Positions 1 to 64,000 of a DNA stretch of 64,000 bases are shown here, piece after piece. Every line of letters begins with the position of its first letter. Position 1 is the first letter of the stretch. Made by a program: the position numbers and the translations under genes. Source of the DNA: Verrucomicrobiota bacterium (GTDB lineage: Bacteria; Verrucomicrobiota; Verrucomicrobiia; Limisphaerales; UBA9464); assembly GCA_017309115.1 (NCBI GenBank), contig JAFLEF010000008.1, positions 123,993 through 187,992 of the forward strand, given 5' to 3'. The notes below the pieces were generated by a model. It ran no database searches. It saw only the letters and a program-made list of their open reading frames with translations, and was not told where the DNA came from.

Positions 1-2007
1 GGCCTTCAAGGCCGCGGCAATGCGGGGTGTCTCACTCCACGATTCCGGCTGATAAAACGGTCCACGGGTGTCCGGCCGGGTTCCCCAGGAATCGCCCTTC
101 CAAACTCCTTCCTGGAAGTAGAGGCGGCACAACGCGGTCAGCAGACCGGCGCGTCGTTCGGCATCCTTCTCCCGGGCGAGGCGGTCCAACAGGGCTCCGA
201 CGACTTCGGGCGAATGGAGGGATTGCAAAACCCGCAGGGCGCCGGCGCGACGGCCAGTCGGCGCTTCGGGGTCATCGATGACCGCCAGGCAGGCAGCACT
301 GGCGCGAAGTCCGACGAGGGAATGGGCCGAGGAATGCGCCACGATGGGATCGCTGTCCGCCAGCAGCGGAGTCAGGGACGGAGCTAGGTCCGATTTTCCG
401 AGACGTCCGACGGCAATGGCGGCGTCGCGACGAATTCGGGCATTGGAGGACTTCAGGGCACCCAGAATTGGGGCGGTGGGAACCCCGGTGAGTTCCCCAG
501 TCCGATCGGTCACGGCCCGGAGTGCCCAGGCGCCGATGGAGTCGTCGGTGATGAGTTTGGCCAGAGCGGGGGTGGCGCGGGTGCCGAGCCATTGCTTAAG
601 AGTGAACAACGCCGCCACGCGAACTGCGATCGGCCGGGAAGTATCGGACGCCAGTTGGACCAAGGCGTTGGCGGGCGTGCCCGGAGCCAGTTCCGGCGCG
701 GGCCGGCGCAACAGGGTTCGTGAGGCTTCCAAGCGACGGCGATGGCTGGGCGATTCCAGCAGCTTCACTAGGCTGGCGTCGTCGAGGCGTTCGAAGTCGG
801 GCAGCGCGTCGGGCTTAAAGCCTTTTGGCGTGGCGCGGGCGATGAAGCCGACGTCAGGTCCGACCCAAGTGAAGGAAGCGCCCTTCCAACTGGCGGCATA
901 AATGGCGGAGTTCGCATCCACGTCGAGATCGGTGACGCGAGGCAGTTTGGCGAACTTCTCCTGGGTGGCGGTGAAGGTGCCGCCCTTTTCCGTCAGACCG
1001 TGGTGATAGATCCATTCGGTGCCCCAATCGGCGGTGAAGGGAGCGTTGTTCCAGGTCGTGGGAATGCCTGGCTCATCGATCCAGGCGGCGCCGCAGCCGG
1101 ATCCCCCACCGTAGTCCGCGAGCGGTTGGATGATCTCATCCGGGAAGTTTTTGAAGAGGCGCGGATAACCGTGCTGGGTGTAGCCACTGAAGTGGTGCAA
1201 CCGGATGTCCCAGCCGCCACCGTCATTGGTGTTGTCCCGGGAGAAGCCGTCGAGCAACGGACTCACCGCCACCTCGAGAATGTTCCGGGTGCCATCGGCG
1301 AAGAGTTCCATTTCGGAACCATCGGGTCGGAGGCGCACCACGCCGCCACCGCGCAGTTGCAGTTTTCGGCCATCGGTACCGGTGGCCTCCATAAAGCCGA
1401 AGTCGCCGATGGCGGCGTACAGCCAGCCGTCGATGCCGAGTTCGAGTCCGTTGGACGAATGGTCGGCGGGACGGTCCTTGAAGGTGAAGGCGATGCCGGA
1501 GACCAGGGTTTTGCGGTCCTCGGCGACGCCGTCGCCATCGCGGTCGTAAAAGACGCTGATGTCGGGCGGATGCAGCAGGTACAGGCGGTCGTGGTCCCAG
1601 ACCAATCCGCGCGGAGAATCGACATCGGGCACGAAGGCCCGGACTTCATCGGCCTGGCCGTCGTGATTGGTATCGCGCACCCGGAGCACCCGACCGAGGT
1701 GCGGTTTGCGGTCGAGGGAACCATTGCCGTCACTGGACACGTAGAGAGTTCCGTCCGGCGCGGCGCCGACAAACACCGGATAGTTGACGGCGGGCGGCGT
1801 GGCGAAAATGGAGACGTCGAAGGAATCGGGGAACTCGACGTCCTTACGCAGTTCGGCGGCCTTTTCGGGAGAAGCGACCGGCGACAGGGTTTTCAGTTCT
1901 TCCGGGGTGGGCTGCCGGTCTTTGGCGGTGAATTCCGCTCCGTGAGCGGGGGAGAGCAGGGCGAGTCCGAGGCAGGGAACGACCAGCAGGAGTTTTCGAA
2001 GGCGCAC
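1..2007 (-). CDS. Secreted PVC-type dehydrogenase-like propeller protein with HEAT repeats, 3' end cut by window
   Basis: An uninterrupted minus-strand frame runs from a GTG at 2007 to the left edge (669 codons) with no stop, so the C-terminus is outside the window. The first ~23 residues form a signal peptide (VRLRKLLLV, hydrophobic core, then SPAHGA). Residues ~45-350 are a sugar-dehydrogenase-like beta-propeller with repeated GLVWDHDRLYLL and DRDGDGVAEDR blades. Residues ~400-600 are HEAT-like helical repeats, followed by PFYQPESWSETPR. This is the architecture of PVC 'membrane-bound dehydrogenase' proteins (TIGR02604-like), which often end in a cytochrome c domain; whether one is present here cannot be seen. 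Substrate is unknown; export to the periplasm is inferred. GTG is chosen because it directly precedes the signal peptide and no in-frame ATG lies nearby. Confidence 0.85.
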   Translation of the reverse strand, partial: MRLRKLLLVVPCLGLALLSPAHGAEFTAKDRQPTPEELKTLSPVASPEKAAELRKDVEFPDSFDVSIFATPPAVNYPVFVGAAPDGTLYVSSDGNGSLDRKPHLGRVLRVRDTNHDGQADEVRAFVPDVDSPRGLVWDHDRLYLLHPPDISVFYDRDGDGVAEDRKTLVSGIAFTFKDRPADHSSNGLELGIDGWLYAAIGDFGFMEATGTDGRKLQLRGGGVVRLRPDGSEMELFADGTRNILEVAVSPLLDGFSRDNTNDGGGWDIRLHHFSGYTQHGYPRLFKNFPDEIIQPLADYGGGSGCGAAWIDEPGIPTTWNNAPFTADWGTEWIYHHGLTEKGGTFTATQEKFAKLPRVTDLDVDANSAIYAASWKGASFTWVGPDVGFIARATPKGFKPDALPDFERLDDASLVKLLESPSHRRRLEASRTLLRRPAPELAPGTPANALVQLASDTSRPIAVRVAALFTLKQWLGTRATPALAKLITDDSIGAWALRAVTDRTGELTGVPTAPILGALKSSNARIRRDAAIAVGRLGKSDLAPSLTPLLADSDPIVAHSSAHSLVGLRASAACLAVIDDPEAPTGRRAGALRVLQSLHSPEVVGALLDRLAREKDAERRAGLLTALCRLYFQEGVWKGDSWGTRPDTRGPFYQPESWSETPRIAAALKA

Positions 2008-2112
2008 CTCGCTATTGAAAGCCGGGGAGCGGGAAGGGGGAAGGGGGAAAGTGGGGACTAGAGCAGTTGAGAGCTGAGAGCTGAGAGCTGAGAGGTTGGA
2101 ACAGGGAAGCTC

Positions 2113-2204
2113 GGTGGGGCGAGGCTCTGCCGAGCCGTTCGCGTCCCGGCAAATTGCGCGCCAGGAGGCCACCCACGGACGGCTCCGCGGAACGTCGCCC
2201 TACC
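2113..2204 (+). repeat. 92-bp palindromic repeat (PAL), copy 1
   Basis: The reference layout of the main dispersed repeat in this window: left arm beginning GGTGGGGCGAGGCTCTGCC, a central part containing an MluI-like core (here degenerate), and right arm ending GGAACGTCGCCCTACC. The arms are ~26 nt and pair with about three mismatches. Orientation is called + when the GGCGAGG arm comes first. At least 17 full or partial copies occur in the window, all between genes. Confidence 0.9.
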
Positions 2205-2229
2205 GGACGAGGGCGAGTAAGGTTTAAGC

Positions 2230-2321
2230 GGTGGGGCGAGGTTCTACCGAGCCGTACGCGTCCCGCCGAATTGCGCGGCAGGAGTCCACACGAGCACGGC
2301 TCCGCGGAGCGTCGCCCCACC
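2230..2321 (+). repeat. PAL repeat, copy 2
   Basis: Full-length copy in the same orientation as the preceding one, 25 bp downstream of it. Confidence 0.9.
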
Positions 2322-2368
2322 AGGGGACGAACCGCTTACCGCTTTGCCTCTCAGCTCTCAGCTTCGCT

Positions 2369-3382
2369 TCACTCCCGGCCGGCGGCGGCGATGAAGGGTT
2401 TCAGTTCGGTCATGAGCTTGCTGAAACCATCCAGGGTCAGCTGCTGGGCGCCGTCGCTCCAGGCTTCCTTGGGGTTCGGATGCACTTCGATCAGCAACGC
2501 GTCGGCACCCATGGCCACGGCGCCTTTGCACATGGCGACAACGAGGTCAGCTCGGCCGGCGCCCTGGCTGGGATCGATGACCACCGGACAGTGGGACTCC
2601 TGCTTGATGATCGGCACGGCGGACAGGTCGAGGGTGTTGCGGGTGTAGGTCTCGAAGGTTCGGATGCCGCGTTCGCAGAAGAGGAGATTTGGGTTGTCGT
2701 TGGACAGGACGTACTCGCCGGCCAGCAGCCATTCCTCGATCTTCATGGAGAGCCCGCGTTTGAGCAGGACGGGTTTGCCGGTCTTGGCGGCGGCAATGAG
2801 GAGTTGGAAATTTTGGGCGTTGCGGGCGCCGATTTGCAGGATGTCGGCGTATTCGGCGACCATCTCGGCGTGGTCCTGAGAGAGCAGCTCGGTGATGATC
2901 GGCAGTCCGGTTTCCTTACGGGCCTTGGCCAGAAGTTTGAGGCCTTTTTCGCCGAGGCCCTGGAATTCGTAGGGAGAGGTGCGGGGTTTGAAGGCGCCGC
3001 CGCGGAGGATTTGGGCACCGGCGGCTTTGACGGCGTGGGCGGTTTCCATCAGTTGCTTTTCACTCTCAACCGAGCAGGGGCCGGCCATGACCACCAGCGG
3101 GCGGGCGCCAATCACGACATTCCGGGCCTTGACCGTGGAGTTCTGGGGATGGGCTTCGCGGCTGACCAGTTTGAAGCGTTTCTGGATGGGCGTGACGCTT
3201 TCCACCTGGGGCCAGGCGCGCAGGACGTCGAGCGACTGGTGGGCGGTTTCATCGCCGATGGCACCAATCACGGTGCGGGCGACGCCCCGCATGACGTGCG
3301 GGCGGTAGCCCAGGCGTTTGATTTCTTTGACCACGGCGGATTGTTCCTTGGAGGACAGATTTGGTTTGAGAACGATGATCAT
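2369..3382 (-). CDS. aroF: 3-deoxy-7-phosphoheptulonate (DAHP) synthase
   Basis: Catalyses the first step of the shikimate pathway, condensing PEP and erythrose 4-phosphate to DAHP in the cytoplasm. The 337-residue protein has an N-terminal ferredoxin-like regulatory domain (MIIVLKPN, residues ~1-70) as in Thermotoga-type (AroA-beta, TIGR01361) enzymes, then the catalytic barrel with GPCSVES at 101-107 and RGGAFKPRTSPYEFQG at 127-142. The ATG at 3382 matches the family N-terminus; longer frames run back through a terminator hairpin. Transcription seems to begin upstream of a short aromatic-rich ORF and that terminator, suggesting attenuation (see findings). The shikimate-pathway gene aroC lies elsewhere in the window (21346-22431), so the pathway is scattered. 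Confidence 0.95.
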   Translation of the reverse strand: MIIVLKPNLSSKEQSAVVKEIKRLGYRPHVMRGVARTVIGAIGDETAHQSLDVLRAWPQVESVTPIQKRFKLVSREAHPQNSTVKARNVVIGARPLVVMAGPCSVESEKQLMETAHAVKAAGAQILRGGAFKPRTSPYEFQGLGEKGLKLLAKARKETGLPIITELLSQDHAEMVAEYADILQIGARNAQNFQLLIAAAKTGKPVLLKRGLSMKIEEWLLAGEYVLSNDNPNLLFCERGIRTFETYTRNTLDLSAVPIIKQESHCPVVIDPSQGAGRADLVVAMCKGAVAMGADALLIEVHPNPKEAWSDGAQQLTLDGFSKLMTELKPFIAAAGRE

Positions 3383-3422
3383 GGGAGGGAACGCGGCATC
3401 ACACCGGGGCTGGGAATAAAAA

Positions 3423-3446
3423 AGCCGCCGGTGTTGGCCGGCGGCT
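3423..3446 (-). terminator. Intrinsic terminator between leader ORF and aroF
   Basis: Perfect 9-bp stem AGCCGCCGG/CCGGCGGCT with a 6-nt loop. Read on the minus strand it is followed at once by a run of T (A-run at 3418-3423 on the plus strand). It sits 17 nt after the stop of the leader ORF and 41 nt before the aroF ATG, which is where an attenuator would lie. The leader contains GGCCGGC (minus strand, 3481-3487), which can pair with GCCGGCC in the 5' arm and so could act as an antiterminator. Confidence 0.75.
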
Positions 3447-3462
3447 ACGGGGTGCGGTTTCT

Positions 3463-3540
3463 TCAATCGACCACGCGCCAGCCGGCCCGGGTAAACCAAT
3501 ACCCGAAGCTGATAAAATAGCCGGCGAACGCGAAGTCCAT
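3463..3540 (-). CDS. Putative aromatic-rich leader peptide of aroF (25 aa)
   Basis: A 25-codon ORF starts at ATG 3540 and stops at TGA 3463-3465. Nine codons are aromatic: Phe at positions 3, 5, 9, 12 and 16, Tyr at 8 and 14, Trp at 15 and 21. An intrinsic terminator lies 17 nt after its stop, followed by aroF, whose product starts Phe/Tyr/Trp synthesis. This matches the layout of ribosome-mediated attenuation leaders such as E. coli pheA and trpE. The frame is also open for 19 codons upstream but offers no ATG, GTG or TTG there. No clear Shine-Dalgarno is visible; aroF lacks one too. It could instead be the tail of a decayed hydrophobic protein. Confidence 0.55.
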   Translation of the reverse strand: MDFAFAGYFISFGYWFTRAGWRVVD

Positions 3541-3652
3541 GAGTTGGGAAAGGCTACCGAGGATCGGCCCGGCGTCAATCGTGGGATTGGAATCAAGCTG
3601 AGAGCTGAGAGGTAAGCGGGAAGCGGCAAGCGGGAAGCGGCAAGCGGGAAGC

Positions 3653-3744
3653 GGTGGGGCGAGGCTTTGCCGAGCCGTGCGTGTCTCGGCGAATAACGCG
3701 TCAGGAGTCCACAGACGTGCGGCTCCGCGGAGCGTCGCCCCACC
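3653..3744 (+). repeat. PAL repeat, copy 3
   Basis: Full-length copy, GGTGGGGCGAGG arm first, ending in CGTCGCCCCACC. Confidence 0.9.
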
Positions 3745-3791
3745 GGGACAGGTGGGGAAAGGTGAGGGACGAAGGCGAGTGAGGTTTGAGC

Positions 3792-3883
3792 GGTGGGGCG
3801 AGGCTCTGCCGAGCCGTGCGTGTCTCGGCGAATAACGCGTCAGGAGTCCACAGACGTACGGCTCCGCGAAGCGTCGCCCCACC
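3792..3883 (+). repeat. PAL repeat, copy 4
   Basis: Full-length copy, almost identical to copy 3 and in the same orientation, 47 bp away from it. Confidence 0.9.
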
Positions 3884-3936
3884 GGGGCCTCAAATCCGAC
3901 CTCTCAGCTCTCAGCTCTCAGCTTCCCCATCAGGGG

Positions 3937-4824
3937 CTACTTGAGGGATCGGCCTTTGTACCAGATCCAGTCCGGGGTGGCTTCGTAGGGGTGCAGGGGA
4001 TCGATGGTCAGGGCGCGGGTGAAGTTGTGCTGCTTCACGTGGCCGTCGGCGAACAGAATGGGGGAGATGAACCGGGCGGGCGCATTGCGGGGGTCGACAT
4101 ACTCCACCGGGCCTGCGGAACTCAGGTGCCATTGGTACCACCGGGGTCCGGTTCCTACGCACCCGTAAAGCCGGGCGGGTGGTTCGTACATGACGATGAA
4201 GCGAGTCGGCTCAGGGACCCAGCCTTCCGTTCGTCCCGCCAGGGTCTCCGGAACCGTCGGGGCATTGTCGAATTCCAGGAACCCGCCGCCGGAGGGAACC
4301 GTCAGCTGCCCACCGTTGTACTGGTAGCTATTGCCGACCGTCTTGAAGTTGGAGGGACTGAAGTTGGGGCCGCATTCGGCCGCGCAGGGTAGGATGGGTT
4401 GGCCGCGGTCTTCAGTGCAGCGGAATACGTCGGAGGGCTTGATATAGGGCCAGAGTGGGCGCGATCGGGCGTTGGGAAAACACTGCAGATTCAGCGGATC
4501 GCGCCCACCCAGGGTCGCCAGGGTGGGCCGGGGTCTGGGGTCCATCACCAGTCCGGTGTTGGGATCCAGCTGGGGGACGGCCGCTAGCGGGAAGGTGTCC
4601 TTGTGGTCATCCACATACATCTGAATGGCGAGGCCCATTTGCCGCAGATTGTTGATACACCGCGCCATGTTGCCCCGTTGTTTGGCCCCAGCCAGGGACG
4701 GCAGCAGCATGCTGGCCAGGATCCCGATGATCGCGATCACCACCAGCAGCTCAATCAAGGTAAACCCCGCAGGGGCACGGCGGGGAACTCGGGGAGCATT
4801 CACTTCGGCGAGATTGAGGACCAC
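3937..4824 (-). CDS. Prepilin-type protein with N-terminal methylation motif
   Basis: A 295-residue protein of the pseudopilin-like family expanded in Planctomycetes and Verrucomicrobia. Residues ~19-43 are the prepilin motif: [18 protein letters not shown], cleaved after Gly by a prepilin peptidase and serving as a membrane helix. The body contains [19 protein letters not shown], typical of the family, and the C-terminus carries an [13 protein letters not shown] block (the H-x9-DG-type ending). Such proteins are exported through type II secretion or type IV pilus-like machinery; individual functions are unknown. It is divergent from the LysM lipoprotein gene with a 116-bp gap, so the two promoters face away from each other. 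Confidence 0.85.
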
Positions 4825-4940
4825 GTTCCAAGGTTGAAATAACGTTTACGGATGTAAAGTGAAAATTCCGGAGCAGAACTCTGCGGGATTCTTGCCGAAT
4901 CGTTGACGGGTACAGCCCAGTACCTAGCCTCCGTCCAGAA

Positions 4941-5780
4941 ATGTCAGGCATGTGGAAGCAATGGTATGGCGTGGTCATTCTCGGATTGAGCTTGTCCCTG
5001 GGGGCGGGCTGCGACCGTCTAGGGGGTGGTCCCGGGGCGGAGCAACGGGAAGCCAATTACATCTCCGGGCAGAATTTCGCCATGCAGGGGCAGAAGGACA
5101 AAGCCATCGTCAGTTTCGAGCAGGCGGTGCTGGTCAATCCGTCCAACGCCGCGGCGCACCTGGCGTTGGGTGACCTGTATTACGGCCAATTCGAATTCAT
5201 CAATGCCGCCTACCATTACAGCCGGTACCTGCAGCTGATGGACCGTCGGGGGCAGAAGGCCGACATCACCGCTGCCGACAACCTCCGCAATTGCGAAATG
5301 CAGTTGGCGGTGAAGTTCAGCAAGGACTTGAAGCGGGACCAGACCGATCTGGAGACCGATGCGCTGCGCCGGCAGATCGCCGAGAAGGAGAGTTTGATCC
5401 AGCGGTTACAGGCGGAATTGCTGGTGCGTTCCCCGACTAATGGGGTTCCCGGGACGGGTGCGCCGGTGAGCGCCTCCGAGCCGGGGGCCACTACCCAGCC
5501 GCAGCCCACGACGACCGCCAACCCCCCTTCGAATGTCGGAGCCGGCCCAAGTCCGGGAGCATCCGGGCAGACCACCGCGACCCGTGCAACCGAACCCTCG
5601 CGAGTGACGGTCCAGCCTGAAAAGGCCCGTCCGGCGGGACGAACGCATGTGGTCCGATCGGGTGACACACCTTCGGTCATCGCCCGCAAGTACGGGGTGA
5701 CGGTCAAGGCCCTGATGGCGGCCAATCCAGGGCTGAATCCTACTCGCATGAAGATTGGTAGCGTGGTGAAGTTACCCTGA
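4941..5780 (+). CDS. Lipoprotein with TPR-like repeats and C-terminal LysM domain
   Basis: A 279-residue envelope protein. The signal peptide ends in a lipobox, LGAGC (Cys ~24), so it should be lipid-anchored. Residues ~35-105 contain two TPR-like helical pairs (AIVSFEQAVLVNPSNAAAHLALG and a second one around YYGQFEFINAAYHYSRYL), followed by a charged coiled-coil (~125-160) and a Pro/Thr/Ala-rich linker. The last ~45 residues are a LysM peptidoglycan-binding domain (THVVRSGDTPSVIARKYGVT). It probably organises or scaffolds something at the cell wall. The ATG at 4941 is used; an in-frame ATG at 4950 is possible. The gene points away from the prepilin gene and is followed by an independent membrane-protein gene. 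Confidence 0.8.
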   Translation: MSGMWKQWYGVVILGLSLSLGAGCDRLGGGPGAEQREANYISGQNFAMQGQKDKAIVSFEQAVLVNPSNAAAHLALGDLYYGQFEFINAAYHYSRYLQLMDRRGQKADITAADNLRNCEMQLAVKFSKDLKRDQTDLETDALRRQIAEKESLIQRLQAELLVRSPTNGVPGTGAPVSASEPGATTQPQPTTTANPPSNVGAGPSPGASGQTTATRATEPSRVTVQPEKARPAGRTHVVRSGDTPSVIARKYGVTVKALMAANPGLNPTRMKIGSVVKLP

Positions 5781-5864
5781 TCCCGAGCCCAATTTGGCCC
5801 GCCTGCCGGGTCTTGTCTTCGTGACTCCCCCTTTTCAATTGCCGGTTGCTGGGTAAGCTCCGCC

Positions 5865-6680
5865 ATGTCCATCCGCGTCCTCTTCGTCCTGATTACGGCG
5901 TTTTGGGTGGTCATGAACGTCCTCCTCTGGCGCGCGGAATTTGGTCGAGGTCGGGAAACGCTTTCGGAAGTTCCGTGGCAGACCGTGGTGGATCGCCTGC
6001 TCAACGCACCCGATCCCTCGGTGTTGCAAATCACGCATCACGGGGTCGCGGCGGGAACCCTGCGCTGGATCCCCACGGTGGAGGAATCCCGGCCGGATAC
6101 GGACGCAGAACGGTCGGCGGTTCCGGAGGGAATGGTAGATGCCACGGGATACAACCTCGACTTGGACCTGAATCTGTTGACCGGTTCGGAAGGTCCCTTG
6201 GGCCGAACCCGGCTGCTGGCGCATCTGGATCTGAACACCAACTACCTGTGGCAGACGCTGAATGTCCGGCTGTTTCAGCGCCCGTCCGTCTGGGAACTGA
6301 GCGCCAAGACCGGCGAGGAAGCGGTGCACGTCCGGTTTGAGGAAGGACGCAACAGTTGGGAGGAAACCTTCCGCCTCCAGGACTTGCAGCAGCTTTCGGC
6401 CGTCTTGGGACCGTATGCCGCCCTGCTGCCGGCGCCCTTGATCGCCGATTTGCGCCAGTTCGGCCCCCAATCCCTCGCGCCCCGCCTCCGTTGGCAGGCC
6501 CGCAACGACTGGATCAGGATCGGCCGAAGTCGGGTGCGCACCTATCGCGTGGAACTTCAGTTTATGGACGTCTACCAAATCGTGGTGCAGTTGAGCCGGG
6601 CGGGGGAAATCCTGCAGGTCAAACTTCCCGACGGCATCCTGCTGTCGAACGAGTCGATTCCCTTTTTGAACCGCAACTGA
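5865..6680 (+). CDS. Hypothetical single-pass membrane protein, first gene of an ABC exporter operon
   Basis: A 271-residue protein with one N-terminal membrane helix (residues ~5-22, VLFVLITAFWVVMNVLLW) and a soluble, probably extracytoplasmic remainder. No family is recognised. It contains LLNAPDPSVLQITHHG and ends in a beta-rich region. The stop is only 12 nt before the start of the ABC ATPase gene, and that overlaps the permease gene, so the three are probably co-transcribed. A role as an accessory or substrate-handling subunit of the exporter is an inference from position only. Confidence 0.7.
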   Translation: MSIRVLFVLITAFWVVMNVLLWRAEFGRGRETLSEVPWQTVVDRLLNAPDPSVLQITHHGVAAGTLRWIPTVEESRPDTDAERSAVPEGMVDATGYNLDLDLNLLTGSEGPLGRTRLLAHLDLNTNYLWQTLNVRLFQRPSVWELSAKTGEEAVHVRFEEGRNSWEETFRLQDLQQLSAVLGPYAALLPAPLIADLRQFGPQSLAPRLRWQARNDWIRIGRSRVRTYRVELQFMDVYQIVVQLSRAGEILQVKLPDGILLSNESIPFLNRN

Positions 6681-6692
6681 AGACGCCGGCCC

Positions 6693-7451
6693 ATGATTGA
6701 ACTGCACAACGTGGTGAAGCACTTCGGCGAAGTACGCGCCGTCAATGGCATCAATCTGACCGTGCCAAAAGGGGAGTTCTTCTGCGTGCTGGGGCCCAAT
6801 GCCGCGGGCAAGACCACCACGATCAAGATGATTGTGGGGCTGATCAAACCGACCTCCGGGTCGGCCCGGGTAGCGGGATATGACGTCCAAACCCAGCCGC
6901 TCGAGGCGCGGGCCCGACTGAGTTACGTTCCGGACTTTCCGTTCCTTTACGACAAACTGACTCCCTGGGAATTCCTTCGGTTCACGGGGCAGTTGTTCCG
7001 GATGTCCGATGCGGCCATCAACCGCGAAGCCGCCGAGTTGGTGCCTCGCTTCAGTTTGGAAGAGTGGCTTAACAAGCCGATTGAAGGCCTGAGTCACGGC
7101 ACCCGCCAGCGGGTCGCCATTGCCAGTGCGCTACTGCATTCGCCGGAGGTCTTTGTGATCGATGAGCCGATGGTCGGGTTGGATCCGCACCACGCGCGAA
7201 TTGTGAAGGACATTTTGAAGGAACGTTCGCGCAAAGGGATGACCCTGTTCCTCAGCACGCATCAGATTGGCGTGGCCGAGGAAATGGCCGACCGGGTAGG
7301 CATCATTCACCGCGGTCAGTTGGTGGCGGTGGGAACGGCGGACGAACTGCGGCGGCGGGCGGGAGTGGACGGGGCGCTGGAGCAGGCCTTTCTGGCGCTG
7401 ACGGAGGAACAGGAGGAAGTGCCGTCCAACGAAGGAGTGCCGCGACCGTGA
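6693..7451 (+). CDS. ABC transporter ATP-binding protein
   Basis: A 252-residue nucleotide-binding subunit of the ABC-2/DrrA-like exporter type. Walker A is GPNAAGKTTT (~35-44), where Ala replaces the usual Gly of GPNGAGKT; the signature is LSHGTRQRVAIA, with His replacing the usual Gly; Walker B is VFVIDEP, followed by the LDPHH D-loop and the H-loop STHQ. It hydrolyses ATP on the cytoplasmic side to power the following permease. Its stop overlaps the permease GTG start by 4 nt (GTGA), indicating translational coupling. The substrate is not evident. Confidence 0.93.
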   Translation: MIELHNVVKHFGEVRAVNGINLTVPKGEFFCVLGPNAAGKTTTIKMIVGLIKPTSGSARVAGYDVQTQPLEARARLSYVPDFPFLYDKLTPWEFLRFTGQLFRMSDAAINREAAELVPRFSLEEWLNKPIEGLSHGTRQRVAIASALLHSPEVFVIDEPMVGLDPHHARIVKDILKERSRKGMTLFLSTHQIGVAEEMADRVGIIHRGQLVAVGTADELRRRAGVDGALEQAFLALTEEQEEVPSNEGVPRP

Positions 7452-9205
7452 ACGACCGGGTGGTTTCTCCCCTGCGACTCCTGGTGGACACGGCGGTGCT
7501 GACCGCCTGGCGGCGCTTGCTGGGGCTCAAGGAGCAATCGTGGTTTTTGCTAAGCCTGATCGGCGTGTTTTTGGTGGGGTATGTGGCGCTGTCCTTCACG
7601 CTGTTTTTCGGTGGGCTGCGCTTCATCGGCCGGTTCCCGGGCCTGGGCGGATTGCTGGTGGAACGGTTGTTGTTCCTGCTCTTCGCCTTTCTGTTTGGTC
7701 TGCTGCTCATCTCGAATCTGATCATAGCGTACACGAATCTCTTTCGGAACCGCGAGACGGCCTTTTTGCTGACCCTGCCGGTGCCGCGTCAGACGGTGCT
7801 GCAATGGAAGCTGCTGGAATCCACCCTGGTGGCCTCCTGGGCCTTCCTGTTCCTCATCGCTCCGTTGTTGGCGGCGTATGGCTTGGTGAACCGGGTGGAC
7901 TGGCACTTTTACCCGATGGTGGTGTTGATGGTCGGGATGTTCATTGTGCTGCCGGGCATCGCGGGGTGTTGGCTGGCGCTGCAGATCGCCCGGTTCCTGG
8001 ATCGGCGGGCGTTTCAGGTGTTGCTGGTCGCCGTGTTGGTCACGGCCGTGGGGCTGATTCTGTTCAAGTTCCGTCCGGAACCCGTGACCGACGAAGCCTT
8101 GGAGACCCGGGTGTTGAGCGTGATTGACCGGTTGCTGGACAACACCCGGTTCGCGCAGTTCCCGCTGCTGCCCAGTTATTGGCTGAGTTCCAGTGTGCAG
8201 AGCTGGAGCGAAGGGGCGCTGCGAACCGCCCTGTTCTTCTTCGCGGTGCTGCTGAGCTACGTGCTGTTCTTTGGATTTCTGGCGATGACGCGTCTGGGCG
8301 ATTCTTTCTATGAGGCTTCGAGCATCGTGCATGGGCGGGGCAGCATGTTTGTGCGCTGGGCTTGGTTTCAGCGGCTCGAGGAACGCCAGCGTCGGCTGCA
8401 GCAGTTGAGCCTGCTGCTGCGACCCCGGGACTGGCTGGATGCCCTGTTGGCGTGGCGAAATCTGGTGCCGCCGGACGTGCGGGCGCTGGTGGCGAAGGAT
8501 CTGCGCGTGTTCTGGCGGGACACCACGCAATGGGGGCAAGCCCTGATGTTGTTCGGACTGCTGACCGTCTACATTATCAACTTGCGCCACTTCACCCGGC
8601 AGTTGGATTCCCCCTTCTGGATCTCCCTGGTGAGCTTCCTGAATCTGGGGGCGTGTGCGCTGAACCTGGCGACCCTGACCACACGGTTTGTGTTCCCGCA
8701 ATTCTCGCTCGAGGGCAAGCGGGTCTGGGTGGTGGGCTTGGCGCCAATCGGCCTGGTGCAGATTGTTCGCCTCAAGTTCTGGCTGGCGAGCGTGGCTACC
8801 TTGATTGTCACGCTGGGGCTGATCCTGCTGTCGTGTTCCATGCTGGGATTGGACGTGGCGCACTCCGTGTTCTTCGCGGCGGCGATTGCGGTCATGACCT
8901 TCACCCTCAATGCCATTGCCGTGGGATTGGGAGCGCTGTATCCGAACTTCAAGGAAACCAATCCGGCCAAGATTGTGAGCGGCTTCGGCGGGACGTTCTG
9001 TCTGGTGCTGAGCTTTCTCTACATCGTCAGTTCGGTGGTGTTGTTGGCGGTGGCCAGTCCGTGGGGCTGGCGTCCGGACACACTGGATGAGTTTGCGCCG
9101 GCCAAGGCCGCCTTCTCCTGGACGATCTTTGTGTTGGGTAGCGTTCTGGCCGGCTGGCTGCCGCTGCGATTGGGTCTGCGCAAGGTGGCGGTCACGGAAT
9201 TGTAG
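7448..9205 (+). CDS. ABC transporter permease, large multi-pass
   Basis: A 585-residue integral membrane protein with roughly 12 predicted helices, for example at residues ~28-50, 68-92, 117-145, 155-175, 195-210 and several after 350. The start is GTG 7448, overlapping the ATPase stop. It resembles the large ABC-2-type permeases paired with DrrA-like ATPases, in which a central cytoplasmic segment (about residues 290-340, rich in Arg and Leu) separates two membrane halves. It forms an exporter with the preceding gene product; the cargo is unknown. Confidence 0.85.
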   Translation: MNDRVVSPLRLLVDTAVLTAWRRLLGLKEQSWFLLSLIGVFLVGYVALSFTLFFGGLRFIGRFPGLGGLLVERLLFLLFAFLFGLLLISNLIIAYTNLFRNRETAFLLTLPVPRQTVLQWKLLESTLVASWAFLFLIAPLLAAYGLVNRVDWHFYPMVVLMVGMFIVLPGIAGCWLALQIARFLDRRAFQVLLVAVLVTAVGLILFKFRPEPVTDEALETRVLSVIDRLLDNTRFAQFPLLPSYWLSSSVQSWSEGALRTALFFFAVLLSYVLFFGFLAMTRLGDSFYEASSIVHGRGSMFVRWAWFQRLEERQRRLQQLSLLLRPRDWLDALLAWRNLVPPDVRALVAKDLRVFWRDTTQWGQALMLFGLLTVYIINLRHFTRQLDSPFWISLVSFLNLGACALNLATLTTRFVFPQFSLEGKRVWVVGLAPIGLVQIVRLKFWLASVATLIVTLGLILLSCSMLGLDVAHSVFFAAAIAVMTFTLNAIAVGLGALYPNFKETNPAKIVSGFGGTFCLVLSFLYIVSSVVLLAVASPWGWRPDTLDEFAPAKAAFSWTIFVLGSVLAGWLPLRLGLRKVAVTEL

Positions 9206-9267
9206 AGAAGCGTTGCTCCCTCGCTGAATTGACGTCATGGAGTACCGGGTTACCCGTTTAATGCCGC

Positions 9268-10410
9268 ATGAAATGGTCCTTCAAACTAACCCGCCTGTGG
9301 GGCATCGACGTGTACATCCATTACACGTTTCTCCTGCTGCTGGGCTTTGTCGGACTGCAATCCGGTTTGGCGCGGGGCAACTGGTCGGCCGCCCTCGGTG
9401 GCATGGCTTTTTTCCTGAGTCTGTTCCTGTGCGTGCTGCTGCATGAATACGGTCACGCCATGGCCGCACGGCGGTACGGCATTGGCACCCACGACATCAC
9501 TCTGCTGCCCATTGGTGGTGTGGCCCGGTTGGAACGGATGCCGGAAGATCCGGCCCACGAACTGGTCATCGCGATTGCCGGTCCGCTGGTCAACGTGGTG
9601 ATCGCCGCCGGGCTTGCGTTGGGAATGATGTTGTCGGGAACCGCCTGGGGTTCGCTCCGGGATCTGGAGGGCGTCTCCTACTTTCAGCGGCTCATCGTCA
9701 TCAACCTTTCGCTCGTGGCGTTCAATCTGCTGCCGGCCTTCCCGATGGATGGTGGACGGGTTCTCCGAGCCGTGCTGGCCATGAGCCTGGATCCGCTCCG
9801 GGCGACCCGGATCGCCGCCAACATTGGCCGAATGATGGCGGTGCTCTTCGTGGCGATGGCGTTCTACACAGGGAGTCCGATTCTGGGATTGATTGCCGTC
9901 TTTGTCTGGATGGGGGCGGGAGCGGAGGCGGCGGCCACCGAGGCCCGATCGTTCATCGGGGATGCCCGGGTGTTCCGGGCCATGCTGACCCAGTTTCAGA
10001 TTCTTTCCCCGACCGATCCGCTGTCTCGGGCGGCGCAGTTGATTATCAGCGGTTCCCAAACGGACTTCCCAGTGGTGGCGTCCGACGGGCGGGTGGTGGG
10101 AGTCTTGTCCCGGTCGGCATTGTTTGCCGGACTGACTCGGGAAGGTGAGTCCGCTCCAGTGGAGCGGGTGATGGAAACCAACTTCCTGACCCTGGACGCC
10201 GACCAGTCGTTGGAAGCGGCTCTGCCGTTGCTGAGCGAATCCCCGGCGCCCTTGGCGGCCGTGGCGTCCCAGGGGCGAATCGTTGGCATCCTCACGATCG
10301 AGAACGCCAGTGAGTTCATCGCCCTGCAGCGGGCGCGACGGTCCCGAATGCCCCAGGAACCGATGTCGCCTCCCGTGATTGTGGCGGTCCCGCCGCAGCT
10401 GCCGCGCTGA
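9268..10410 (+). CDS. M50 site-2 protease family metallopeptidase with CBS domains
   Basis: An intramembrane zinc protease of 380 residues. The metal site is HEYGH at 59-63, with a third ligand Asp161 in the NLLPAFPMDGG motif (~153-163), so both hallmark motifs are intact. About five or six helices fill residues ~15-220. Residues ~240-360 form a pair of CBS domains (PTDPLSRAAQLIISGSQ and QSLEAALPLLSE), which bind adenine nucleotides in related proteins. Such enzymes cut membrane-bound regulators or signal peptides inside the bilayer. No anti-sigma factor lies next to it, so the substrate is open. It is 62 nt downstream of the ABC permease and may be transcribed with it. Confidence 0.9.
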   Translation: MKWSFKLTRLWGIDVYIHYTFLLLLGFVGLQSGLARGNWSAALGGMAFFLSLFLCVLLHEYGHAMAARRYGIGTHDITLLPIGGVARLERMPEDPAHELVIAIAGPLVNVVIAAGLALGMMLSGTAWGSLRDLEGVSYFQRLIVINLSLVAFNLLPAFPMDGGRVLRAVLAMSLDPLRATRIAANIGRMMAVLFVAMAFYTGSPILGLIAVFVWMGAGAEAAATEARSFIGDARVFRAMLTQFQILSPTDPLSRAAQLIISGSQTDFPVVASDGRVVGVLSRSALFAGLTREGESAPVERVMETNFLTLDADQSLEAALPLLSESPAPLAAVASQGRIVGILTIENASEFIALQRARRSRMPQEPMSPPVIVAVPPQLPR

Positions 10411-10509
10411 GCCCTACCTTCCCGAAGCCATTGCGTGCCCAGTTTCGCGATGGTAAAATCGGTTCTCGAGAAATGGGGAACCGTTGCTCCCCGGGTTTGA
10501 GGACGACAT

Positions 10510-10770
10510 ATGCGAATCACCATCGAGTTACCGGATGAGATTGCCGAGAGTCTGGGCCCTGAGCTCAGCCTGTCGCGGCGGTTGCTGGAGGCGTACGCCA
10601 TCGAGGGGTACCGATCGGAGAAACTGACTCGCCGCCAGGTCGGTCAACTCTTGGGACTGGATCGATGGAAAGCCGAAGAGTTCTTGGCAGAACACGGGGC
10701 CACGCGGGCCTATTCCCTGGCCGATTGGGAACTGGATCGTCGATCGCTTGAACAGGCATCGGAGGAATGA
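10510..10770 (+). CDS. UPF0175 family antitoxin-like protein
   Basis: An 86-residue protein with the UPF0175 pattern: an N-terminal strand with MRITIELPDEIAESL, then a helical DNA-binding-like part (LTRRQVGQLLGLDRWKAEEFL). In other genomes UPF0175 genes precede PIN-domain DUF3368 toxin genes and act as antitoxins. Here the stop overlaps the ATG of a shortened DUF3368 gene by 4 nt (ATGA), so the pair is translationally coupled but the toxin is broken. A GGTTC/GAACC inverted repeat lies upstream (~10461-10482) and could be an operator, although the arms are short. Confidence 0.85.
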   Translation: MRITIELPDEIAESLGPELSLSRRLLEAYAIEGYRSEKLTRRQVGQLLGLDRWKAEEFLAEHGATRAYSLADWELDRRSLEQASEE

Positions 10771-10931
10771 CCCTCGTCGTCGCCGATTGCAGCCCGATTC
10801 GGTATTTGGTGGTTATTGATGCCATTCAAATTCTCCCTCAGCTCTACGATTCCATCGTTCTTCCGCGGGCCGTTTTGGCCGAATTAGGCCATCCGCATGC
10901 GCCGGAGAAAGCGTTGGAAAAGATGCATTAA
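10767..10931 (+). pseudogene. Truncated DUF3368 (PIN-superfamily) toxin
   Basis: Only 54 codons remain, starting at the ATG that overlaps the UPF0175 stop. The N-terminus keeps the PIN-like opening VVADCSPIRYLVVIDAIQIL and the conserved LPRAVLAELGHP that follows, including the first catalytic Asp. Complete DUF3368 proteins are about 150-160 residues and carry further acidic residues, so nuclease activity is not expected. The frame ends at TAA 10929-10931, and an unrelated, AT-richer gene starts 3 nt later, which suggests the 3' two thirds were replaced by an insertion. Confidence 0.75.
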
Positions 10932-10934
10932 CCC

Positions 10935-11405
10935 ATGAAAGAAAAGGAAGAACAACCGTGGTTTGCAAAGCTTGGCGTCATTTCTATTGGAGCTCAGTGC
11001 GGTGGGCCAGATGATAATGGTTTGAGTGATGATAAAGTAATACTGTTTAAATGCTTACGTGAGACATGCAAAACAACTTACTCACCCTCCGTGTTGCACT
11101 TTGCGCTCGCTCTCAGGATATCAGGCAAATTTCAAAAATTTGGTGAGGAACAGATTTGCCAGGTTCGAAGATCGAAGGTGCAGAAGTATATTGGAGCGGA
11201 TATTATTGTTCCCGAAGCGTGTTGGAAGGGGCGGGGCAGGTTTGAATTGGGAGAATATTTGGTCTCCAAGGTTCGAGAGGCGCTTTCGCTCTGTATTGCG
11301 AGGCTCAAGAAGGACAAGGTGCAAATCGACGCGGAGCGACTGCTCGCGGATTTTGACTCCGGGGCGAGTCAGTTTATGCGTGCTCTGCAATCGAGGAACA
11401 ATTGA
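10935..11405 (+). CDS. Hypothetical protein in AT-richer insert
   Basis: A 156-residue soluble protein with no signal peptide or membrane helix, starting MKEKEEQPWFAKLGVISIG. I do not recognise its family. It contains CLRETCKTTYSPSVLHFAL and a C-terminal helical part (LGEYLVSKVREALSLCIARL). The gene is visibly richer in A and T than its neighbours, especially 10935-11180, and begins directly after the broken toxin, so recent acquisition is likely. By position it could be an accessory, immunity or defence gene, but nothing in the sequence proves that. Confidence 0.65.
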   Translation: MKEKEEQPWFAKLGVISIGAQCGGPDDNGLSDDKVILFKCLRETCKTTYSPSVLHFALALRISGKFQKFGEEQICQVRRSKVQKYIGADIIVPEACWKGRGRFELGEYLVSKVREALSLCIARLKKDKVQIDAERLLADFDSGASQFMRALQSRNN

Positions 11406-11601
11406 AGCCTCCCTTCGCGGCCGACCGGTCACCGGTGTGTACCCCGTGTGTAGCCCCCCGATTTTGCCCCGTGGTCGCTTTGCCACGGGACTCCGGCGTA
11501 GCGACGCCTCGGGTACAGGCTTGCCGCATCACGAACGCGGATGTGGCGGCGGTCAGCCGAACCGTTGAACCGGAAGGAAAGCTCGGATAACCTGAACGGC
11601 G

Positions 11602-12708
11602 ATGGGAAAGTTGGACCACATCACCATTAAAGGCTTCAAGAGCATCCGGGAGGTCGAGAAACTCGAACTCCGGGACATCAACGTGGTGATCGGCCCTAAC
11701 GGCGCGGGTAAATCCAATTTCATCGGTGTGTTCTCCTTCCTCCACGCGATTCGTGAGGGTCGGCTTCAGGAATATGTGATCAAAGCAGGTGGCGCGGAGA
11801 ACGTGCTGCACTTTGGTTCGAGGGAGACGCCCACGTTGAGTCTGGCCCTGGCCTTCAATAAGCAAGTGGACCACTATCAGATTGATTTCATCAGCGCCGG
11901 TGCCGACGGCTTGCGATCCATTACTGAACGCGCCGGATATTGGCGGGATCGGCAGTATCCCCAGCCCTATTGGCAGCCCCTTTCCTCTGCGGGCCAAGAG
12001 GCGGGAATATCGTCTTCTTCCCTCGGGCAGGTGGCTGAGTATGTGCGGGTCGAGCTAGACAGTTGGCGTCTTTATCACTTCCACGATACCAGCGCCGCCT
12101 CACCGATGAAGAAGACGGCGGACGTGAACGACAACCGTTTCTTAAGGCCGGACGGCTGCAATCTGTGCTCCTTCCTGCACTTGCTGAAGGTCAAGCACCC
12201 GGAGAACTATCAGCTCATTCGCAAGTCAGTGCAGCGTGTCGCACCTTTCTTCGATGATTTTCACCTGGAGCCGCTGCAGCTCAATGAGAAGAGCATTCAA
12301 CTGGAATGGAAGCACAAGCGCTCCGACCGGTTTTTCGACGCGACCGCACTGTCAGACGGCACGTTGCGCTTTATCGGTCTGGCGACGTTGTTTCTCCAAC
12401 CGAAGCAACTTTGCCCCTCGGTGATCTTGGTGGATGAACCGGAGTTGGGGTTGCACCCCGTTGCCATCACTCTGCTGGCCTCGTTAATCAAGCAGGCAGC
12501 GGTCGAGACCCAGGTGATTGTGGCCACTCAGTCCCCTCTTCTGCTCGACCATTTCCAGCCGGAAGATGTGCTGGTGGTGAACCAGGTGGAAGGAGCGTCA
12601 GAGTTTGAGCGCCTGAACTCCGAGAGACTGAAGACTTGGCTGGAGGATTACAGCTTGGGGCAGCTCTGGGAGAAAAACGAGTTCGGTGGGAGGCCGGTGC
12701 GGGGATAA
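11602..12708 (+). CDS. AAA family ATPase (OLD-like, AAA_21), defence-type
   Basis: A 368-residue SMC/RecF-like ATPase. Walker A is GPNGAGKSNF (~33-42) in the usual context FKSIREVEKLEL...INVVIGPNG; an ABC-like signature ATALSDGTLRFIGLA lies near 248-262; Walker B is SVILVDEPELGLHP, and the His of VATQSPLLLDHF completes the site. Proteins of this kind (COG4637-like) usually act with a second nuclease-type subunit. The next gene, four nucleotides downstream, encodes a DUF4276 protein. The same two-gene arrangement occurs in AbiL-like and other ATPase/TOPRIM-like phage-defence pairs (recalled family knowledge, not tested here). Confidence 0.9.
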   Translation: MGKLDHITIKGFKSIREVEKLELRDINVVIGPNGAGKSNFIGVFSFLHAIREGRLQEYVIKAGGAENVLHFGSRETPTLSLALAFNKQVDHYQIDFISAGADGLRSITERAGYWRDRQYPQPYWQPLSSAGQEAGISSSSLGQVAEYVRVELDSWRLYHFHDTSAASPMKKTADVNDNRFLRPDGCNLCSFLHLLKVKHPENYQLIRKSVQRVAPFFDDFHLEPLQLNEKSIQLEWKHKRSDRFFDATALSDGTLRFIGLATLFLQPKQLCPSVILVDEPELGLHPVAITLLASLIKQAAVETQVIVATQSPLLLDHFQPEDVLVVNQVEGASEFERLNSERLKTWLEDYSLGQLWEKNEFGGRPVRG

Positions 12709-12712
12709 AGGC

Positions 12713-13402
12713 ATGCAGAGGCTGTTGATCCATGTCGAAGGGCAGACGGAAGAGACCTTCGTGAATGAAGTGCTTGCCCCCCATCTATACAACAGCGGGT
12801 TCATTTCCGTCGGTGCGCGTCTACTAGGAAACAGTCGTATTCGGGGCGGCGTTCCATCATGGCGATCTGCGAAGGCGGACTTCCTTCGACATTTGAAGGC
12901 GCGCAGACGCTGCTGTCATACAACGATGGTGGACTACTACGGAATGCCACAGTCCGAAGGCCGTGTTTGGCCAGGGCGACTCGAAGCGGTTCGGCTTCCG
13001 AGCGCCGAGAAAGCGCCGACAGTCGAACGCGCCATTTTTGAGCAAATCAGAATCGAACTTGAGGATGACCTTCATCCGGACCAATTCGTCCCGTTCGTCT
13101 TGATGCACGAGTTTGAGGGACTCCTTTTCAGCGATTGTGACCGTTTTGGACGGGGTATCGGGCGTCCTGATCTAACTCCTCTACTTCAGGCAATCCGGGA
13201 CCAGTTTAGAACTCCAGAGGAGATCAACGATTCTCCAGTTACCGCACCGTCTAAGCGCATCATCGGTCTTATGCCCAAATACGAGAAGCCGTTGTTTGGC
13301 GCCTTAGCATCACTGGAGATAGGTCTCGATCGCATTAGACGCGAGTGTCCGCATTTCGACGAATGGCTGTCCCGGTTGGAAAAACTGCCCAAAGGAGGCT
13401 GA
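12713..13402 (+). CDS. DUF4276 family protein, partner of the AAA ATPase
   Basis: A 229-residue protein. The N-terminus has the conserved EGQTEETFV motif (~8-16), then a DYYGMP element (~77-82) and HEFEGLLFSD (~143-152). This spacing of acidic residues fits the proposed TOPRIM-like fold of DUF4276 and suggests a metal-dependent nuclease; that activity is inferred from family and context. The ATG at 12713 is chosen because it gives the family N-terminus (MQRLLIHVEGQTEE) and lies four nucleotides after the ATPase stop. The two probably form an abortive-infection-like defence unit. Confidence 0.82.
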   Translation: MQRLLIHVEGQTEETFVNEVLAPHLYNSGFISVGARLLGNSRIRGGVPSWRSAKADFLRHLKARRRCCHTTMVDYYGMPQSEGRVWPGRLEAVRLPSAEKAPTVERAIFEQIRIELEDDLHPDQFVPFVLMHEFEGLLFSDCDRFGRGIGRPDLTPLLQAIRDQFRTPEEINDSPVTAPSKRIIGLMPKYEKPLFGALASLEIGLDRIRRECPHFDEWLSRLEKLPKGG

Positions 13403-13664
13403 TATCGATTCAAGTCGGGGTCGGTGCGTACGTTGGCGCTGCGACTGTTTCTACGGTGCTTGGGAAGAAATCCCTTTTCGCTATTACCCAGTTCGCGGTT
13501 CACCGCATGGCAGCGGCACCCCTTCCTTCGTGGCCGGAGACCGGTCTTTGCGGGAGCCGCTTTGCGTGATTCCGGTCGGGCTCGCCGGCGGGACGATCGA
13601 CAACAGTAGACTTTCGTTCCGGTCCGTTGCGCGGGCGGGGAGGGCCGGTCATGCTTGGGCATTC
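13403..13664. other. Intergenic region, nothing recognised
   Basis: 262 bp between the DUF4276 gene and the secreted PPDK-like gene. I see no coding signal, RNA gene or member of the repeat families found elsewhere in the window. Confidence 0.5.
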
Positions 13665-16600
13665 ATGCGCATGTTTTCCGTGCTTCGTGGGCTGGCGATG
13701 GGTCTGTTGTTGGGACGACTAGGCGTTGCGGCGGTCGGGGCGGTGGATCTCACCGTGCAGCCGCCAGACGCGCAGGGCTGGGTTCAGCTCCGATCCGCGG
13801 GTCAATCGAATCAGGTTCACACCCTTCAGGCGTCCACCAACCTGCTGACTTGGTCGGAGGCGGCGATCCTGCACGACGCACCGGTGGGGTTCACCGATGT
13901 CATGGTGGCGGAGCGGGGGACGCGTTACTTTCGCCTGGTCTCCCGTCCACGCACCGGCGCGGACGATGGCAAGAACTGGGTGAACCTGCCGGGGGATTCC
14001 TTCGCCAATGAACCGGAACCCGTCTTCAGCTTCGAAGACGGGAAGATTCGGTGGATCAAGTGGGCGTTGTTGCGGGACGACGAGTCTCGGGTGTGGTTTC
14101 AGAACAGCGCGAAGTATCCGTTTCACTATGACTACGCCCGGTTGCGCTTGCCGGCGTTCAACGGGCTGACCCGGGACCAGTTCGATCAGCAAACCCTGTT
14201 TCGGGCGAATCAGAAGGCGGTGCTGGGCGCGGTGCTGATCGCGCCGGGGGAGTTTGGTCCGGAGTTCGGAATTCAAGTGGTGGGTCAGGACGCCTTTCCC
14301 CGGGAGGACATTGAACGGTGGTTTCACCGGGTCCGCGCGGGGTTGGGGCTGCCGTTGGGGGCGCGGGTGTTCTATCTGCCGACCTTTGAACAGGCTGCCG
14401 TGGCGGAACAGAACCGGGAGTGGCTGGCGAGTCGAGGGTTGGAAGTGGCCTCAGCGGACCGTTGGTTGAGTCAGGACGCGCGCTACAGCGAAGGCTGGGC
14501 GGTGGGCCGGTTGGTCTATTTGCCGGCGGCGCAGATTCCGGCGGCCTATGCCGATGGTCGATTGCGTCCCACGGACATTCTGCTGACCGACGCCGTGCCG
14601 GCCGAGATTCCCTTTGTCGCCGGAATCATCACCCTGACCCCAGCGACGCCGAATTCCCATGTGGCCATCCTGGCCCGCGGGTACGGGGTGCCTTTCGTGT
14701 GGTTTGCCGATCCGCGGATTCGGGAGGAACTGGTGACTTGGAACGGACGGGAGGTGGCGCTGCGGACGGGGGATCTGTGGTCTCAGGTCCGGGTCTTGGA
14801 CGTGGAGGGTCAGCTGACGCCGGATCTTCGTTCGGCGCTGGCGGCTCTGAAATTGCCGGCGCCCTTGAAGTACGTCGCGAAGCAGTCAGCCGGCTTCTAC
14901 TCCACGAATGTGCAGAATCTGGTGCCGGCGGACGCGCGCTGGGTGGGAGGCAAGGCGGCCAATTACGGTTTGTTGCGCCGCACGATTCCGCAGAATGCCC
15001 AACCGGCGATCGCGCTGACCTTCGACGTTTGGGACGAGTTCCTGTCGCAGACCCTGCCGGGAGGTCTGACCCTACGGGCCGCCATTGCCCAACGATTGGC
15101 CGGTCACACCCAGCCGCCGAACGTCGCCCAGTTGCGCGTTGACTTGGCGGCGGTTCAACGGATGATCACCGACCAGGCGGTGGTTCGATCGGAACTGCGC
15201 GCGCCGATTCTGGCGGCGCTGACCAACGCCGGATTCGATCCCAATCGCAAGATTCGATTCCGCAGTTCCACCAATGTGGAGGACAGCGAGGACTTCACCG
15301 GCGCGGGCCTGTACGACAGCTACAGCGGCTGTCTGCTGGATGATCTAGATGACGACACCACCGGACCGTCGCGATGTGATCCGGAGGAACGCAACGAGCG
15401 GGGCGTGTTCCGGGCGATTCAGAAAGTCTACGCGAGCTTCTACAACGAGAATGCCTTCCTGGAGCGTTTGCGGCGGAGTGTGAAGGAAGACGAAGTGGGC
15501 ATGGCGGTTCTCGTGCACCATTCCTTTCCCGACGTGGATGAATGGGCCAATGGCGTGGCCACGGTCGAGTACCGGGATTCGTTCGGTTCGGAGAACTTTG
15601 AAGGCACACTGGTGACCCAGCTCGGCGCGGAGTCGGTTTCCAATCCGGACAGCACTGCCCGACCCGAAGTGGTGCGGTTCTATCAGTTCAGCACGTTTCT
15701 CGATGTGAGCCGCACCCAGTCGTCCAGCCGCGTTCCGCTAGGTGACTACGTGATGCCGTGGAATTCCAGCTATCGGCAGTTGGCGCAGCTGTTGATTCAA
15801 GTGACCCGAGGCTACGCCCAGCTGTTTCCGGCCAAGGAAACGTTCACGCTCGATTTTGAGTACAAGCGGATGAGTCCGGGCAAACTGGACATCAAGCAAG
15901 TGCGACCGCTGCACGCGGCCAAGACTTCGGTTCCGGTGACTACTTTCCTGCTCGATGAGCCGACGGTCTGGACGGTGCAGGAGGGCGAGTTTGGTGAGCC
16001 CATGGCCAAACATCGGGCGAAGTGTGAATTGATCGTGAACAGTGATCCGCGGCGGCTGGATGCGGCCGGCTTGAAGACCTCGCTGTGGCGGGCGGCTGAT
16101 CTGACTTTCCGAGTGGACACGGAGACGGTTCGCCTGACCAACGGTCCAGCGTCTTGGCCGGAGGCGAGCTATCGATTCACCGAAGGTGCGGCGATCGATC
16201 GCTGGACTTGGGGCAGTGGGTCAGCGAAGCGGACCTTTGAGGTTCGTGCCTCGGTGCTCGCCCAGACCACCCCGCCGGCCGCACCCTGGGTCACCCAGAA
16301 GGATTTTTATCACACCCTTTCGGTGAAGCACGCCACCCCGCAGCCGGCCTTCGGTTGGGAGGGACCGGGGACCACGCTGGTGGACGACGTCATTCTAGTG
16401 CCGCGGCCGGAGATTAACGCCCGCAGCCTGGAACAGAACCGTTCGGCGACCAACGCCACCAAGACCATTCGGGTCTACACCCAGTTTTTCTGGCCCGAGA
16501 ATCCCCGGGGTCCCGTGGCCGGCTACACGGCGCCCAACATTGGCTTCGTGGAGACCCGTCTGGAAGGGCTGACACCCAACCCCATCGTGCTGCGGTCGCC

Positions 16601-16799
16601 GCGGTCGCAGACGTACTCGCCGGGGCACCACAACTTCACCGAAACCTTCATCCTGGAACCCCGGTTGGATCCTGGGGTGACTGTCGATCAGGTCCTCGCG
16701 CTGGAGGCGGCGCAGATTCGGCAGTTGGTGGTTCAGTTGGGATTCTCGGACCCGGAGATCGGCGCGTTTGGTCCGGACGGGAAGTTTCGAAAACTTTGA
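13665..16799 (+). CDS. Secreted PEP-swivel/ATP-grasp (PPDK-like) protein with reversed domain order
   Basis: A 1044-residue protein from ATG 13665, which gives a clean signal peptide (MRMFSVLRGLAMGLLLGRLG). Residues ~25-110 resemble a surface sugar/autolysin-type N-module. Residues ~295-345 form a phosphohistidine swivel domain with TPNSHVAILARGYGVPF (His ~332). Residues ~430-750 are a pyruvate-phosphate-dikinase-type ATP-grasp domain with IRFRSSTNVEDSEDF (~531-545) and the closing QVRPLHA (~744). In PPDK and PEP synthase the order is ATP-grasp, swivel, PEP barrel; here the swivel comes first and the barrel is missing. The C-terminal ~270 residues are unrecognised. A phosphotransfer role outside the cytoplasm is hard to explain, so the function is open. 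Confidence 0.8.
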   Translation: MRMFSVLRGLAMGLLLGRLGVAAVGAVDLTVQPPDAQGWVQLRSAGQSNQVHTLQASTNLLTWSEAAILHDAPVGFTDVMVAERGTRYFRLVSRPRTGADDGKNWVNLPGDSFANEPEPVFSFEDGKIRWIKWALLRDDESRVWFQNSAKYPFHYDYARLRLPAFNGLTRDQFDQQTLFRANQKAVLGAVLIAPGEFGPEFGIQVVGQDAFPREDIERWFHRVRAGLGLPLGARVFYLPTFEQAAVAEQNREWLASRGLEVASADRWLSQDARYSEGWAVGRLVYLPAAQIPAAYADGRLRPTDILLTDAVPAEIPFVAGIITLTPATPNSHVAILARGYGVPFVWFADPRIREELVTWNGREVALRTGDLWSQVRVLDVEGQLTPDLRSALAALKLPAPLKYVAKQSAGFYSTNVQNLVPADARWVGGKAANYGLLRRTIPQNAQPAIALTFDVWDEFLSQTLPGGLTLRAAIAQRLAGHTQPPNVAQLRVDLAAVQRMITDQAVVRSELRAPILAALTNAGFDPNRKIRFRSSTNVEDSEDFTGAGLYDSYSGCLLDDLDDDTTGPSRCDPEERNERGVFRAIQKVYASFYNENAFLERLRRSVKEDEVGMAVLVHHSFPDVDEWANGVATVEYRDSFGSENFEGTLVTQLGAESVSNPDSTARPEVVRFYQFSTFLDVSRTQSSSRVPLGDYVMPWNSSYRQLAQLLIQVTRGYAQLFPAKETFTLDFEYKRMSPGKLDIKQVRPLHAAKTSVPVTTFLLDEPTVWTVQEGEFGEPMAKHRAKCELIVNSDPRRLDAAGLKTSLWRAADLTFRVDTETVRLTNGPASWPEASYRFTEGAAIDRWTWGSGSAKRTFEVRASVLAQTTPPAAPWVTQKDFYHTLSVKHATPQPAFGWEGPGTTLVDDVILVPRPEINARSLEQNRSATNATKTIRVYTQFFWPENPRGPVAGYTAPNIGFVETRLEGLTPNPIVLRSPRSQTYSPGHHNFTETFILEPRLDPGVTVDQVLALEAAQIRQLVVQLGFSDPEIGAFGPDGKFRKL

Positions 16800-17107
16800 T
16801 CGGGGAAGAGAAGCTGAGTGCCGAGAGCTGAGTGCTGAGAGCTGAGTGCTGAGAGGCCGGAACGGGAAGCGGGGACGAAGCGTGGTAGGGCGAGGTTCCA
16901 CCGAGCCGCTCGCGTCCCGTCGAATTGACGCGTCGGGAGTCCACACACGAACGGCTCCGCGGAGCGTCGCCCCACCGGGGAGGGCGGGTAAGGGTAGGAG
17001 GTTGTTCCTTGTAGAACCTGATTTCGGGGATTGGGAGCGACTTCGGCGCACAAATCGCATGGCCTTCCGGCGACGTCTGGAACAGGCTGACGCCCATCGC
17101 TTCCTCC
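16800..17107. repeat. Gene-free stretch with repeat modules
   Basis: Contains an imperfect array of AGCTGAG(A/T)GC units (16812-16855), a PAL repeat at 16884-16976, and about 130 bp with no recognisable element before the Gfo/Idh start. Confidence 0.75.
16884..16976 (+). repeat. PAL repeat, copy 5
   Basis: Full-length copy with GGTAGGGCGAGGTTCCACC left arm and CGGAGCGTCGCCCCACC right arm. It follows an AGCTGAGAG array, as at other sites. Confidence 0.9.
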
Positions 17108-18133
17108 ATGAAACCTTTCCATGTCGGCGTCATCGGTCACGGCTGGGTCGCCACCGCTCACATCCCCGCCATCAACGCCACCGGCAAAGCCCGGGTCACG
17201 GCCATCTACTCGGCGCGTCCGCTGGATGAAGCGGCCCTGAGCGCCAAGTATGGATATCCGATCAAGGCCTACAACGATCTTGGTCAGATGCTCGCGGATC
17301 CGGATATTGATGCCGTCTCGGTGTGCAGTTATCCGCAGGACCATGCGAAGCAGGTCATCGCCGCCGCCCGAGCCGGGAAACACTTGATCATCGAGAAGCC
17401 GCTTGCCCTGACCTGGAAGGACTGCCTGGCGATGGACAAGGCGATTCGCGAGGCCGGGGTCAAGACATGCGTCTGTTTCGAGTGTCGCTGGTCGAGCCAG
17501 TTCCTGGTCACCAAGGCGGTTCTGGATCAGGGATTGCTTGGCGATCTGCACTACGGGGAAATTGATTACTACCACGGCATCGGACCCTGGTACGGGCAGT
17601 TCCGCTGGAACACCCGCAAGGATGCCGGGGGCAGCGCGCTGTTGACTGCCGGATGCCATGCCTTGGATGCCTTGTTGCTGTGCCTGGGAACCGACGTTGC
17701 GGAAGTCACCAGTTACGACACGCGTTCGAAGAGCCCGATCTTCGAACCGTACGAGTACACCACCAGCAGCGTGACCTTGCTGAAGTTCCGCAGCGGCAAG
17801 GTGGGCAAGTGCGCGGCGATCGTGGACTGCCTTCAGCCGTACTACTTCCACACGCACCTGGTCGGCAGCGAAGGCAGTCTGCTGGATCAGAAGTTTCATT
17901 CGAACAAGCTCCATACGAACAAGCACAAGTGGAGCGAGCTTTCGATGAAGATGCTGGATTCCGGCGACGTGAGTGATCATCCGTACCAGACCCAGTTCAG
18001 CGCTTTCTTCGAAGCGCTGGCGGTGGGCAATGAAATGCCGCTGACCAGTTTCCGGGACGCCCTCAAGACCCACGAGGTGCTGTTCGCCGCGGACAAATCC
18101 GCCGCCACGGGCAAGCCGGTCAAACTGCCCTGA
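17108..18133 (+). CDS. Gfo/Idh/MocA family NAD(P)-dependent oxidoreductase
   Basis: A 341-residue cytoplasmic sugar dehydrogenase-like protein. The Rossmann fingerprint VGVIGHGWVATAH opens the protein, and IIEKPLALTWKDC (~93-105) supplies the catalytic Lys of the EKP motif; the C-terminal alpha/beta domain contains GGSALLTAGCHALDALL. These enzymes oxidise or reduce sugar and inositol derivatives. The next two genes encode a PIG-L deacetylase and a NagB-like isomerase, spaced ~35 nt apart, so the three probably form an operon acting on amino sugars; the exact substrate is not determined. Confidence 0.92.
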   Translation: MKPFHVGVIGHGWVATAHIPAINATGKARVTAIYSARPLDEAALSAKYGYPIKAYNDLGQMLADPDIDAVSVCSYPQDHAKQVIAAARAGKHLIIEKPLALTWKDCLAMDKAIREAGVKTCVCFECRWSSQFLVTKAVLDQGLLGDLHYGEIDYYHGIGPWYGQFRWNTRKDAGGSALLTAGCHALDALLLCLGTDVAEVTSYDTRSKSPIFEPYEYTTSSVTLLKFRSGKVGKCAAIVDCLQPYYFHTHLVGSEGSLLDQKFHSNKLHTNKHKWSELSMKMLDSGDVSDHPYQTQFSAFFEALAVGNEMPLTSFRDALKTHEVLFAADKSAATGKPVKLP

Positions 18134-18166
18134 GTCGCCGCGATCTGAGCCTTTCTTCCGCCCACC

Positions 18167-18937
18167 ATGCCTGCCGTCCTCGCCCTCGCTGCCCATCCGG
18201 ATGACATCGAGTTCTACTTTGCCGGCACGATGCTGCGCCTGCGGGCAGCTGGGTGGGAGCTGCACTACGCCAATCTGTCCTCGGGAAACCTCGGCAGCAT
18301 GACGCACACGGCGGCGGAGACCCGGCGAATGCGCGAAGCGGAGGCGAAGGAGGCTGCGGCGTTGCTGGGAGCGACTTGGCACGAGCCGTTCTGCGACGAT
18401 CTCGAGATTCTCTACACCGTGCCGAATCTGCGCCGGACGACTGCGGTAGTTCGGCAGGTTCAGCCGCGCATTGTCCTGACGCATTCGCCGGTGGATTACA
18501 TGGAAGACCACATGAACGCGGCGCGTCTGGCGGTGACGGCGGCGTTTGCGAGAGGCATGCCCAACTTCTGGACCGAACCCGGCCACACGCATGTGGAACA
18601 TGACGTGACCGTGTATCACGCCATGCCGCATGGGTTGGTGACGCCGTTGCGGGAACCAGTTCGGGCGGATCTGTGGGTCGATACCACCGCGGTGCACGAG
18701 ACCAAGCGAGCCGCTCTGGCATGCCATCGCAGCCAGAAGGAATGGCTGGATGCCACCCAGGGAATGGACAGCTACCTAGTCACCCTGGATGAACTGTCGC
18801 GAAAGGTGGGCGCGCTATCCGGCCGGTACGAACATGCCGAGGGCTGGCGGCGCCGACTTCATCTGGGATTCAGCGCGGTCGATTCGGAACCCCTGGCTGA
18901 AGCCTTGGGCGCCGGTTGCCATGCGGACGGGCCCTGA
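18167..18937 (+). CDS. PIG-L family N-acetylglucosaminyl-type deacetylase
   Basis: A 256-residue zinc-dependent deacetylase. The metal-binding AHPDD motif is at ~9-13, and the second ligand region [17 protein letters not shown] (~106-122) has the typical D-x3-DH arrangement. Family members remove acetyl groups from GlcNAc-containing substrates (PIG-L, MshB, BshB). It sits 33 nt after the oxidoreductase gene and 35 nt before a glucosamine-6-phosphate isomerase-like gene, so deacetylation of an N-acetylated sugar feeding the next enzyme is a reasonable inference. No signal peptide; it should act in the cytoplasm. Confidence 0.92.
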
Positions 18938-18972
18938 GACAACTTCCATTTCGAACGACCAACGCCACTGCC

Positions 18973-19911
18973 ATGCCTCGCAAACTCAGCGCCATTGCTC
19001 CTGATTGGTGGGATTACACCACCGTTGATTCCTCCCTCATTGCCGACGCCGCCGCGCTCACGCCGGAGAAGTTGGCCCGATTGTCGCGCCCCGGATTCCG
19101 CGTGGTGATGTACGACACGCTGGAGGATTTCTATCTGGCCGAAGCGCTGGAATACATCAGCGCCTGGCGGGAGAGCACGCCGGACAATCCGGTGGGCGTA
19201 TGCGGACCGATCGGTCCGACTGAGCAGTTGCCGCTGGTGGCTCGCCTGGTCAACACCTTGGGGTTGCAGTTGGGCTCCGCACACTTCTGGGGCATGGACG
19301 AATGGTTCGATTCCGCCACTGAGGCAGAAGTCCCCGTGACGCATCCGCTGAGTTTTGAGCGGGCGGATCGGGAACTGTGCTTCAACCGAATCGACCGAAA
19401 ACTGCGTCTGCCCGAAGCCAACCTCCATTTCCCCAAAGCCGACACCGCGGCGTATCGGGCGACCTGGCAGGCGGGCGTCCGCTGCGCCGTCATGCAGGGC
19501 GGTCAAGGCGATACCAAGCATTGGGCCTTCAACGATCCAGTCCAGCGTCGGGGCAAATGGAAGAATGAGCCGCCCCCGCCGTCGGAGTATCGCAAGTTGG
19601 CCACGCGCGTGGTGGATCTGCATCCGCTGACGCTTGCCCAAAACGCCCGCACCAGTGGCGGCGGTAACATCACGATGGTGCCCAACCGGGCCATCACCGT
19701 CGGGCCGGTCGAAACCTGGATGGCCGACAAGGTGTCCATCTGGCAGGCCGGAACCCACGACAATCCGCTCGGACAACGACTCACCGCCCTGATGATTTCC
19801 CAGAAGCTTCAGGACAGTGCGGTGCCGATGTCCCTGTTGGGCGATCATCCCAACGTTCAGTTCAACTACTACCGCGGTGGCCTGGGCACGTGCGCGGTGG
19901 AGATGCACTGA
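18973..19911 (+). CDS. NagB-like glucosamine-6-phosphate isomerase/deaminase family protein
   Basis: A 312-residue protein from ATG 18973. HFWGMDEWF corresponds to the FxxLDEY motif of NagB, and [14 protein letters not shown] matches the GIGxDGHIAFNEP active-site loop with its catalytic His, although the loop is altered (TKHW). [18 protein letters not shown] corresponds to the later substrate-binding strand. NagB converts glucosamine 6-phosphate to fructose 6-phosphate and ammonia; the altered loop suggests a related but perhaps different substrate. It ends the probable Gfo/Idh-PIG-L-NagB operon and converges with the CHAD gene, 18 bp away. Confidence 0.8.
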
Positions 19912-19929
19912 GTTCGCGGTCTGGTGGGA

Positions 19930-20775
19930 TTAGGCGGCCGAAGACAGGAGTCGACGCCGCCACGTGGGCCGTTGGCGCTGGGCTTGGCGGATGAGGGTGT
20001 CGCGACGGCGTTCACACCAGTCGAGGGCGGGCGCCAAATCCCCAGCCTGTCCCGGATGCCGACGGACCCGGCGGGCCAAGGCTTGGACAAACACGTCAAG
20101 GTCCTGGATAGCGCCCAGACGTGTCTGCAACCGGCGAAGTAGATTCAGTTCACGGGCTGACGGAAGATCTTCCGGGCGGGATTCGAGAGCATAGCGCAGA
20201 CGTTTCAGGGCAATGCGCCAGTGATGCCAGGTCGTGGGGATATTCGGATCCAAAGCGACTTCGCAGTGACGGGCCTGGGTTCGAAGGTGCCGGAGTTGCT
20301 GTTGCTGGCCGGCCTGGAGGTGGAGTTCGGTGGCGGGATCCCGGCGTCGGTGGGCCCGCTTGCGGAGGGAGGCCGTGAGGGAGCGGCAGGAGACCTGGCA
20401 CAGGTCGCGAACCTGCCGCGCCGCCTTGCGCTGGCGCTGCTCGAGCCAGCGGAGAAGTGGCGGGGTGCGGGCGGATTTGGGGAGACGGTGGACTCGTTCC
20501 AGTTGGACCTGGGTATCCCGAAGATCGGCCAGCTTTCGGCGAAGCCGCTGAAGCCGGCGGCGATCCCGGGTGAGATCTCGATGCGGATCCAGCGAGTTCC
20601 AATTGTCGCACCAGCCGACGAGACGTCGGGAGAGGACCCGCAGATTGTGAACGCTCACGGTGTCGGGTTGGCGTCGGCATTGGCGCAGGCTGCGGCGGAA
20701 AGCGGCCAAATCGTGGGCGAGGGATTCCCGCAGTACGCCCGGGGAGGCTTGGGGAACTAGGAGCCGCTTGGTCAC
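19930..20775 (-). CDS. CHAD domain-containing protein
   Basis: A 281-residue, strongly basic, all-helical protein. The conserved His-containing segment VSVHNLRVLSRRLVGW (~41-56) and a later repeat IALKRLRYALESRPEDL (~188-204), followed by LGAIQDLDVF, are the hallmarks of the CHAD fold, whose lined-up His and Arg residues bind inorganic polyphosphate. CHAD proteins often localise to polyphosphate granules. No CYTH/triphosphatase gene, the usual partner, lies next to it. It converges with the NagB-like gene. Confidence 0.88.
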   Translation of the reverse strand: MTKRLLVPQASPGVLRESLAHDLAAFRRSLRQCRRQPDTVSVHNLRVLSRRLVGWCDNWNSLDPHRDLTRDRRRLQRLRRKLADLRDTQVQLERVHRLPKSARTPPLLRWLEQRQRKAARQVRDLCQVSCRSLTASLRKRAHRRRDPATELHLQAGQQQQLRHLRTQARHCEVALDPNIPTTWHHWRIALKRLRYALESRPEDLPSARELNLLRRLQTRLGAIQDLDVFVQALARRVRRHPGQAGDLAPALDWCERRRDTLIRQAQRQRPTWRRRLLSSAA

Positions 20776-21345
20776 CGAGAATGATTAGCTGATGAACCGC
20801 GGCCCGGCCCAAGGGAAAAAGTGCGCAGCGGTAGGCGGTAAGCGGTAAGCGGGGAGCGGTAAGCGGTAAGGACCCGGGGAGCGGTAAGGATGGAGGGATG
20901 GACCGCTGGGCCGTCCCGCGATTCCGAGCGAAGCGAAGGAACGCGGTCCTCGCTGGTCCGTGTCGAAGGGACACTCGCTTCGAGGACGACCCCGGGGAGG
21001 GTGTCTCCCGCGGAGGACGCCGAGATCGCGGAGCGTTGGGAGTGCGCCAGCCCTCTAGCTTTCTGGGGCTTTGGGGCGGATGGAGGGCGGGTGTGTGGAT
21101 GCACTGACGCGTCAGCAGCCGTGACGAAAAGCGGTAGCTCCGCTGCGCTGCGCGACCGCAGTCCAAGACGCTTCGCGTGGGTCACGCCAGCGAGGAAACG
21201 AACCTACAGTGTCCGCCGCGCGAACGGCTCCGCGGAGCGTCGCCCTCCGCCGAGGGAACGAGGCGCTGACTCTCCGGGAGAACTCCACGGGCTGAAGTGC
21301 GAGGAACGCGTTGGGAGGATGAATGGCGCCTCCTGCCGTCGGCGG
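20776..21345. repeat. Gene-free stretch with several dispersed repeats
   Basis: No gene recognised in 570 bp. It contains a GGTAAGC-type array (20829-20889), a TCCCGCGGAGGACGC-type repeat (21006-21035, also at 45263 and inverted near 26235), a PAL right-arm fragment (~21218-21250), and most of a ~97-bp dispersed repeat (21252-21350). Confidence 0.7.
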
Positions 21346-21350
21346 CTACG
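21252..21350 (+). repeat. 97-bp dispersed repeat (GAGGCGCTGA type), copy 1
   Basis: Runs from GGGAACGAGGCGCTGAC to CCTGCCGTCGGCGGCTAC and matches 43796-43891 over nearly its whole length with scattered differences. A shorter piece (GAGGGAACGAGGCGCTGACC) occurs at 42885-42905. It overlaps the 3' end of aroC by a few bases. Confidence 0.75.
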
Positions 21351-22431
21351 TCGCCCGGCACTGCGCTTCGTGCCGGAGGGCGTGGTCGATCAGGACCAGG
21401 GCGGTCATGGCTTCCACCATGGGCACGGCGCGGGGTAGCACACAGGGATCGTGGCGACCGCGGCCTTTCAAGGTCGTGTTCTGCAACGCGGCGTCCACGG
21501 TGTCTTGTTCGTGCATCACGGTGGCCACCGGCTTGAAGGCGACCCGGAAGTAGATCGTTTCCCCGTTCGAGATTCCGCCCTGAACGCCGCCACTCCGATT
21601 AGTGGTGGTGTGGACCCGTCCGTCCACGTTGCGAAAGGCGTCGTTGTGCTGGGTGCCGGTGTACTGGATGGCGTCGAAGCCGCTGCCGATGTCGAATCCT
21701 TTCGTGGCTGGCAGCGACAACATCGCCTTTGCTAGGTCTGCCTCCAAGCGATCGAACACCGGAGATCCCCAGCCGACCGGAACGCCCCGGGCAATCCCGG
21801 TAACAATTCCACCCACGCTGTCGCCCTCGCTCCGGACCTGCTCGATGAGTTCAATCATGCGTTCGGCCATAGCCGCATCCGGACAGCGAATGATGTTGGA
21901 CTCGATCTGCTCGGTCTGCACGGACTCGACGTCGAGGGGCGCCCGGAGATCCTTCACTTGGGTGACGGCCGCCAGGACTTCGACGCCCCAGCGCGCGCGT
22001 AGGATTTTCTTGGCGATGGCTCCGGCGGCGACCCGGCCGATGGTTTCCCGGGCGCTGCTGCGTCCGCCGCCTGGCCAAGCGCGGATCCCGTACTTGGTTT
22101 GATAGGTATAATCGGCGTGCGACGGCCGGAACTTGGTGGCCATCTCGGAGTACGCTTCGGGTCGGAAGTCCTCGTTCTTGACCCACAGGGAAATAGGTGT
22201 GCCGAGCGTCTGACCTTCGAACGTGCCGCTGAGGATCTGGACGGTGTCGGTTTCCTTGCGCGGAGTGGTGATCTTGGACTGGCCGGGTCGGCGGCGATCC
22301 AGATCCGGTTGAAGATCCGCTTCGGTCAGGGGAATGCGGGGCGGACAGCCGTCCACCACCACGCCGACGCCTCCGCCGTGGGATTCGCCCCAGGTGGTGA
22401 TGCGGAACAGTTGGCCAAACACGTTACCCAT
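21346..22431 (-). CDS. aroC: Chorismate synthase
   Basis: Converts 5-enolpyruvylshikimate 3-phosphate to chorismate, the last common step of aromatic biosynthesis, using reduced FMN. The 361-residue length fits the family. The N-terminus [19 protein letters not shown] is diagnostic; [16 protein letters not shown] and [18 protein letters not shown] (the conserved Arg/Ser loop), then [11 protein letters not shown], follow in order. The ATG at 22431 is chosen because longer frames run back through low-complexity repeats. The gene stands alone, separated from aroF by 18 kb, with repeats on both sides. Confidence 0.97.
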
Positions 22432-22661
22432 GTGTCGGGAGACCTTGCGGGAAAGGGAACCGCCACAAAAGCCGGAATGAGGGAGAAAAAAGCTGAGAGG
22501 AGAAGCAGGTAAGGGGTAAGCGGAAAGGGGTAAGGAAGGCGCGAAGCGTTTGGAGTGCGGCAGCTGGGGAAAAAGCTGAGAGCTGAGAGCTGAGAGCTGA
22601 GAGGTCGGAATGGGTAAGCGGGAAGCGGGAAGCGCGGGAACCTGCTGGTCTACCCACAAAC

Positions 22662-22803
22662 CAGTTGAGAGTTGAAAGTTGAGAGTTGAGAGAAAAAACC
22701 TGAATTCCAGCACGTTAGAAATGCCGATGGGTTTGTGGACACAATGCAGATCCGGTTCACCGGTTTTCGCTCCTCTCAACTTTCAACTTTCAACTCTCAA
22801 CTG
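22662..22803. repeat. Inverted-repeat element with CAGTTGAGAGTTGAAAG arms
   Basis: Two ~31-nt arms (22662-22692 and 22773-22803) are near-exact reverse complements and flank ~80 bp of non-coding sequence. The arms are themselves built of TTGAGAG/TTGAAAG units. Half arms of the same kind occur at 31166-31198 and 26190-26217. Confidence 0.75.
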
Positions 22804-22810
22804 GCCCTTT

Positions 22811-22902
22811 GGTAGGGCGACGCTCTGCGGAGCCGATCGTGGGTGGACTGCTGGCGCGTCATTCGCCGGGACGCGAACGGCTCGGTGGAACCTCGCCCCA
22901 CC
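22811..22902 (-). repeat. PAL repeat, copy 6
   Basis: Full-length copy in the opposite orientation: GGTAGGGCGACGCTCTGCGG arm first, ending GGTGGAACCTCGCCCCACC. Confidence 0.9.
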
Positions 22903-23112
22903 GGGGGAAAAGGGTAAGGGGTAAGGGGTAAGCGGTAAGGGGTAAGCGGTAAGGAAAAGCCGCGGCCGGCCCGCCCGGCCCGTCTTTGGCGTTTTTCTCT
23001 CAGCTCTCAGCTCTCAGCTCTCAGCTCTCAGCTCGGCCGACAGGCCGATTCGAATTTGGTCGTGAACTTCCTCTTCCCTCTCCTGCCGCGACTCGGCAGC
23101 GTCGCGTTTGCT

Positions 23113-24297
23113 ATGAAACGGTGGCTACAGGGAATGTTGGTCGGGGCGATGATGCTTAGTGGACTTCTGTCCTCGGAGTCGCTGGCGGCGTCCCCGGTCG
23201 ACGAGTTCAAGAAGGACACATCCGTGGGCATTCGCGCTGCGGAGTCCCTCTCACAGGTAACCGGCATCGCCATCTCTCCGCTGCTCGGGGTCGGAGCGAT
23301 GGGAGCCTACAAATACTACCGAACCAAGCCGGAGGAACGCGCTCAGCTCCGGTGGTATGCGCAGCCGTGGTTCTGGAGTTTCGCCTTAACCATCGTGGGG
23401 GTCTGCATGCTCAAGGATTCCCTTGGGCCTGCGATTCCGACCTCCCTCAAGAAACCCCTGGATGTGCTCGAGTTGTTTGAGAACAAAGCCAGCGCGCTGA
23501 TCGCAACCGGGGCAATCATTCCGATTGCGGCCGATATCTTCGAAGCGGTGAAACCGCAGTTGTCCACCCAACTCGATCTGGCCGGAATGCACTTTGCCGC
23601 GGTGGGACTCCACAGCCTGGGCGATCTGCTCATGGTGCCCCTGGCGCTGATCGTTTACTCGGTGGTGTGGTTGGTGTCGCATACCATCAATGTCTTGGTA
23701 TTGGTGAGTCCCTTCACCACGGTGGACACGATCCTGAAATCGTTCCGAACGGCGGTGTTGGGAACGGTGGTGGGCACCCAGGCCCTGGACCCGCAACTCG
23801 GGGCGGCTTGGTCGCTGGTGGTGGTGTTGGTGAGTGTGTTGCTGGCACCTTGGGCGTTCCGGACGGTCGTGTTCGGGACGGTGTTCGCCTGGGACCTGGT
23901 CACCTTCCGGCGGATGCGGTTTACCCCGTCAGCCAAGGGCAACTGGATGTTCACCGCGCGGAAGATCGGGGCGGCGCCGCATCGGGCTTTTGGTAAACTG
24001 ACCCGGCAAGCGAACGGCGAACTGGTCTTCACTTGGCGCCCTTGGTTGGTTTTATCGGCGCGCACCGAGGTTTTGCCCCCCGGCCGATACATTGTGGGTC
24101 GCGGGCTGATCCACTCGGAAATCCTGCGGGTCGAAGGCGACCACGCCCCGGATATCTTCAACCTCCCGCCGCGCTGCAATCAGCACGAAGACCAGCTGGC
24201 CGCGTTGTATCAGTTCGATGAAGTGCGGCCGATCGGACTGCGGGCGGCCTGGGCCTGGATCAAGGGATTGTTTTCCTCGCGACCGGCCCTGGCCTGA
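23113..24297 (+). CDS. Hypothetical multi-pass membrane protein
   Basis: 394 residues from ATG 23113, which begins a good signal peptide (MKRWLQGMLVGAMMLSGLLSSESLAAS); an in-frame start at 23056 would put extra hydrophobic residues in front and is less likely. About four or five helices lie in residues ~65-255 (FWSFALTIVGVCMLKDSL, LIATGAIIPIAADIF, MVPLALIVYSVVWLVSH, LVVVLVSVLLAPWAF). The C-terminal ~120 residues are soluble and include a strand-rich LVFTWRPWLVLSARTEVLPPGRYIVGR segment. The layout (domain near SPLLGVGAMGAYKYYRT) hints at a DUF4126-like or similar family, but I do not recognise it firmly. It is 91 bp upstream of the RbsA-like ATPase. Confidence 0.7.
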   Translation: MKRWLQGMLVGAMMLSGLLSSESLAASPVDEFKKDTSVGIRAAESLSQVTGIAISPLLGVGAMGAYKYYRTKPEERAQLRWYAQPWFWSFALTIVGVCMLKDSLGPAIPTSLKKPLDVLELFENKASALIATGAIIPIAADIFEAVKPQLSTQLDLAGMHFAAVGLHSLGDLLMVPLALIVYSVVWLVSHTINVLVLVSPFTTVDTILKSFRTAVLGTVVGTQALDPQLGAAWSLVVVLVSVLLAPWAFRTVVFGTVFAWDLVTFRRMRFTPSAKGNWMFTARKIGAAPHRAFGKLTRQANGELVFTWRPWLVLSARTEVLPPGRYIVGRGLIHSEILRVEGDHAPDIFNLPPRCNQHEDQLAALYQFDEVRPIGLRAAWAWIKGLFSSRPALA

Positions 24298-24388
24298 GCG
24301 GGCGGTCCAGTTGGGGTGACTGCGATTCACCGCGTTCACCGGCTTCCGTGGCGTCGTTCTCGACGTCGTTTCGGGAGCCGGTTATTAT

Positions 24389-25891
24389 TTGCCCGTGTTC
24401 CTCCGTTTCCATGGGCTCTCCAAGCGTTATCCCGGCGTTCTCGCGTTGGATGACGTCAGTTTCACCGTGGAACGGGGCACCTGCCACGCGCTGATGGGAG
24501 AGAACGGGGCGGGGAAGAGTACTTTGGGCAAAATTCTCGCCGGAGTGCAGCGGGCCGACCAGGGCGAGATTCATCTGCAAGGCGAAGTGATTCGCCCGAC
24601 CAATCCCCACGTGGCCCGACAATTGGGCATTGCGATGGTTCATCAGGAACTGGCGTTCTGTCCCAATCTCACCGTGGCGGAGAATCTGTGTCTGGGATCC
24701 CTGCCGTCCCGGGTGGGTTGGCTGCGCCGGGGCGAACTGCGTGAGCGGGCGCGGCAGTTGCTGGCGGCGATTGGTTCCGACATCGACGTGGATCGTGCGG
24801 TGGGCGAACTGTCCACCGGCCAGGAACAGTTGCTGCAAATCGCCGCCGCCGTGGGAACCGGAGCCCGGGTGATCGTGTTCGACGAACCCACTAGCTCGCT
24901 TTCGGTGGCCGAGGCCGAGCATTTGTTCACGCTTCTGGCGGATCTGAAACAGCGGGGCATTACGGTGTTGTATGTCTCGCATCGCATGGACGAGATTTTT
25001 CGGCTGTGTGACGCCGTGACCGTGTTGCGGGATGGACGTCACGTGGCGACCGAACGGATTTCGGAAACCAACGAGAACCGGTTGGTCGAACAGATGATCG
25101 GCCGGGAGTTGGACTTGAGTGCCGGCGCGGCGGACGTGAGTTCGACCGGAGACGAAGTGCTGCGGGTGTCCGGTCTGCGTTCTCCGGGTCGATTTGAAGG
25201 CGTGGGCTTCACGCTCCGGTCCGGAGAGATTTTGGGATTGGCCGGATTGGTGGGCGCGGGGCGTAGCGAGGTGGCGCAGGCGATTTTTGGTTTGGATGAC
25301 CGCTCCTCCGGAGACGTGTCCGTCGGAGGCGAAAAACTACGGTCTGGGAGTGTTAGCTCGGCCTTGCGCTACGGCTTGGGTCTGCTGCCCGAGGATCGCA
25401 AGCGCCAGGGTCTGGTGCTGCCGCTGAACTGTCGGGAGAACGCCAGTTTGGCCGCCCTGAGCCGGGTGGCTACGGCGGGCTTCGTGCGGCGACCGGCGGA
25501 GCGGGCTTTGGCCCGGGGATTCTTTTCCCGGCTTCGGGTCAAGACGCCGTCCCTCGAGGCGCCAATCTCCGGACTAAGCGGGGGCAATCAGCAGAAAATC
25601 GCTCTGGCCAAATGGCTGGCCCGGGACTGTCCGATCTTGATTGTCGATGAACCGACGCGCGGGGTGGATGTCGGGGCTAAAGCGGAGATTCATCGTTTGC
25701 TGTTGGAGCTCGCGGCGGCGGGAACCGCAATCCTGTTGATCAGCAGCGAACTGCCGGAACTCATGCATTTGAGTCACCGGATCCTGGTCCTTCGTCAGGG
25801 CCGGCAGGTGGGGGAAGTCGGTCGGGAGCAGTTCCGTCAGGACACGATTTTGCGGCTCATGGCGGGGGTGGGAGGGGCGGGTAAGGGGTAA
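24389..25891 (+). CDS. Sugar ABC transporter ATP-binding protein, RbsA/MglA type
   Basis: A 500-residue fusion of two nucleotide-binding domains, as in the carbohydrate-uptake CUT2 family. Domain 1 has Walker A GENGAGKST (~37-45), signature LSTGQEQLLQIAAA and Walker B VIVFDEPTSSLS. Domain 2 has a degenerate P-loop (GLVGAGRSEVAQA), normal for this family, signature LSGGNQQKIALAKWL and Walker B ILIVDEPTRGVDVG. The start is TTG 24389; GTG 24395 is nearly as good. The usual permease (RbsC) and binding protein (RbsB) genes are absent on both sides, so its partners must be encoded elsewhere or it works with a distant permease. Confidence 0.9.
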   Translation: MPVFLRFHGLSKRYPGVLALDDVSFTVERGTCHALMGENGAGKSTLGKILAGVQRADQGEIHLQGEVIRPTNPHVARQLGIAMVHQELAFCPNLTVAENLCLGSLPSRVGWLRRGELRERARQLLAAIGSDIDVDRAVGELSTGQEQLLQIAAAVGTGARVIVFDEPTSSLSVAEAEHLFTLLADLKQRGITVLYVSHRMDEIFRLCDAVTVLRDGRHVATERISETNENRLVEQMIGRELDLSAGAADVSSTGDEVLRVSGLRSPGRFEGVGFTLRSGEILGLAGLVGAGRSEVAQAIFGLDDRSSGDVSVGGEKLRSGSVSSALRYGLGLLPEDRKRQGLVLPLNCRENASLAALSRVATAGFVRRPAERALARGFFSRLRVKTPSLEAPISGLSGGNQQKIALAKWLARDCPILIVDEPTRGVDVGAKAEIHRLLLELAAAGTAILLISSELPELMHLSHRILVLRQGRQVGEVGREQFRQDTILRLMAGVGGAGKG

Positions 25892-25913
25892 GGGGTAAGG
25901 GTAAGCGGCAAGC

Positions 25914-26006
25914 GGTAGGGCGAGGTTCCCACCGAGCCGTTCGTGTCTCGGCGAATGACGCGTCAGGAGTCCACACACGCACGGCTCCGCGGAGCGTCGC
26001 CCCACC
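25914..26006 (+). repeat. PAL repeat, copy 7
   Basis: Full-length copy; almost identical to copy 8, pointing to a recent tandem duplication. Confidence 0.9.
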
Positions 26007-26038
26007 GTCGAGGAAGCTGAGAGCTGAGAGGTCAGAAT

Positions 26039-26131
26039 GGTAGGGCGAGGTTCCCACCGAGCCGTTCGCGTCTCGGCGAATGACGCGTCAGGAGTCCACA
26101 CACGCACGGCTCCGCGGAGCGTCGCCCCACC
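26039..26131 (+). repeat. PAL repeat, copy 8
   Basis: Full-length copy separated from copy 7 by a short GAGAGCTGA unit, so the duplicated block probably included module A and the palindrome. Confidence 0.9.
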
Positions 26132-26153
26132 GTCGAGAAAGCTGAGTCAGAAT

Positions 26154-26182
26154 GGTAGGGCGAGGTGGAACCTTGCCCCACC
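26154..26182 (+). repeat. PAL repeat remnant, 29 bp
   Basis: Only the outer arm ends are left (GGTAGGGCGAGG joined to GGAACCTTGCCCCACC), as expected if the interior of the hairpin had been deleted. Confidence 0.7.
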
Positions 26183-26350
26183 GGAAGCAAGTTGAGCGTT
26201 GAAGGTTGGAGTTGATAGATGGATCCCCTGCGCGAACTCCGCGTCCTCCGCGGGAAACGACTCTTCCCGGCTCGGGTGAAACGGAGCTGCGTCTCGCAAG
26301 GTCTTCGCTGACCAGCAACGGCCGGCTGACCAGGCTGCGCCAGCTGGCTT

Positions 26351-27184
26351 CTATTCCAGCCAGTTCAGGACGCCGTCGAGGCCGGCGAAGTTGAGGGCGG
26401 CGGACGCTTGCTGCTGCACCACGGGCTTGGCGCGGAAGGCCACGCTGAAGCCGGCCAGACCCATCATCTTGAGATCGTTGGCGCCGTCGCCCAGGACCAG
26501 GGCTTGCTGAGTCGAACACCCCAGTTCCCGACACACCGAGGCCACCTGATCAGCCTTGGCCTGGGCGTCAACGATGGCGCCGCGAACGGTGCCGGTCAGT
26601 TGTCCGTCCTGGAACTCCAGTTCGTTGGCTAGGGTGAAATCCAGACCCAGTTGACGTCCCAAGCGGTGCACGAAGTAGGTGAAGCCACCGGAAACGAGCA
26701 GGGTCTTGAGGCCGGCCTGACGGGCGGCGGCGAGCAGAGCTTCTGCACCCGGGGAAAGCCGGAGTCGTTCGTCGAAGACCCGTTGCAGCGTTGCTTCTGG
26801 CAGGCCTTTGAGGAGGGCGACGCGTTGACGCAAGGCGCCGGGAAAATCGAGTTCGCCCCGCATGGCCGCTTCGGTGATGGCGGCCACCTGGGGTTTGACA
26901 CCGGCGAAGTCGGCGATCTCGTCAATGCATTCGATGGAGATCAGCGTGGAATCCATGTCCATGGCCAGCAGACGAAACTCCTTCAGCTGGCGCGGACGGT
27001 CCAGATAGGCGAAGTCGAGCCGATGTTGACGGCACCAGTCCGGCAGGCCCTCCCAGCGGGTGGCGGGACTGAAGTGTACGACTCCGGGACGCGGGGTGTG
27101 AAAGCTGGACGCTCCCACGCGGGAGAACAGTTCCGCGATCTGGGGAGCGGCGATCGAAGCGCCTTGAACGATGAGCAGACTCAT
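26351..27184 (-). CDS. serB: Phosphoserine phosphatase
   Basis: Releases serine from phosphoserine, the last step of serine synthesis. The 277-residue protein is a HAD-superfamily hydrolase: DMDSTLI at ~76-82 supplies the nucleophile Asp76 and acid Asp78, VSGGF is motif II, and GDGANDLKMMGLAG is motif IV. The ~70-residue N-terminal extension (MSLLIVQGASIAAPQIAELF) fits the ACT-like regulatory part of many SerB proteins. ECIDEIADFAGV is a conserved SerB cap segment. It is divergent from the thioredoxin gene with a 127-bp gap. Confidence 0.95.
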   Translation of the reverse strand: MSLLIVQGASIAAPQIAELFSRVGASSFHTPRPGVVHFSPATRWEGLPDWCRQHRLDFAYLDRPRQLKEFRLLAMDMDSTLISIECIDEIADFAGVKPQVAAITEAAMRGELDFPGALRQRVALLKGLPEATLQRVFDERLRLSPGAEALLAAARQAGLKTLLVSGGFTYFVHRLGRQLGLDFTLANELEFQDGQLTGTVRGAIVDAQAKADQVASVCRELGCSTQQALVLGDGANDLKMMGLAGFSVAFRAKPVVQQQASAALNFAGLDGVLNWLE

Positions 27185-27311
27185 GAACGGGCGGGCAGGT
27201 TGGGGTTCGGCGGCGTCTTGGCAAGCGCGACGCGAAAGTGCCGACGGACCGAAGATTCGGTGGCGGTCCCGTGAGGTCCTTGCTAACTACGGATCAGTCA
27301 ATCGATCCCTT

Positions 27312-27812
27312 ATGAAACCTCTTCTCTTGGTTCTGCTGGTCACCTTTGCGTCGGCTTCCGTCGAGGCGGCTGAGAAAAAGATCTGGGCGAAATCGTTCCT
27401 GGGGCGCCAGGCGCCCGACTTCGTGGTGGAGAAATGGCTTTCTGCGGAACCCGACCGGAAAGGGAAATGGGTGCTGATCGATTTCTGGGCGACGTGGTGT
27501 GGGCCCTGCCGGAAAGCGATTCCCGAGCTGAACACCTTTCACCAAAAGTTCGGCGACAAGCTTGTGGTGATCGGCGTGTCGGATGAGGAGGAGTCGGTCG
27601 TGAAGAAGTTCAAGCAGGTGCCCATCCAGTACTTCAGCGCCCTCGACCCGAAACGGCGCATGTATCGCGAACTCGCAGTCGAGGGCATTCCCCACGTCAT
27701 CATCGTGGATCCCGAAGGGATCGTTCGTTGGGAGGGATATCCGCTGCACGAAGGGCATGAGTTGACGGAGTCGGTGGTCGCGGGATTGATCGGCGCGAAG
27801 ACCTCGAAGTAG
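27312..27812 (+). CDS. TlpA-like exported thioredoxin family protein
   Basis: A 166-residue protein from ATG 27312 with a signal peptide (MKPLLLVLLVTFASASVEA). It has the thioredoxin fold with the active site WATWCGPCRKAIPEL (CGPC at ~68-71) and the cis-Pro in VEGIPHVIIVDPEGIV. TlpA/ResA-like proteins keep exported thiols reduced, for example during cytochrome c maturation, which would fit the c-type or dehydrogenase-like secreted proteins of this organism; that link is inference. The 73-bp gap to the following oxidoreductase gene suggests separate or loosely linked transcription. Confidence 0.9.
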   Translation: MKPLLLVLLVTFASASVEAAEKKIWAKSFLGRQAPDFVVEKWLSAEPDRKGKWVLIDFWATWCGPCRKAIPELNTFHQKFGDKLVVIGVSDEEESVVKKFKQVPIQYFSALDPKRRMYRELAVEGIPHVIIVDPEGIVRWEGYPLHEGHELTESVVAGLIGAKTSK

Positions 27813-27885
27813 TTCCTCGTAACTGCCCCGGCGCCGAACGTTTTGCTGACTGTTCACCCGACGTCGGCCGCGTCATGGTCCGGCC

Positions 27886-28905
27886 ATGTCTGACCTGCCC
27901 CGCGTGGCGGTTCTGGGTGTTGGTTCGCTCGGAAAAGAACACGCTCGAATTTACGCCGACCTTGCCCGGGCCGGCGTCTGCCGGTTTGAGGGCGTTTACG
28001 ATGTTCATGCCGAAGCGGCGCGGACCCACGCTCAAAAGCACGGAGTGAAGGCCTTTGCCAGCGTGGCCGAGGCGGCGGCGGCGGCGGATGCGCTGAGCAT
28101 TGTCACGCCCACCCAGACGCATTTCGCGCTGGCCAGCGAACTGATTCAGCAGGGACGTCACGTGCTGGTGGAGAAGCCGATGACCGATGAAGCGGACCAG
28201 GCGACGGAACTGGTCCGGTTGGCCCAGGAGAAGGCCGTCGTGCTGCAAGTGGGCCATGTGGAGCGCTTCAATCCGGTGTTTGCGTATTTGGAGTCCGTGG
28301 CGACCGAACCGCGTTTTGTGGAGTGCCATCGGTTGTCGCCGTATCCCGCGCGCAGCATCGACATTGGCGTGGTGTTGGACCTGATGATTCACGATCTGGA
28401 CGTCATTCTGGCGTTCGTGAAGTCGCCGGTGGTGAGTGTCGATGCGGTGGGAATTCCGGTGCTGAGCCGAACTGAAGACATCGCCAATGCCCGGCTGCGG
28501 TTCGCGAATGGATGCGTCGCCAATCTGACCGCAAGCCGCATTAGTCCGGAACGCATGCGCAAGATCCGGGTGTTCAGCGGGGGTGCCTCGCCCAACTACA
28601 TCTCCCTCGATTACCGGGCCCAGGAAGGCTACATCTATCGACTGGGCCGCGAAGGAGAGCAGGAGAGTTCCCTGCTGAAGAAACTGCTCTCGTCCAAGGA
28701 TTCCGCCATCGTGAGCGAATTCGCCGGCAAGAAAATCGTGCGTGAACCGGTGCCGATTGCGAAGGACGAGCCCTTGCGGCTGGAACTCGCCCACTTCCTC
28801 CACTGCGTTCGGGAACGCCAAACTCCGAAGGTCAGCGGCGCGCAGGCGAAACTGGCGCTGGATGTGGCCTTCGAAATCACGCGTCAGGTGGCGGAACGCC
28901 GTTGA
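27886..28905 (+). CDS. Gfo/Idh/MocA family oxidoreductase
   Basis: A 339-residue NAD-binding dehydrogenase: VAVLGVGSLGKEHARIY is the Rossmann motif and VLVEKPMTDEADQATELV carries the EKP Lys. LQVGHVERFNPVF and the segment SIDIGVVLDLMIHDLDVI resemble UDP-GlcNAc 3-dehydrogenase-like proteins (GnnA-like) found near lipid A genes in Bacteroidetes and PVC bacteria. No lpx gene is next to it here, so a lipid A role is a weak inference. It shares no close identity with the other Gfo/Idh protein in the window. Confidence 0.9.
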   Translation: MSDLPRVAVLGVGSLGKEHARIYADLARAGVCRFEGVYDVHAEAARTHAQKHGVKAFASVAEAAAAADALSIVTPTQTHFALASELIQQGRHVLVEKPMTDEADQATELVRLAQEKAVVLQVGHVERFNPVFAYLESVATEPRFVECHRLSPYPARSIDIGVVLDLMIHDLDVILAFVKSPVVSVDAVGIPVLSRTEDIANARLRFANGCVANLTASRISPERMRKIRVFSGGASPNYISLDYRAQEGYIYRLGREGEQESSLLKKLLSSKDSAIVSEFAGKKIVREPVPIAKDEPLRLELAHFLHCVRERQTPKVSGAQAKLALDVAFEITRQVAERR

Positions 28906-28962
28906 GTTTGTTCCTGGTTGCGACCGATTCTCTGCCCGGCCTTTCGTTCGTTCTGCGATTTC

Positions 28963-31017
28963 ATGAAACCGATCCTGCCCTTGGCTCTACTCGCCGCCTG
29001 GTCTGTTCACGCGGCTGATCCCAAGCCCTTCACGTTCGCTGATCTCATCGCCTGCCAACGGTTGTTGGAACCCGTGCCGTCGCCGGATGGTCGGTGGGTG
29101 GTTTACGTCGTGGGCGTGCCCAGTCTGGAAGAGAACCGGGTGAACAGCGACCTTTGGATCGTTCCCGCCGAGGGAGGCACGCCGCGTCAGTTGACCCGCG
29201 GACCGCGTCATGACCGGCATCCCACGTGGTCACCCGATGGGCGTTGGATCGCCTTTGAATCCAATCGGAGCGGCGCCTTCCAAGTGTACGTGATTCCGGC
29301 GGATGGCGGAGAGGCCCGAGCGCTGACGTCCCTTTCCACGGAAGCCACGCAGCCGGTCTGGTCACCGGATGGCGGGCACATTGCGTTCGTGTCGACGGTG
29401 TTTCCCGAGTTTTCTGACAAACCTTTTGCCGAGGCAGACCGGTTGAATCGGGAACGGCTGACCGCGCAGGAGAACAGCAAAGTGAAGGCGCGGCTGATTA
29501 CCCAGCTGCTGTATCGGCACTGGGATTCCTGGGTGGATGGGAAGCGTCAGCACCTGTTCGTGATTCCCGTGAAGGACGGCGCGTCGGCCGGATCCCCGCG
29601 CAATCTGACCCCGGGAGATCGCGATGCGGTTCCCACGTCTTCGACCTTTGCGGCCGGAGACGAGTTCGCCTTTTCACCGGACGGCAAGGAACTGGCGTAC
29701 ACCGTGACACCGTTGCCGACGCGGGAAGAGGCTTGGAAGACGGATCACGACATATGGATCGTAGAGTTGGCCAGCGGGGTGCGGCGTCAGGTGACGCGCA
29801 ATCCCGCGGCGGACGGATTCCCGCGGTACTCTCCAGACGGCAAGTATCTCGTGTACCGGGCGCAGGCTCGGGCGGGATTCGAAGCAGACCGCTGGGAAGT
29901 GAAATTGTTGGATCGGGCTTCGGGTCAAACGCGCAGTCTGGCGGCGGACTGGGATCGTTCGGTGGGTGCCCTGGCGTGGGCTTCGGATAGTCGGACGCTG
30001 GTGGTGGAGGCCGAGGATCAGGCGCAGCAACGACTGTGGCGGCTGGGCATCGACGGCGGGAAACCGGAACCGATCACCACGGGCGGAGCAGCGGGCGAAC
30101 CGTCGGTGATGAAGGATGCGGTGGTATACAGCCGGTCCACGATGAATTCCCCGGCGGACGTGTTTCGCGTTCCGCTGGCGGGGGGCGAGGCCCGGGCGTT
30201 GACGTCGGCGAATCAGGCGTTGCTGGCCCAGATTCAATTCCAGACGCCGGAGTCGGTCACGGTTCCAGGAGCGGGTGGAACGCCGGTCCAGATGTGGGTG
30301 ATCAAGCCGCCAGGATTCGATCCCGCCCGCAAATGGCCGGTGGTGTTCTGGGTGCATGGCGGACCCCAGGGGGCCTTCATGGATTCCTGGTCCTACCGGT
30401 GGAACGCGCAGTTGTGGGCGGCCCAGGGTTACGTGCTGGCGTTGCCGAATCCGCGTGGCAGTACGGGATTTGGTCAGAAGTTCACCGACGAGATTTCCCG
30501 CGATTGGAACGGCAAAGTCGTGGAAGATCTGATGGCTTGCCTGGGTTGGTTGGAGGCGCGTCCGTATGTGGATTCCAGTCGGATGGCGGCTGCGGGAGCA
30601 TCCTTTGGTGGTTACATGATGAACTGGTTTCAGGGCCACACTGACAAGTTCAAGACCCTCGTGACGCATTGCGGCGTGTACAACTTTGACTCGATGTACG
30701 GCACCACGGAGGAACTGTGGTTTGACGAATGGGAGCACGGCATTCCGTGGAAGACGGAGAATTTCAATGCGGCGTCCCCGCATCGGTACGCGATGAATTT
30801 CAAGACGCCGAATCTGATCATTCATAACGAACTGGATTTCCGGGTGCCGGTGTCCCAGGGCATGGATCTGTTTACGGCGCTGCAGCGTCAGGGGATTCCC
30901 TCCAAGTTCCTGTACTTCCCGGACGAAGGACATTGGGTGCTCAAACCTCAGAACAGCGAGTTGTGGAACAAGACCGTGTTCGCTTGGTTGGCAGAGTATT
31001 TGAAGGGCGGGAATTAG
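28963..31017 (+). CDS. S9 family prolyl-oligopeptidase-like serine peptidase
   Basis: A 684-residue exported peptidase (acylaminoacyl-peptidase/DPP-like). ATG 28963 begins a signal peptide (MKPILPLALLAAWSVHA). Residues ~40-400 are a WD40-like beta-propeller with repeated SPDGRW and WSPDG motifs; residues ~430-684 are the alpha/beta hydrolase domain. The catalytic triad is intact: Ser547 in GASFGGYMMNW, Asp625 in NELDFRVP and His657 in DEGHWV. It digests short peptides, probably in the periplasm. The stop codon overlaps the beginning of a repeat module (TAGCTGAGAGG). Confidence 0.95.
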   Translation: MKPILPLALLAAWSVHAADPKPFTFADLIACQRLLEPVPSPDGRWVVYVVGVPSLEENRVNSDLWIVPAEGGTPRQLTRGPRHDRHPTWSPDGRWIAFESNRSGAFQVYVIPADGGEARALTSLSTEATQPVWSPDGGHIAFVSTVFPEFSDKPFAEADRLNRERLTAQENSKVKARLITQLLYRHWDSWVDGKRQHLFVIPVKDGASAGSPRNLTPGDRDAVPTSSTFAAGDEFAFSPDGKELAYTVTPLPTREEAWKTDHDIWIVELASGVRRQVTRNPAADGFPRYSPDGKYLVYRAQARAGFEADRWEVKLLDRASGQTRSLAADWDRSVGALAWASDSRTLVVEAEDQAQQRLWRLGIDGGKPEPITTGGAAGEPSVMKDAVVYSRSTMNSPADVFRVPLAGGEARALTSANQALLAQIQFQTPESVTVPGAGGTPVQMWVIKPPGFDPARKWPVVFWVHGGPQGAFMDSWSYRWNAQLWAAQGYVLALPNPRGSTGFGQKFTDEISRDWNGKVVEDLMACLGWLEARPYVDSSRMAAAGASFGGYMMNWFQGHTDKFKTLVTHCGVYNFDSMYGTTEELWFDEWEHGIPWKTENFNAASPHRYAMNFKTPNLIIHNELDFRVPVSQGMDLFTALQRQGIPSKFLYFPDEGHWVLKPQNSELWNKTVFAWLAEYLKGGN

Positions 31018-31191
31018 CTGAGAGGTAAAACGGGTAAGCGGTAAGCGGTAAGCGGTAAGCGGTAAGAAAGGTAGGGCGACGCTTTGCGGAGCCGTTCGCG
31101 GGTGGAGTGGTGACGCGTCATTCGCTGCGATGCGAACGGTGGAACCTCGCCCCAACTCGTTTCCCGTATCTCAACTTTCAACGTTCAACTC
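31018..31191. repeat. Intergenic repeat modules after the S9 gene
   Basis: Shows the module order clearly: AGCTGAGAGG (A), four to five GGTAAGC units at 31033-31066 (B), a degenerate PAL repeat (C, 31070-31155), then a TCAACTTTCAACG half-arm at 31166-31198 that runs into the end of the next gene. Confidence 0.75.
31070..31155 (-). repeat. PAL repeat, copy 9 (degenerate)
   Basis: Starts GGTAGGGCGACGCTTTGCGG; the right arm has lost several bases (GCGAACGGTGGAACCTCGCCCC). Confidence 0.8.
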
Positions 31192-33234
31192 TCAACTGGC
31201 TTTGCCCGGTACCAGAAACGTCCAGGGTTGACGGAAGAGGCGGCGCGCGACGGCACCGTAGATGACCCGGCGTTCCGGGGCGCGAACGTCGCGGGCGCGG
31301 ATGGCCACCCAGAGCGCCAGGGAAAAACTGACGGCGATGTTCACCACGCCGATTCCCACCAGACCAAACAAGGTCCAGTACAGTGGCCAATGGGTGAAGA
31401 CCCCGAGACCCAAGGTCGAAACGGCGGCCGCCAGTTGGCCGGTGGAAAGAGTGACGTGGCGAACCTCCAAGGGTAGGCCAAAGAACTTGGCAATCTCCGG
31501 GGTCAGTCCCAAGAGGAAGCCCAGAGAGATGTTGCCGGCGAGCCCCGCAATGTTGTGATCAAGCCAGACCGCAAATCGCCCCGCCCGGGGGGCACCAAGC
31601 AACGCGATCCACCACGGATGGGACGCCAACGCCGGTCGCAGTCGATACAGGGCGAACGCGTTGTCCGCCCAGCCAGCGATCAGGCTGGATCCCCACAGCA
31701 ACACGCCCGTTAAGGCCGCGAAGAACCAGGTGCCGCTCAGCGGGGAGAGGGAATCAAAGACCGCCTGGGCTTTGACCGCGGTGACGTAGTGGCTTCCGGT
31801 GAAGTAGAGCCAGAGTTGATCCAAAACCACCACCCCGGGCGCGACCGCCAGGAGGTTGCCAAACACGCCGGCCATTTGGGATCGGATCAACATGACGATT
31901 TCATCCACCAACGCCTCCAGTCGGCGCGGGTCGCGTAGTTCGTTCATGCGCCCAGCCAAGGCAGGAGCGGTGGTCGCGGGTTGCTTGGTGGCAAGCGTGA
32001 AGCCCAGGAGTTGGATCAGGACGAAGCTTACCGCGTAATTGAGTCCGGCCAGGGAACCTTCGACAAAACCCGCGACGGCCAATCCCACCACACTAAACTT
32101 GATCAGCGTGGTGAAACTGGTCAGGGCGCCGCCACCCAGGGCGCTGCGCCAAAGGGCGGTGTACTCGGCGGGTGTCCGGGCGATGTAGTGTTCACCGGTC
32201 TCGGCATTCCGTTCCACCAGTCGACGCGTCAGCAAATGTAGATTCTCTCGGGCCAGCGCACGAACGCTGTTGCGGGCGTGATGTTCGCGCACAAGATCAG
32301 CCACCAAGGACAACACCCGACGAGGCGGTAGTTTCGGGTCGGCCCAGCATTCCAGGAGCAGGTCCAGACGGCGCAGGAGTGAGCGGAGGCGCTCGGTGTC
32401 ATAGACCACGGCGGTGCTAATACCGGATTCCTCCAAGTGGGCGGTGATATCGTCAAGGGAACGGGCGCAGGCGTCGGTGAGCGTCCGCACATAGCTCAAG
32501 TCGGACATCCAATCAGTCGGAGGACTGCCTGCTCGCGCTCGTTCGATCAGATGCTCCACGGCGGGGCCCAGGCGCTGAAAGGATAGTTCCCGAAATTCAC
32601 TGCGAGTCAGTCGATGGCGGAGGTCGCGACTGGATCCGATGACCCGGATGCGGGCGGCCAGCAGGATGAGGGAGTCCTCGAGGTCTTCTGTTAACTGGGA
32701 CCAAGGAACCGGATTGGGGTCGCGTTCGGCCTGCCACAGTTGGATCAGGCGGGCGGCTTGTTCTTCGTCCAAGCTCTCCAGCCAAACGGCATCCTCGGGA
32801 TCGGGGAACAGTCGTTCAAAGCGGGTGCCGAGATCCCGTTCCTCCGGATCGTGGGGGAGCCAGCGGCGGGCGAGGCGATGCGCGGCTTCGGAGAAGAATC
32901 CCGCGGTGCGGGGCAATCCGGTTTCGGCAAAGAGGTCGAGGGCGCGGCCTTCCCGGAGCAAGGAGCGCAGCGTTTCGGCCACGCGGGTTTGGGTTTCAGG
33001 CTGACGATCCAGAATTTGAAACAGCAGTCGGAGCCGGGTGGCAGGTTGATCCTGACGAATCCAGGCCAGGCAGTGTTCCGCCCACTGCATTCGATCACCC
33101 AGGGAGGCCGAGGGATTGGCTCCGGAGAGCAGCGAATCCAGAGCCGGGGTGGCTTCCAGTTGTTGTAAACGTTGCCGAAGACGACGGACGAGATTCACGC
33201 GCGGACGTGGAGGCTGCCAAGTTCGGGTTCGCAA
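31192..33234 (-). CDS. Polytopic membrane protein of the 'site-specific recombinase' (SpecificRecomb) family
   Basis: A 680-residue protein matching the family annotated as site-specific recombinase Gcr (PF10136, from memory). The N-terminal ~350 residues are soluble and helical; the rest has six or more helices with the recognisable block SFVLIQLLGFTLATKQPAT (~402-420) and GNISLGFLLGLTPEIAKFF (~590-608). No serine- or tyrosine-recombinase motif is visible, and the membrane topology makes DNA recombination unlikely, so the family name should not be read as a function. Its start is about 50 bp from the rnpB gene, facing away from it. Confidence 0.8.
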   Translation of the reverse strand: MRTRTWQPPRPRVNLVRRLRQRLQQLEATPALDSLLSGANPSASLGDRMQWAEHCLAWIRQDQPATRLRLLFQILDRQPETQTRVAETLRSLLREGRALDLFAETGLPRTAGFFSEAAHRLARRWLPHDPEERDLGTRFERLFPDPEDAVWLESLDEEQAARLIQLWQAERDPNPVPWSQLTEDLEDSLILLAARIRVIGSSRDLRHRLTRSEFRELSFQRLGPAVEHLIERARAGSPPTDWMSDLSYVRTLTDACARSLDDITAHLEESGISTAVVYDTERLRSLLRRLDLLLECWADPKLPPRRVLSLVADLVREHHARNSVRALARENLHLLTRRLVERNAETGEHYIARTPAEYTALWRSALGGGALTSFTTLIKFSVVGLAVAGFVEGSLAGLNYAVSFVLIQLLGFTLATKQPATTAPALAGRMNELRDPRRLEALVDEIVMLIRSQMAGVFGNLLAVAPGVVVLDQLWLYFTGSHYVTAVKAQAVFDSLSPLSGTWFFAALTGVLLWGSSLIAGWADNAFALYRLRPALASHPWWIALLGAPRAGRFAVWLDHNIAGLAGNISLGFLLGLTPEIAKFFGLPLEVRHVTLSTGQLAAAVSTLGLGVFTHWPLYWTLFGLVGIGVVNIAVSFSLALWVAIRARDVRAPERRVIYGAVARRLFRQPWTFLVPGKAS

Positions 33235-33252
33235 TCCTATGGGATAGTTGTT

Positions 33253-33280
33253 TGCCGGCGCGGGTTGGGATCCCTAGGGT
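33253..33280 (+). promoter_or_regulatory. Candidate promoter of rnpB
   Basis: TTGCCG (33253-33258), a 16-bp spacer and TAGGGT (33275-33280) end six bases before the first base of the P1 helix. Match to sigma70 consensus is only partial, so the call rests mainly on position. Confidence 0.3.
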
Positions 33281-33285
33281 GGGCC

Positions 33286-33704
33286 GGTCTTGGAAGGGTG
33301 GGGCATCGCTGGTGGCGCAAGCTGCTGGAGGAAAGTCCGAACTCCTCAGGGCACGGGGCCGCGGAAACCGTTCACCGCTGGTGCAAACCAGCTACGAGCG
33401 GCCTGACCGCGGGCGCGACGGACGAAAGTCCGTCACGACAGACAGTGCCACAGAAAACAAACCGCCGGGGCCGCAAGGCTCCGGTAAGGGTGAAAAGGCG
33501 GAGTAAGAGCCCACCGCCCGGCGCGTAATCGCCGGGGCACGGAAAACCTCCCCGGGAGCAAGGCCAAATAGGGAACCCAGACGCGGCCCGTGTCGTGTTC
33601 GCGCAAGCGAACGGGTTCCGGGTACTGGCCGCAGAGATGAATGATGTCCGCCGGACCTCGTAAGGGGACCGGAACAAAATTCGGCTTACAGCCCTTCCAA
33701 GACC
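33286..33704 (+). ncRNA. rnpB: RNase P RNA, bacterial class A
   Basis: The catalytic RNA that removes 5' leaders from tRNA precursors, working with the RnpA protein. The ends pair perfectly over 13 bp: GGTCTTGGAAGGG (33286-33298) and CCCTTCCAAGACC (33692-33704) form helix P1. Universal core segments are present in order: GAGGAAAGTCC, GCCACAGAAA, GGTAAGGGTGAAAAGGC, AGTAAGAGCCCACC, GAGCAAGGCCAAATAGGG, and ACAAAATTCGGCTTACAG near the 3' end. Length of about 419 nt is normal for class A. Confidence 0.97.
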
Positions 33705-33807
33705 TCCTCGCCGACTCTTGCTCGCTCCCAGGCGGGGTTTCCGGTGTTCTGGCGCACGTCCCGCAGAACACCCTTTCCCTCGGCTACCAGTCGGCCACTG
33801 TTGGCCC

Positions 33808-34791
33808 GTGCGTAATCCCGTATTGGTCACTGGCGGAGCGGGCTTCATTGGATCCCACTTGGTGGAGCGGTTGCTGGATGACGGTGAGACCGTGGTGGTC
33901 CTTGACGACTTCTCCACGGGAGACCCTGCGAATCTGAATGGCGTGTCCGGCCATCCGCGCCTGCGAATTTTGCCGGGGCGAGTCTCCGAGCACCGGGATC
34001 TGGTGGCGCTGGTGGCGGAATGCAGCTTCGTCTTTCATTTGGCCGCCGCCGTTGGGGTGGAACTGGTGGTGAATTCCCCCATTCGCACGATCGAAACCAA
34101 TCTCGACGAAACCGCCGCCATTCTCACCGCGGCCGCCTCCGAAGGCGTTCCGTTTCTGTTGGCCTCCACCTCCGAGGTATACGGCAAGAGCAGCCGACCG
34201 GAGTTTTCTGAGAGCGACGATCTGCTGATTGGACCGCCCACGTTGGGACGCTGGGGATACGCGTGTTCCAAGCTGATGGATGAGTTCCTCGCGCTGGCCT
34301 ACATGCGAGAACGCGGGCTGCCGGTGAACATTGTCCGTTTGTTCAACACCGTGGGACCGCGGCAATCCGGTCGCTATGGCATGGTGTTGCCCCGGTTCGT
34401 CGCGGCGGCGCTGAACGGGGAACCGCTGAAGATCTATGGCGATGGCGGCCAATCTCGCTGCTTCTGCCATGTTGCCGACACCGTGGAATCGTTGCGCCGA
34501 CTGCAATTGAGCCCGCAGTCCCGCGGCGAAGTGGTCAATGTGGGCAACGACCAACCCGTGACCATTCTTCAACTGGCGGAGTTGGTGAAAACTGTCACCG
34601 GCTCAAAGTCTCCGTTGGAGTTTGTGCCCTACGAACAGGCGTACGCCGCTGGATTCGAAGACATGCGGCAGCGCCGTCCCGCCCTGGACAAACTGGAACG
34701 TCTGACCGGCTTCCGCCCGCGAAAACCGCTGGAACTCATCATTCAGGAAGTGGCCGCCAGTCTGCAGTCTCCCGGGCGCGAAGGATTCTGA
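33808..34791 (+). CDS. NAD-dependent sugar epimerase/dehydratase (SDR family)
   Basis: A 327-residue extended SDR protein. The GTG at 33808 puts the Rossmann motif VTGGAGFIGSHLVE at the N-terminus; an earlier ATG at 33718 would add residues unlike the family and lies only 14 nt after rnpB. Catalytic residues are visible as STSEVYGKSS (Ser) and YACSK (Tyr-x3-Lys). NVGNDQPVTILQLAELV and the C-terminal PALDKLERLTGFRP are typical of the nucleotide-sugar epimerases and UDP-glucuronate decarboxylase-like proteins. It probably makes a nucleotide sugar for polysaccharide; the exact reaction is not clear. Confidence 0.9.
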   Translation: MRNPVLVTGGAGFIGSHLVERLLDDGETVVVLDDFSTGDPANLNGVSGHPRLRILPGRVSEHRDLVALVAECSFVFHLAAAVGVELVVNSPIRTIETNLDETAAILTAAASEGVPFLLASTSEVYGKSSRPEFSESDDLLIGPPTLGRWGYACSKLMDEFLALAYMRERGLPVNIVRLFNTVGPRQSGRYGMVLPRFVAAALNGEPLKIYGDGGQSRCFCHVADTVESLRRLQLSPQSRGEVVNVGNDQPVTILQLAELVKTVTGSKSPLEFVPYEQAYAAGFEDMRQRRPALDKLERLTGFRPRKPLELIIQEVAASLQSPGREGF

Positions 34792-35106
34792 GGGCGTTGT
34801 CCCGTGGCGTGGATTTCTTGAGGGCGAAATGGGTCGGCCAAAGCCGTTGGGCCGCCCGCGAAAGATTTTTCAAAAAAAGTTCGTCGGTCGGTTGCATGCC
34901 TAGAATCTCAATGCACCCTTCACCGTTGGGTATTGAGTTCGCACGGCGATGAAACCGAGTCAGACGTTCAGGATTGGAGCAGGCAGGGTGGCGCCCGAGG
35001 CGTCCACTGTCTGGCTCCGGGCGGAGGATAGTTCTCTTGCTCCCGAGCCGAATGAATCGTTCAACCTCCTCGGTCCTCAGCCACCAGTTTCGCCTCAACA
35101 TTTTCC
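34792..35106. other. Intergenic region, nothing recognised
   Basis: 315 bp between the SDR gene and the padR gene. I see no gene, member of the repeat families or convincing RNA. An A-rich patch (34862-34879) stands out against the GC-rich background and could belong to a promoter or the 3' end of the SDR transcript. Confidence 0.4.
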
Positions 35107-35442
35107 ATGAAAATCAACAAGGACCTCGTGGCGGCTTCGGCCACCCCCATCATTCTCACACTCCTCCAGGAGGGAGAAAGTTACGGGTACGCGATCATCC
35201 AACGCGTTCGGGAACTCTCCGAAGGAGAGGTCGTCTGGACCGACGGGATGCTCTATCCGATTCTCCACCGCCTCGAGGCTCAGGGACTCATCTCGGCGCG
35301 CTGGGGCGAGTCGGAAACGGGACGCAAGCGGAAGTATTATCGGCTCGAAGCGCCCGCCCGGGACGCCATCGATGACGAACGGCGGCAGTGGAACACCATG
35401 AACATTATCCTGGCCCGGCTATGGACTCCTCAGAACGCGTAA
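35107..35442 (+). CDS. PadR family transcriptional regulator
   Basis: A 111-residue winged-helix regulator: ILTLLQEGESYGYAIIQRVRELSEG (recognition part), then the wing GMLYPILHRLEAQGLISARWGE and the C-terminal KYYRLE, all typical of PadR. PadR proteins generally repress nearby genes and are released by small ligands. The downstream gene for a membrane protein begins 22 nt before the padR stop, so the two are translationally coupled, and the membrane protein probably responds to or modulates the same signal. Confidence 0.93.
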   Translation: MKINKDLVAASATPIILTLLQEGESYGYAIIQRVRELSEGEVVWTDGMLYPILHRLEAQGLISARWGESETGRKRKYYRLEAPARDAIDDERRQWNTMNIILARLWTPQNA

Positions 35443-36017
35443 ACGTCGCCACGTTGTTTCAGGCGGAATTGGCCCAGATGCCCCGCGCGATTGCGGCGGA
35501 ACTGGAGGACCATCTGGCGGAAGAAGTGGAACGCCACTTGGCTGACGGGAAGTCGTTACCCGAGGCGCGGGCCGAAGCGCTGAAGTCATTCGGTGACCTG
35601 ACTGGGGTGGCCGCCGATTTGCAGCGGGCTCAGCGCGATCCCTGGTGGAGTCAGGTGCGCACTCCGTGGCAGTTGCGCGTGCTCATTCTCGGTTGGGTCG
35701 GTTTCGGATTAATCTGCTTGAGCCGCATCTGTGTTGAGGAAAGCCCCAGCTATCTGACCATCGGGGCCAGTTTGCTGATGGGACTGTGCGGCAGTTTCGT
35801 GGGCTTGGCGCTTCTGCGACGTCGCGAGTCGCTCCGCCGATTGGCGTTGTTGTTTTCCGTGGTGGTGGGTTTGGGTCTGGTCTTGAAATCCACCCTCGTG
35901 CACGTCGTTCCGGTGATCCTGCCCCTGGCACCGTGGATGTTTCCGGTCGTGGCCGGTGCCGCTCTGCTGTCGGCCTGGGCACTCAATCGCCCGGTGATCC
36001 GCAACTGCTTCGTCTAA
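35421..36017 (+). CDS. HAAS-type signalling domain membrane protein, PadR partner
   Basis: A 198-residue protein. ATG 35421 overlaps padR by 22 nt. Residues ~10-65 form the small helical HAAS/permease-prefix domain (LEDHLAEEVERHLADGKSLPEARAEAL...FGD), known from proteins coded beside PadR regulators. Residues ~80-198 hold four membrane helices (LILGWVGFGLICLSRICV, LTIGASLLMGLCGSFVGLALL and two more). Such proteins are thought to work with PadR in envelope-stress or transporter regulation; that role is from family context. Confidence 0.8.
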   Translation: MDSSERVNVATLFQAELAQMPRAIAAELEDHLAEEVERHLADGKSLPEARAEALKSFGDLTGVAADLQRAQRDPWWSQVRTPWQLRVLILGWVGFGLICLSRICVEESPSYLTIGASLLMGLCGSFVGLALLRRRESLRRLALLFSVVVGLGLVLKSTLVHVVPVILPLAPWMFPVVAGAALLSAWALNRPVIRNCFV

Positions 36018-36256
36018 CCCTTTTCCGCCGTATCCAAAGTTCGTACCGGTGAGGTTGGCCTCACCGAACGCTCGATCCATGCCGTCGGACGGACGGCACC
36101 AAATACATCAGGTTTCCGCTGTTTCCGTGAATCCCCGGGATTCGCGAACACTACCGCCTGCCCTTTTGAGGGACGGCTGCTGACCGGTCTTTCCGAGTGG
36201 GAGGGCGCGCAAGGCGGCCGGTCCTCGCAGTCAAACCACAACAGGAGAAACACCAC

Positions 36257-38545
36257 ATGAAACTGTTCCATACTGCCCGCCAGGCTTGGGGGCGAACGGT
36301 CGCCCTGGCTCTGACGGGATGGTCCCTCTGGGCACTGCCCAATGCCGGGCAGGGCGCCAACCTAGTCGAAGTCGCCGCGGGTAATCCGCAGTTCTCAACC
36401 CTGGTTACCGCCGTGCAGGCGGCGGGACTCGTCGACACCCTGGCCAGTCCAGGTCCGTTCACGGTCTTCGCGCCGAACAACGATGCGTTCGCCAAATTGC
36501 CTCCCGGTACGGTGGAAGCCTTGTTGCAGGACACCAATGCCCTACGTCGGGTTCTGCTGTACCACGTCGCGCCGGGCGCTCTCCGCAGTACCAACCTCGT
36601 GGCCGGTCCCTTGGTCACGGCTCAGGGAGCGGCGGCGACCATCAACCTGACCGGCGGGGTGAAGATCGACAACGCCACGGTCATCGCCGCGGATGTGGCA
36701 GCGGACAACGGGGTAATTCACATCATTGATTCCGTGATCCTCCCGCCGCCGACGGTCACGGAAATCGCCGTGGGCAATCCCGACTTCAGCACGTTGGTGA
36801 CGGCGTTGCAGGCGGCGGGATTGGTGGATCTGCTCAGAACCGACGGCCCCTTCACGGTGTTCGCTCCAAACAATGCAGCGTTTGCCAAGTTGCCTCCGGC
36901 CACGCTGAACGCCCTGCTGGCGGATCCTGCCAAGTTGCGTCAGGTGCTGCTGTATCATGTGGTTCCGGGACGCGTGCGCAGCACGGACCTGACCGCCGGC
37001 AAGGTCATCACGGCGCAGGGATCGGCCGCCACCATCGATCTCACGAGCGGGGTGAAGATCAACGACGCGGCAGTGATTGCCGCCAACGTGGAAGCCTCGA
37101 ATGGCGTGATTCACGTGATCGATTCCGTCATTCTGCCGCCGCCGACGGTCACGGAAATCGCCGTGGGCAATCCGGACTTCAGCACGCTGGTGACGGCATT
37201 GCAGGTCGCGGGCTTGGTGGATTTGCTCAAGACCGACGGCCCCTTCACGGTGTTCGCGCCGAATAACGCGGCGTTTGCCAAGGTGCCGGCGGCGACGTTG
37301 AACGCCCTGCTGGCGGATCCCGCGAAGCTGCGTCAGGTCCTGTTGTATCACGTCGTTCCAGGCCGAGTGCGCAGCACGGATCTGATGGCCGGCAAGGTCA
37401 TCACGGCGCAGGGATCGGCCGCCACGATCAACCTCACGGGTGGCGTGAAGATTAACGATGCGTCGGTAATCGCTGCCAACGTGGAGGCCTCCAACGGCGT
37501 GATTCACGTGATCGACTCTGTCATTCTGCCGCCGCCGAGCGTTCTGGAAACCGCGTTGGCCAATCCGGACTTCAGCACCTTGGTGACGGCTGTTCAGGCA
37601 GCGGGTCTCGTCGATGTGGTGGCGTCCCTCCGGGATGTCACGGTCTTCGCACCGAACAATGCGGCATTCTCGAAGTTGCCTGCGGGCACACTGGAAAGCC
37701 TGCTCGCCAACACGAATCAGCTGCGCACGATCTTGTTATATCACCTGGTGTCCGGTCGGGTCCGGTCCGGTGATTTGACGGCCGGCAAGGTGGTCACCCT
37801 GCAAGGAGCGGCCGTCACGGTGGCACTGACCGGTGGGGTGCGAATCAATTCTTCCCAGGTCATCGCGGCGGATGTCGAAGCCAGTAACGGAGTGTTGCAC
37901 GTTCTCGACACCGTGCTGCTCCCGCCGCCGGATCTGGTGGAAATCGCCGCCGGGAATCCGGACTTCAGTACTTTGGTGACCGCGGTGCAGGCGGCGGGAT
38001 TGGTGGACACGTTGAAGGGCGCCGGTCCGTTTACCCTGTTTGCGCCGAACAATGCGGCCTTTGCCAAACTGCCGGCCGGCACTTTGAACGCGCTGTTGGC
38101 GGATCCGGCCCGGTTGAAGCACATCCTGCTGTACCACGTGAACCACGGACCCCGACTGCGGGCGGCGGACTTGCGGGACGGTCCCGTAACTACCCTGCAG
38201 GGCGCTCCGGTTCGCATTGATGTGTCGTCGGCCGGCGTAACGGCCAATCAGGCAGGCGTTCTTGCAGCCGATATCGAAGGCGTGAACGGCATCATTCACG
38301 TGATCGATTCCGTACTCCTGCCGGGAGACGGCTTCGGCGGCTCCGGATTGTCAGCGGTCGTTAAAGGGGACGTGGCTACGGTGGTCTGGCCGGCGGTCCC
38401 GGGAAGCACGGTGGTCCTGGAATCGGCGCCGGCCATGTCCGGTCCTTGGACGCCGGTGACGGTTCCGACCGTCACGGCCGACGGCATCACGAAGGTGGAA
38501 CTCCCAGCAGCGGCCGCCCGCCTTTTCTTTAGGCTGAAAGAGTGA
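36257..38545 (+). CDS. Secreted protein with five fasciclin (FAS1) domains
   Basis: 762 residues from ATG 36257, preceded by an AGGAG ribosome-binding site (36243-36247) and a signal peptide ending near ALPNAGQG. Five FAS1 domains follow with a constant 131-residue period; each shows the NPDFSTLVTAVQAAGLVD opening, FTVFAPNNAAFAKLP (H1 motif) and LLYHVVPG...VIHVIDSVILPPP (H2 motif). FAS1 domains mediate adhesion. Domains 2 and 3 are nearly identical at the DNA level, evidence of recent tandem duplication. The C-terminal ~70 residues (VVWPAVPGSTVVLESAP) resemble modules common at the end of secreted Verrucomicrobial proteins. Confidence 0.93.
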   Translation: MKLFHTARQAWGRTVALALTGWSLWALPNAGQGANLVEVAAGNPQFSTLVTAVQAAGLVDTLASPGPFTVFAPNNDAFAKLPPGTVEALLQDTNALRRVLLYHVAPGALRSTNLVAGPLVTAQGAAATINLTGGVKIDNATVIAADVAADNGVIHIIDSVILPPPTVTEIAVGNPDFSTLVTALQAAGLVDLLRTDGPFTVFAPNNAAFAKLPPATLNALLADPAKLRQVLLYHVVPGRVRSTDLTAGKVITAQGSAATIDLTSGVKINDAAVIAANVEASNGVIHVIDSVILPPPTVTEIAVGNPDFSTLVTALQVAGLVDLLKTDGPFTVFAPNNAAFAKVPAATLNALLADPAKLRQVLLYHVVPGRVRSTDLMAGKVITAQGSAATINLTGGVKINDASVIAANVEASNGVIHVIDSVILPPPSVLETALANPDFSTLVTAVQAAGLVDVVASLRDVTVFAPNNAAFSKLPAGTLESLLANTNQLRTILLYHLVSGRVRSGDLTAGKVVTLQGAAVTVALTGGVRINSSQVIAADVEASNGVLHVLDTVLLPPPDLVEIAAGNPDFSTLVTAVQAAGLVDTLKGAGPFTLFAPNNAAFAKLPAGTLNALLADPARLKHILLYHVNHGPRLRAADLRDGPVTTLQGAPVRIDVSSAGVTANQAGVLAADIEGVNGIIHVIDSVLLPGDGFGGSGLSAVVKGDVATVVWPAVPGSTVVLESAPAMSGPWTPVTVPTVTADGITKVELPAAAARLFFRLKE

Positions 38546-38552
38546 TGGCACG

Positions 38553-38586
38553 CCGGGGCCGCCGGCCCCGGCCTTTCCCTTTTTTC
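38553..38586 (+). terminator. Intrinsic terminator after the fasciclin gene
   Basis: Perfect 8-bp stem CCGGGGCC/GGCCCCGG with a GCC loop, followed by a pyrimidine tract ending in six T, eight bases after the TGA. A second, imperfect hairpin (GGGCCCTGGCAG ... CTGCCGGGGCCC) lies at 38612-38647. Confidence 0.85.
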
Positions 38587-38783
38587 CTTCCCCTTGTGTG
38601 AGGGGAAGGCGGGCCCTGGCAGCAAACCGTGTGTCTGCCGGGGCCCGTTTCATTCTCGTGCACTCAAAGGGGATGACCCGGTGATCCGGTGGCGTCGCCT
38701 TCAGGATCCGTCGAGCGGGAGATAATCCAGTTTGGACCGCCGCTCGCCTTGACCGGGATTCGTCCTCTTGGGACAAACCCTGC

Positions 38784-40148
38784 ATGAAGCCTTCCGTGCT
38801 GATCTGGTCCGTGGCGGCGTGTTCTTTGGTGACGGCCGCGGAAAGTCTCCACGAGTTCGAGAAGGTCCACCTGGACCGCTTCTACTGGAGCGAAGGCGCC
38901 AACTTCGGCGACTTGAACCGCGATGGGGCGGTGGATGCCGTCTCCGGACCGTATTGGTGGGAAGGGCCAACCTTCCAGAAACGGCACTATCTCTATCCGG
39001 CGAACACGACGTTTGTTCTCAAGAAATCCGATGGCACCGAAGAGTCCTTGCCGGGATTCGAAGGCGCGCTGGGTCGGAAGAACGCGTACTCCGGGGACAA
39101 CTTCTTCTCGTTCATCTACGACTTCAACGCGGACGGCTGGAATGACGTTCTCACCTACGGTCTGCCAGGCACGCCGGCGTTCCTTTATCTGAATCCCCAG
39201 GCCGCGGATCAGCCCTGGGCGCGGCATCAGGTCTTCGACGCCGTGGACAACGAGTCGCCGACCTTTGCCGATCTGACCGGCGACGGCCGACCGGAGATCA
39301 TCTGCAATCATGGCGGCAACTTCGGCTACGCCTCGCCCGACTGGAAGGACGTGGCCAAGAAGTGGAGTTTCACGCCCATCTCCGGGAATGGGAAGTGGGG
39401 TAACTTTACCCACGGACTGGGAATCGGGGACGTCAATGGCGATGGCCGGTTGGACCTGCTGGAGAAGGGTGGCTGGTGGGAGCAGCCGGCTCCCGGGGCT
39501 GACACCTGGAAGCGACATCCGGCGCCGTTCAGCCCGGGCGGCGGAGCGCAGATGTACGTGTACGACGTCAACGGGGACGGCCGGAACGATGTCATCACCA
39601 GCATTGCCGCGCATGGCTACGGCTTGGGCTGGTACGAGCAACTGACCGAGCGGGATGCCGAGCAGAATCCGCAGTTCCGGGCGCACGTGTTCATGAATAA
39701 GGAACCCGGCGAGAATCGCTACGGGGTCGCCTTCTCCCAATTGCACGCCGTGGAACTCGTCGATGTGGATGGCGACGGCCTGAAGGACATTGTGTCGGGC
39801 AAGTGCTTCTGGGCCCACGGTCCGACGGGAGATCCCGATCCCGGGGCGCCAGCGGTGTTGTATTGGTTTCGTCTGGTCCGCGGACCTCAGGGTGTGGATT
39901 GGGTGCCGTACCTGATCGACGCCGATTCCGGCGTGGGACGTCAGATTGGAGTGGCCGATGTGGACGGGGACCGCGATCCCGACCTGATCATTGGCAATAA
40001 GAAGGGGACCTTTGTATTCCGGCATCAGGTTCGTCCGGTGACCCGGGAGGAATGGGGCAAGGCGCAACCCGCGGTGAAGTTTCCCACGGCGGGCGATCAG
40101 TCCCTGCGCCCGGAGGATGTGATTCAGCGGACCGGGACGCCGAAGTAA
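38784..40148 (+). CDS. Secreted FG-GAP/VCBS repeat protein
   Basis: 454 residues with a signal peptide (MKPSVLIWSVAACSLVTA). The body is a beta-propeller of FG-GAP-like blades with calcium-binding DxNxDG loops: FGDLNRDGAVDAV, YDFNADGWNDVLT, ADLTGDGRPEII, GDVNGDGRLDLLE, YDVNGDGRNDVIT, VDVDGDGLKDIV and ADVDGDRDPDLII. Such proteins are common and expanded in Planctomycetes and Verrucomicrobia; ligands are unknown. It stands alone between the fasciclin gene and the convergent hemL. Confidence 0.9.
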   Translation: MKPSVLIWSVAACSLVTAAESLHEFEKVHLDRFYWSEGANFGDLNRDGAVDAVSGPYWWEGPTFQKRHYLYPANTTFVLKKSDGTEESLPGFEGALGRKNAYSGDNFFSFIYDFNADGWNDVLTYGLPGTPAFLYLNPQAADQPWARHQVFDAVDNESPTFADLTGDGRPEIICNHGGNFGYASPDWKDVAKKWSFTPISGNGKWGNFTHGLGIGDVNGDGRLDLLEKGGWWEQPAPGADTWKRHPAPFSPGGGAQMYVYDVNGDGRNDVITSIAAHGYGLGWYEQLTERDAEQNPQFRAHVFMNKEPGENRYGVAFSQLHAVELVDVDGDGLKDIVSGKCFWAHGPTGDPDPGAPAVLYWFRLVRGPQGVDWVPYLIDADSGVGRQIGVADVDGDRDPDLIIGNKKGTFVFRHQVRPVTREEWGKAQPAVKFPTAGDQSLRPEDVIQRTGTPK

Positions 40149-40157
40149 TCAGTTCAG

Positions 40158-40266
40158 AGTTCGTAGTCCCGCCTTCAGGCGGCGGAGCGATGGTCTGCGG
40201 GGGCGTGTGGAGGTTCCTGACGGTGCCGGTGATTCCGGGGCGCTGCCGGCTGAAGCCGGGACTCCG
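40158..40266 (-). repeat. 110-bp dispersed repeat (CCGGCTTCAGCCGG type), copy 1
   Basis: Matches 43683-43794 in reverse orientation: both have AGTCCCGGCTTCAGCCGGCAGCG at one end and CCGCCT(G/C)AAGGCGGGACT at the other, each end being a small palindrome, with a shared GTCAGGAAC centre. Confidence 0.75.
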
Positions 40267-40270
40267 TACG

Positions 40271-40305
40271 AAAAAAAAAACCGCACGAACCTACTTCAGT
40301 GTGCG
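40271..40305 (-). terminator. Intrinsic terminator at the end of hemL
   Basis: Read on the minus strand, a CGCAC/GTGCG stem (40301-40305 with 40282-40286) encloses the hemL stop codon in its loop and is followed by ten T (A-run 40271-40280). The stem is short, so the strong T-run carries most of the weight. Confidence 0.6.
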
Positions 40306-41574
40306 CAGGACGCGGGCGGCCGTGGAAACGGTTTGCTCGATTTCGGCCTCGGTGTGCGCGGTGGAAATGAAGCCGGCTTCGAACTGTGACGGGGCCAGGT
40401 AGATTCCCGCCTCCAGCATTCCGTGGAAGAAACGGGCGAAGCGCTCGCGATCGCTGCGCAGGGCGTCGGTGAGATTCCACACCGGCTGATCGGTGAAGTA
40501 GCCGCAGAACATCGAACCGATCCGTTGCCATTGCACCGGCACTCCGGCCGATCGCGCGGCATCCTGCATGCCGGCCGCCAATTGCGCGCCGCGGCGTTCG
40601 AGCAGTTCGTACGCGCCGGTCTCCGCGAGTTCGTCCAACGCCGCCAGTCCCGCCGCCATGGCCAGCGGATTTCCGCTGAGCGTGCCGGCCTGATAAACCG
40701 GTCCCAAGGGCGCCAGATAATCCATGATCTCCGCCCGACCACCGAAGGCTCCCACCGGCAATCCGCCGCCAATGATTTTGCCGAAGCAGATCAGATCCGG
40801 CGTTAGGCCGAACCGTTGCTGCGCGCCGCCGGGGCCCAGACGGAAGCCCGTCATGACCTCGTCGCAGATGAAGAGTGTCCCGTAGTCCCGACACAGCTTC
40901 TGCAGCAGTTCGTAGTAGCCCGGGCGCGGCAGATACAATCCGGCATTGGCCGGGACCCCTTCCACAATCACCGCGGCGAGATCGGCCCCGTGAACGGCAA
41001 AGGCGGCCTGGAGCGCCTCTGCGTCGTTGTAGGGCAACACCAGAGTGTGCTTGGCGAAATCGGCCGGAACACCGGCGCTGTCGGGATTGCCCAGAGTCAG
41101 GGCGCCCGAACCGGCCTTCACCAGGAGCGAGTCGGCGTGACCGTGGTAGCAACCGTCAAACTTGAGGATCTTGTCCCGCCGGGTGAAGCCACGGGCCAGC
41201 CGAATAGCCGACATGCAGGCTTCGGTGCCGGAATTGCAGAAGCGGATTTTCGACACGCCCGGAACAAACTCCTTCACCCGTCGGGCGAGGTCGACCTCGC
41301 GGGGATTGGGAATTCCGAAACTCGTGCCCCGGTCGGCCGCGGCCTTGATTGCCTGGATGATTCGGGGATGGGCATGTCCGAGAATGGCGGGGCCCCAGGT
41401 GCAGACGTAGTCGAGCAACGAGCGGCCATCGACGGTGTGCAAATGCGAACCCTGCGCCGAATCCACGAAGAACGGCTGGCCCCCAACGGCACGGAAGGCC
41501 CGAACGGGTGAATTCACGCCGCCCGGAATATGGCGCAGCGCTTCCTGAAAGAGATCGGCTGAGGAACGAGACAT
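40291..41574 (-). CDS. hemL: Glutamate-1-semialdehyde 2,1-aminomutase
   Basis: A PLP enzyme that converts glutamate 1-semialdehyde to 5-aminolevulinate, the C5 route to heme and siroheme. 427 residues from ATG 41574. RHIPGGVNSPVRAF at ~14-27 is the family signature; NSGTEACMSAIRLAR is the cofactor site, DEVMTGFRLG carries the PLP-binding Asp and FGKIIGGGLPVGAFGG carries the Schiff-base Lys266. thiH ends 32 nt before it, so the two are probably co-transcribed. A terminator with a ten-T run closes the operon. Confidence 0.97.
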   Translation of the reverse strand: MSRSSADLFQEALRHIPGGVNSPVRAFRAVGGQPFFVDSAQGSHLHTVDGRSLLDYVCTWGPAILGHAHPRIIQAIKAAADRGTSFGIPNPREVDLARRVKEFVPGVSKIRFCNSGTEACMSAIRLARGFTRRDKILKFDGCYHGHADSLLVKAGSGALTLGNPDSAGVPADFAKHTLVLPYNDAEALQAAFAVHGADLAAVIVEGVPANAGLYLPRPGYYELLQKLCRDYGTLFICDEVMTGFRLGPGGAQQRFGLTPDLICFGKIIGGGLPVGAFGGRAEIMDYLAPLGPVYQAGTLSGNPLAMAAGLAALDELAETGAYELLERRGAQLAAGMQDAARSAGVPVQWQRIGSMFCGYFTDQPVWNLTDALRSDRERFARFFHGMLEAGIYLAPSQFEAGFISTAHTEAEIEQTVSTAARVLRTLK

Positions 41575-41606
41575 GATCAAAGGATCTGGGACGGGCTGGG
41601 AATCAT

Positions 41607-42809
41607 TTAGGCGCTGAGCGCAGCGTCCCAATCCTTCCACACGGGTTCGTAGCCCAGCCGACGTAGCAGCGCGGCGATTTCTTCGGGCGACCGATCATCC
41701 GCGATGTCGAACTGGCCGGTCGCCGCCGTAGCTCGGCCGGCGGCGGGCGCCCATTCGCTGGAGTTGGCGGCGAGTTCCACAATGCGTCCGCGCACGGTCT
41801 GATGAATGTTGTCCCGACCGGCCCCGGTGTAGCCGCCGGGTTCGGTGTGGCTGCCGGCGCTGGCGTGGGTGATCCCGAGCGGAAAGAGTCCGTCGCGCAG
41901 TCGAGCGGGTTCGCGCGTGGACAGAACCAGGCCGACGTCCGGCAGGAACAGGCGCATGGCGGCAATCACCTGGACCAGTTCCCGATCGCCCAGATGGGTC
42001 AGCGGCTGGAATTCGCCGGCGCACGGTCGGAGTCGGGGCAGGGACACGGTGATCATGGCCTTCCAGCAGTGGCGCAGCAGCCAGGCGGCATGCGCGGCGG
42101 TGGCCAGGGCCTCATAACGCCACTCGGCCAACCCGTGTAGCGCGCCAATTCCCAGCCGGCGGAATCCCGCAGCGTAAGCCCGTTCCGGACACTCCAAGCG
42201 CCAATCAAAGTCCCGCTTCGGTCCGAGCGTGTGCATCGCCGAGTAAACCGAGCGGTCGTAGGTTTCCTGATACACCACCAGACCTTCGGCGCCGGCCCGG
42301 ACGATCGGCTCGTAATCGGCGGTTTCCATCGGGCCGACTTCCAGGGACAGCGCCGGGACAAACTCGTGCAGGGCGGCGGTGCAGGCCTGGAGGTAACCGT
42401 TGGAGACAAACTTGGGGTGTTCGCCCGCCACCAGCAGGATGTTGCGGAAGCCCTGTTCGGTCAGCGCCCGCGCTTCCCGGACCACCTCGGGGATACTCAG
42501 GGTGACCCGCAGAATGGGATTGTCCCGGGAGAAGCCGCAGTAGGCGCAGTTGTTGATGCACTCGTTGCTCAGATACAAGGGCGCGAACAACCGGATGACC
42601 TTGCCGAAGCGCTGGCGGGTCAGGGCCTGGGATTGCCGGCACAAGGCTTCCAGCTGTCCGGCGGCGGCGGGGGACAGCAGGGTGGCGAAATCGGTGAGGG
42701 AGTGCGCGCCATCCCGGAGAATTCGGATGACGTCCGCCGGGGTGGCATTCCGGGCCTGCTGCAACAACTGCGAAACGGGCAGCGCGTTAAACGCGTCCAC
42801 AAAACTCAT
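41607..42809 (-). CDS. thiH: 2-iminoacetate synthase (radical SAM, thiazole synthesis)
   Basis: Cleaves tyrosine to p-cresol and 2-iminoacetate (dehydroglycine), which feeds the thiazole ring of thiamine. The 400-residue protein has the [4Fe-4S] motif CINNCAYC with Cys84, Cys88 and Cys91 in the ThiH context APLYLSNECINNCAYCGFS. The body carries LLVAGEHPKFVS and VYQETYDRSVY, found in ThiH/HydG relatives. No thiamine gene (thiG, thiS, thiF) or TPP riboswitch is visible next to it; it is paired with hemL instead. HydG is the close alternative but is normally longer (~460-470 residues). Confidence 0.92.
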   Translation of the reverse strand: MSFVDAFNALPVSQLLQQARNATPADVIRILRDGAHSLTDFATLLSPAAAGQLEALCRQSQALTRQRFGKVIRLFAPLYLSNECINNCAYCGFSRDNPILRVTLSIPEVVREARALTEQGFRNILLVAGEHPKFVSNGYLQACTAALHEFVPALSLEVGPMETADYEPIVRAGAEGLVVYQETYDRSVYSAMHTLGPKRDFDWRLECPERAYAAGFRRLGIGALHGLAEWRYEALATAAHAAWLLRHCWKAMITVSLPRLRPCAGEFQPLTHLGDRELVQVIAAMRLFLPDVGLVLSTREPARLRDGLFPLGITHASAGSHTEPGGYTGAGRDNIHQTVRGRIVELAANSSEWAPAAGRATAATGQFDIADDRSPEEIAALLRRLGYEPVWKDWDAALSA

Positions 42810-42928
42810 GTGGCCGCCACCTTAGCGAGAGACGTCAGTCCAGCAAGCAGCGGTCCGCGGAAAGGAGGGGGGCAGCGTAGCCGCCGAGGGAACGAGGCGC
42901 TGACCATTGCTGCGTTGAACCTTGGGCA

Positions 42929-43279
42929 TCAGGAGCCACGATAGAAGCCCTGAGTGATCTCCGCAGCGAGAGCGGCCGACTTAGCCCGACTCCGACTTTT
43001 GGCAAGCCGATGGGCCAATTTGCCTAGGTCCTCGGCTGACATCGGTTCAGCAACAAGTTTGATCTGCAGACCGACAGCTTGAGCGACACGACTCATCGAG
43101 CGAAAGGTGATCGCCGTGTTCTCTTCGTCGAGGATACGGCGGACCGCCGTTCGCCCTGTTCCCATTCGCTCGGCGAGAGCAGAAATGGAGAGGTTGTCCT
43201 GGGCCATTTTCGCCCGAATGCAGGCCGTTAGTGATCGCTTAAGTTCGATCTCAGGACCGGTCGAAAGTGTGGGCGGCAT
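42929..43279 (-). CDS. XRE family helix-turn-helix regulator (antitoxin-like)
   Basis: A 116-residue protein from ATG 43279 (MPPTLSTGPEIELKRSLTA). The helix-turn-helix lies at ~27-60 (NLSISALAERMGTGRTAVRRIL), a pattern shared with HigA-type antitoxins and orphan XRE regulators. A perfect inverted repeat, CTGGTACAA-TT-TTGTACCAG, sits 10 bp upstream of the start and probably serves as its own operator. No RelE/HigB-like toxin ORF is recognised on either side; the upstream side holds repeats and a hydrolase remnant, so a toxin partner may have been lost. Confidence 0.8.
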   Translation of the reverse strand: MPPTLSTGPEIELKRSLTACIRAKMAQDNLSISALAERMGTGRTAVRRILDEENTAITFRSMSRVAQAVGLQIKLVAEPMSAEDLGKLAHRLAKSRSRAKSAALAAEITQGFYRGS

Positions 43280-43288
43280 CGATTGAGG

Positions 43289-43308
43289 CTGGTACAATTT
43301 TGTACCAG
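43289..43308. promoter_or_regulatory. Candidate operator of the XRE regulator
   Basis: A perfect 20-bp palindrome, CTGGTACAATTTTGTACCAG, with 9-bp arms and a TT centre, 10 bp from the start of the XRE gene. It stands out against the GC-rich, imperfect repeats nearby. Size and position fit an autoregulatory dimer site. Confidence 0.6.
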
Positions 43309-43535
43309 CGTCAATCCGGCGGAGAAGAGCGGGAAGGGCGAGGAACGACATCCGGAAAGACTGGGCTGTTTGGCCGGCTGCATTCGGGGTTGGTAACCGC
43401 AGATTGGCGCAGATTATCGCAGATTTCGGAAAGTTCGTTCCTTGTGTGAACGGGACGCTCGCGGAGTCGGTCTGCCTTCCGCAGGTTCGGTCTCGCTAAG
43501 GCTTCCATTGAAATTTCAGGAATGAAACGAGTGAC

Positions 43536-43628
43536 GGTGCCGCGCATGAGGATTTGCACGCGTTTCACCCGGAGCGGTATGAGGAGGTGGTTCTCAACTT
43601 CTTGGGCCGATTTTTGGCGACACCCTGA
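43536..43628 (+). pseudogene. 3' remnant of an alpha/beta hydrolase gene
   Basis: A plus-strand frame ends GAAHEDLHAFHPERYEEVVL then NFLGRFLATP and a TGA (43626-43628). The AAHEDL-HAF-P..YE..V..FL pattern is the usual C-terminus of alpha/beta hydrolases, with the catalytic His in HEDL. Upstream of about 43530 the frame stops looking like a protein, so only the last ~30 codons remain. This is a short match and could be chance, but the motif order is right. Confidence 0.5.
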
Positions 43629-43682
43629 CCTGGGGATTTCGTGCCCGTGGCTGAGGGGACAAGGCGCTGAACTAGGTTAGGC

Positions 43683-43794
43683 TCGGAGTCCCGGCTTCAG
43701 CCGGCAGCGCTCGGGAACAACCTGTATCGTCAGGAACTTCCCACACGCTCTTGGTCAGCCATCGCTCCGCCGCCTCAAGGCGGGACTCCGAACT
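43683..43794 (+). repeat. 110-bp dispersed repeat (CCGGCTTCAGCCGG type), copy 2
   Basis: Reverse-oriented partner of 40158-40266; reads CGGAGTCCCGGCTTCAGCC at the left and CAAGGCGGGACTCCGAACT at the right. Confidence 0.75.
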
Positions 43795-43795
43795 A

Positions 43796-43891
43796 GGGGA
43801 CAAGGCGCTGATTCTGCGGGAGAACTCTCCGTGCTGGATTGCGAGGAACGCGTCGGGAGGATGGATGGCGCCTCCTGCCGTCGGCGACTAC
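43796..43891 (+). repeat. 97-bp dispersed repeat (GAGGCGCTGA type), copy 2
   Basis: Matches 21252-21350 along its length, including GCGAGGAACGCGTCGGGAGG and GGCGCCTCCTGCCGTCGGC, and directly abuts the 110-bp repeat on its left and a PAL repeat on its right. Confidence 0.75.
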
Positions 43892-43898
43892 ACCCCCC

Positions 43899-43990
43899 GG
43901 TGGGGCGAGGTTCCACCGAGCCGTTCGCGTCTCGGCGAATCACGCGTCACCACTCCATCCGCGCACGGCTCCGCTAAGCGTCGCCCCACC
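43899..43990 (+). repeat. PAL repeat, copy 10
   Basis: Full-length copy, GGTGGGGCGAGGTTCCACC first, with a right arm reading CTCCGCTAAGCGTCGCCCCACC. Confidence 0.9.
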
Positions 43991-44050
43991 GGATCCCACC
44001 GGGTAGGCTCGTTTCGCCTTTCTGATTGCCAGTGGGAATCCATCCAGTCC

Positions 44051-45238
44051 ATGTACGCAGGCACTTCCATGCGCTCCTTGCTCGCCGGCAGTGTTCTTCT
44101 GATCTCCGTCGCCTTGGCCGATCCCCCGAAGCTGCCGGGAGTGGGCGCGGCCCTGCAACGTCAGGTGGACCAGAACCAGATCGCTGGGGCGGTCACTCTG
44201 GTGGTGGCGCCGGAGAAGGTTCTGCATCTGGAAGCCACCGGCTGGGCGAATCGGGAATCGCAGAAACCCATGGCGGCAGACTCGGTGTTCTGGATCGCGT
44301 CCATGAGCAAACCGATCACGGCGGTGGCGGTGCTGATGCTGCAGGATGAAGGCAAGCTGAACGTCAACGATCCCGTCTCCAAGTATCTGCCGGAGTTCGC
44401 CGGACTGCGGACTCCGGCGGGTCAGCCCGCGACGATGACAATCTCGCAATTGCTGACTCACACGTCCGGACTGGGCGAAGCGGGTCCCAAGGATGCAGAG
44501 GCCTGGACGTTGACCGACCTCGTGCCGCTCTGGGTGTCGGCGCCGATGAAGTACGAGCCGGGAGCGCGCTGGCAGTACACGCAGAGCGGCATCAATGCTG
44601 CGGGACGGATTGTGGAGGTGGTGAGCGGTCAATCGTTCGACCAATTTCTGCAGGATCGTTTGTTCACTCCGTTGGGAATGAAGGACACCACGTTTTATCC
44701 CGGACCCGAGCAGTGGGCGCGCTGGGCTCAGGCGTACGTTCGCAATGCGCAGACCGGCCAGTTGGAAGCCGTGCCGCCCCGACCAGAATTTGGTCCTCGG
44801 CATCGTCCGCCGCAGGGGAACGGTGGTTTGTACTCGACCGCGGCGGACTACGGTCGGTTCTGCCAGATGTTGCTTCAGGGCGGTCAGTTCGTGGGCAAAC
44901 GTTACTTGAGTCCGAAGGCGATGACCTACCTGACCCAGTCGCAGACCGGCGAGTTGCCGACTGGATTCTTTCAGAACGAGACCTTCGGGAATCGGGGCCT
45001 GAACTACGGGTGGGCGTTGGGCACCTGTGTGCTGAAGACGCCGCACGACGGCGTGGCGGCGAAGCTGTCGGCGGGAACCTATGGCCATGGCGGCGCGTGG
45101 GGCACCCAGGCGTGGATCGATCCGGTGCGGGGTGTGGCGTACATTCTGATGGTTCAACGCGCTAATTTCCCCAACAGCGATGCCAGCGACGTCCGGCGCG
45201 AGTTCCAGCAGGCGGCGGCCGAAGCCCTGGGCTGGTGA
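44051..45238 (+). CDS. Secreted serine hydrolase, class C beta-lactamase/esterase fold
   Basis: 395 residues from ATG 44051; ATG 44069 (MRSLLAGSVLLISVALA) also starts the signal peptide and is equally possible. The SxxK catalytic motif is SMSKP (~81-84) in WIASMSKPITAVAVLML; the second motif is YTQSGIN, where a Gln replaces the Asn of the usual YxN; the third is HGGAWG. Such proteins include esterases, D-amino peptidases and beta-lactamases; the altered second motif argues against a true class C beta-lactamase. It stands alone, and no AmpR regulator is nearby. Confidence 0.88.
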   Translation: MYAGTSMRSLLAGSVLLISVALADPPKLPGVGAALQRQVDQNQIAGAVTLVVAPEKVLHLEATGWANRESQKPMAADSVFWIASMSKPITAVAVLMLQDEGKLNVNDPVSKYLPEFAGLRTPAGQPATMTISQLLTHTSGLGEAGPKDAEAWTLTDLVPLWVSAPMKYEPGARWQYTQSGINAAGRIVEVVSGQSFDQFLQDRLFTPLGMKDTTFYPGPEQWARWAQAYVRNAQTGQLEAVPPRPEFGPRHRPPQGNGGLYSTAADYGRFCQMLLQGGQFVGKRYLSPKAMTYLTQSQTGELPTGFFQNETFGNRGLNYGWALGTCVLKTPHDGVAAKLSAGTYGHGGAWGTQAWIDPVRGVAYILMVQRANFPNSDASDVRREFQQAAAEALGW

Positions 45239-45326
45239 ATCCGGGTGGGAGCTTCGGAGGTTTCCCGCGGAGGACGCGGAGTTCGCGGAGGAAGACTCCA
45301 ATCGGGAAAGTCTTCGGGCAGCGACC

Positions 45327-45728
45327 TCAATCGATGTCAACGGCCCCTGTGAAAAACCAGTCACCCTCGATTTGAACCATCTCAATGGTGTGGCCGCCGG
45401 GCACGACGCCAAAGTGATAGAGTCGCTCCGGACAAATCTGAGCCCGGGAGCCGAGAATCTTCACGGAGGATTGGACGCCGAGTGGTTTCGAGAACGTTTG
45501 CAGCAACGCGAAGGAGCGATGGGCGCCGCCTCGAACATCGGGAGCGAAGAATTCTCTCGCAGCATTGGTGTTTGCTGAGACCAGTGCCGTCCGCAGTTCC
45601 TCATAGCGAGACTGAATTCTGATCACTTCGGTGGCCTCACGTCGCGAGCGGGAAACCGTCCAGATTGCAATCAGAACCACTCCCGTCAGAACCGCGACGA
45701 GAATCGATCTATTTGCTCCCAGTCTCAT
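45327..45728 (-). CDS. Hypothetical protein with N-terminal membrane anchor
   Basis: 133 residues. One membrane helix (residues ~8-25, SILVAVLTGVVLIAIWTV) is followed by a soluble domain of ~105 residues with YEELRTALVSANTNAAREFF and GVVPGGHTIEMVQIEGDWFFTG. The order of helix, helix and curved sheet (…VQIEGDWFFTG) resembles the NTF2-like/SnoaL-like or lumazine-type association domains that bind small ligands, but I do not recognise a named family. It converges with the serine hydrolase, with 88 bp between them. Confidence 0.65.
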   Translation of the reverse strand: MRLGANRSILVAVLTGVVLIAIWTVSRSRREATEVIRIQSRYEELRTALVSANTNAAREFFAPDVRGGAHRSFALLQTFSKPLGVQSSVKILGSRAQICPERLYHFGVVPGGHTIEMVQIEGDWFFTGAVDID

Positions 45729-45999
45729 GGTTTCAGGCGAATTGCCCCGGCATCTTCAGCGAACTCGGCTCGGAATCGTTGTGTTTTTGGAGACCTCGAG
45801 TCGAGGAGGATCATCCAAATGCGCCGGGCTGCTTGGGGTATCAGTTTTGAAGGCCACGGAAGACTCCGAGCCTCTGCTGGTGTACGTAATTCATTGGCCT
45901 TGCACTTGCTGATGTTTGGCGTGGCCTTGGCCCAATCTCAGACTCCTTTCAGGGTGCCGTCGCGGAGGTGCTGAGAAGGCTACACATCCCGGAGGCGCC

Positions 46000-46533
46000 A
46001 TGAGACTTCGTAAGCGAAAAATCTTAATAATCGTTGGCGTTTTGTTGTTCCTTGGGGCGGCCTCAATTCCTTGGCTCGATCGGCAGGTTCAGGAGGTGAC
46101 CCGAAATGCGTACGCTGTGTGGTGGACGGCCGACTTGGTGATTGAACATCTGGAAAAACATGAGGGTTCCTGGCCCCGCAATTGGGAGGAACTTCGAGCA
46201 ACCCACGATCTGGCGTACACGGGCCTTGCATCCACCAACCGGAGCGACGGTGCCTGGGTCGCTGAGTTTCGTCCCAGAGACACCATCGACGAGTTGAAGG
46301 AACGCGTAGAAATCGATTGGAGCGCCAATCCGCAAGAACTCGTCACGGCGAAGGAACCGGAAAAGGGGCCTCCGTTTAGGGTCATCTGGCTGAAGAATGG
46401 CAAGTCCACCCATTACCGAGGTAAAGAGCCGAATGAGATGATTCTGGAGTACTTGCGGTGGAAGAAACAAAAACAGAACGAGCCGGTTGGGTCCGCCGGG
46501 GGGAGCCAACCGGCGGAAGGCCCACCACGTTAA
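46000..46533 (+). CDS. Hypothetical membrane-anchored protein
   Basis: 177 residues from ATG 46000, preceded by GGAGG (45991-45995). An N-terminal helix (RKILIIVGVLLFLGAASIPWL) anchors the protein; residues ~35-75 contain TADLVIEHLEKHEGSWPRNWEEL, a helical motif often seen in short exported Verrucomicrobial proteins. The C-terminal tail is rich in Gly, Ser and Pro. No family is recognised. Confidence 0.6.
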   Translation: MRLRKRKILIIVGVLLFLGAASIPWLDRQVQEVTRNAYAVWWTADLVIEHLEKHEGSWPRNWEELRATHDLAYTGLASTNRSDGAWVAEFRPRDTIDELKERVEIDWSANPQELVTAKEPEKGPPFRVIWLKNGKSTHYRGKEPNEMILEYLRWKKQKQNEPVGSAGGSQPAEGPPR

Positions 46534-46548
46534 CGACCCATTTAGTTG

Positions 46549-46705
46549 GAACCGCAGATTGAGCGCAGATTAACGCAGATTTCATTGTTTAGTTCCGGCG
46601 AGTTTGGGGTCGCGCTGACGAGCTTGATGAGCGGTTGAAGAACAGAATGGGATGTCCTTTCTGCCTCAAGAAATCTGCGTTCAATCTGCGCTTAATCTGC
46701 GGTTC
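46549..46705. repeat. Inverted-repeat element with CGCAGATTAA arms, copy 1
   Basis: Left arm 46549-46582 (GAACCGCAGATTGAGCGCAG then ATTAACGCAGATTT) and right arm 46671-46705, its reverse complement with one or two differences, flank ~88 bp. The arms consist of CGCAGATT(AA) units, so the element looks like a short MITE-like unit. A second copy with the same design lies at 54582-54750, and a half-copy at 43395-43426. Confidence 0.8.
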
Positions 46706-46789
46706 ACCTCCCTTGCCCTCTGGGGTCCCACGCGCCCGCCGCCAAAATTTCTGTGCGATTTCGCGTTCGGGTGGCTTTTCTAGGGTGAA

Positions 46790-48211
46790 GTGAACGCCGC
46801 CGCTGATACCGACCATCTGCTCCAGGAGTTTGCCGAACGTCGTTCGGAGAGCGCCTTTGCTGATCTGGTCCGGCGGCATCTCAACCTGGTGTACTCCGCG
46901 GCGCTCCGGCGCTGTGGCGGTCAGACCGGGTTGGCGGAGGAGACCTGTCAGTTGGTGTTTGTCGACTTGGCCCAGCAGGCGAAGCGATTGCGGGCTGGGG
47001 CGCCTCTGGCGGGCTGGCTCTATCAGCACGCGTGTTTCGTTGCTTCCAACCTCGTTCGGGCCGAAAGCCGACGACAACTTCGGGAACGAACCGCCATGCA
47101 TCTGCAAACCCTGGCTGATGAGACCGACTGGTCGCGCCTCGCCCCGGTGCTGGATGACGTTCTGTTGGAGCTTCCGCCGGCCGATCGGGATCCGCTGGTG
47201 CTGCGCTTTCTCGATCAGCAGCCGTACGCGGAGGTCGGGCAGCGGTTGGGTCTGACGGAAGGGGCGGCCCGGATGCGCGTGGAGCGGGCGTTAGACAAGT
47301 TGCGGGCCAAGCTCGCGCAACGTGGGGTGACTTCGACCGCGTCGGCCTTGGCCCTGGCACTTGCGGGACCCGCAGTCACCGCCGCGCCGTCAGCCATGGT
47401 CGCCACCGTTACGGCTTCAGCCCTGGCTTCCGCAGTCACTTCCACCTCCACCCTGGGACTCTTCACGCTCATGACCACACCCACCCTCAAGACCGTCGCG
47501 GTAACCGTGGCGGCCGGCGCTGTCGGAACCTTGCTGCTGCTCCAACAGCGCACCCTCCATCGCTTGGATGCCGAGAACGTCGGACTGCAACGTCAGGTGG
47601 CGGAATGGACCCAGGCGGCCGAGGTGGCGCGGGCGGAGTCGGCGCGCGTGGCGGAGGAGTTGGCCCGACGCGAAATGGCGGCGGCCGAACTGTTGCGCCT
47701 TCGGGGCGAAGTGACGGAACTGCGACAGCAGTTGGCAGCGGCCTCGTCCGCCCGCGTGGCCGTTCCCCCACCGGCAGCCCCAAGCGAGGCTGAAGCACTG
47801 GAAGCAGCCAAGGCCTTTGGCCTTCGCCGACTCAATGAGTCGAAGCAAATGGTCCTCGGACTCATCCTGTTTGCGGGTGAACACAACGACCGCTTTCCCG
47901 ACTCCTTGGAATTGGCCGCGAATCGAGCCGTGAATGAAGGTGTGGTGCCTTCCCTGGAGGACTTGCCGATTCAGGACTTTGAATTGGTTTACACGGGATC
48001 TCTTCGGGAGATCGCCAATCCTTCCGAGGCGATCGTTCTGCGCGAGCGGGAGGCGTGGCGCAGACCCAATGGCGGATGGGCCCGGACCTACGGGTTCGCC
48101 GATGGTCACAGCGAGATCAAACATAGCGACGATGGCGACTACGCGGAGTTCGAGGCTAAGCGCCAAGTCCGATCGGCGTCCGGTGGACCAGTCAGTTCAA
48201 CGGGGAAGTGA
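46790..48211 (+). CDS. ECF-type sigma factor fused to a membrane anchor, coiled coil and pilin-like C-terminal domain
   Basis: 473 residues from GTG 46790. Residues ~10-90 are sigma region 2 (LVRRHLNLVYSAALRRCGG...LAEETCQLVFVDLAQQA), and ~125-175 are region 4 (ELPPADRDPLVLRFL...YAEVGQRLGLTEGAARMRVERAL). An Ala/Thr-rich hydrophobic stretch (~185-225) and a membrane helix (~233-252) follow, then a coiled coil (~255-320). The last ~140 residues (FAGEHNDRFPDSLELAAN...RTYGFADGHSEIKH) resemble the C-terminal part of the prepilin-type family, with the FADGH ending also seen at 3937-4824. A sigma factor tied to the membrane suggests envelope sensing without a separate anti-sigma factor; that is inference. 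Confidence 0.8.
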   Translation: MNAAADTDHLLQEFAERRSESAFADLVRRHLNLVYSAALRRCGGQTGLAEETCQLVFVDLAQQAKRLRAGAPLAGWLYQHACFVASNLVRAESRRQLRERTAMHLQTLADETDWSRLAPVLDDVLLELPPADRDPLVLRFLDQQPYAEVGQRLGLTEGAARMRVERALDKLRAKLAQRGVTSTASALALALAGPAVTAAPSAMVATVTASALASAVTSTSTLGLFTLMTTPTLKTVAVTVAAGAVGTLLLLQQRTLHRLDAENVGLQRQVAEWTQAAEVARAESARVAEELARREMAAAELLRLRGEVTELRQQLAAASSARVAVPPPAAPSEAEALEAAKAFGLRRLNESKQMVLGLILFAGEHNDRFPDSLELAANRAVNEGVVPSLEDLPIQDFELVYTGSLREIANPSEAIVLREREAWRRPNGGWARTYGFADGHSEIKHSDDGDYAEFEAKRQVRSASGGPVSSTGK

Positions 48212-48216
48212 GCGGG

Positions 48217-48250
48217 AGGTTGAGAGCTGAGAGCTGAGAGCTGAGAGGGA
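48217..48250. repeat. GAGAGCTGA array
   Basis: Array of GAGAGCTGA units directly after the sigma-factor gene; no PAL repeat follows here, only a GGGAAGCGGG remnant. Confidence 0.7.
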
Positions 48251-48322
48251 AGCGGGAATTTCTTCGGCCGGCCATCTGGGGATTGAATTCGCCGGGTCGG
48301 CTCCGCACGCTTGCGCCAGCCC

Positions 48323-48856
48323 ATGAACCTTCCGCCCTCCCTTTCCCGAATTCCCAGTTCAAATCGTCCCGACGGATCCCGCGCCGACTCGCGCCGGTGG
48401 TGGTCCACGCTCCTAAGCCTGACCGCCGTGGTTGCCCTGGTTGGTTGTGCCAGTTCCACGCCGTCGAAACGCCCCACGCCGTTGCCCTCCAGCACGGCAC
48501 CGTCGTCCGGAGCGAAGCCGACGTCGGCTCCCCGATCCACCGGTGCGTATTCGGCACGCGGGCAGGCGACCTATTACGGCGGGAAGTATCAGGGTCGCAA
48601 GACGGCCAGTGGCGAACCGTTTGATAAGAATGCCCTGACGGCGGCCCACGAGAACATCACGTTTGGCACCCGCGTGAAGGTGACCAATCTGGAAAACGGC
48701 AAGAGCGTGATCGTGGTCGTCAACGATCGCTTCAAGCCGTTCAAGGGTCGAATCATTGACCTGAGCGAAGCGGCCTTCCTCAAGCTGGCGCCGCTGGCTC
48801 GCGGGGTGATTCCGGTGCTAATTGAGGTGGTGTCGTCGCCGTCGTCGTTGAGGTGA
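48323..48856 (+). CDS. rlpA: RlpA-like septal ring lipoprotein
   Basis: 177 residues from ATG 48323. The signal peptide ends in a lipobox, LVGC (Cys ~34), so it should be a lipoprotein. After a Pro/Ser/Thr-rich linker comes the double-psi beta-barrel domain with QATYYGGKYQGRKTASGEPF (the catalytic His/Asp region follows at TAAHENITFGTRVKVTNLEN) and VVVNDRFKPFKGRIIDLSEAAF. In other bacteria RlpA is a lytic transglycosylase that cuts denuded peptidoglycan at septa. No SPOR domain is present at the C-terminus. Confidence 0.9.
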   Translation: MNLPPSLSRIPSSNRPDGSRADSRRWWSTLLSLTAVVALVGCASSTPSKRPTPLPSSTAPSSGAKPTSAPRSTGAYSARGQATYYGGKYQGRKTASGEPFDKNALTAAHENITFGTRVKVTNLENGKSVIVVVNDRFKPFKGRIIDLSEAAFLKLAPLARGVIPVLIEVVSSPSSLR

Positions 48857-48905
48857 TTGGGGAAAAGCTGAGAGCTGAGAGCTGAGAGCTGAGAGGTCGG
48901 AAGGA

Positions 48906-49037
48906 TGGTGGGGCGACGCTCTGCGGAGCCGTTCGCGGGTGGGGTGGTGACGCGTCGATTGCTACCGGGACCTCGCCCATGGGAAAGCGGTAGCATGGCT
49001 ACCGCACTCCAAAGGCTCCGCCGAACCTCGCCCTACC
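48906..49037 (-). repeat. PAL repeat, copy 11, expanded
   Basis: Preceded by a GAGAGCTGA array (48866-48896). The left arm (GGTGGGGCGACGCTCTGCGG) is normal but ~45 bp of other sequence, with its own GCGGTAGC/GCTACCGC palindrome, interrupts the right half before AACCTCGCCCTACC. Confidence 0.7.
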
Positions 49038-49138
49038 TGTCTGTCTGTTTCCCTTTCCAGATTCATCCCCTCCCGATTGCAGTTTTTCGGGGGAAAACCG
49101 TTGTCCGCTTGAATCATTTTCCCGTACGAAACGTCGCG

Positions 49139-51430
49139 ATGCCCGTGTCGCGATCCTCTCGTTGGGTGACTCTCACCCTGGCCTTCGTTTCCGTCGTACT
49201 TCCCCTATCCGCTGCCGATGCTCCGGCGTCGCCTAAATGGAAGTGGGAGCAAATGGACAACGGTCCGTTCTTCGCCAGCAATCTGAAGGGAACGAATGCG
49301 GCGCTGAAGACGATTACGATCAAGCTGGGAACGCCCGAGAATCCCGAGGCGGCGGCGGTGAATTTTGACACCATGACCCTTCGCTGGAATGCGGCCTGGA
49401 CCGGCGGATTCCTGCATCTGCCCAAAGGCCGGGATGGTCTGGAAGGCCTGCCTGAGCCGTGGGGTAACGTGGTGCTGTCGTCGCCCGTGGGGCCCGGATG
49501 GGCGCGCGCTGGTAGCTTCGCGGATCCGCGAACCGGGGCGGATCGCTTCGCTCCGCTGCCGAAGGATTGGGCGCATTGGCGGGGTCTGTACCTTAACGGC
49601 AATGACGTCATTCTGAGTTATGACGTGGGTGGCGTGGGCGTGCTGGAAACCGCCGGTCTGGTCGCCGGGAGTCAGCCGCTGGCCTTTACCCGCACGATTC
49701 AGTTCGAGTCCAGTGTGCGGGATCAGGCGTTGTTGGTGGCCCAAGTGCCGCAATCGGTCGCCGAGATCTCCGGGAATGTCGCGGTACTGCGACGGAACGA
49801 CACGCAGCAATACGTCGCGGCCAGTGTGGAAGGCGCGCCGGGGGCGACCTGGCAGGCCAGCGCCGAAGGTCGCTTGATCCTCAATCTGCCGAAGTTGAAG
49901 GCGAATCAACCGTTCCGGCTGACCCTTTGGGGTGGCACGGGCAACGGCGCAGTGCAACCCGTACGCCTGGCCGACGCGCCGAAGGATCTGCGTCCCGCAA
50001 CTCGCGGCGGTCCGGCCCGCTGGGGCGCTCCGCAAGTGACCCAGGGACGGTTGGCCACCAGCGGCGGTGACGGACCCTACGTGGCCGACACTCTGACGCC
50101 TCCGGAGGACAATCCGTACAAGTCGTGGCTGCGGTTTAGCGGCATGGACTTTTTCAAGGATCCCACCCGGGCGGCCGTGTGTTCGGTCAGTGGGGATGTG
50201 TGGTTGGTGTCCGGTTTGGACGAGGACTTGGACCAACTGGTCTGGAAGCGGTTTGCCACGGGATTGTTCCAGCCGCTGGGACTGCGGATCGTGAAGGATC
50301 AGGTCTTCGTCATTTGTCGGGACGGACTCTATCGGCTGCAGGATCTGAACCGCGATGGGGAAGCGGACTTCTACGAATGCTTCAACAACGACATCAGCAT
50401 CACGCCGGAGTACCACGAGTTTGTGCTGGGCCTGGAGACCGATCGGGCCGGCAACTTTTACTTCAACAAGGGTGGCAATCTCGGATGGGCCAAGGTGCCG
50501 CACCACGGAACGCTGCTGCGGGTGAGTAAGGATGGGAAGAAGCTGGACGTCGTGGGGACCGGGCTTCGGGCTCCGAACGGATTGGGCATGGGTCCCAAGG
50601 ATGAGATCACCACCAGTGACAACGAGGGTAACTGGGTGCCGGCCTGCCGGGTGAATCTGATGAAACCCGGCGGATTCTACGGACACGTGTTCACGGCGCA
50701 CACGCCCACGCCGCACACCAACGGATACGACGGACCGCTCTTCTGGGTGCCCAAGAACGTGGACAACTCCAGCGGTGGCCAGTTTTGGGTGACGTCGGAT
50801 CGCTGGGGACCGTTCGAAGGCGATTTGCTGCACACCAGCTACGGCATGAGCTCGCTGTTCAAGTGCTTCTATGAATCCGTGGACGGCATTGAACAAGGTG
50901 GGTTGGTCCGGTTCCCGCTGAAGTTCGACAGCGGTATCATGCGGGGTCGGTTCAGTCCGCGGGACGGTCAGTTGTACACCTGCGGTCTGGTGGTGTGGCA
51001 GAGCAACGGCCCGCGTCAGGGCGCGTTCCATCGGGTGCGCTACACCGGGAAACCCGTGCACATGGTCCGGGATCTCCGGGTGAAATCGAACGGGATTGTC
51101 CTGACGTTTACGGAGCCGCTGGATCCGGCGAGTGCGGCGGACTTGCAGAACTACTCGGTGGACCGCTGGAACTACAATTGGACCGAGGCGTACGGGTCAC
51201 CCGAATTCTCGGTGAGCAATCCGACCAAGAAGGGTCATGACACCGTGGAAGTGAAGGCCGCCCGCTTGAGCGCCGATGGCAAGACTCTGGAGCTCGAACT
51301 GGCCGACGTCATTCCCGTGATGCAGCAACGGGTGAAGTTGAGCGTGAAGGCGAAGGACGGCGCCGACGTGTCGCAGGAAGTTTGGCACACCATTCACAAG
51401 GTGCCTTCGGCGAAGATTGCGGCGAACTAA
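49139..51430 (+). CDS. Secreted PVC-type propeller protein (DUF6797-like)
   Basis: 763 residues from ATG 49139, which starts a signal peptide (VTLTLAFVSVVLPLSAADA). Residues ~60-300 are a beta-rich module (TMTLRWNAAWTGGFLHLPKG...LYLNGNDVILSYDVGGVGVLE), residues ~330-640 a glucose-dehydrogenase-like propeller (GLYRLQDLNRDGEADFYECF, GLRAPNGLGMGPKDEITTSD), and the C-terminus an Ig-like module. The first module resembles DUF6797, found in secreted proteins of PVC bacteria that usually carry a cytochrome c domain; no CxxCH is present here, so it lacks bound heme c. Longer upstream frames run through repeat DNA and were not used. Confidence 0.75.
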   Translation: MPVSRSSRWVTLTLAFVSVVLPLSAADAPASPKWKWEQMDNGPFFASNLKGTNAALKTITIKLGTPENPEAAAVNFDTMTLRWNAAWTGGFLHLPKGRDGLEGLPEPWGNVVLSSPVGPGWARAGSFADPRTGADRFAPLPKDWAHWRGLYLNGNDVILSYDVGGVGVLETAGLVAGSQPLAFTRTIQFESSVRDQALLVAQVPQSVAEISGNVAVLRRNDTQQYVAASVEGAPGATWQASAEGRLILNLPKLKANQPFRLTLWGGTGNGAVQPVRLADAPKDLRPATRGGPARWGAPQVTQGRLATSGGDGPYVADTLTPPEDNPYKSWLRFSGMDFFKDPTRAAVCSVSGDVWLVSGLDEDLDQLVWKRFATGLFQPLGLRIVKDQVFVICRDGLYRLQDLNRDGEADFYECFNNDISITPEYHEFVLGLETDRAGNFYFNKGGNLGWAKVPHHGTLLRVSKDGKKLDVVGTGLRAPNGLGMGPKDEITTSDNEGNWVPACRVNLMKPGGFYGHVFTAHTPTPHTNGYDGPLFWVPKNVDNSSGGQFWVTSDRWGPFEGDLLHTSYGMSSLFKCFYESVDGIEQGGLVRFPLKFDSGIMRGRFSPRDGQLYTCGLVVWQSNGPRQGAFHRVRYTGKPVHMVRDLRVKSNGIVLTFTEPLDPASAADLQNYSVDRWNYNWTEAYGSPEFSVSNPTKKGHDTVEVKAARLSADGKTLELELADVIPVMQQRVKLSVKAKDGADVSQEVWHTIHKVPSAKIAAN

Positions 51431-51460
51431 ACTCGGTGGCCCGGCGAACGGGGAACGTGG

Positions 51461-52459
51461 TCAACTGAAGGCGCAGTCTGCTTCTCCAACGGCCAGAACA
51501 CGGTCGCGGTGAAGTGAGACTCCCAGGCCGTGTTCCTCGTCCCATCGGCAGGCGAATTCGATGCCCCACTTCACGTAACCCGCTTCTTCGTGGCACTGGA
51601 GATGGAGTGTGCCGGGGCGAATCAGGTCCATCAGACCGTTGAGGGAATCAACCGGTGGCATCCGATCGATTGGGAAGAGCTCATCCTCCGCCCACGAGCG
51701 ACGCCAGGCTTCATATTCGGAATGGATGGCTTCCAGAATCGTGTCCCGAAGTGTTCGCTGCCGGGTCACGATCTCTTCAAAGCTTCGAATCTGGGCCGCG
51801 GAAGGCCGGAACTCCCTCAGCCGAATGTTGGGAGATTCCACTTCGAGAACGAGGTTGCCGTCGGGTCGTGCGGAGAAGCGACTTCCCGCTCCTTCGCCAG
51901 CAATTTGCTCCCGGGTGGCGAATCCCTTCCAAGCGTCCAAGAAAACCCGACCACTCCACGAGTACAGCTCGCCTTCCCCAAAACAGGTGCGACGAAGACG
52001 AGGGAGGGGAGGTAGAATTATTTCGGCAGCCTTCCGCTCGTCCCAATCTGCTTGGCCGCCAGGCCAGGCAAAGCATCCCACATGAGTCAGGGAGGGCTGG
52101 GGAGTTTGAGGTTGTTCGCGCCGGAATCGAAGGTGGGGGAACGCCAGCACGACCCGGGCGGTAGGAATCCCTGCGGCGATACAGGATTTCTCGGCTTCTG
52201 CCGCCCACTCCGTAGCCCAGGGAATCGCGTCCAAGAGCTCCCGCACCGGTACTTTCTCCAGCTGGGGATTACGACGCGAAGTAAAGGGTGCCTGACTGGG
52301 TTGAAACGAGATCCACGGCAGATCGTCACGGTCGAGAAGGAATCCAAACTCGCGCTCAAAAGGTTGGCCCAAGTACCCCGTTACCTCGTCTGCCGTGGCT
52401 AGGTCCCCCGCCCAGAGGGACACCGTCATTCCTTCCTGCAATTCGTCTTGAAAGGTCAT
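51461..52459 (-). CDS. Immunity-like protein, Imm22-like N-terminus and DUF6985-like C-terminus
   Basis: 332 residues, no signal peptide. The first ~45 residues (MTVSLWAGDLATADEVTGYL, then FEREFGFL) match the pattern of Imm22-type immunity proteins, and the C-terminal part (YVKWGIEFACRWDEEHGLGV then SLHRDRVLAVGEADCAF) matches DUF6985, another family seen with polymorphic toxins. If both hold, it is a two-domain immunity or multi-immunity protein. No cognate toxin is visible in the neighbourhood, so it could be an orphan protecting against neighbours' toxins. The family matches are from memory and moderate in strength. Confidence 0.6.
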   Translation of the reverse strand: MTFQDELQEGMTVSLWAGDLATADEVTGYLGQPFEREFGFLLDRDDLPWISFQPSQAPFTSRRNPQLEKVPVRELLDAIPWATEWAAEAEKSCIAAGIPTARVVLAFPHLRFRREQPQTPQPSLTHVGCFAWPGGQADWDERKAAEIILPPLPRLRRTCFGEGELYSWSGRVFLDAWKGFATREQIAGEGAGSRFSARPDGNLVLEVESPNIRLREFRPSAAQIRSFEEIVTRQRTLRDTILEAIHSEYEAWRRSWAEDELFPIDRMPPVDSLNGLMDLIRPGTLHLQCHEEAGYVKWGIEFACRWDEEHGLGVSLHRDRVLAVGEADCAFS

Positions 52460-52488
52460 TCCGGTTCAGGGGCTGTCGGATGCTTGGT

Positions 52489-52899
52489 CTATTCGGCGTC
52501 GCCCCGGCGGGAGCGCTTCTTGGCGGCGTTATGGGATTTGTCGGCGAGGATGCGGAGCTTGGCGCCGCGGCATCGTCCGCGCTTTTGCCGACGAACCTTC
52601 TCCGCGGCCGCCTGGGCTTCGGCGATTCGCTGGCGGTTGCGGGCTTCGAGTTTCTCCAGCAGAAGCTGCCGCGCGAGAAAGCGGTTCATGCCCTGCTGAC
52701 GCGTGGTCTGGCACTTCACCTGAACGCCGGTGGGCACGTGGACCAGTTGCACACAGGTGGCGACCTTGTTGACGTTCTGACCGCCATGGCCGCCCGAACG
52801 GACGAATGATTCCTCCAGATCAGCCTCACGGATACCAAGGGCCATCATGCGACGGGTCAGTTCGTCCGTCTTGTCGGTGCTGACCGGGAACGTGCTCAC
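52489..52899 (-). CDS. Release-factor-like protein (RF-1 domain, GGQ)
   Basis: A 136-residue protein with only the peptidyl-tRNA hydrolase domain of class I release factors. The GGQ motif (residues 39-41) is in FVRSGGHGGQNVNKVATCV, and the C-terminal ~40 residues are very basic (EKVRRQKRGRCRGAKL), as in ArfB/ICT1 and mtRF-R-like ribosome rescue proteins. It lacks codon-recognition domains, so it probably frees peptides from stalled ribosomes. The gene starts 30 nt from the immunity-like gene's far end and both point the same way. Confidence 0.9.
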   Translation of the reverse strand: MSTFPVSTDKTDELTRRMMALGIREADLEESFVRSGGHGGQNVNKVATCVQLVHVPTGVQVKCQTTRQQGMNRFLARQLLLEKLEARNRQRIAEAQAAAEKVRRQKRGRCRGAKLRILADKSHNAAKKRSRRGDAE

Positions 52900-52986
52900 T
52901 GGGTCAGCGTATCGCCCGGCCCCGGGAGCCGGAAGGCTGGAGTTGGCGGGTGAGAGGGTAAGGTGGGTGGGGCCCCACCTACCCCC

Positions 52987-53078
52987 GGTGGGGCGACGCT
53001 CCGCGGAGCCGTTCCTGCGTGGACTCCTGACGCGTCTTTCGCCGAGAGACGAACGGCTCGGTGTAACCTCGCCCTACC
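52987..53078 (-). repeat. PAL repeat, copy 12
   Basis: Full-length copy, GGTGGGGCGACGCTCCGCGG arm first, ending GGTGTAACCTCGCCCTACC. It is preceded by a GGTAAGGTGGG remnant of module B. Confidence 0.9.
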
Positions 53079-53094
53079 CACCGCTTCACCCGCG

Positions 53095-53697
53095 TTACGG
53101 CCGGGTCAACTTAGCCGCCAGGGTGGCGACATGCCGGCCTTGGAAGCGGGCCTGGGCCAGTTCCTTCGCACTGGGCTGACGCGAGCCATCCGCTCCGGCG
53201 ATGGTCGCGGCGCCCCAGGGGGAACCGCCCTTGACCTCGGAGATGTCGGCGAGTTCCGGACAGGCGTAAGGCAATCCGACATACACCATGCCGTGGTGCA
53301 TCAAGGTGGTCACAAAGCTGATGATCGTGCTTTCGTTGCCCCCACCGGTGCCCGTGCTGGTGAACACGCTGCCGATCTTTCCGACCAGCGCCCCCTTCAT
53401 CCAGAGACTGCCGGTATGATCGAGGAAGGTGCGCATCTGCGCCGCCATGTTTCCGAACCGGGTGGGGGTGCCGAACAGGATGGCGTCGTAGTTGCCCAGT
53501 TCCTTGGGGTCCGCCACCGGAGCGGCCTGGTCGAGCTTGGCGCCGTACTGACGGGCGACTTCCGGAGACATCGTTTCGGGAACGCGTTTAATGACGACTT
53601 CCACGCCGTCGACCGAGCGGGCGCCTTCGGCAATGGCGCCGGCCAGGGTTTCGACGTGGCCGTAGGTGGAGTAGTAGAGAACGAGGATTTTAGGCAT
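53095..53697 (-). CDS. wrbA: WrbA-type NAD(P)H:quinone oxidoreductase
   Basis: A 200-residue flavodoxin-like FMN enzyme reducing quinones by two electrons. ATG 53697 starts [19 protein letters not shown], the FMN-phosphate loop. [19 protein letters not shown] and [17 protein letters not shown] are the FMN ring-binding and WrbA-specific loops; [23 protein letters not shown] completes the typical C-terminal half. It is separated from the pirin gene by an intrinsic terminator and 76 bp, and the two face the same way. Confidence 0.96.
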
Positions 53698-53734
53698 GGG
53701 ACTGTGAAGTGTGTGAGAGATAGGTTGAGGGATA

Positions 53735-53766
53735 CAAAAGGGGCGGGCTCCTGGGGGAACCCGCCC
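53735..53766 (-). terminator. Intrinsic terminator after the pirin gene
   Basis: 7-bp stem GGGCGGG/CCCGCCC (53741-53747 with 53760-53766), 12-nt loop, followed on the minus strand by a short CTTTTGT tail. It lies eight bases after the pirin stop and separates pirin from wrbA. Confidence 0.7.
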
Positions 53767-53773
53767 GGTGAAT

Positions 53774-54487
53774 TTAGTTGAGATCGAACAGCAGTGCTTC
53801 GGTCGGCCGGGTGGCAGTGAACTCCAGTGTTCCCGAAGTCTCGGTGCTGACCCCGTCGCCGGTGGCCACGTCGAGTCCATTCAAGTTGCCCTGGCCTTCG
53901 GCAATCTGGAGCCAGGCTCCGCGGCCGGCGCGCAATTCGTGGGTGATGCTCTGTCCGGGTTGGAGTCGGACCCGGTAGACATCGGCATCCTGATGAATCG
54001 TGGCCGAGCCTTCCCGGCCGTCGGGCGAAATCACCAGGAGCTTGGGTTCCTGGGCGTGCTCCGGCCGCGGATGCCACTCGGTGTAGGAGGGCGTCAGTCC
54101 CCGTTCCCGCGGCATGATCCAGATCTGTAGGAAATGCGCGGCCTGGTCGGTCGGGTTGAACTCGCTGTGCGTGACACCCCGGCCGGCGCTCATCAGCTGA
54201 ATCTGGCCCGGTTGCAGCGTCCGGCCGTTGCCGAGGCTGTCGCGATGCGCCAGGGATCCTTCCAGCACGTAGCTGAAGATTTCCATGTCGCGGTGCGGAT
54301 GCGTGCCGAAGCCCTGTCCGCCGGCGACGCGATCGTCATTGATGACCCGCAGCGACCGGAAGCCCATGTGGGCGGGATCGAAGTAATCGGCAAACGAGAA
54401 CGTGTGTTGCGACTTCAGCCAGCCGTGATCGGCCTGGCCGCGTTCCTGGGACTTGCGAAGCTTCAGGGAGCTCGTGTTGATCTTCAT
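53774..54487 (-). CDS. Pirin family protein (quercetin 2,3-dioxygenase-like)
   Basis: A 237-residue bicupin. The metal-binding motif [15 protein letters not shown] (~59-73) supplies two His and a Glu, and the third His lies in RGVTHSEFN (~103). [21 protein letters not shown] (~29-49) is the conserved pirin N-terminal region. Bacterial pirins such as YhhW oxidise flavonoids in vitro; their physiological roles vary. ATG 54487 gives the family N-terminus [18 protein letters not shown]. Confidence 0.94.
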
Positions 54488-54581
54488 GGCGAAAGGTTGG
54501 CGTTCGCTGGGCCATTCCACCAATGCCACTTTTGCGGTCTCAGACTGACTTTCGCGAATGGGCTCGCCCTGCAGGGGAGGT

Positions 54582-54750
54582 GAACCGCAGATTAAGCGCA
54601 GATTAAACGTAGATTTTTCCCGGCAGAAAGAACCTTCCTTTGAGCTCCCCAAGCGCTGATCGAGCTCGTCCCTTCGAAGCAGAACCCGACGCCGATCCCG
54701 TCAAAACCAAAGAAATAAATCTGCGTTAATCTGCGCCCAATCTGCGGTTC
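54582..54750. repeat. Inverted-repeat element with CGCAGATTAA arms, copy 2
   Basis: Left arm 54582-54616 and right arm 54717-54750 are near reverse complements, starting GAACCGCAGATTAAGCGCAG and ending CTGCGCCCAATCTGCGGTTC. The arms match those at 46549-46705 but the ~100-bp interior does not, so what is shared is the ends. Confidence 0.8.
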
Positions 54751-54791
54751 AAACTGCCTCGCTCCGGTTCAAGACGACCTCAGGAAGTCCC

Positions 54792-54881
54792 GGTAGGGCG
54801 ACGCTCTGCGGAGCCGTTCGTGTGTGGACTCCCAACGCGCTTTACGCCGAGACGTGAACGGCTCGGTGGAACCTCCCCCAA
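54792..54881 (-). repeat. PAL repeat, copy 13
   Basis: GGTAGGGCGACGCTCTGCGG arm first; the right end reads GGTGGAACCTCCCCCAATC, slightly damaged. Confidence 0.85.
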
Positions 54882-54920
54882 TCGCCTTTTGAGTGCGGCC
54901 GTCGGGAAGATATCGGCCGA

Positions 54921-56393
54921 CTACAGCTTCGGCTTGAGCTGCGGGAACAGGATGACGTCGCGGATGCTCTCCTGGCCCAGGAGCATCATGCACAGCCGAT
55001 CAATACCGATGCCAATGCCGCCGGCGGGAGGCATGCCGTGTTCCAGCGCGATCAGGAAGTCCTCGTCCAGCTTTTGCTGTTCGCCGCCGGCCTGATGTTC
55101 CAAGCGTTCCCGCTGCTCGACCGGATCGTTCTGCTCGGTGTAGCCGGGCGAAATTTCCTGACCGTTGATGCAACACTCGAAGACTTCCACGGTGGTGGGA
55201 TCGTCGGGGGACAGCTTCGCGAGCGGGACCAGTTCCTTCGGCAGATGGGTGACGAAGGTCGGCTGGATCAGCGTGGGTTCGACCAGTTTTTCGAACACCG
55301 CTCCGGTGACTTCGAAGTCTTCGTAACCGGCGGCAATGTCCCCTCCGAGCTTCAGGTCCTCGGAGGCCCGGCGGCGGCGCTCTTCGGGAGTGAGACGGAA
55401 CCAATCATCCCCGGCCTTTTCGCGAACCAGATCCTTGTAGCGCGCTCGACGCCAGGTAGTGAGATCAATGGTCTTGTAAACTTGGCCCTCGGCGTTGCGA
55501 TGCTCGATCACCAGCGATCCCAGAACATTCTGGGCAATGCGTTTGATGACCGACTCCACGGTTTCCATCATGGTCTCGTAATCGCCAAACGCCTCGTAGG
55601 CTTCGAGCATGGTGAACTCCGGATTGTGCTTCCGGGATAAGCCTTCGTTGCGGAAGTTACGGCCGATCTCAAAGACCTTGTCCACCCCGCCGACCAGCAG
55701 GCGCTTAAGGTACAATTCCAGGGCAATGCGCAGGTAGAATTCGCAGCCGAGCGCGTTGTGGAAGGTTTTGAAGGGCTGGGCGGCGGCTCCTCCCGGGATC
55801 GCCTGCATCATCGGCGTCTCGACTTCGACATAGCCGCGTTCGTGGAAGAAATTCCGGATCTCCCGCAGCACGGCCGAGCGCAGCAGGAAGGTATTCTTCA
55901 CCTCATCATTGGCGATCAGGTCGAGGTAGCGCTGGCGGTAGCGGATCTCGGTGTCTTCCAGTCCGTGCCACTTGGCCGGCGGTGGTCGCAGGGCCTTCCC
56001 CAGGATGGTGAAGCTCTCCACCTTGACGCTGATTTCGCCCGCCCGGGTTTTGAAGAGCGTGCCCTTCACCCCGATGAAGTCGGCGAGGTCCAGATGCTTG
56101 AAGATGTCGAAGAACTCGTCGCCCAGGGTTTGCTTCTGGGCGTAGATCTGGATGCGGCCGGAGACGTCCTTGAGGTCGAGGAACTGGCTCTTGCCCATGT
56201 CGCGATGGGCGGTGATCCGACCGGCGAGGGCCACCGGTTGACCTTCCGCGAATTCGCCGCGCTCGAATTTCATTCGGGCTTCGCCGCACCCGAGGTCCGG
56301 TTTGAACTTGTTGCGGAACGGGTAAATGCCCTTGGCGTTAAGTGCGGCCAGCTTGGCCCGGCGCTGCTCGATCAATGAATTCGTGTCGTCCAT
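54921..56393 (-). CDS. lysS: Lysyl-tRNA synthetase, class II
   Basis: 490 residues from ATG 56393 (MDDTNSLIEQRRAKLAALNA). The N-terminal OB-fold (~55-150, VALAGRITAHRDMGKSQFLDLKD) binds the anticodon. The catalytic domain shows class II motif 1 (FFHERGYVEVETPMM), motif 2 (IGRNFRNEGLSRKHNPEFTM) and motif 3 (GGIGIGIDRLCMML); EFTMLEAYEAF and NGQEISPGYTEQNDPVEQRER are LysS-specific. It charges tRNA-Lys with lysine. Longer frames upstream run into repeat DNA and were rejected. It stands alone. Confidence 0.97.
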   Translation of the reverse strand: MDDTNSLIEQRRAKLAALNAKGIYPFRNKFKPDLGCGEARMKFERGEFAEGQPVALAGRITAHRDMGKSQFLDLKDVSGRIQIYAQKQTLGDEFFDIFKHLDLADFIGVKGTLFKTRAGEISVKVESFTILGKALRPPPAKWHGLEDTEIRYRQRYLDLIANDEVKNTFLLRSAVLREIRNFFHERGYVEVETPMMQAIPGGAAAQPFKTFHNALGCEFYLRIALELYLKRLLVGGVDKVFEIGRNFRNEGLSRKHNPEFTMLEAYEAFGDYETMMETVESVIKRIAQNVLGSLVIEHRNAEGQVYKTIDLTTWRRARYKDLVREKAGDDWFRLTPEERRRRASEDLKLGGDIAAGYEDFEVTGAVFEKLVEPTLIQPTFVTHLPKELVPLAKLSPDDPTTVEVFECCINGQEISPGYTEQNDPVEQRERLEHQAGGEQQKLDEDFLIALEHGMPPAGGIGIGIDRLCMMLLGQESIRDVILFPQLKPKL

Positions 56394-56484
56394 GACGGAA
56401 CCCGGAGTGAAGCACGGGGCGTCGGCCAAAGGAAGGAGCAAGACGGGATCGAGAAAGCTGAGAGCTGAGAGGTAAGCGGGAAGC

Positions 56485-56512
56485 GGTAGGGCGAGGTTCC
56501 AGCGAGCCTTTT
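56485..56512 (+). repeat. PAL repeat fragment
   Basis: Left arm only, GGTAGGGCGAGGTTCCAGCG, immediately after modules A and B. Confidence 0.65.
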
Positions 56513-56607
56513 GGACAACTTGCCGGGGAAGGGAGTTGAATCTGGAAAACATGAAAACAGGAAAGGGAACGGGAAAAGGGGGAGACTTGGAGAGACGGGG
56601 AAGGGAT

Positions 56608-56647
56608 CGCGAAGCGTTTGGACTGCGGCAGCCCTCTGCCGCTTTGG
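56608..56647 (+). repeat. Hairpin repeat with GCGAAGCGTTT flank
   Basis: CGCGAAGCGTTT, then GGACT and a perfect 7-bp hairpin GCGGCAG-CCCT-CTGCCGC. The same flank appears shortened at 22542-22565 (GCGAAGCGTTTGGAGTGCGG) and again at 63878-63888, where the group II intron begins. Confidence 0.7.
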
Positions 56648-56831
56648 GGCGCGCGGAGCCTGGTGAGGGTCAGACTTTGCTGAGTGCGTTCGGGCGCACG
56701 TGCGTGGCGCTACTCAACCCGGGAACGGCTTCGCGGAGTGGCGCCCGACCGTGGGAAAGTTCAGCTGGAAGCAGCCGACAAGAATGTCTCATTCCTGTTT
56801 TCCTGCGTTCCAGATGGGGTTAAACCCCGCC

Positions 56832-58412
56832 TCAGAACTGGCCTTCGAAGCGAGCTTCCAGAATGTGCAGGTTGCCCGGAGAGGGACCACCGTCGACTTC
56901 GGCGAATCCGTAGTTGAACTGCAGACGGATGTATTGGTTCCAGTACCAGTTTAGTCCGGTCATCAGCACGCGCATTCGGCCGCCTTGGATGGGGTTGTCA
57001 TCGAGATCGACAAAGGAGATTCGACCGGCGGCTTCAAGAGCGCCCCAGCCAGCGTCGGGACCCCACAGCGGGTGATCCGGTTTGACCCGGGTGGGAATGC
57101 CGGCCGCGCGATTGTACGGCCGGGTTTCGCCGGTGATCATCCAGCCGCCGGCAAAGTAGCCGCCGTAAAAACTGTGCTGCGCCTCCTGATCGAGGAGGCG
57201 GGAATTGACGAACTCCGACTGCAGCAGGACGGGACCGAGCGTCATGGCAAATTCCAGTCCGCCGATGGTCGCTTGACGGGCATCGATTTCCCCGGTGTTC
57301 ACGAGGAAGGGCGCCAGGCGACTTTCCGGCCGGGCCTTGTACTGAATCACGGAGTCATCGGAGAACACAAAGGAGTAGCTGAATCCGAGGTGTAGCCACC
57401 GGTCCTCGGCTTCCCAGGGCAATCCGGTGAAACGAACCACCGGTTGCGCCAGGGCCTGGGAGGCATTGCCAAAGTTGATGCTCGGGTCCTGCCCCACCGA
57501 GAAGATCCCGGCCGCCGCGGTCATCCGCTGATTGAGGTACGTGTTGTTCCACTCGATTCCGGCCCGCTTGCCCGGACTATAGGCCGCCGTGCCGGACGAC
57601 GGTTCCATGAAGGTCAGACTTCCAAACGACATGATGTTGTCGAGCGTCTGGGGAACCGTGAAGTAACCGATGGTGAGATCGCCGAAGTGCGGGAGTTGGA
57701 CGAATCGCCAGTAGGCCTTGCTGAGGTAGAACTCGCCGTCCACGAGGCCGAGCTCCAGGGCGTACTGGTTGGTCAGCCACACACCGACGGTTCCTTCCGT
57801 GAGGACCTGGAAGGTTCGGAGCTGAATTCCGTCGGGTACTTCTTGCTGGCCGTCTCGGGAGGCAAAGGCGGCTCCGTCCACAGCGAGTTTGGCGCCGATC
57901 CGTCCGCGGAGCTGGAGTCGGTCGTCCACCCAGGTGGAGCCTGGAACAAATGGGTCCGGCAAAGCGACCTTGGTGGAAAACTGGTAACGAAGTCGGTCGT
58001 CCCAGACAATCCGGGCAACGAAGTTGGTGCTGCTGGGGAGTGAAGGCGGAAGCGCCAGTGGAATGGGGGTCTGGTGTTTGCGCGGAGCAGTGAGGGGAAG
58101 ACTGGATTCGAACAGTTGGTCCAGAGGGGAGTCCTTGGTTTTAGTGTCCGTTTCAGATTCCGGAAGCAAGGGGCCCGTCTCCAGTTTCTCAATCACGTCC
58201 CGATTCACGGTGAGTCGACCCTTCTGATCAGAATCGAAGACGACTTCCAGGGGGTCCTCACTGACGATCGTACCAGTCAAACGTTCCCCGGTGGTGAAGG
58301 TCAGAACGTCCGCGTGGAGACACGATCCAATTCCCATCAGGAGCAACCCCAACAACCAAACGCAGCCCCGCGAGACGCGGGGAGTCGGGAAGGCAGGTCG
58401 TTCGAGCTTCAT
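56832..58412 (-). CDS. Porin O/P-like outer membrane protein
   Basis: 526 residues from ATG 58412, with a signal peptide (CVWLLGLLLMGIGSCLHADV). Residues ~45-85 are a small FTTGERLTGTIVSEDP...DQKGRLTVNRD module often seen before OprP/OprO-type barrels; residues ~130-526 are rich in alternating hydrophobic strands, GYFTVPQTLDNIMSFGSLTFME and the C-terminal ILEARFEGQF, ending in the aromatic Phe expected of outer membrane proteins. OprP porins pass phosphate and pyrophosphate; no selectivity can be read here. Its start is 165 bp from the divergent M56 protease gene. Confidence 0.88.
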   Translation of the reverse strand: MKLERPAFPTPRVSRGCVWLLGLLLMGIGSCLHADVLTFTTGERLTGTIVSEDPLEVVFDSDQKGRLTVNRDVIEKLETGPLLPESETDTKTKDSPLDQLFESSLPLTAPRKHQTPIPLALPPSLPSSTNFVARIVWDDRLRYQFSTKVALPDPFVPGSTWVDDRLQLRGRIGAKLAVDGAAFASRDGQQEVPDGIQLRTFQVLTEGTVGVWLTNQYALELGLVDGEFYLSKAYWRFVQLPHFGDLTIGYFTVPQTLDNIMSFGSLTFMEPSSGTAAYSPGKRAGIEWNNTYLNQRMTAAAGIFSVGQDPSINFGNASQALAQPVVRFTGLPWEAEDRWLHLGFSYSFVFSDDSVIQYKARPESRLAPFLVNTGEIDARQATIGGLEFAMTLGPVLLQSEFVNSRLLDQEAQHSFYGGYFAGGWMITGETRPYNRAAGIPTRVKPDHPLWGPDAGWGALEAAGRISFVDLDDNPIQGGRMRVLMTGLNWYWNQYIRLQFNYGFAEVDGGPSPGNLHILEARFEGQF

Positions 58413-58515
58413 TAAGCGCGGGCGAAGTCTGCCGACGAATCGCCGGGTCGGCAATTCGCCACACAGGGTTCCAGGACGTCGCCGAGGGAATGATTACGAA
58501 CTTCTTCGTTGATTG

Positions 58516-58531
58516 TACGAATGGATTCGTA
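58516..58531. promoter_or_regulatory. Candidate operator between the porin and M56 genes
   Basis: A perfect inverted repeat TACGAAT-GG-ATTCGTA (7-bp arms, 2-bp spacer) in the 165-bp divergent space, 46 bp upstream of the M56 start and 103 bp upstream of the porin start. A weaker ACGAA...TTCGT pair adjoins at 58493-58509. BlaI-type operators also read TACA/TGTA, so a BlaI relative could bind here, but no blaI gene is adjacent. Confidence 0.45.
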
Positions 58532-58577
58532 TTGAGTGTCGGGGTCGTCGTTTTCGGCGGTGAAAGTCAGGATCGTT

Positions 58578-60296
58578 ATGAGTGAACTCGAATTTCTGGA
58601 ATCCCCGGTTTTGCGAACACTGGGGGAAGTGGGTCTGCATTTCCTGTGGCAGGGGCTCGCCTTGGGAGTCGTCACTGCGATCGTCGTGCAAGCATGGCCG
58701 CGGGACCATCGGCAGCGGCATGCGGTGCTGGTGGGAGCGTTGGCGATCCTGATGTTGCTCCCGGGCGTGACGTGGATCTGGCTCAGGGGGCAGCCGGAAT
58801 CCGGACCCGCAACGCCGGTCGCGGCGGCCGGAAGCGGGGTGGAATCGGAGTTAGTTGAGGCTGGGGAGTTGGTCTCTGCGGTGAAGGTTCAGGCGGTACT
58901 GGCGTCGGTTTGGATCTCGGGTTCGGTGATGCTGGCGATCCGTTGGGCGGGCGGCATCTGGTGGTGGCGTCGCTTGCGGAATCGGTCCACACCGCCGGCC
59001 ACTGGGGCCTGGCCGGAGACGGTGAGTCAGCTCGCCCGCCAAATGGGAATTCGGCGAACCGTGGCGTTGCGGGAGTCGCGGGATGTTTCGTCACCAGTGG
59101 TGTTGGGAGGTTGGCGACCGCTGATCCTCTTTCCCGCGGGCTTGCTGCTCCAGTTGTCGCCGGATTTGGTGAGGGCGCTGCTGATTCACGAATTGGCGCA
59201 TCTGCGGCGGCGGGATCACTGGGTCCAGGGCCTGCAGCAGATTGCCGAGGTGGCGTTGTTCTTCCATCCGGTGGTGTGGTGGCTTTCGGAGCAAATCCGG
59301 GTGGAACGAGAACAGTTGTGCGACGACGAGTCAGCGCAGTGGATGGGCGATCGACAGGTGGTGGCGGAAGCGCTGCTGAGTTTGGCCGAAGGGGAAATGA
59401 ACGGTTCGGTGAACGCCTTGGCGGCCTCGGGAAGTTCGTTGGGACAGCGGATTCGGCGACTGCTGGGCCGGCCTTTGCCGGAGCCTTGGTTCAATCGGGC
59501 GAGGCCGGTGTTGGGCTGGCTGGTGTCGGCGTTGGTGGGGGCGGGAATCATGAACCTCATTTTGACTCGGTTTCAGAATGTATCGCCGACACCCACGACG
59601 CTTTCGACGGAAGCCCAACTTTCGCCCCTGGGAGTTGCGCGCCTTCGCGAGCAATTGGTCGAAGTTGATCGCCGGATTGCCGCGCACGAGGTGACGGTGG
59701 ATCGGTTGCGTCTGGAATTGAAGGTGTCCGACGAACTGGTGGAACGGGGTCCTTTCGTGGGCTTGGCGCCGGATCGAGCGGAGGTCCGATGGCGCGAACG
59801 GCGGACCAGTTTGGAGGAGCGGGTCCAACGCGGGCAGGCGTTGCTTCGGCAGGCGGAGTCCCTACCCGGGGCCGAATTTGCATCCTTCCTGGCCCAAGAG
59901 TCGATCGAGTTCCCCGCGTTGATTGCTCTGCGGGCCGAACGCGAGTTGGCTCGGGAACGATGGGCCGCGGAACACGCGAAGCGAGGTGGGTCGGCTCCGG
60001 AAACCCGTGAGCTGAAGAAGTGGCTGGAGTCGCTGGATTCCCAGGTCGTTGCGGCGGTTCGGAATTTCCTCGGCCAATACCGACGTCAGGTCGACGCTGA
60101 TCAGACCGAACTCGCGTCCTTGCCTAAGACTTGGGAGGCAGTTCAAGAAAGCGAAGCTAGGGAGCTCGCGCGGGTGCGTCCGTACCTACGGGCCCAACAG
60201 GAACTGGATTCCCTGCGGAGGATGCGGGAGTCGATGAGGCTTCAGCTGGTTCAGGAGCGGATTAACGTCGGAATCAGCCAAGGCAGACCGCTGTAA
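58578..60296 (+). CDS. M56 family (BlaR1-like) membrane metallopeptidase
   Basis: 572 residues from ATG 58578. The zinc motif is HELAHLRRRDH with His204, Glu205 and His208. Helices lie at ~20-40, ~50-70, ~105-130 and ~320-340 (LGWLVSALVGAGIMNLIL), enclosing the protease domain. The C-terminal ~230 residues are long helices forming a coiled coil (VARLREQLVEVDRRIAAHEV...QVDADQTELASLPK) instead of the penicillin-binding sensor of true BlaR1. Canonical M56 proteases cut a BlaI repressor, but none is encoded next to it. It is divergent from an OprP-like porin gene and may respond to envelope state. Confidence 0.9.
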   Translation: MSELEFLESPVLRTLGEVGLHFLWQGLALGVVTAIVVQAWPRDHRQRHAVLVGALAILMLLPGVTWIWLRGQPESGPATPVAAAGSGVESELVEAGELVSAVKVQAVLASVWISGSVMLAIRWAGGIWWWRRLRNRSTPPATGAWPETVSQLARQMGIRRTVALRESRDVSSPVVLGGWRPLILFPAGLLLQLSPDLVRALLIHELAHLRRRDHWVQGLQQIAEVALFFHPVVWWLSEQIRVEREQLCDDESAQWMGDRQVVAEALLSLAEGEMNGSVNALAASGSSLGQRIRRLLGRPLPEPWFNRARPVLGWLVSALVGAGIMNLILTRFQNVSPTPTTLSTEAQLSPLGVARLREQLVEVDRRIAAHEVTVDRLRLELKVSDELVERGPFVGLAPDRAEVRWRERRTSLEERVQRGQALLRQAESLPGAEFASFLAQESIEFPALIALRAERELARERWAAEHAKRGGSAPETRELKKWLESLDSQVVAAVRNFLGQYRRQVDADQTELASLPKTWEAVQESEARELARVRPYLRAQQELDSLRRMRESMRLQLVQERINVGISQGRPL

Positions 60297-60302
60297 CTCA
60301 AC

Positions 60303-60396
60303 GGTGGGGCGAGGCTCCGCCGAGCCGTTCGCGGGTGGGGTGGTGATGCATGATTTCGCCTTCTCGAATGCCATGCGGTGAAACTTCACGCCCCAC
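60303..60396 (+). repeat. PAL repeat, copy 14 (degenerate)
   Basis: Left arm GGTGGGGCGAGGCTCCGCC is normal; the middle and right arm have diverged, ending TTCACGCCCCACCC. Confidence 0.7.
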
Positions 60397-60470
60397 CCGA
60401 AACCACAGGGAGCGGAACCACGAAGGGCACAAAGAAACACGAATTGGAGAGTGGGAACGAGGTTGCCCTA

Positions 60471-60550
60471 CTGGGAGCGCCGGCGTCTCGCCGGCCTTTT
60501 CTCACGCCTGCATCTGCAAATACTCGCCGGCGAGACGCCAGCGCTCCCAG
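60471..60550. repeat. Long inverted repeat (GGGAGCGCCGGCG type)
   Basis: Two ~26-nt arms, CTGGGAGCGCCGGCGTCTCG and its reverse complement CGAGACGCCAGCGCTCCCAG, flank ~28 bp. One copy in this window; it would form a strong hairpin in RNA or DNA. Confidence 0.8.
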
Positions 60551-60628
60551 GCCCGACCGGTTTCCCGGGTGGGGCGAGGCACCGAGCCGACTGCAACTTA
60601 CCGCTTACCCCTTACCCGTGCGATCGTC

Positions 60629-62695
60629 CTACTTCGCCGTCGCGGTTAGCAGTTGCAGCAGGGCGGCGTCTTTCTCCGGGCCCTTGAGGAAGTCGAAGGC
60701 GCGCAGATAGCGCTGCCGCTCTTTCTCGGTGACCGCAGGGTCGGCGATGATCTTTACCAGGAGATCAGGGGTCGCCTTGGCGCGGGAACGCCAAATGAGG
60801 TCGCGGCCAGCCGGGGTGTTCCAGTTGTTGCCGGCGACCTTGAGCCACTCGGCCAGGAAGGCGTCCCACTGCTGGTCGGCGCCAATGCCGAGCGCTTCGA
60901 GATACCAGCGGTCCTGACCATCATGCTGCTGGGCCAGGGTGGCCCACACGACGGCGGCCTCGGGGGATTTCTGACGGCGCAACGCCAGCGCGGCTTCGCG
61001 GCGAACGGCCGCGTTGGGATCCTTCGCCAGTGATTTGGCCAGGGCGACCGGGTCCTGTCCGCGTTCCCGGGCGACGCGCAGGGCGGTGATGCGGATGTTG
61101 GGATCCGAATCCTTCAGACCGGCGGTGAGGTAGGTGGATCCCTTTTGGGGAAGGCGCGCCAGCAATGGCAGGACCCGGGCGCGCTGACGGGAATCCGATC
61201 CATTCCACACGCGCTTCAACTCGGCTTCGGTGTCGCTCTTGTTCAATCCGGCGGCAAGTGCTTGGAAGGCCAGATAGCGGGTCTCGTTGTTCGGGGAGGC
61301 CAAGGCGGCGACGGCGCCCTGCGGCGTGGAGAGATCGACCTTGGGGACCGTCAGGCGGTGTCCCGGGGGCGCGACGCGGTACACCCGGCCGGTCATGGTC
61401 TCGAGCTTCTGATCGGCCATGTAGTGGCCGCCCACGCCAGCGTCATTCCAATCCGCCACGAAGACGGATCCGTCCGGGCCCACGCCCACGTCGCTGGGCC
61501 GGAACCAGTCATCGGAACTGCCCAACAGATTGGTGATGGTAGCGGTGTAGCCGGCGCCGCTGGTGGTCACCGGATAGGCCCGAACAATTCGCGGGCCCGC
61601 GTCGCAGTGGAGCATCTGGCCGCGGAACGCCTCGGGCAGAAGTTGACCCTCGTAGATGGCCATGCCCGTGGGAGAACCGGCGCCGGTCAGCAGCAGATTG
61701 GGCACGACCCCGGGGTCGTTCAGATGCCAGTGGCGCCGGGGAATTTCGTCCTCCCAGTTGGTGCGTTTCTGACCCCAGCCGGCGCCGGTGACTTCATCGG
61801 TGTAGCCGAAGTTGCCGCCTTCCATGACGTAGTTGACGCGCACGCCCTGGTTGCCGTCGTCATCGTTGTCGGGTTGCCAGACGGTGCCGTAGGAATCGAC
61901 GGCGACCTCGTAGTTGTTGCGGAAGTTGTGTCCGAGCACCTCGACCTGGGAACCGTCGGGATTGCAGCGGAAGGCCATTCCTTGGCGGTAGGGTCGGCCT
62001 TGGTCGGTGACTTCAATTCCGAAGATGTCCTTCACCAAGGCGCCTTGGGCGAGTTGGGCGGGATCCAGTTTGCCGTGGAGCGGAATCGATTTGAGGCTTT
62101 CCGGGGGATGGCGCAGGAAGCCGCCGGCATTGCCGAAGTTGAAGTAGAGTTTGCCGTCGGGACCGAAGACGAAGGCGTGGGCCGCGTGATCGTGGTCGGC
62201 GGATTTCGGATTGGTGGAGAAGAGAAGTTCCCGGCGATCGGCCACGTCATCGCCATCGGTATCGGTGAGGACGAAAATGTAGGGTGACGCGGAGACGAAC
62301 ACGCGGTTGCCGAGCACGCAGATGCCGAGGGCGGTGTTGATGCTGGGGTCCTGGTAGAAGGTCTTGGCCTGGTCGGCTCGGCCGTCGCCGTTGGTATCCG
62401 TGAGGATTTGGATGCGATCGCCATCGGGTCGGAGGAGGCCCCATTTTTGGAAGGTGGAGCGGTAGTTGGCGCCTTCGGTGACCCAGACTCGTCCGCGGCT
62501 GTCGATGTCGAGATCGGTAGGGTTAACCACCATGGGTTCGGCGGCGAACAGGGTGGCTTCGAGTCCACTGGCGACCTGGAGTTGTTGGAGCTGTTTCTGG
62601 GCGGCTTCGAGACCGGCGCGGGCGGGATCGGCGAACAGGCTGAAGCAGGAAGACGCCAGGGCGGCGGAGAGCAGGGGCAGGGTTCGAAGTTTCAT
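60629..62695 (-). CDS. Secreted PVC-type dehydrogenase-like propeller protein with HEAT repeats
   Basis: 688 residues, signal peptide at the N-terminus (RTLPLLSAALASSCFSLFA). Residues ~40-430 form a six-bladed sugar-dehydrogenase-like propeller (PTDLDIDSRGRVWVTEGANY, PDGDRIQILTDTNGDGRADQ, GVGPDGSVFVADWNDAGVGGH), and ~455-620 HEAT-like repeats (SDPNIRITALRVARERG, KDPNAAVRREAALALRR). It is related to the TIGR02604-like protein at the left edge but has no CxxCH, so no heme c domain. It is expected in the periplasm; substrate unknown. Confidence 0.88.
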   Translation of the reverse strand: MKLRTLPLLSAALASSCFSLFADPARAGLEAAQKQLQQLQVASGLEATLFAAEPMVVNPTDLDIDSRGRVWVTEGANYRSTFQKWGLLRPDGDRIQILTDTNGDGRADQAKTFYQDPSINTALGICVLGNRVFVSASPYIFVLTDTDGDDVADRRELLFSTNPKSADHDHAAHAFVFGPDGKLYFNFGNAGGFLRHPPESLKSIPLHGKLDPAQLAQGALVKDIFGIEVTDQGRPYRQGMAFRCNPDGSQVEVLGHNFRNNYEVAVDSYGTVWQPDNDDDGNQGVRVNYVMEGGNFGYTDEVTGAGWGQKRTNWEDEIPRRHWHLNDPGVVPNLLLTGAGSPTGMAIYEGQLLPEAFRGQMLHCDAGPRIVRAYPVTTSGAGYTATITNLLGSSDDWFRPSDVGVGPDGSVFVADWNDAGVGGHYMADQKLETMTGRVYRVAPPGHRLTVPKVDLSTPQGAVAALASPNNETRYLAFQALAAGLNKSDTEAELKRVWNGSDSRQRARVLPLLARLPQKGSTYLTAGLKDSDPNIRITALRVARERGQDPVALAKSLAKDPNAAVRREAALALRRQKSPEAAVVWATLAQQHDGQDRWYLEALGIGADQQWDAFLAEWLKVAGNNWNTPAGRDLIWRSRAKATPDLLVKIIADPAVTEKERQRYLRAFDFLKGPEKDAALLQLLTATAK

Positions 62696-62877
62696 GGAGG
62701 CAGTGGGACGATCCTAAGCCGGGCGAGATTCGCAGGGAAAGGATGCGTTTGATCGCGAATCGAACAAAGAGGCGGAGCGGAGAGGAGCGTGGTCTACGGA
62801 GGATGCCACCGTTGTCGTTTCCGGATTTTGGGAATCGGGGCTTTTGTCTTTTGGCGTGGCTGGTTTGCTCTGGTGAC

Positions 62878-63753
62878 ATGGAACTGCCCCCCGTGCTGCC
62901 TCCGGACGAATCGGCACCGCCTCCGGTGACACCGGTGCCCTCGATGACGGTGTCGTCAGACTCGGGGTCCGCCATCTGGATGGCCCTGGCGTTGACCGTG
63001 ATCTACGTCGTGTTGCTGATCGTTCTTCAGTCGGTTCTAACGGTTGTCCTGATGGTTCTGAAACTCCCTCCGCCTGGGGCCGTAGTGACGACCGTCCTGA
63101 TGTTCGGCGCCTTCGGGGTGACGTTGGGACTCACCCCGCTGCTGACGGGTCTTCCCATTCGAGAACTTCTTCCGGGACGTCCGGGTCCGGCGGCCGCGAT
63201 TCCTGGGGCGGTCCTGCTCGCCTTGGGTGGATGGATCGGTGCCCTGGAGATCGGGGCTCTGACCGAACAGGTGATGCCGATGCCGGAATGGATCGCCCGG
63301 GAGTTCGAACGGCTGTTCCAACAGTCGCATCCGGTGGCGTCCCTCGTGTTGCTCACCGTGGCCCCGCCAATCGTGGAGGAGGCGTTGTGTCGGGGTCTGC
63401 TGCTGCGGGCGATGCTCAAACGGTGGTCTGTGACCCGTTCGGTGGTGGTGTCCGCCTTGGTGTTTGGCGGCATTCACCTCAATCCCTGGCAGTTCTTTTA
63501 TGCGACGTGGCTGGGTCTGTTGTTGGGTTGGGTGTATGTGCGGACCCGTTCCCTGGGGCTTTGCGTACTTCTCCACGCTCTCAACAACTTTCTCAGTTGG
63601 GTCCTGATGCGAGCCCAGCCGGAATGGGCCGGGAGTGGATCGGCAGTTCCCGAGCACCTTCCGGTCGGATGGGCGGCGGCCGGGGTGGCGCTGCTGATGG
63701 GAGGGGTGCTGTGGCTGCGGAAGGTGCCGGTGGTGGGGAAAGCTGAGAGCTGA
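62878..63753 (+). CDS. CPBP family intramembrane glutamic endopeptidase
   Basis: 291 residues from ATG 62878; an upstream ATG would add residues unlike the family. About seven or eight helices. The conserved Glu-Glu motif is VEEALCRGLL (Glu167, Glu168, Arg172), with His200 in FGGIHLNPWQF and His233/Asn237 in LLHALNNFLSW, the four motifs of CPBP (CAAX protease and bacteriocin-processing) enzymes. They process prenylated or bacteriocin precursors, and in other bacteria regulate envelope responses; no substrate gene is adjacent. Confidence 0.93.
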   Translation: MELPPVLPPDESAPPPVTPVPSMTVSSDSGSAIWMALALTVIYVVLLIVLQSVLTVVLMVLKLPPPGAVVTTVLMFGAFGVTLGLTPLLTGLPIRELLPGRPGPAAAIPGAVLLALGGWIGALEIGALTEQVMPMPEWIAREFERLFQQSHPVASLVLLTVAPPIVEEALCRGLLLRAMLKRWSVTRSVVVSALVFGGIHLNPWQFFYATWLGLLLGWVYVRTRSLGLCVLLHALNNFLSWVLMRAQPEWAGSGSAVPEHLPVGWAAAGVALLMGGVLWLRKVPVVGKAES

Positions 63754-63782
63754 GAGGTAAGAGGTAAGGGCGAAGGAGTTTT

Positions 63783-63854
63783 GGTAGGGCGAGGCTCCGC
63801 CCGAGCCGTGCACATCTCGGCAAGAGACGCGTCGGGAGTCCACAGGGGTGCGGC
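63783..63854 (+). repeat. PAL repeat, copy 15 (truncated)
   Basis: Preceded by a GAGAGCTGA module (63741-63757) and GGTAAG remnants. The left arm and centre are intact (GGTAGGGCGAGGCTCCGCC, GACGCGTCGGGAGTCCACAG), but the right arm stops at GGTGCGGC. Confidence 0.8.
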
Positions 63855-63888
63855 GATGGGAAAGCGGAGAGGAGGTCGCGAAGCGTTT

Positions 63889-64000
63889 ATAGAGGTAGGA
63901 ATGGGGGATTGACCCCACCCCTCCCTCCGAACCGGACGTGCGGATCTCCCGCATCCGGCTCTCCAGTTGGTGAGTCACCCGCAGGTGGCGGGACTGGAGC
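63889..64000 (-). mobile_element. 3' end of a group II intron (domains V and VI), truncated by the window edge
   Basis: Read on the minus strand, 63929-63961 is domain V: it starts GAGCCGGATGCGG with the AGC catalytic triad, has a GAGA tetraloop and ends CCGCACGTCCGGTTC. It is followed by a domain VI stem (GGGTGGGG/CCCC) and the end CCTACCTCTAT, where the A before CCTCTAT would be the bulged branch-point 7 nt from the 3' splice site at 63889. The 3' exon then reads AAACGCTTCGCG. The reverse transcriptase/maturase ORF, domains I-IV and the 5' end should lie beyond position 64000. Subclass cannot be set from domain V alone. Confidence 0.85.

Follow-up and report, generated by a model that had tools for sequence, protein, structure and literature searches.

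The window, a 64,000-nucleotide stretch of DNA from a Verrucomicrobiota bacterium, belongs to contig C90 of a 7.5-Mb draft genome. It raises the question of whether a short open reading frame (ORF) rich in aromatic codons, followed by a terminator hairpin, governs the DAHP synthase gene aroF that lies behind it.

Layout of the aroF leader and its promoter-like elements

The aroF gene occupies positions 2369–3382 of the minus strand, with its ATG at 3382, and encodes a DAHP synthase with a ferredoxin-like domain (PF18152, PF00793, NF006421, TIGR01361). Elsewhere in the genome the protein finds a single further match, which is 32% identical over partial coverage. Direct reading of the DNA bears out the leader ORF described in an earlier, sequence-only reading of this stretch. 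The ORF, MDFAFAGYFISFGYWFTRAGWRVVD, at 3463–3540 of the minus strand, runs for 25 codons from an ATG at 3540 to a TGA ending at 3463, and nine of its codons are aromatic, comprising five Phe (codons 3, 5, 9, 12 and 16), two Tyr (8 and 14) and two Trp (15 and 21). The same reading had placed a 9-bp terminator hairpin with a T-run ahead of the DAHP synthase start, which holds on direct reading and on the protein family matches. The hairpin (3423–3446, minus strand; 5′ arm 3446–3438, 3′ arm 3431–3423) has the sequence AGCCGCCGG-CCAACA-CCGGCGGCT, and its U-tract, TTTTTT at 3418–3423, read from 3423 to 3418, is followed by ATT. Its distance from the stop codon, previously given as 17 nt, is in fact 16 nt. 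GGCCGGC at 3487–3481, inside the ORF, is complementary to GCCGGCC in the terminator 5′ arm and the edge of the loop, as had been noted.

A partly palindromic intergenic repeat of about 95–120 nt, which we take to be a REP/MITE-type element, is found on both sides of aroF in four copies (window positions 2088–2325 and 3628–3887). One copy has 79 matches across the window's genome, often clustered. Short AGCTGAGAG repeats at 2072–2095, 3596–3619 and 3900–3924 adjoin the palindromic elements on both sides of the gene.

Three features escaped the sequence-only reading, namely the promoter, a start that is probably leaderless and a protector hairpin inside the ORF. On the minus strand upstream of the leader lies a −35 promoter-like element, TTGACG (3573–3578), whose TTGAC box recurs across loci, and after a 16-nt spacer a −10-like element, TAGCCT (3551–3556), chosen as the best-scoring hexamer. 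In 43 of 55 dereplicated leaders a 16-nt spacer separates the top-scoring −10 hexamer from the −35 box. The first, second and sixth bases of the hexamer are T, A and T in 50, 53 and 51 of the leaders, counts that are inflated because the hexamer was picked by a score favouring these bases. The spacing from −10 to start codon is 6–10 nt in 52 of the 55. A discriminator usually measures about 6 nt, which together with the −10 position would put the leader start codon at about +1 to +5; in the window, transcription is predicted to begin at 3541–3544 (minus strand), 1–4 nt 5′ of the start codon. We therefore hold with considerable confidence, judging from promoter position, that the leader mRNA is leaderless and begins within a few nucleotides of its start codon. 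Shine-Dalgarno-like words (GGAG, GAGG or AGGA) precede 3 of the 55 leaders, a scarcity that is not special to the leader, since they precede just 4 of the 55 aroF starts as well.

Recurrence and codon content of the leader

If the sequence-only reading is right, a short ORF rich in Phe, Tyr and Trp codons and a hairpin should recur in front of aroF in related bacteria. We assembled 97 upstream regions. Eighty were named GTDB loci, the best 80 of 264, with proteins 77–85% identical and titles that were mostly Verrucomicrobia or a group of it and in a few cases just 'bacterium'; the others came from the window's family, where aroF is present in 17 of 51 genomes, the window counted. In 79 of the 97 loci, a number that includes genomes fetched twice, a TTGAC box is followed 34–42 nt on by an ATG (48) or GTG (31) opening an ORF of 14–40 codons, and in 70 of these 79 leaders a terminator was recognised 3′ of the ORF. 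Merging identical sequences and leaving out three loci with less than 230 nt upstream gave 84 distinct upstream sequences, of which 69 have the leader ORF and 15 have none by the rule used; among the 69, 62 reach at least 15% aromatic codons and 55 at least 20%. Both the ORF and the hairpin thus recur. Nor is a longer protein frame conserved in place of the short ORF, as the frame upstream is soon closed: it stays open for a median of 11 codons 5′ of the leader start, and a stop falls within 14 codons in 33 of 55 leaders. An in-frame ATG or GTG further upstream occurs in 15 of the 55, the window included.

A covariance model, R1, was built on the 55 leaders that remained once the 70 with a terminator had been dereplicated. 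Among 294 genomes of the order it matched 184 at E ≤ 0.01. The stricter threshold of E ≤ 1e-6 left 119, and at least two of these are false (G091 and G292), the match in G091 being a gene-end terminator and not a leader. R1 derives from the same set of loci, so that its matches are not independent discoveries, and the count that follows concerns placement. In a sample of 107 genomes overlapping the 294, aroF is present in 64, and 51 of these have a match at E ≤ 1e-6, always on the same strand as aroF and ending 4–65 nt upstream of it; none of the 51 has a match at this threshold away from aroF. At least two of the other 13 (G134 and G093) have a lower-scoring leader. Matches weaker than E 1e-6 are unreliable. 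Twenty weaker or second matches comprised ten before aroF, nine of them with a leader (L102, L103, L108, L111, L113–L115, L117 and L118), one before ilvB, which is an ilvB leader (L101), and nine elsewhere (L099, L100, L104–L107, L109, L112 and L116), rejected as terminators at unrelated places. A search of 337 genomes across the phylum gave four matches at E ≤ 1e-6, namely the window, G091 and two without aroF; the latter (L120 and L122), outside the order, were not accepted, tblastn finding no aroF.

A divergent leader of like build, for example MKAISQHSTAVQAWYWFYFSQPCLRAAC, 3′ of a TTGACA box, precedes relatives of aroF with 55–57% identity in f134 and f135, two further families of the same class. 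Among the matches listed there, 22 loci were covered. The leader was found by script at seven of them (L140, L141, L143–L146 and L148) and by eye at one (L147), and the script found none at the remaining 14 (L129–L139, L142, L149 and L150). In L130, from another family of the class, a possible aromatic short ORF of different build (Y F ... W Y Y F) was seen by eye upstream of aroF.

Several individual loci deserve mention. Two loci of the window's genus, L003 and L004, keep the leader frame, promoter-like box and terminator with 4 and 2 aromatic codons of 26, and the leader of L004 has three His codons. L020 and L021 have a promoter-like box near the terminator and no aromatic ORF between, and look like natural deletion derivatives. 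Upstream of aroF in L087 the CCGCAGG arm is retained and the T-run sits on another hairpin (GCCCCGAA/TTCGGGGC), and the aroF frame at G066:C111:8714-9724 contains one in-frame TAG. Leaders also accompany aroF in L050, titled Omnitrophota, and in L051 and L067, titled Proteobacteria, perhaps mislabelled or chimeric assemblies.

The codon content of the leader is specific to its frame. Aromatic codons average 25.4% in the 79 leaders, with 63 reaching 20%. As a null we took 39 ORFs that share the −35/start geometry and lie elsewhere in these loci (870 kb, counting both strands); they average 6.6%, and none attains 20%. At loci with more than one candidate leader the most aromatic was chosen, a step not applied to the null ORFs. 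The leader frame holds 533 aromatic codons, compared with 146 and 213 in the other two frames (3.7 and 2.5 times fewer) and 198 expected from shuffles, a 2.7-fold excess. Of the Tyr codons, TAT occurs 71 times in frame versus 1 and 4 times out of frame, and TAC 72 times versus 3 and 22. Phe is written TTT 224 times and TTC 70 times in the leaders, opposite to aroF itself (148:623). This enrichment supports, indirectly, that the leader is translated. Phe, Tyr and Trp are all present in 46 of the 55 dereplicated leaders, which have 6.7 aromatic codons on average, and we lean towards a leader that senses all three amino acids over one that senses mainly Phe.

Could the arrangement be accidental, with a chance reading frame and a hairpin that is spurious or the ordinary terminator of an upstream gene? 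Short aromatic ORFs and GC-rich hairpins can arise randomly, repeats sit just upstream of the leader in the window, and in one locus (L110) a terminator follows the upstream gene directly, before aroF and with no leader at all. Against this stand a leader, with a promoter-like box ahead of it, in 69 of the 84 distinct sequences upstream of aroF, the frame-specific aromatic codons and the compensating alternative pairing described below. Conservation and the null controls lead us to reject coincidence, to which we assign next to no probability.

An RNA element binding a ligand or protein, such as a riboswitch or a TRAP-like target, in which the ORF would be incidental, would be in keeping with the strong structure across the whole leader. 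However, it would not account for aromatic codons several times more frequent than in the other two frames, or for a codon composition that stays while the sequence varies, and no Rfam class was found in the window stretch or at 13 loci. Around the window's leader Rfam gave just three weak microRNA-family matches (E 0.23–0.89), and at gathering score the 13 loci had no match save one tRNA. A T-box or other Rfam class was accordingly rejected, no curated covariance model matching the window stretch or the 13 loci, and we consider a ligand- or protein-binding element very unlikely.

In a further alternative the nascent peptide itself would sense the free aromatic amino acid and arrest the ribosome, as in a TnaC-like switch, which an aromatic-rich peptide ahead of an aromatic biosynthesis gene might suggest. 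Such a switch is difficult to reconcile with the variation of the peptide. We saw no conserved motif, with the aromatic positions and the C-terminus varying between clades, and 30 close pairs of leaders, not all independent, gave no indication that purifying selection acts on the sequence of the peptide, the changed codons being mostly non-synonymous (133 versus 35 synonymous). In these pairs aromatic sites remain aromatic in 203 of 249 cases, and the remaining sites are unchanged in 431 of 510. The lack of a peptide selection signal is compatible with a leader whose codons matter, without being proof of it, and peptide-induced arrest seems to us a very improbable explanation.

Alternative pairings and the position of the ribosome

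The remaining reading, attenuation by a translating ribosome, depends on mutually exclusive helices. In the window, all on the minus strand, region 1 (3519–3540), the 5′ part of the ORF, is predicted to pair with region 2 (3466–3487), its 3′ end, forming the protector (1:2), with an apical hairpin, CGGGTA/TACCCG (3488–3505), around the Tyr-Trp-Phe codons. Region 2 could pair instead with region 3 (3436–3456), which overlaps the 5′ arm of the terminator (3:4), to give the antiterminator (2:3). The calculated energies are −26.9 kcal/mol for the 2:3 duplex and −18.8 kcal/mol for the terminator hairpin. These assignments come from folding, joined for regions 1 and 2 by permutation tests and for the terminator by covariation; kinship of the sequences was partly controlled in the pairing tests.

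The terminator shows changes on both sides at 6 of its 9 pairs over the 55 sequences, and in an alignment of 12 sequences from the window's clade and its near relatives 98% of cells pair. For the antiterminator, taken as the 3′ end of the ORF plus spacer against the terminator 5′ arm, the 55 loci average −23.4 kcal/mol with their own partner and −19.8 kcal/mol with permuted partners (0 of 5,000 permutations). A conserved core could be defined in 42 of the 55 loci, and removing it there leaves −5.52 versus −3.81 kcal/mol (s.d. 0.25; 0 of 10,000), and a divergent subset of 25 also gave 0 of 10,000. The pairing beats a synonymous-codon null in 95% of the 55 loci, with a mean z of −1.1. In the 12-sequence alignment 81% of the 2:3 cells are paired, a level reached by 1 of 500 shuffles, and there is no excess of both-side changes, which occur at 3 pairs (reached by 332 of 500 shuffles), so support in the window's clade comes mostly from pairing. 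A three-way change, from ORF G, arm 3 C and arm 4 G to U, A and U, was seen in 3 of the 12 rows. The covariation that the sequence-only reading asked for in a mutually exclusive antiterminator is thus found as lineage-specific compensation over the wide set, by permutation, and is weak in the window's own clade.

In the protector, the first half of the ORF pairs with its last 27 nt at −25.0 kcal/mol in 53 loci, compared with −19.3 kcal/mol (s.d. 0.47) for permuted partners, with 0 of 10,000 permutations both there and in a divergent subset of 31. The ORF as a whole folds at −34.5 kcal/mol against −25.6 kcal/mol for versions recoded with synonymous codons (mean z −2.25, with 30 of 53 loci lying below −2), and the fold near the last aromatic codon at −14.4 against −9.9 kcal/mol under the synonymous null (55 loci). 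In the 12-sequence alignment both-side changes affect 12 of 25 pairs of 1:2 (2 of 500 shuffles), with 64% of cells paired.

These features suggest how the leader might work. Transcription would begin a few nucleotides from the leader start codon, and a ribosome would load at the very 5′ end of the RNA. With no ribosome the two halves of the ORF would pair, the terminator would form and aroF would be off. When aromatic amino acids are plentiful the ribosome would reach the stop codon and cover region 2, and 3:4 would again form, leaving aroF off. A shortage of aromatic tRNA would stall the ribosome in the ORF, opening 1:2 and setting region 2 free; region 2 would then pair with region 3 while region 4 has yet to be transcribed, no terminator would form and RNA polymerase would reach aroF.

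The spacing of the elements suits this scheme. By automatic placement in 53 of 55 loci, with a few placements doubtful, the last aromatic codon ends a median of 11 nt before region 2, which itself begins a median of 19 nt before the stop codon. Given the generally accepted size of a ribosome footprint, a ribosome stalled at the last aromatic codon would largely free region 2, and one at the stop codon would cover it. We then simulated ribosome positions by masking the footprint on an RNA ending at region 3, and also folded the full-length leader at equilibrium. On the truncated RNA region 3 is paired with the ORF in 27 of 55 loci with no ribosome and in 27 with the ribosome at the stop codon, rising to 39 with the ribosome at the last aromatic codon, 49 at a middle aromatic codon and 47 at codon 3. 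The result at codon 3 means that, in the simulation, a ribosome need not stand on an aromatic codon to have this effect. In the window itself 0% of the arm is paired with the ORF without a ribosome, and 89–100% in all four ribosome states, with 100% at the last aromatic codon, 89% at the middle one and 89% at the stop. Such pairing at the stop codon is not what a simple attenuation model predicts, and it slightly lowered our confidence in an attenuator. When the full-length leader is folded at equilibrium, the terminator is favoured in nearly all states, the antiterminator prevailing in at most 11 of 55 loci, and in the window the terminator wins in all five simulated states; the model consequently needs the kinetics of 2:3 against 3:4 formation. 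The simulation favours release by stalling, and the off-state at the stop codon was not reproduced on the truncated RNA.

The analysis established that the leader is conserved and lies before aroF, that its aromatic enrichment is confined to one frame, that its upstream geometry is promoter-like and that its 1:2, 2:3 and 3:4 pairings show compensation. Transcription start, translation, stalling and regulatory response we infer, and the function assigned to the leader derives entirely from sequence and folding. Conservation, aromatic codons and alternative pairing together support the sequence-only reading of an aromatic-amino-acid attenuator. Against it count the missing selection signal on the peptide, the few aromatic codons of L003 and L004, the 15 distinct upstream sequences that have no leader by our rule, and the simulation and clade results just described. 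We judge it highly probable that the leader acts as a trp/pheA-type transcription attenuator mediated by the ribosome, which would sense shortage of charged tRNA-Phe, tRNA-Tyr and tRNA-Trp and control aroF.

Known attenuators and the leader in front of ilvB

The sequence-only reading knew of no attenuator of a DAHP synthase gene in this phylum. Our literature searches found none described in Verrucomicrobia either; attenuation of such a gene is already known outside the phylum, in Corynebacterium glutamicum, whose aroR-aroF attenuator was reportedly described by Neshat et al. in 2014. As excerpts of two articles have it (PMC11802643, PMC4046766), a leader peptide with aromatic residues, AroR, precedes the DAHP synthase gene there, stalling at its Phe/Tyr codons is said to raise transcription, and it contains a Phe-Tyr-Phe run, with Phe but not Tyr availability being effective. 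The two systems share an aromatic leader peptide before the same kind of gene. They differ in phylum and in the reach of the codons, the Phe-Tyr-Phe run of AroR contrasting with a mean of 6.7 aromatic codons here, Trp included in 46 of 55 leaders.

The trpL, pheL and pheST leaders of Escherichia coli follow a Shine-Dalgarno site and each respond to a single amino acid, those of ilvGMEDA and thr are multivalent, with branched-chain or Thr/Ile codons, and trpL of Sinorhizobium meliloti is leaderless. The aroF leader resembles the multivalent leaders in that several amino acids would be read by one peptide, and departs from them in that its codons are for the three aromatic end products and the gene behind it encodes the enzyme that opens the pathway. 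Unlike the E. coli leaders, it has no Shine-Dalgarno site that we could see, and both region 1 and region 2 lie inside the ORF. The 1:2, 2:3 and 3:4 logic with an intrinsic terminator is shared with trpL, pheL and pheST, which are also named in the excerpt of PMC11802643. A reference title in PMC4046766 describes the C. glutamicum ilvBNC leader peptide as lacking a ribosome-binding site, and an excerpt of PMC7298713 treats trpL of S. meliloti as a leader peptide. The aroF leader is like these two in being read, as predicted, without a ribosome-binding site, and unlike them in gene and phylum and in that its leaderless start is predicted from promoter position alone.

A second putative leader of this kind occurs on the window's own contig, where a Val-rich ORF of 23 codons, MKRITSVVVLVVGGDTAAGTCCA, with a TTGACC box and a terminator, precedes ilvB (L241, G000:C90:47700-48800). 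Matches to the ilvB-type protein were found in 54 of 58 genomes of the order, and a script recovered a candidate Val-rich leader in 41 of 44 ilvB upstream regions; the remaining three were found by another script (L190 and L243) or by eye (L253). The gene behind the L101 leader is presumably acetolactate synthase-like, from our own reading of the protein. No aromatic leader of this geometry was found by script before trpE at 30 loci among the places listed, or before prephenate dehydratase (pheA-type) at 30 of 38 places.

The excerpted text of an actinobacterial survey (PMC1262725) predicts trp and ilvB leaders, and the terms aroF and DAHP are absent from that text. Naville and Gautheret (2010; PMC2965389) state in an excerpt that, to their knowledge, leader peptide systems had been demonstrated in Proteobacteria and Actinobacteria and nowhere else until their own case in Firmicutes. 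Our literature searches found no description of a leader-peptide attenuator in Verrucomicrobia, and nothing relevant on the phylum in connection with ilvB or leaderless starts; among the texts that did come up were ones on ermB and on an E. coli his reporter. The aroF leader, read as an attenuator, works like trp/pheA-type attenuation and is found across an order for which we found none described; its particular features are likely to be the leaderless start and the reading of all three aromatic amino acids.

On balance we favour a broader picture, that of an order-wide, leaderless, pan-aromatic attenuator of about 25–30 codons with almost no 5′ UTR, which would set expression of the first enzyme and combine sensor codons, protector and half of the antiterminator in one ORF. 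Taken with the ilvB leaders, it would imply that this part of Verrucomicrobia regularly controls amino acids through leaderless ribosome-mediated attenuation. With three helices that constrain one another, in and behind a single small ORF, the conserved family would serve as a test case both of coupling on leaderless mRNA and of the convergent evolution of attenuation. It would also add an RNA family and a small-ORF annotation to the order.
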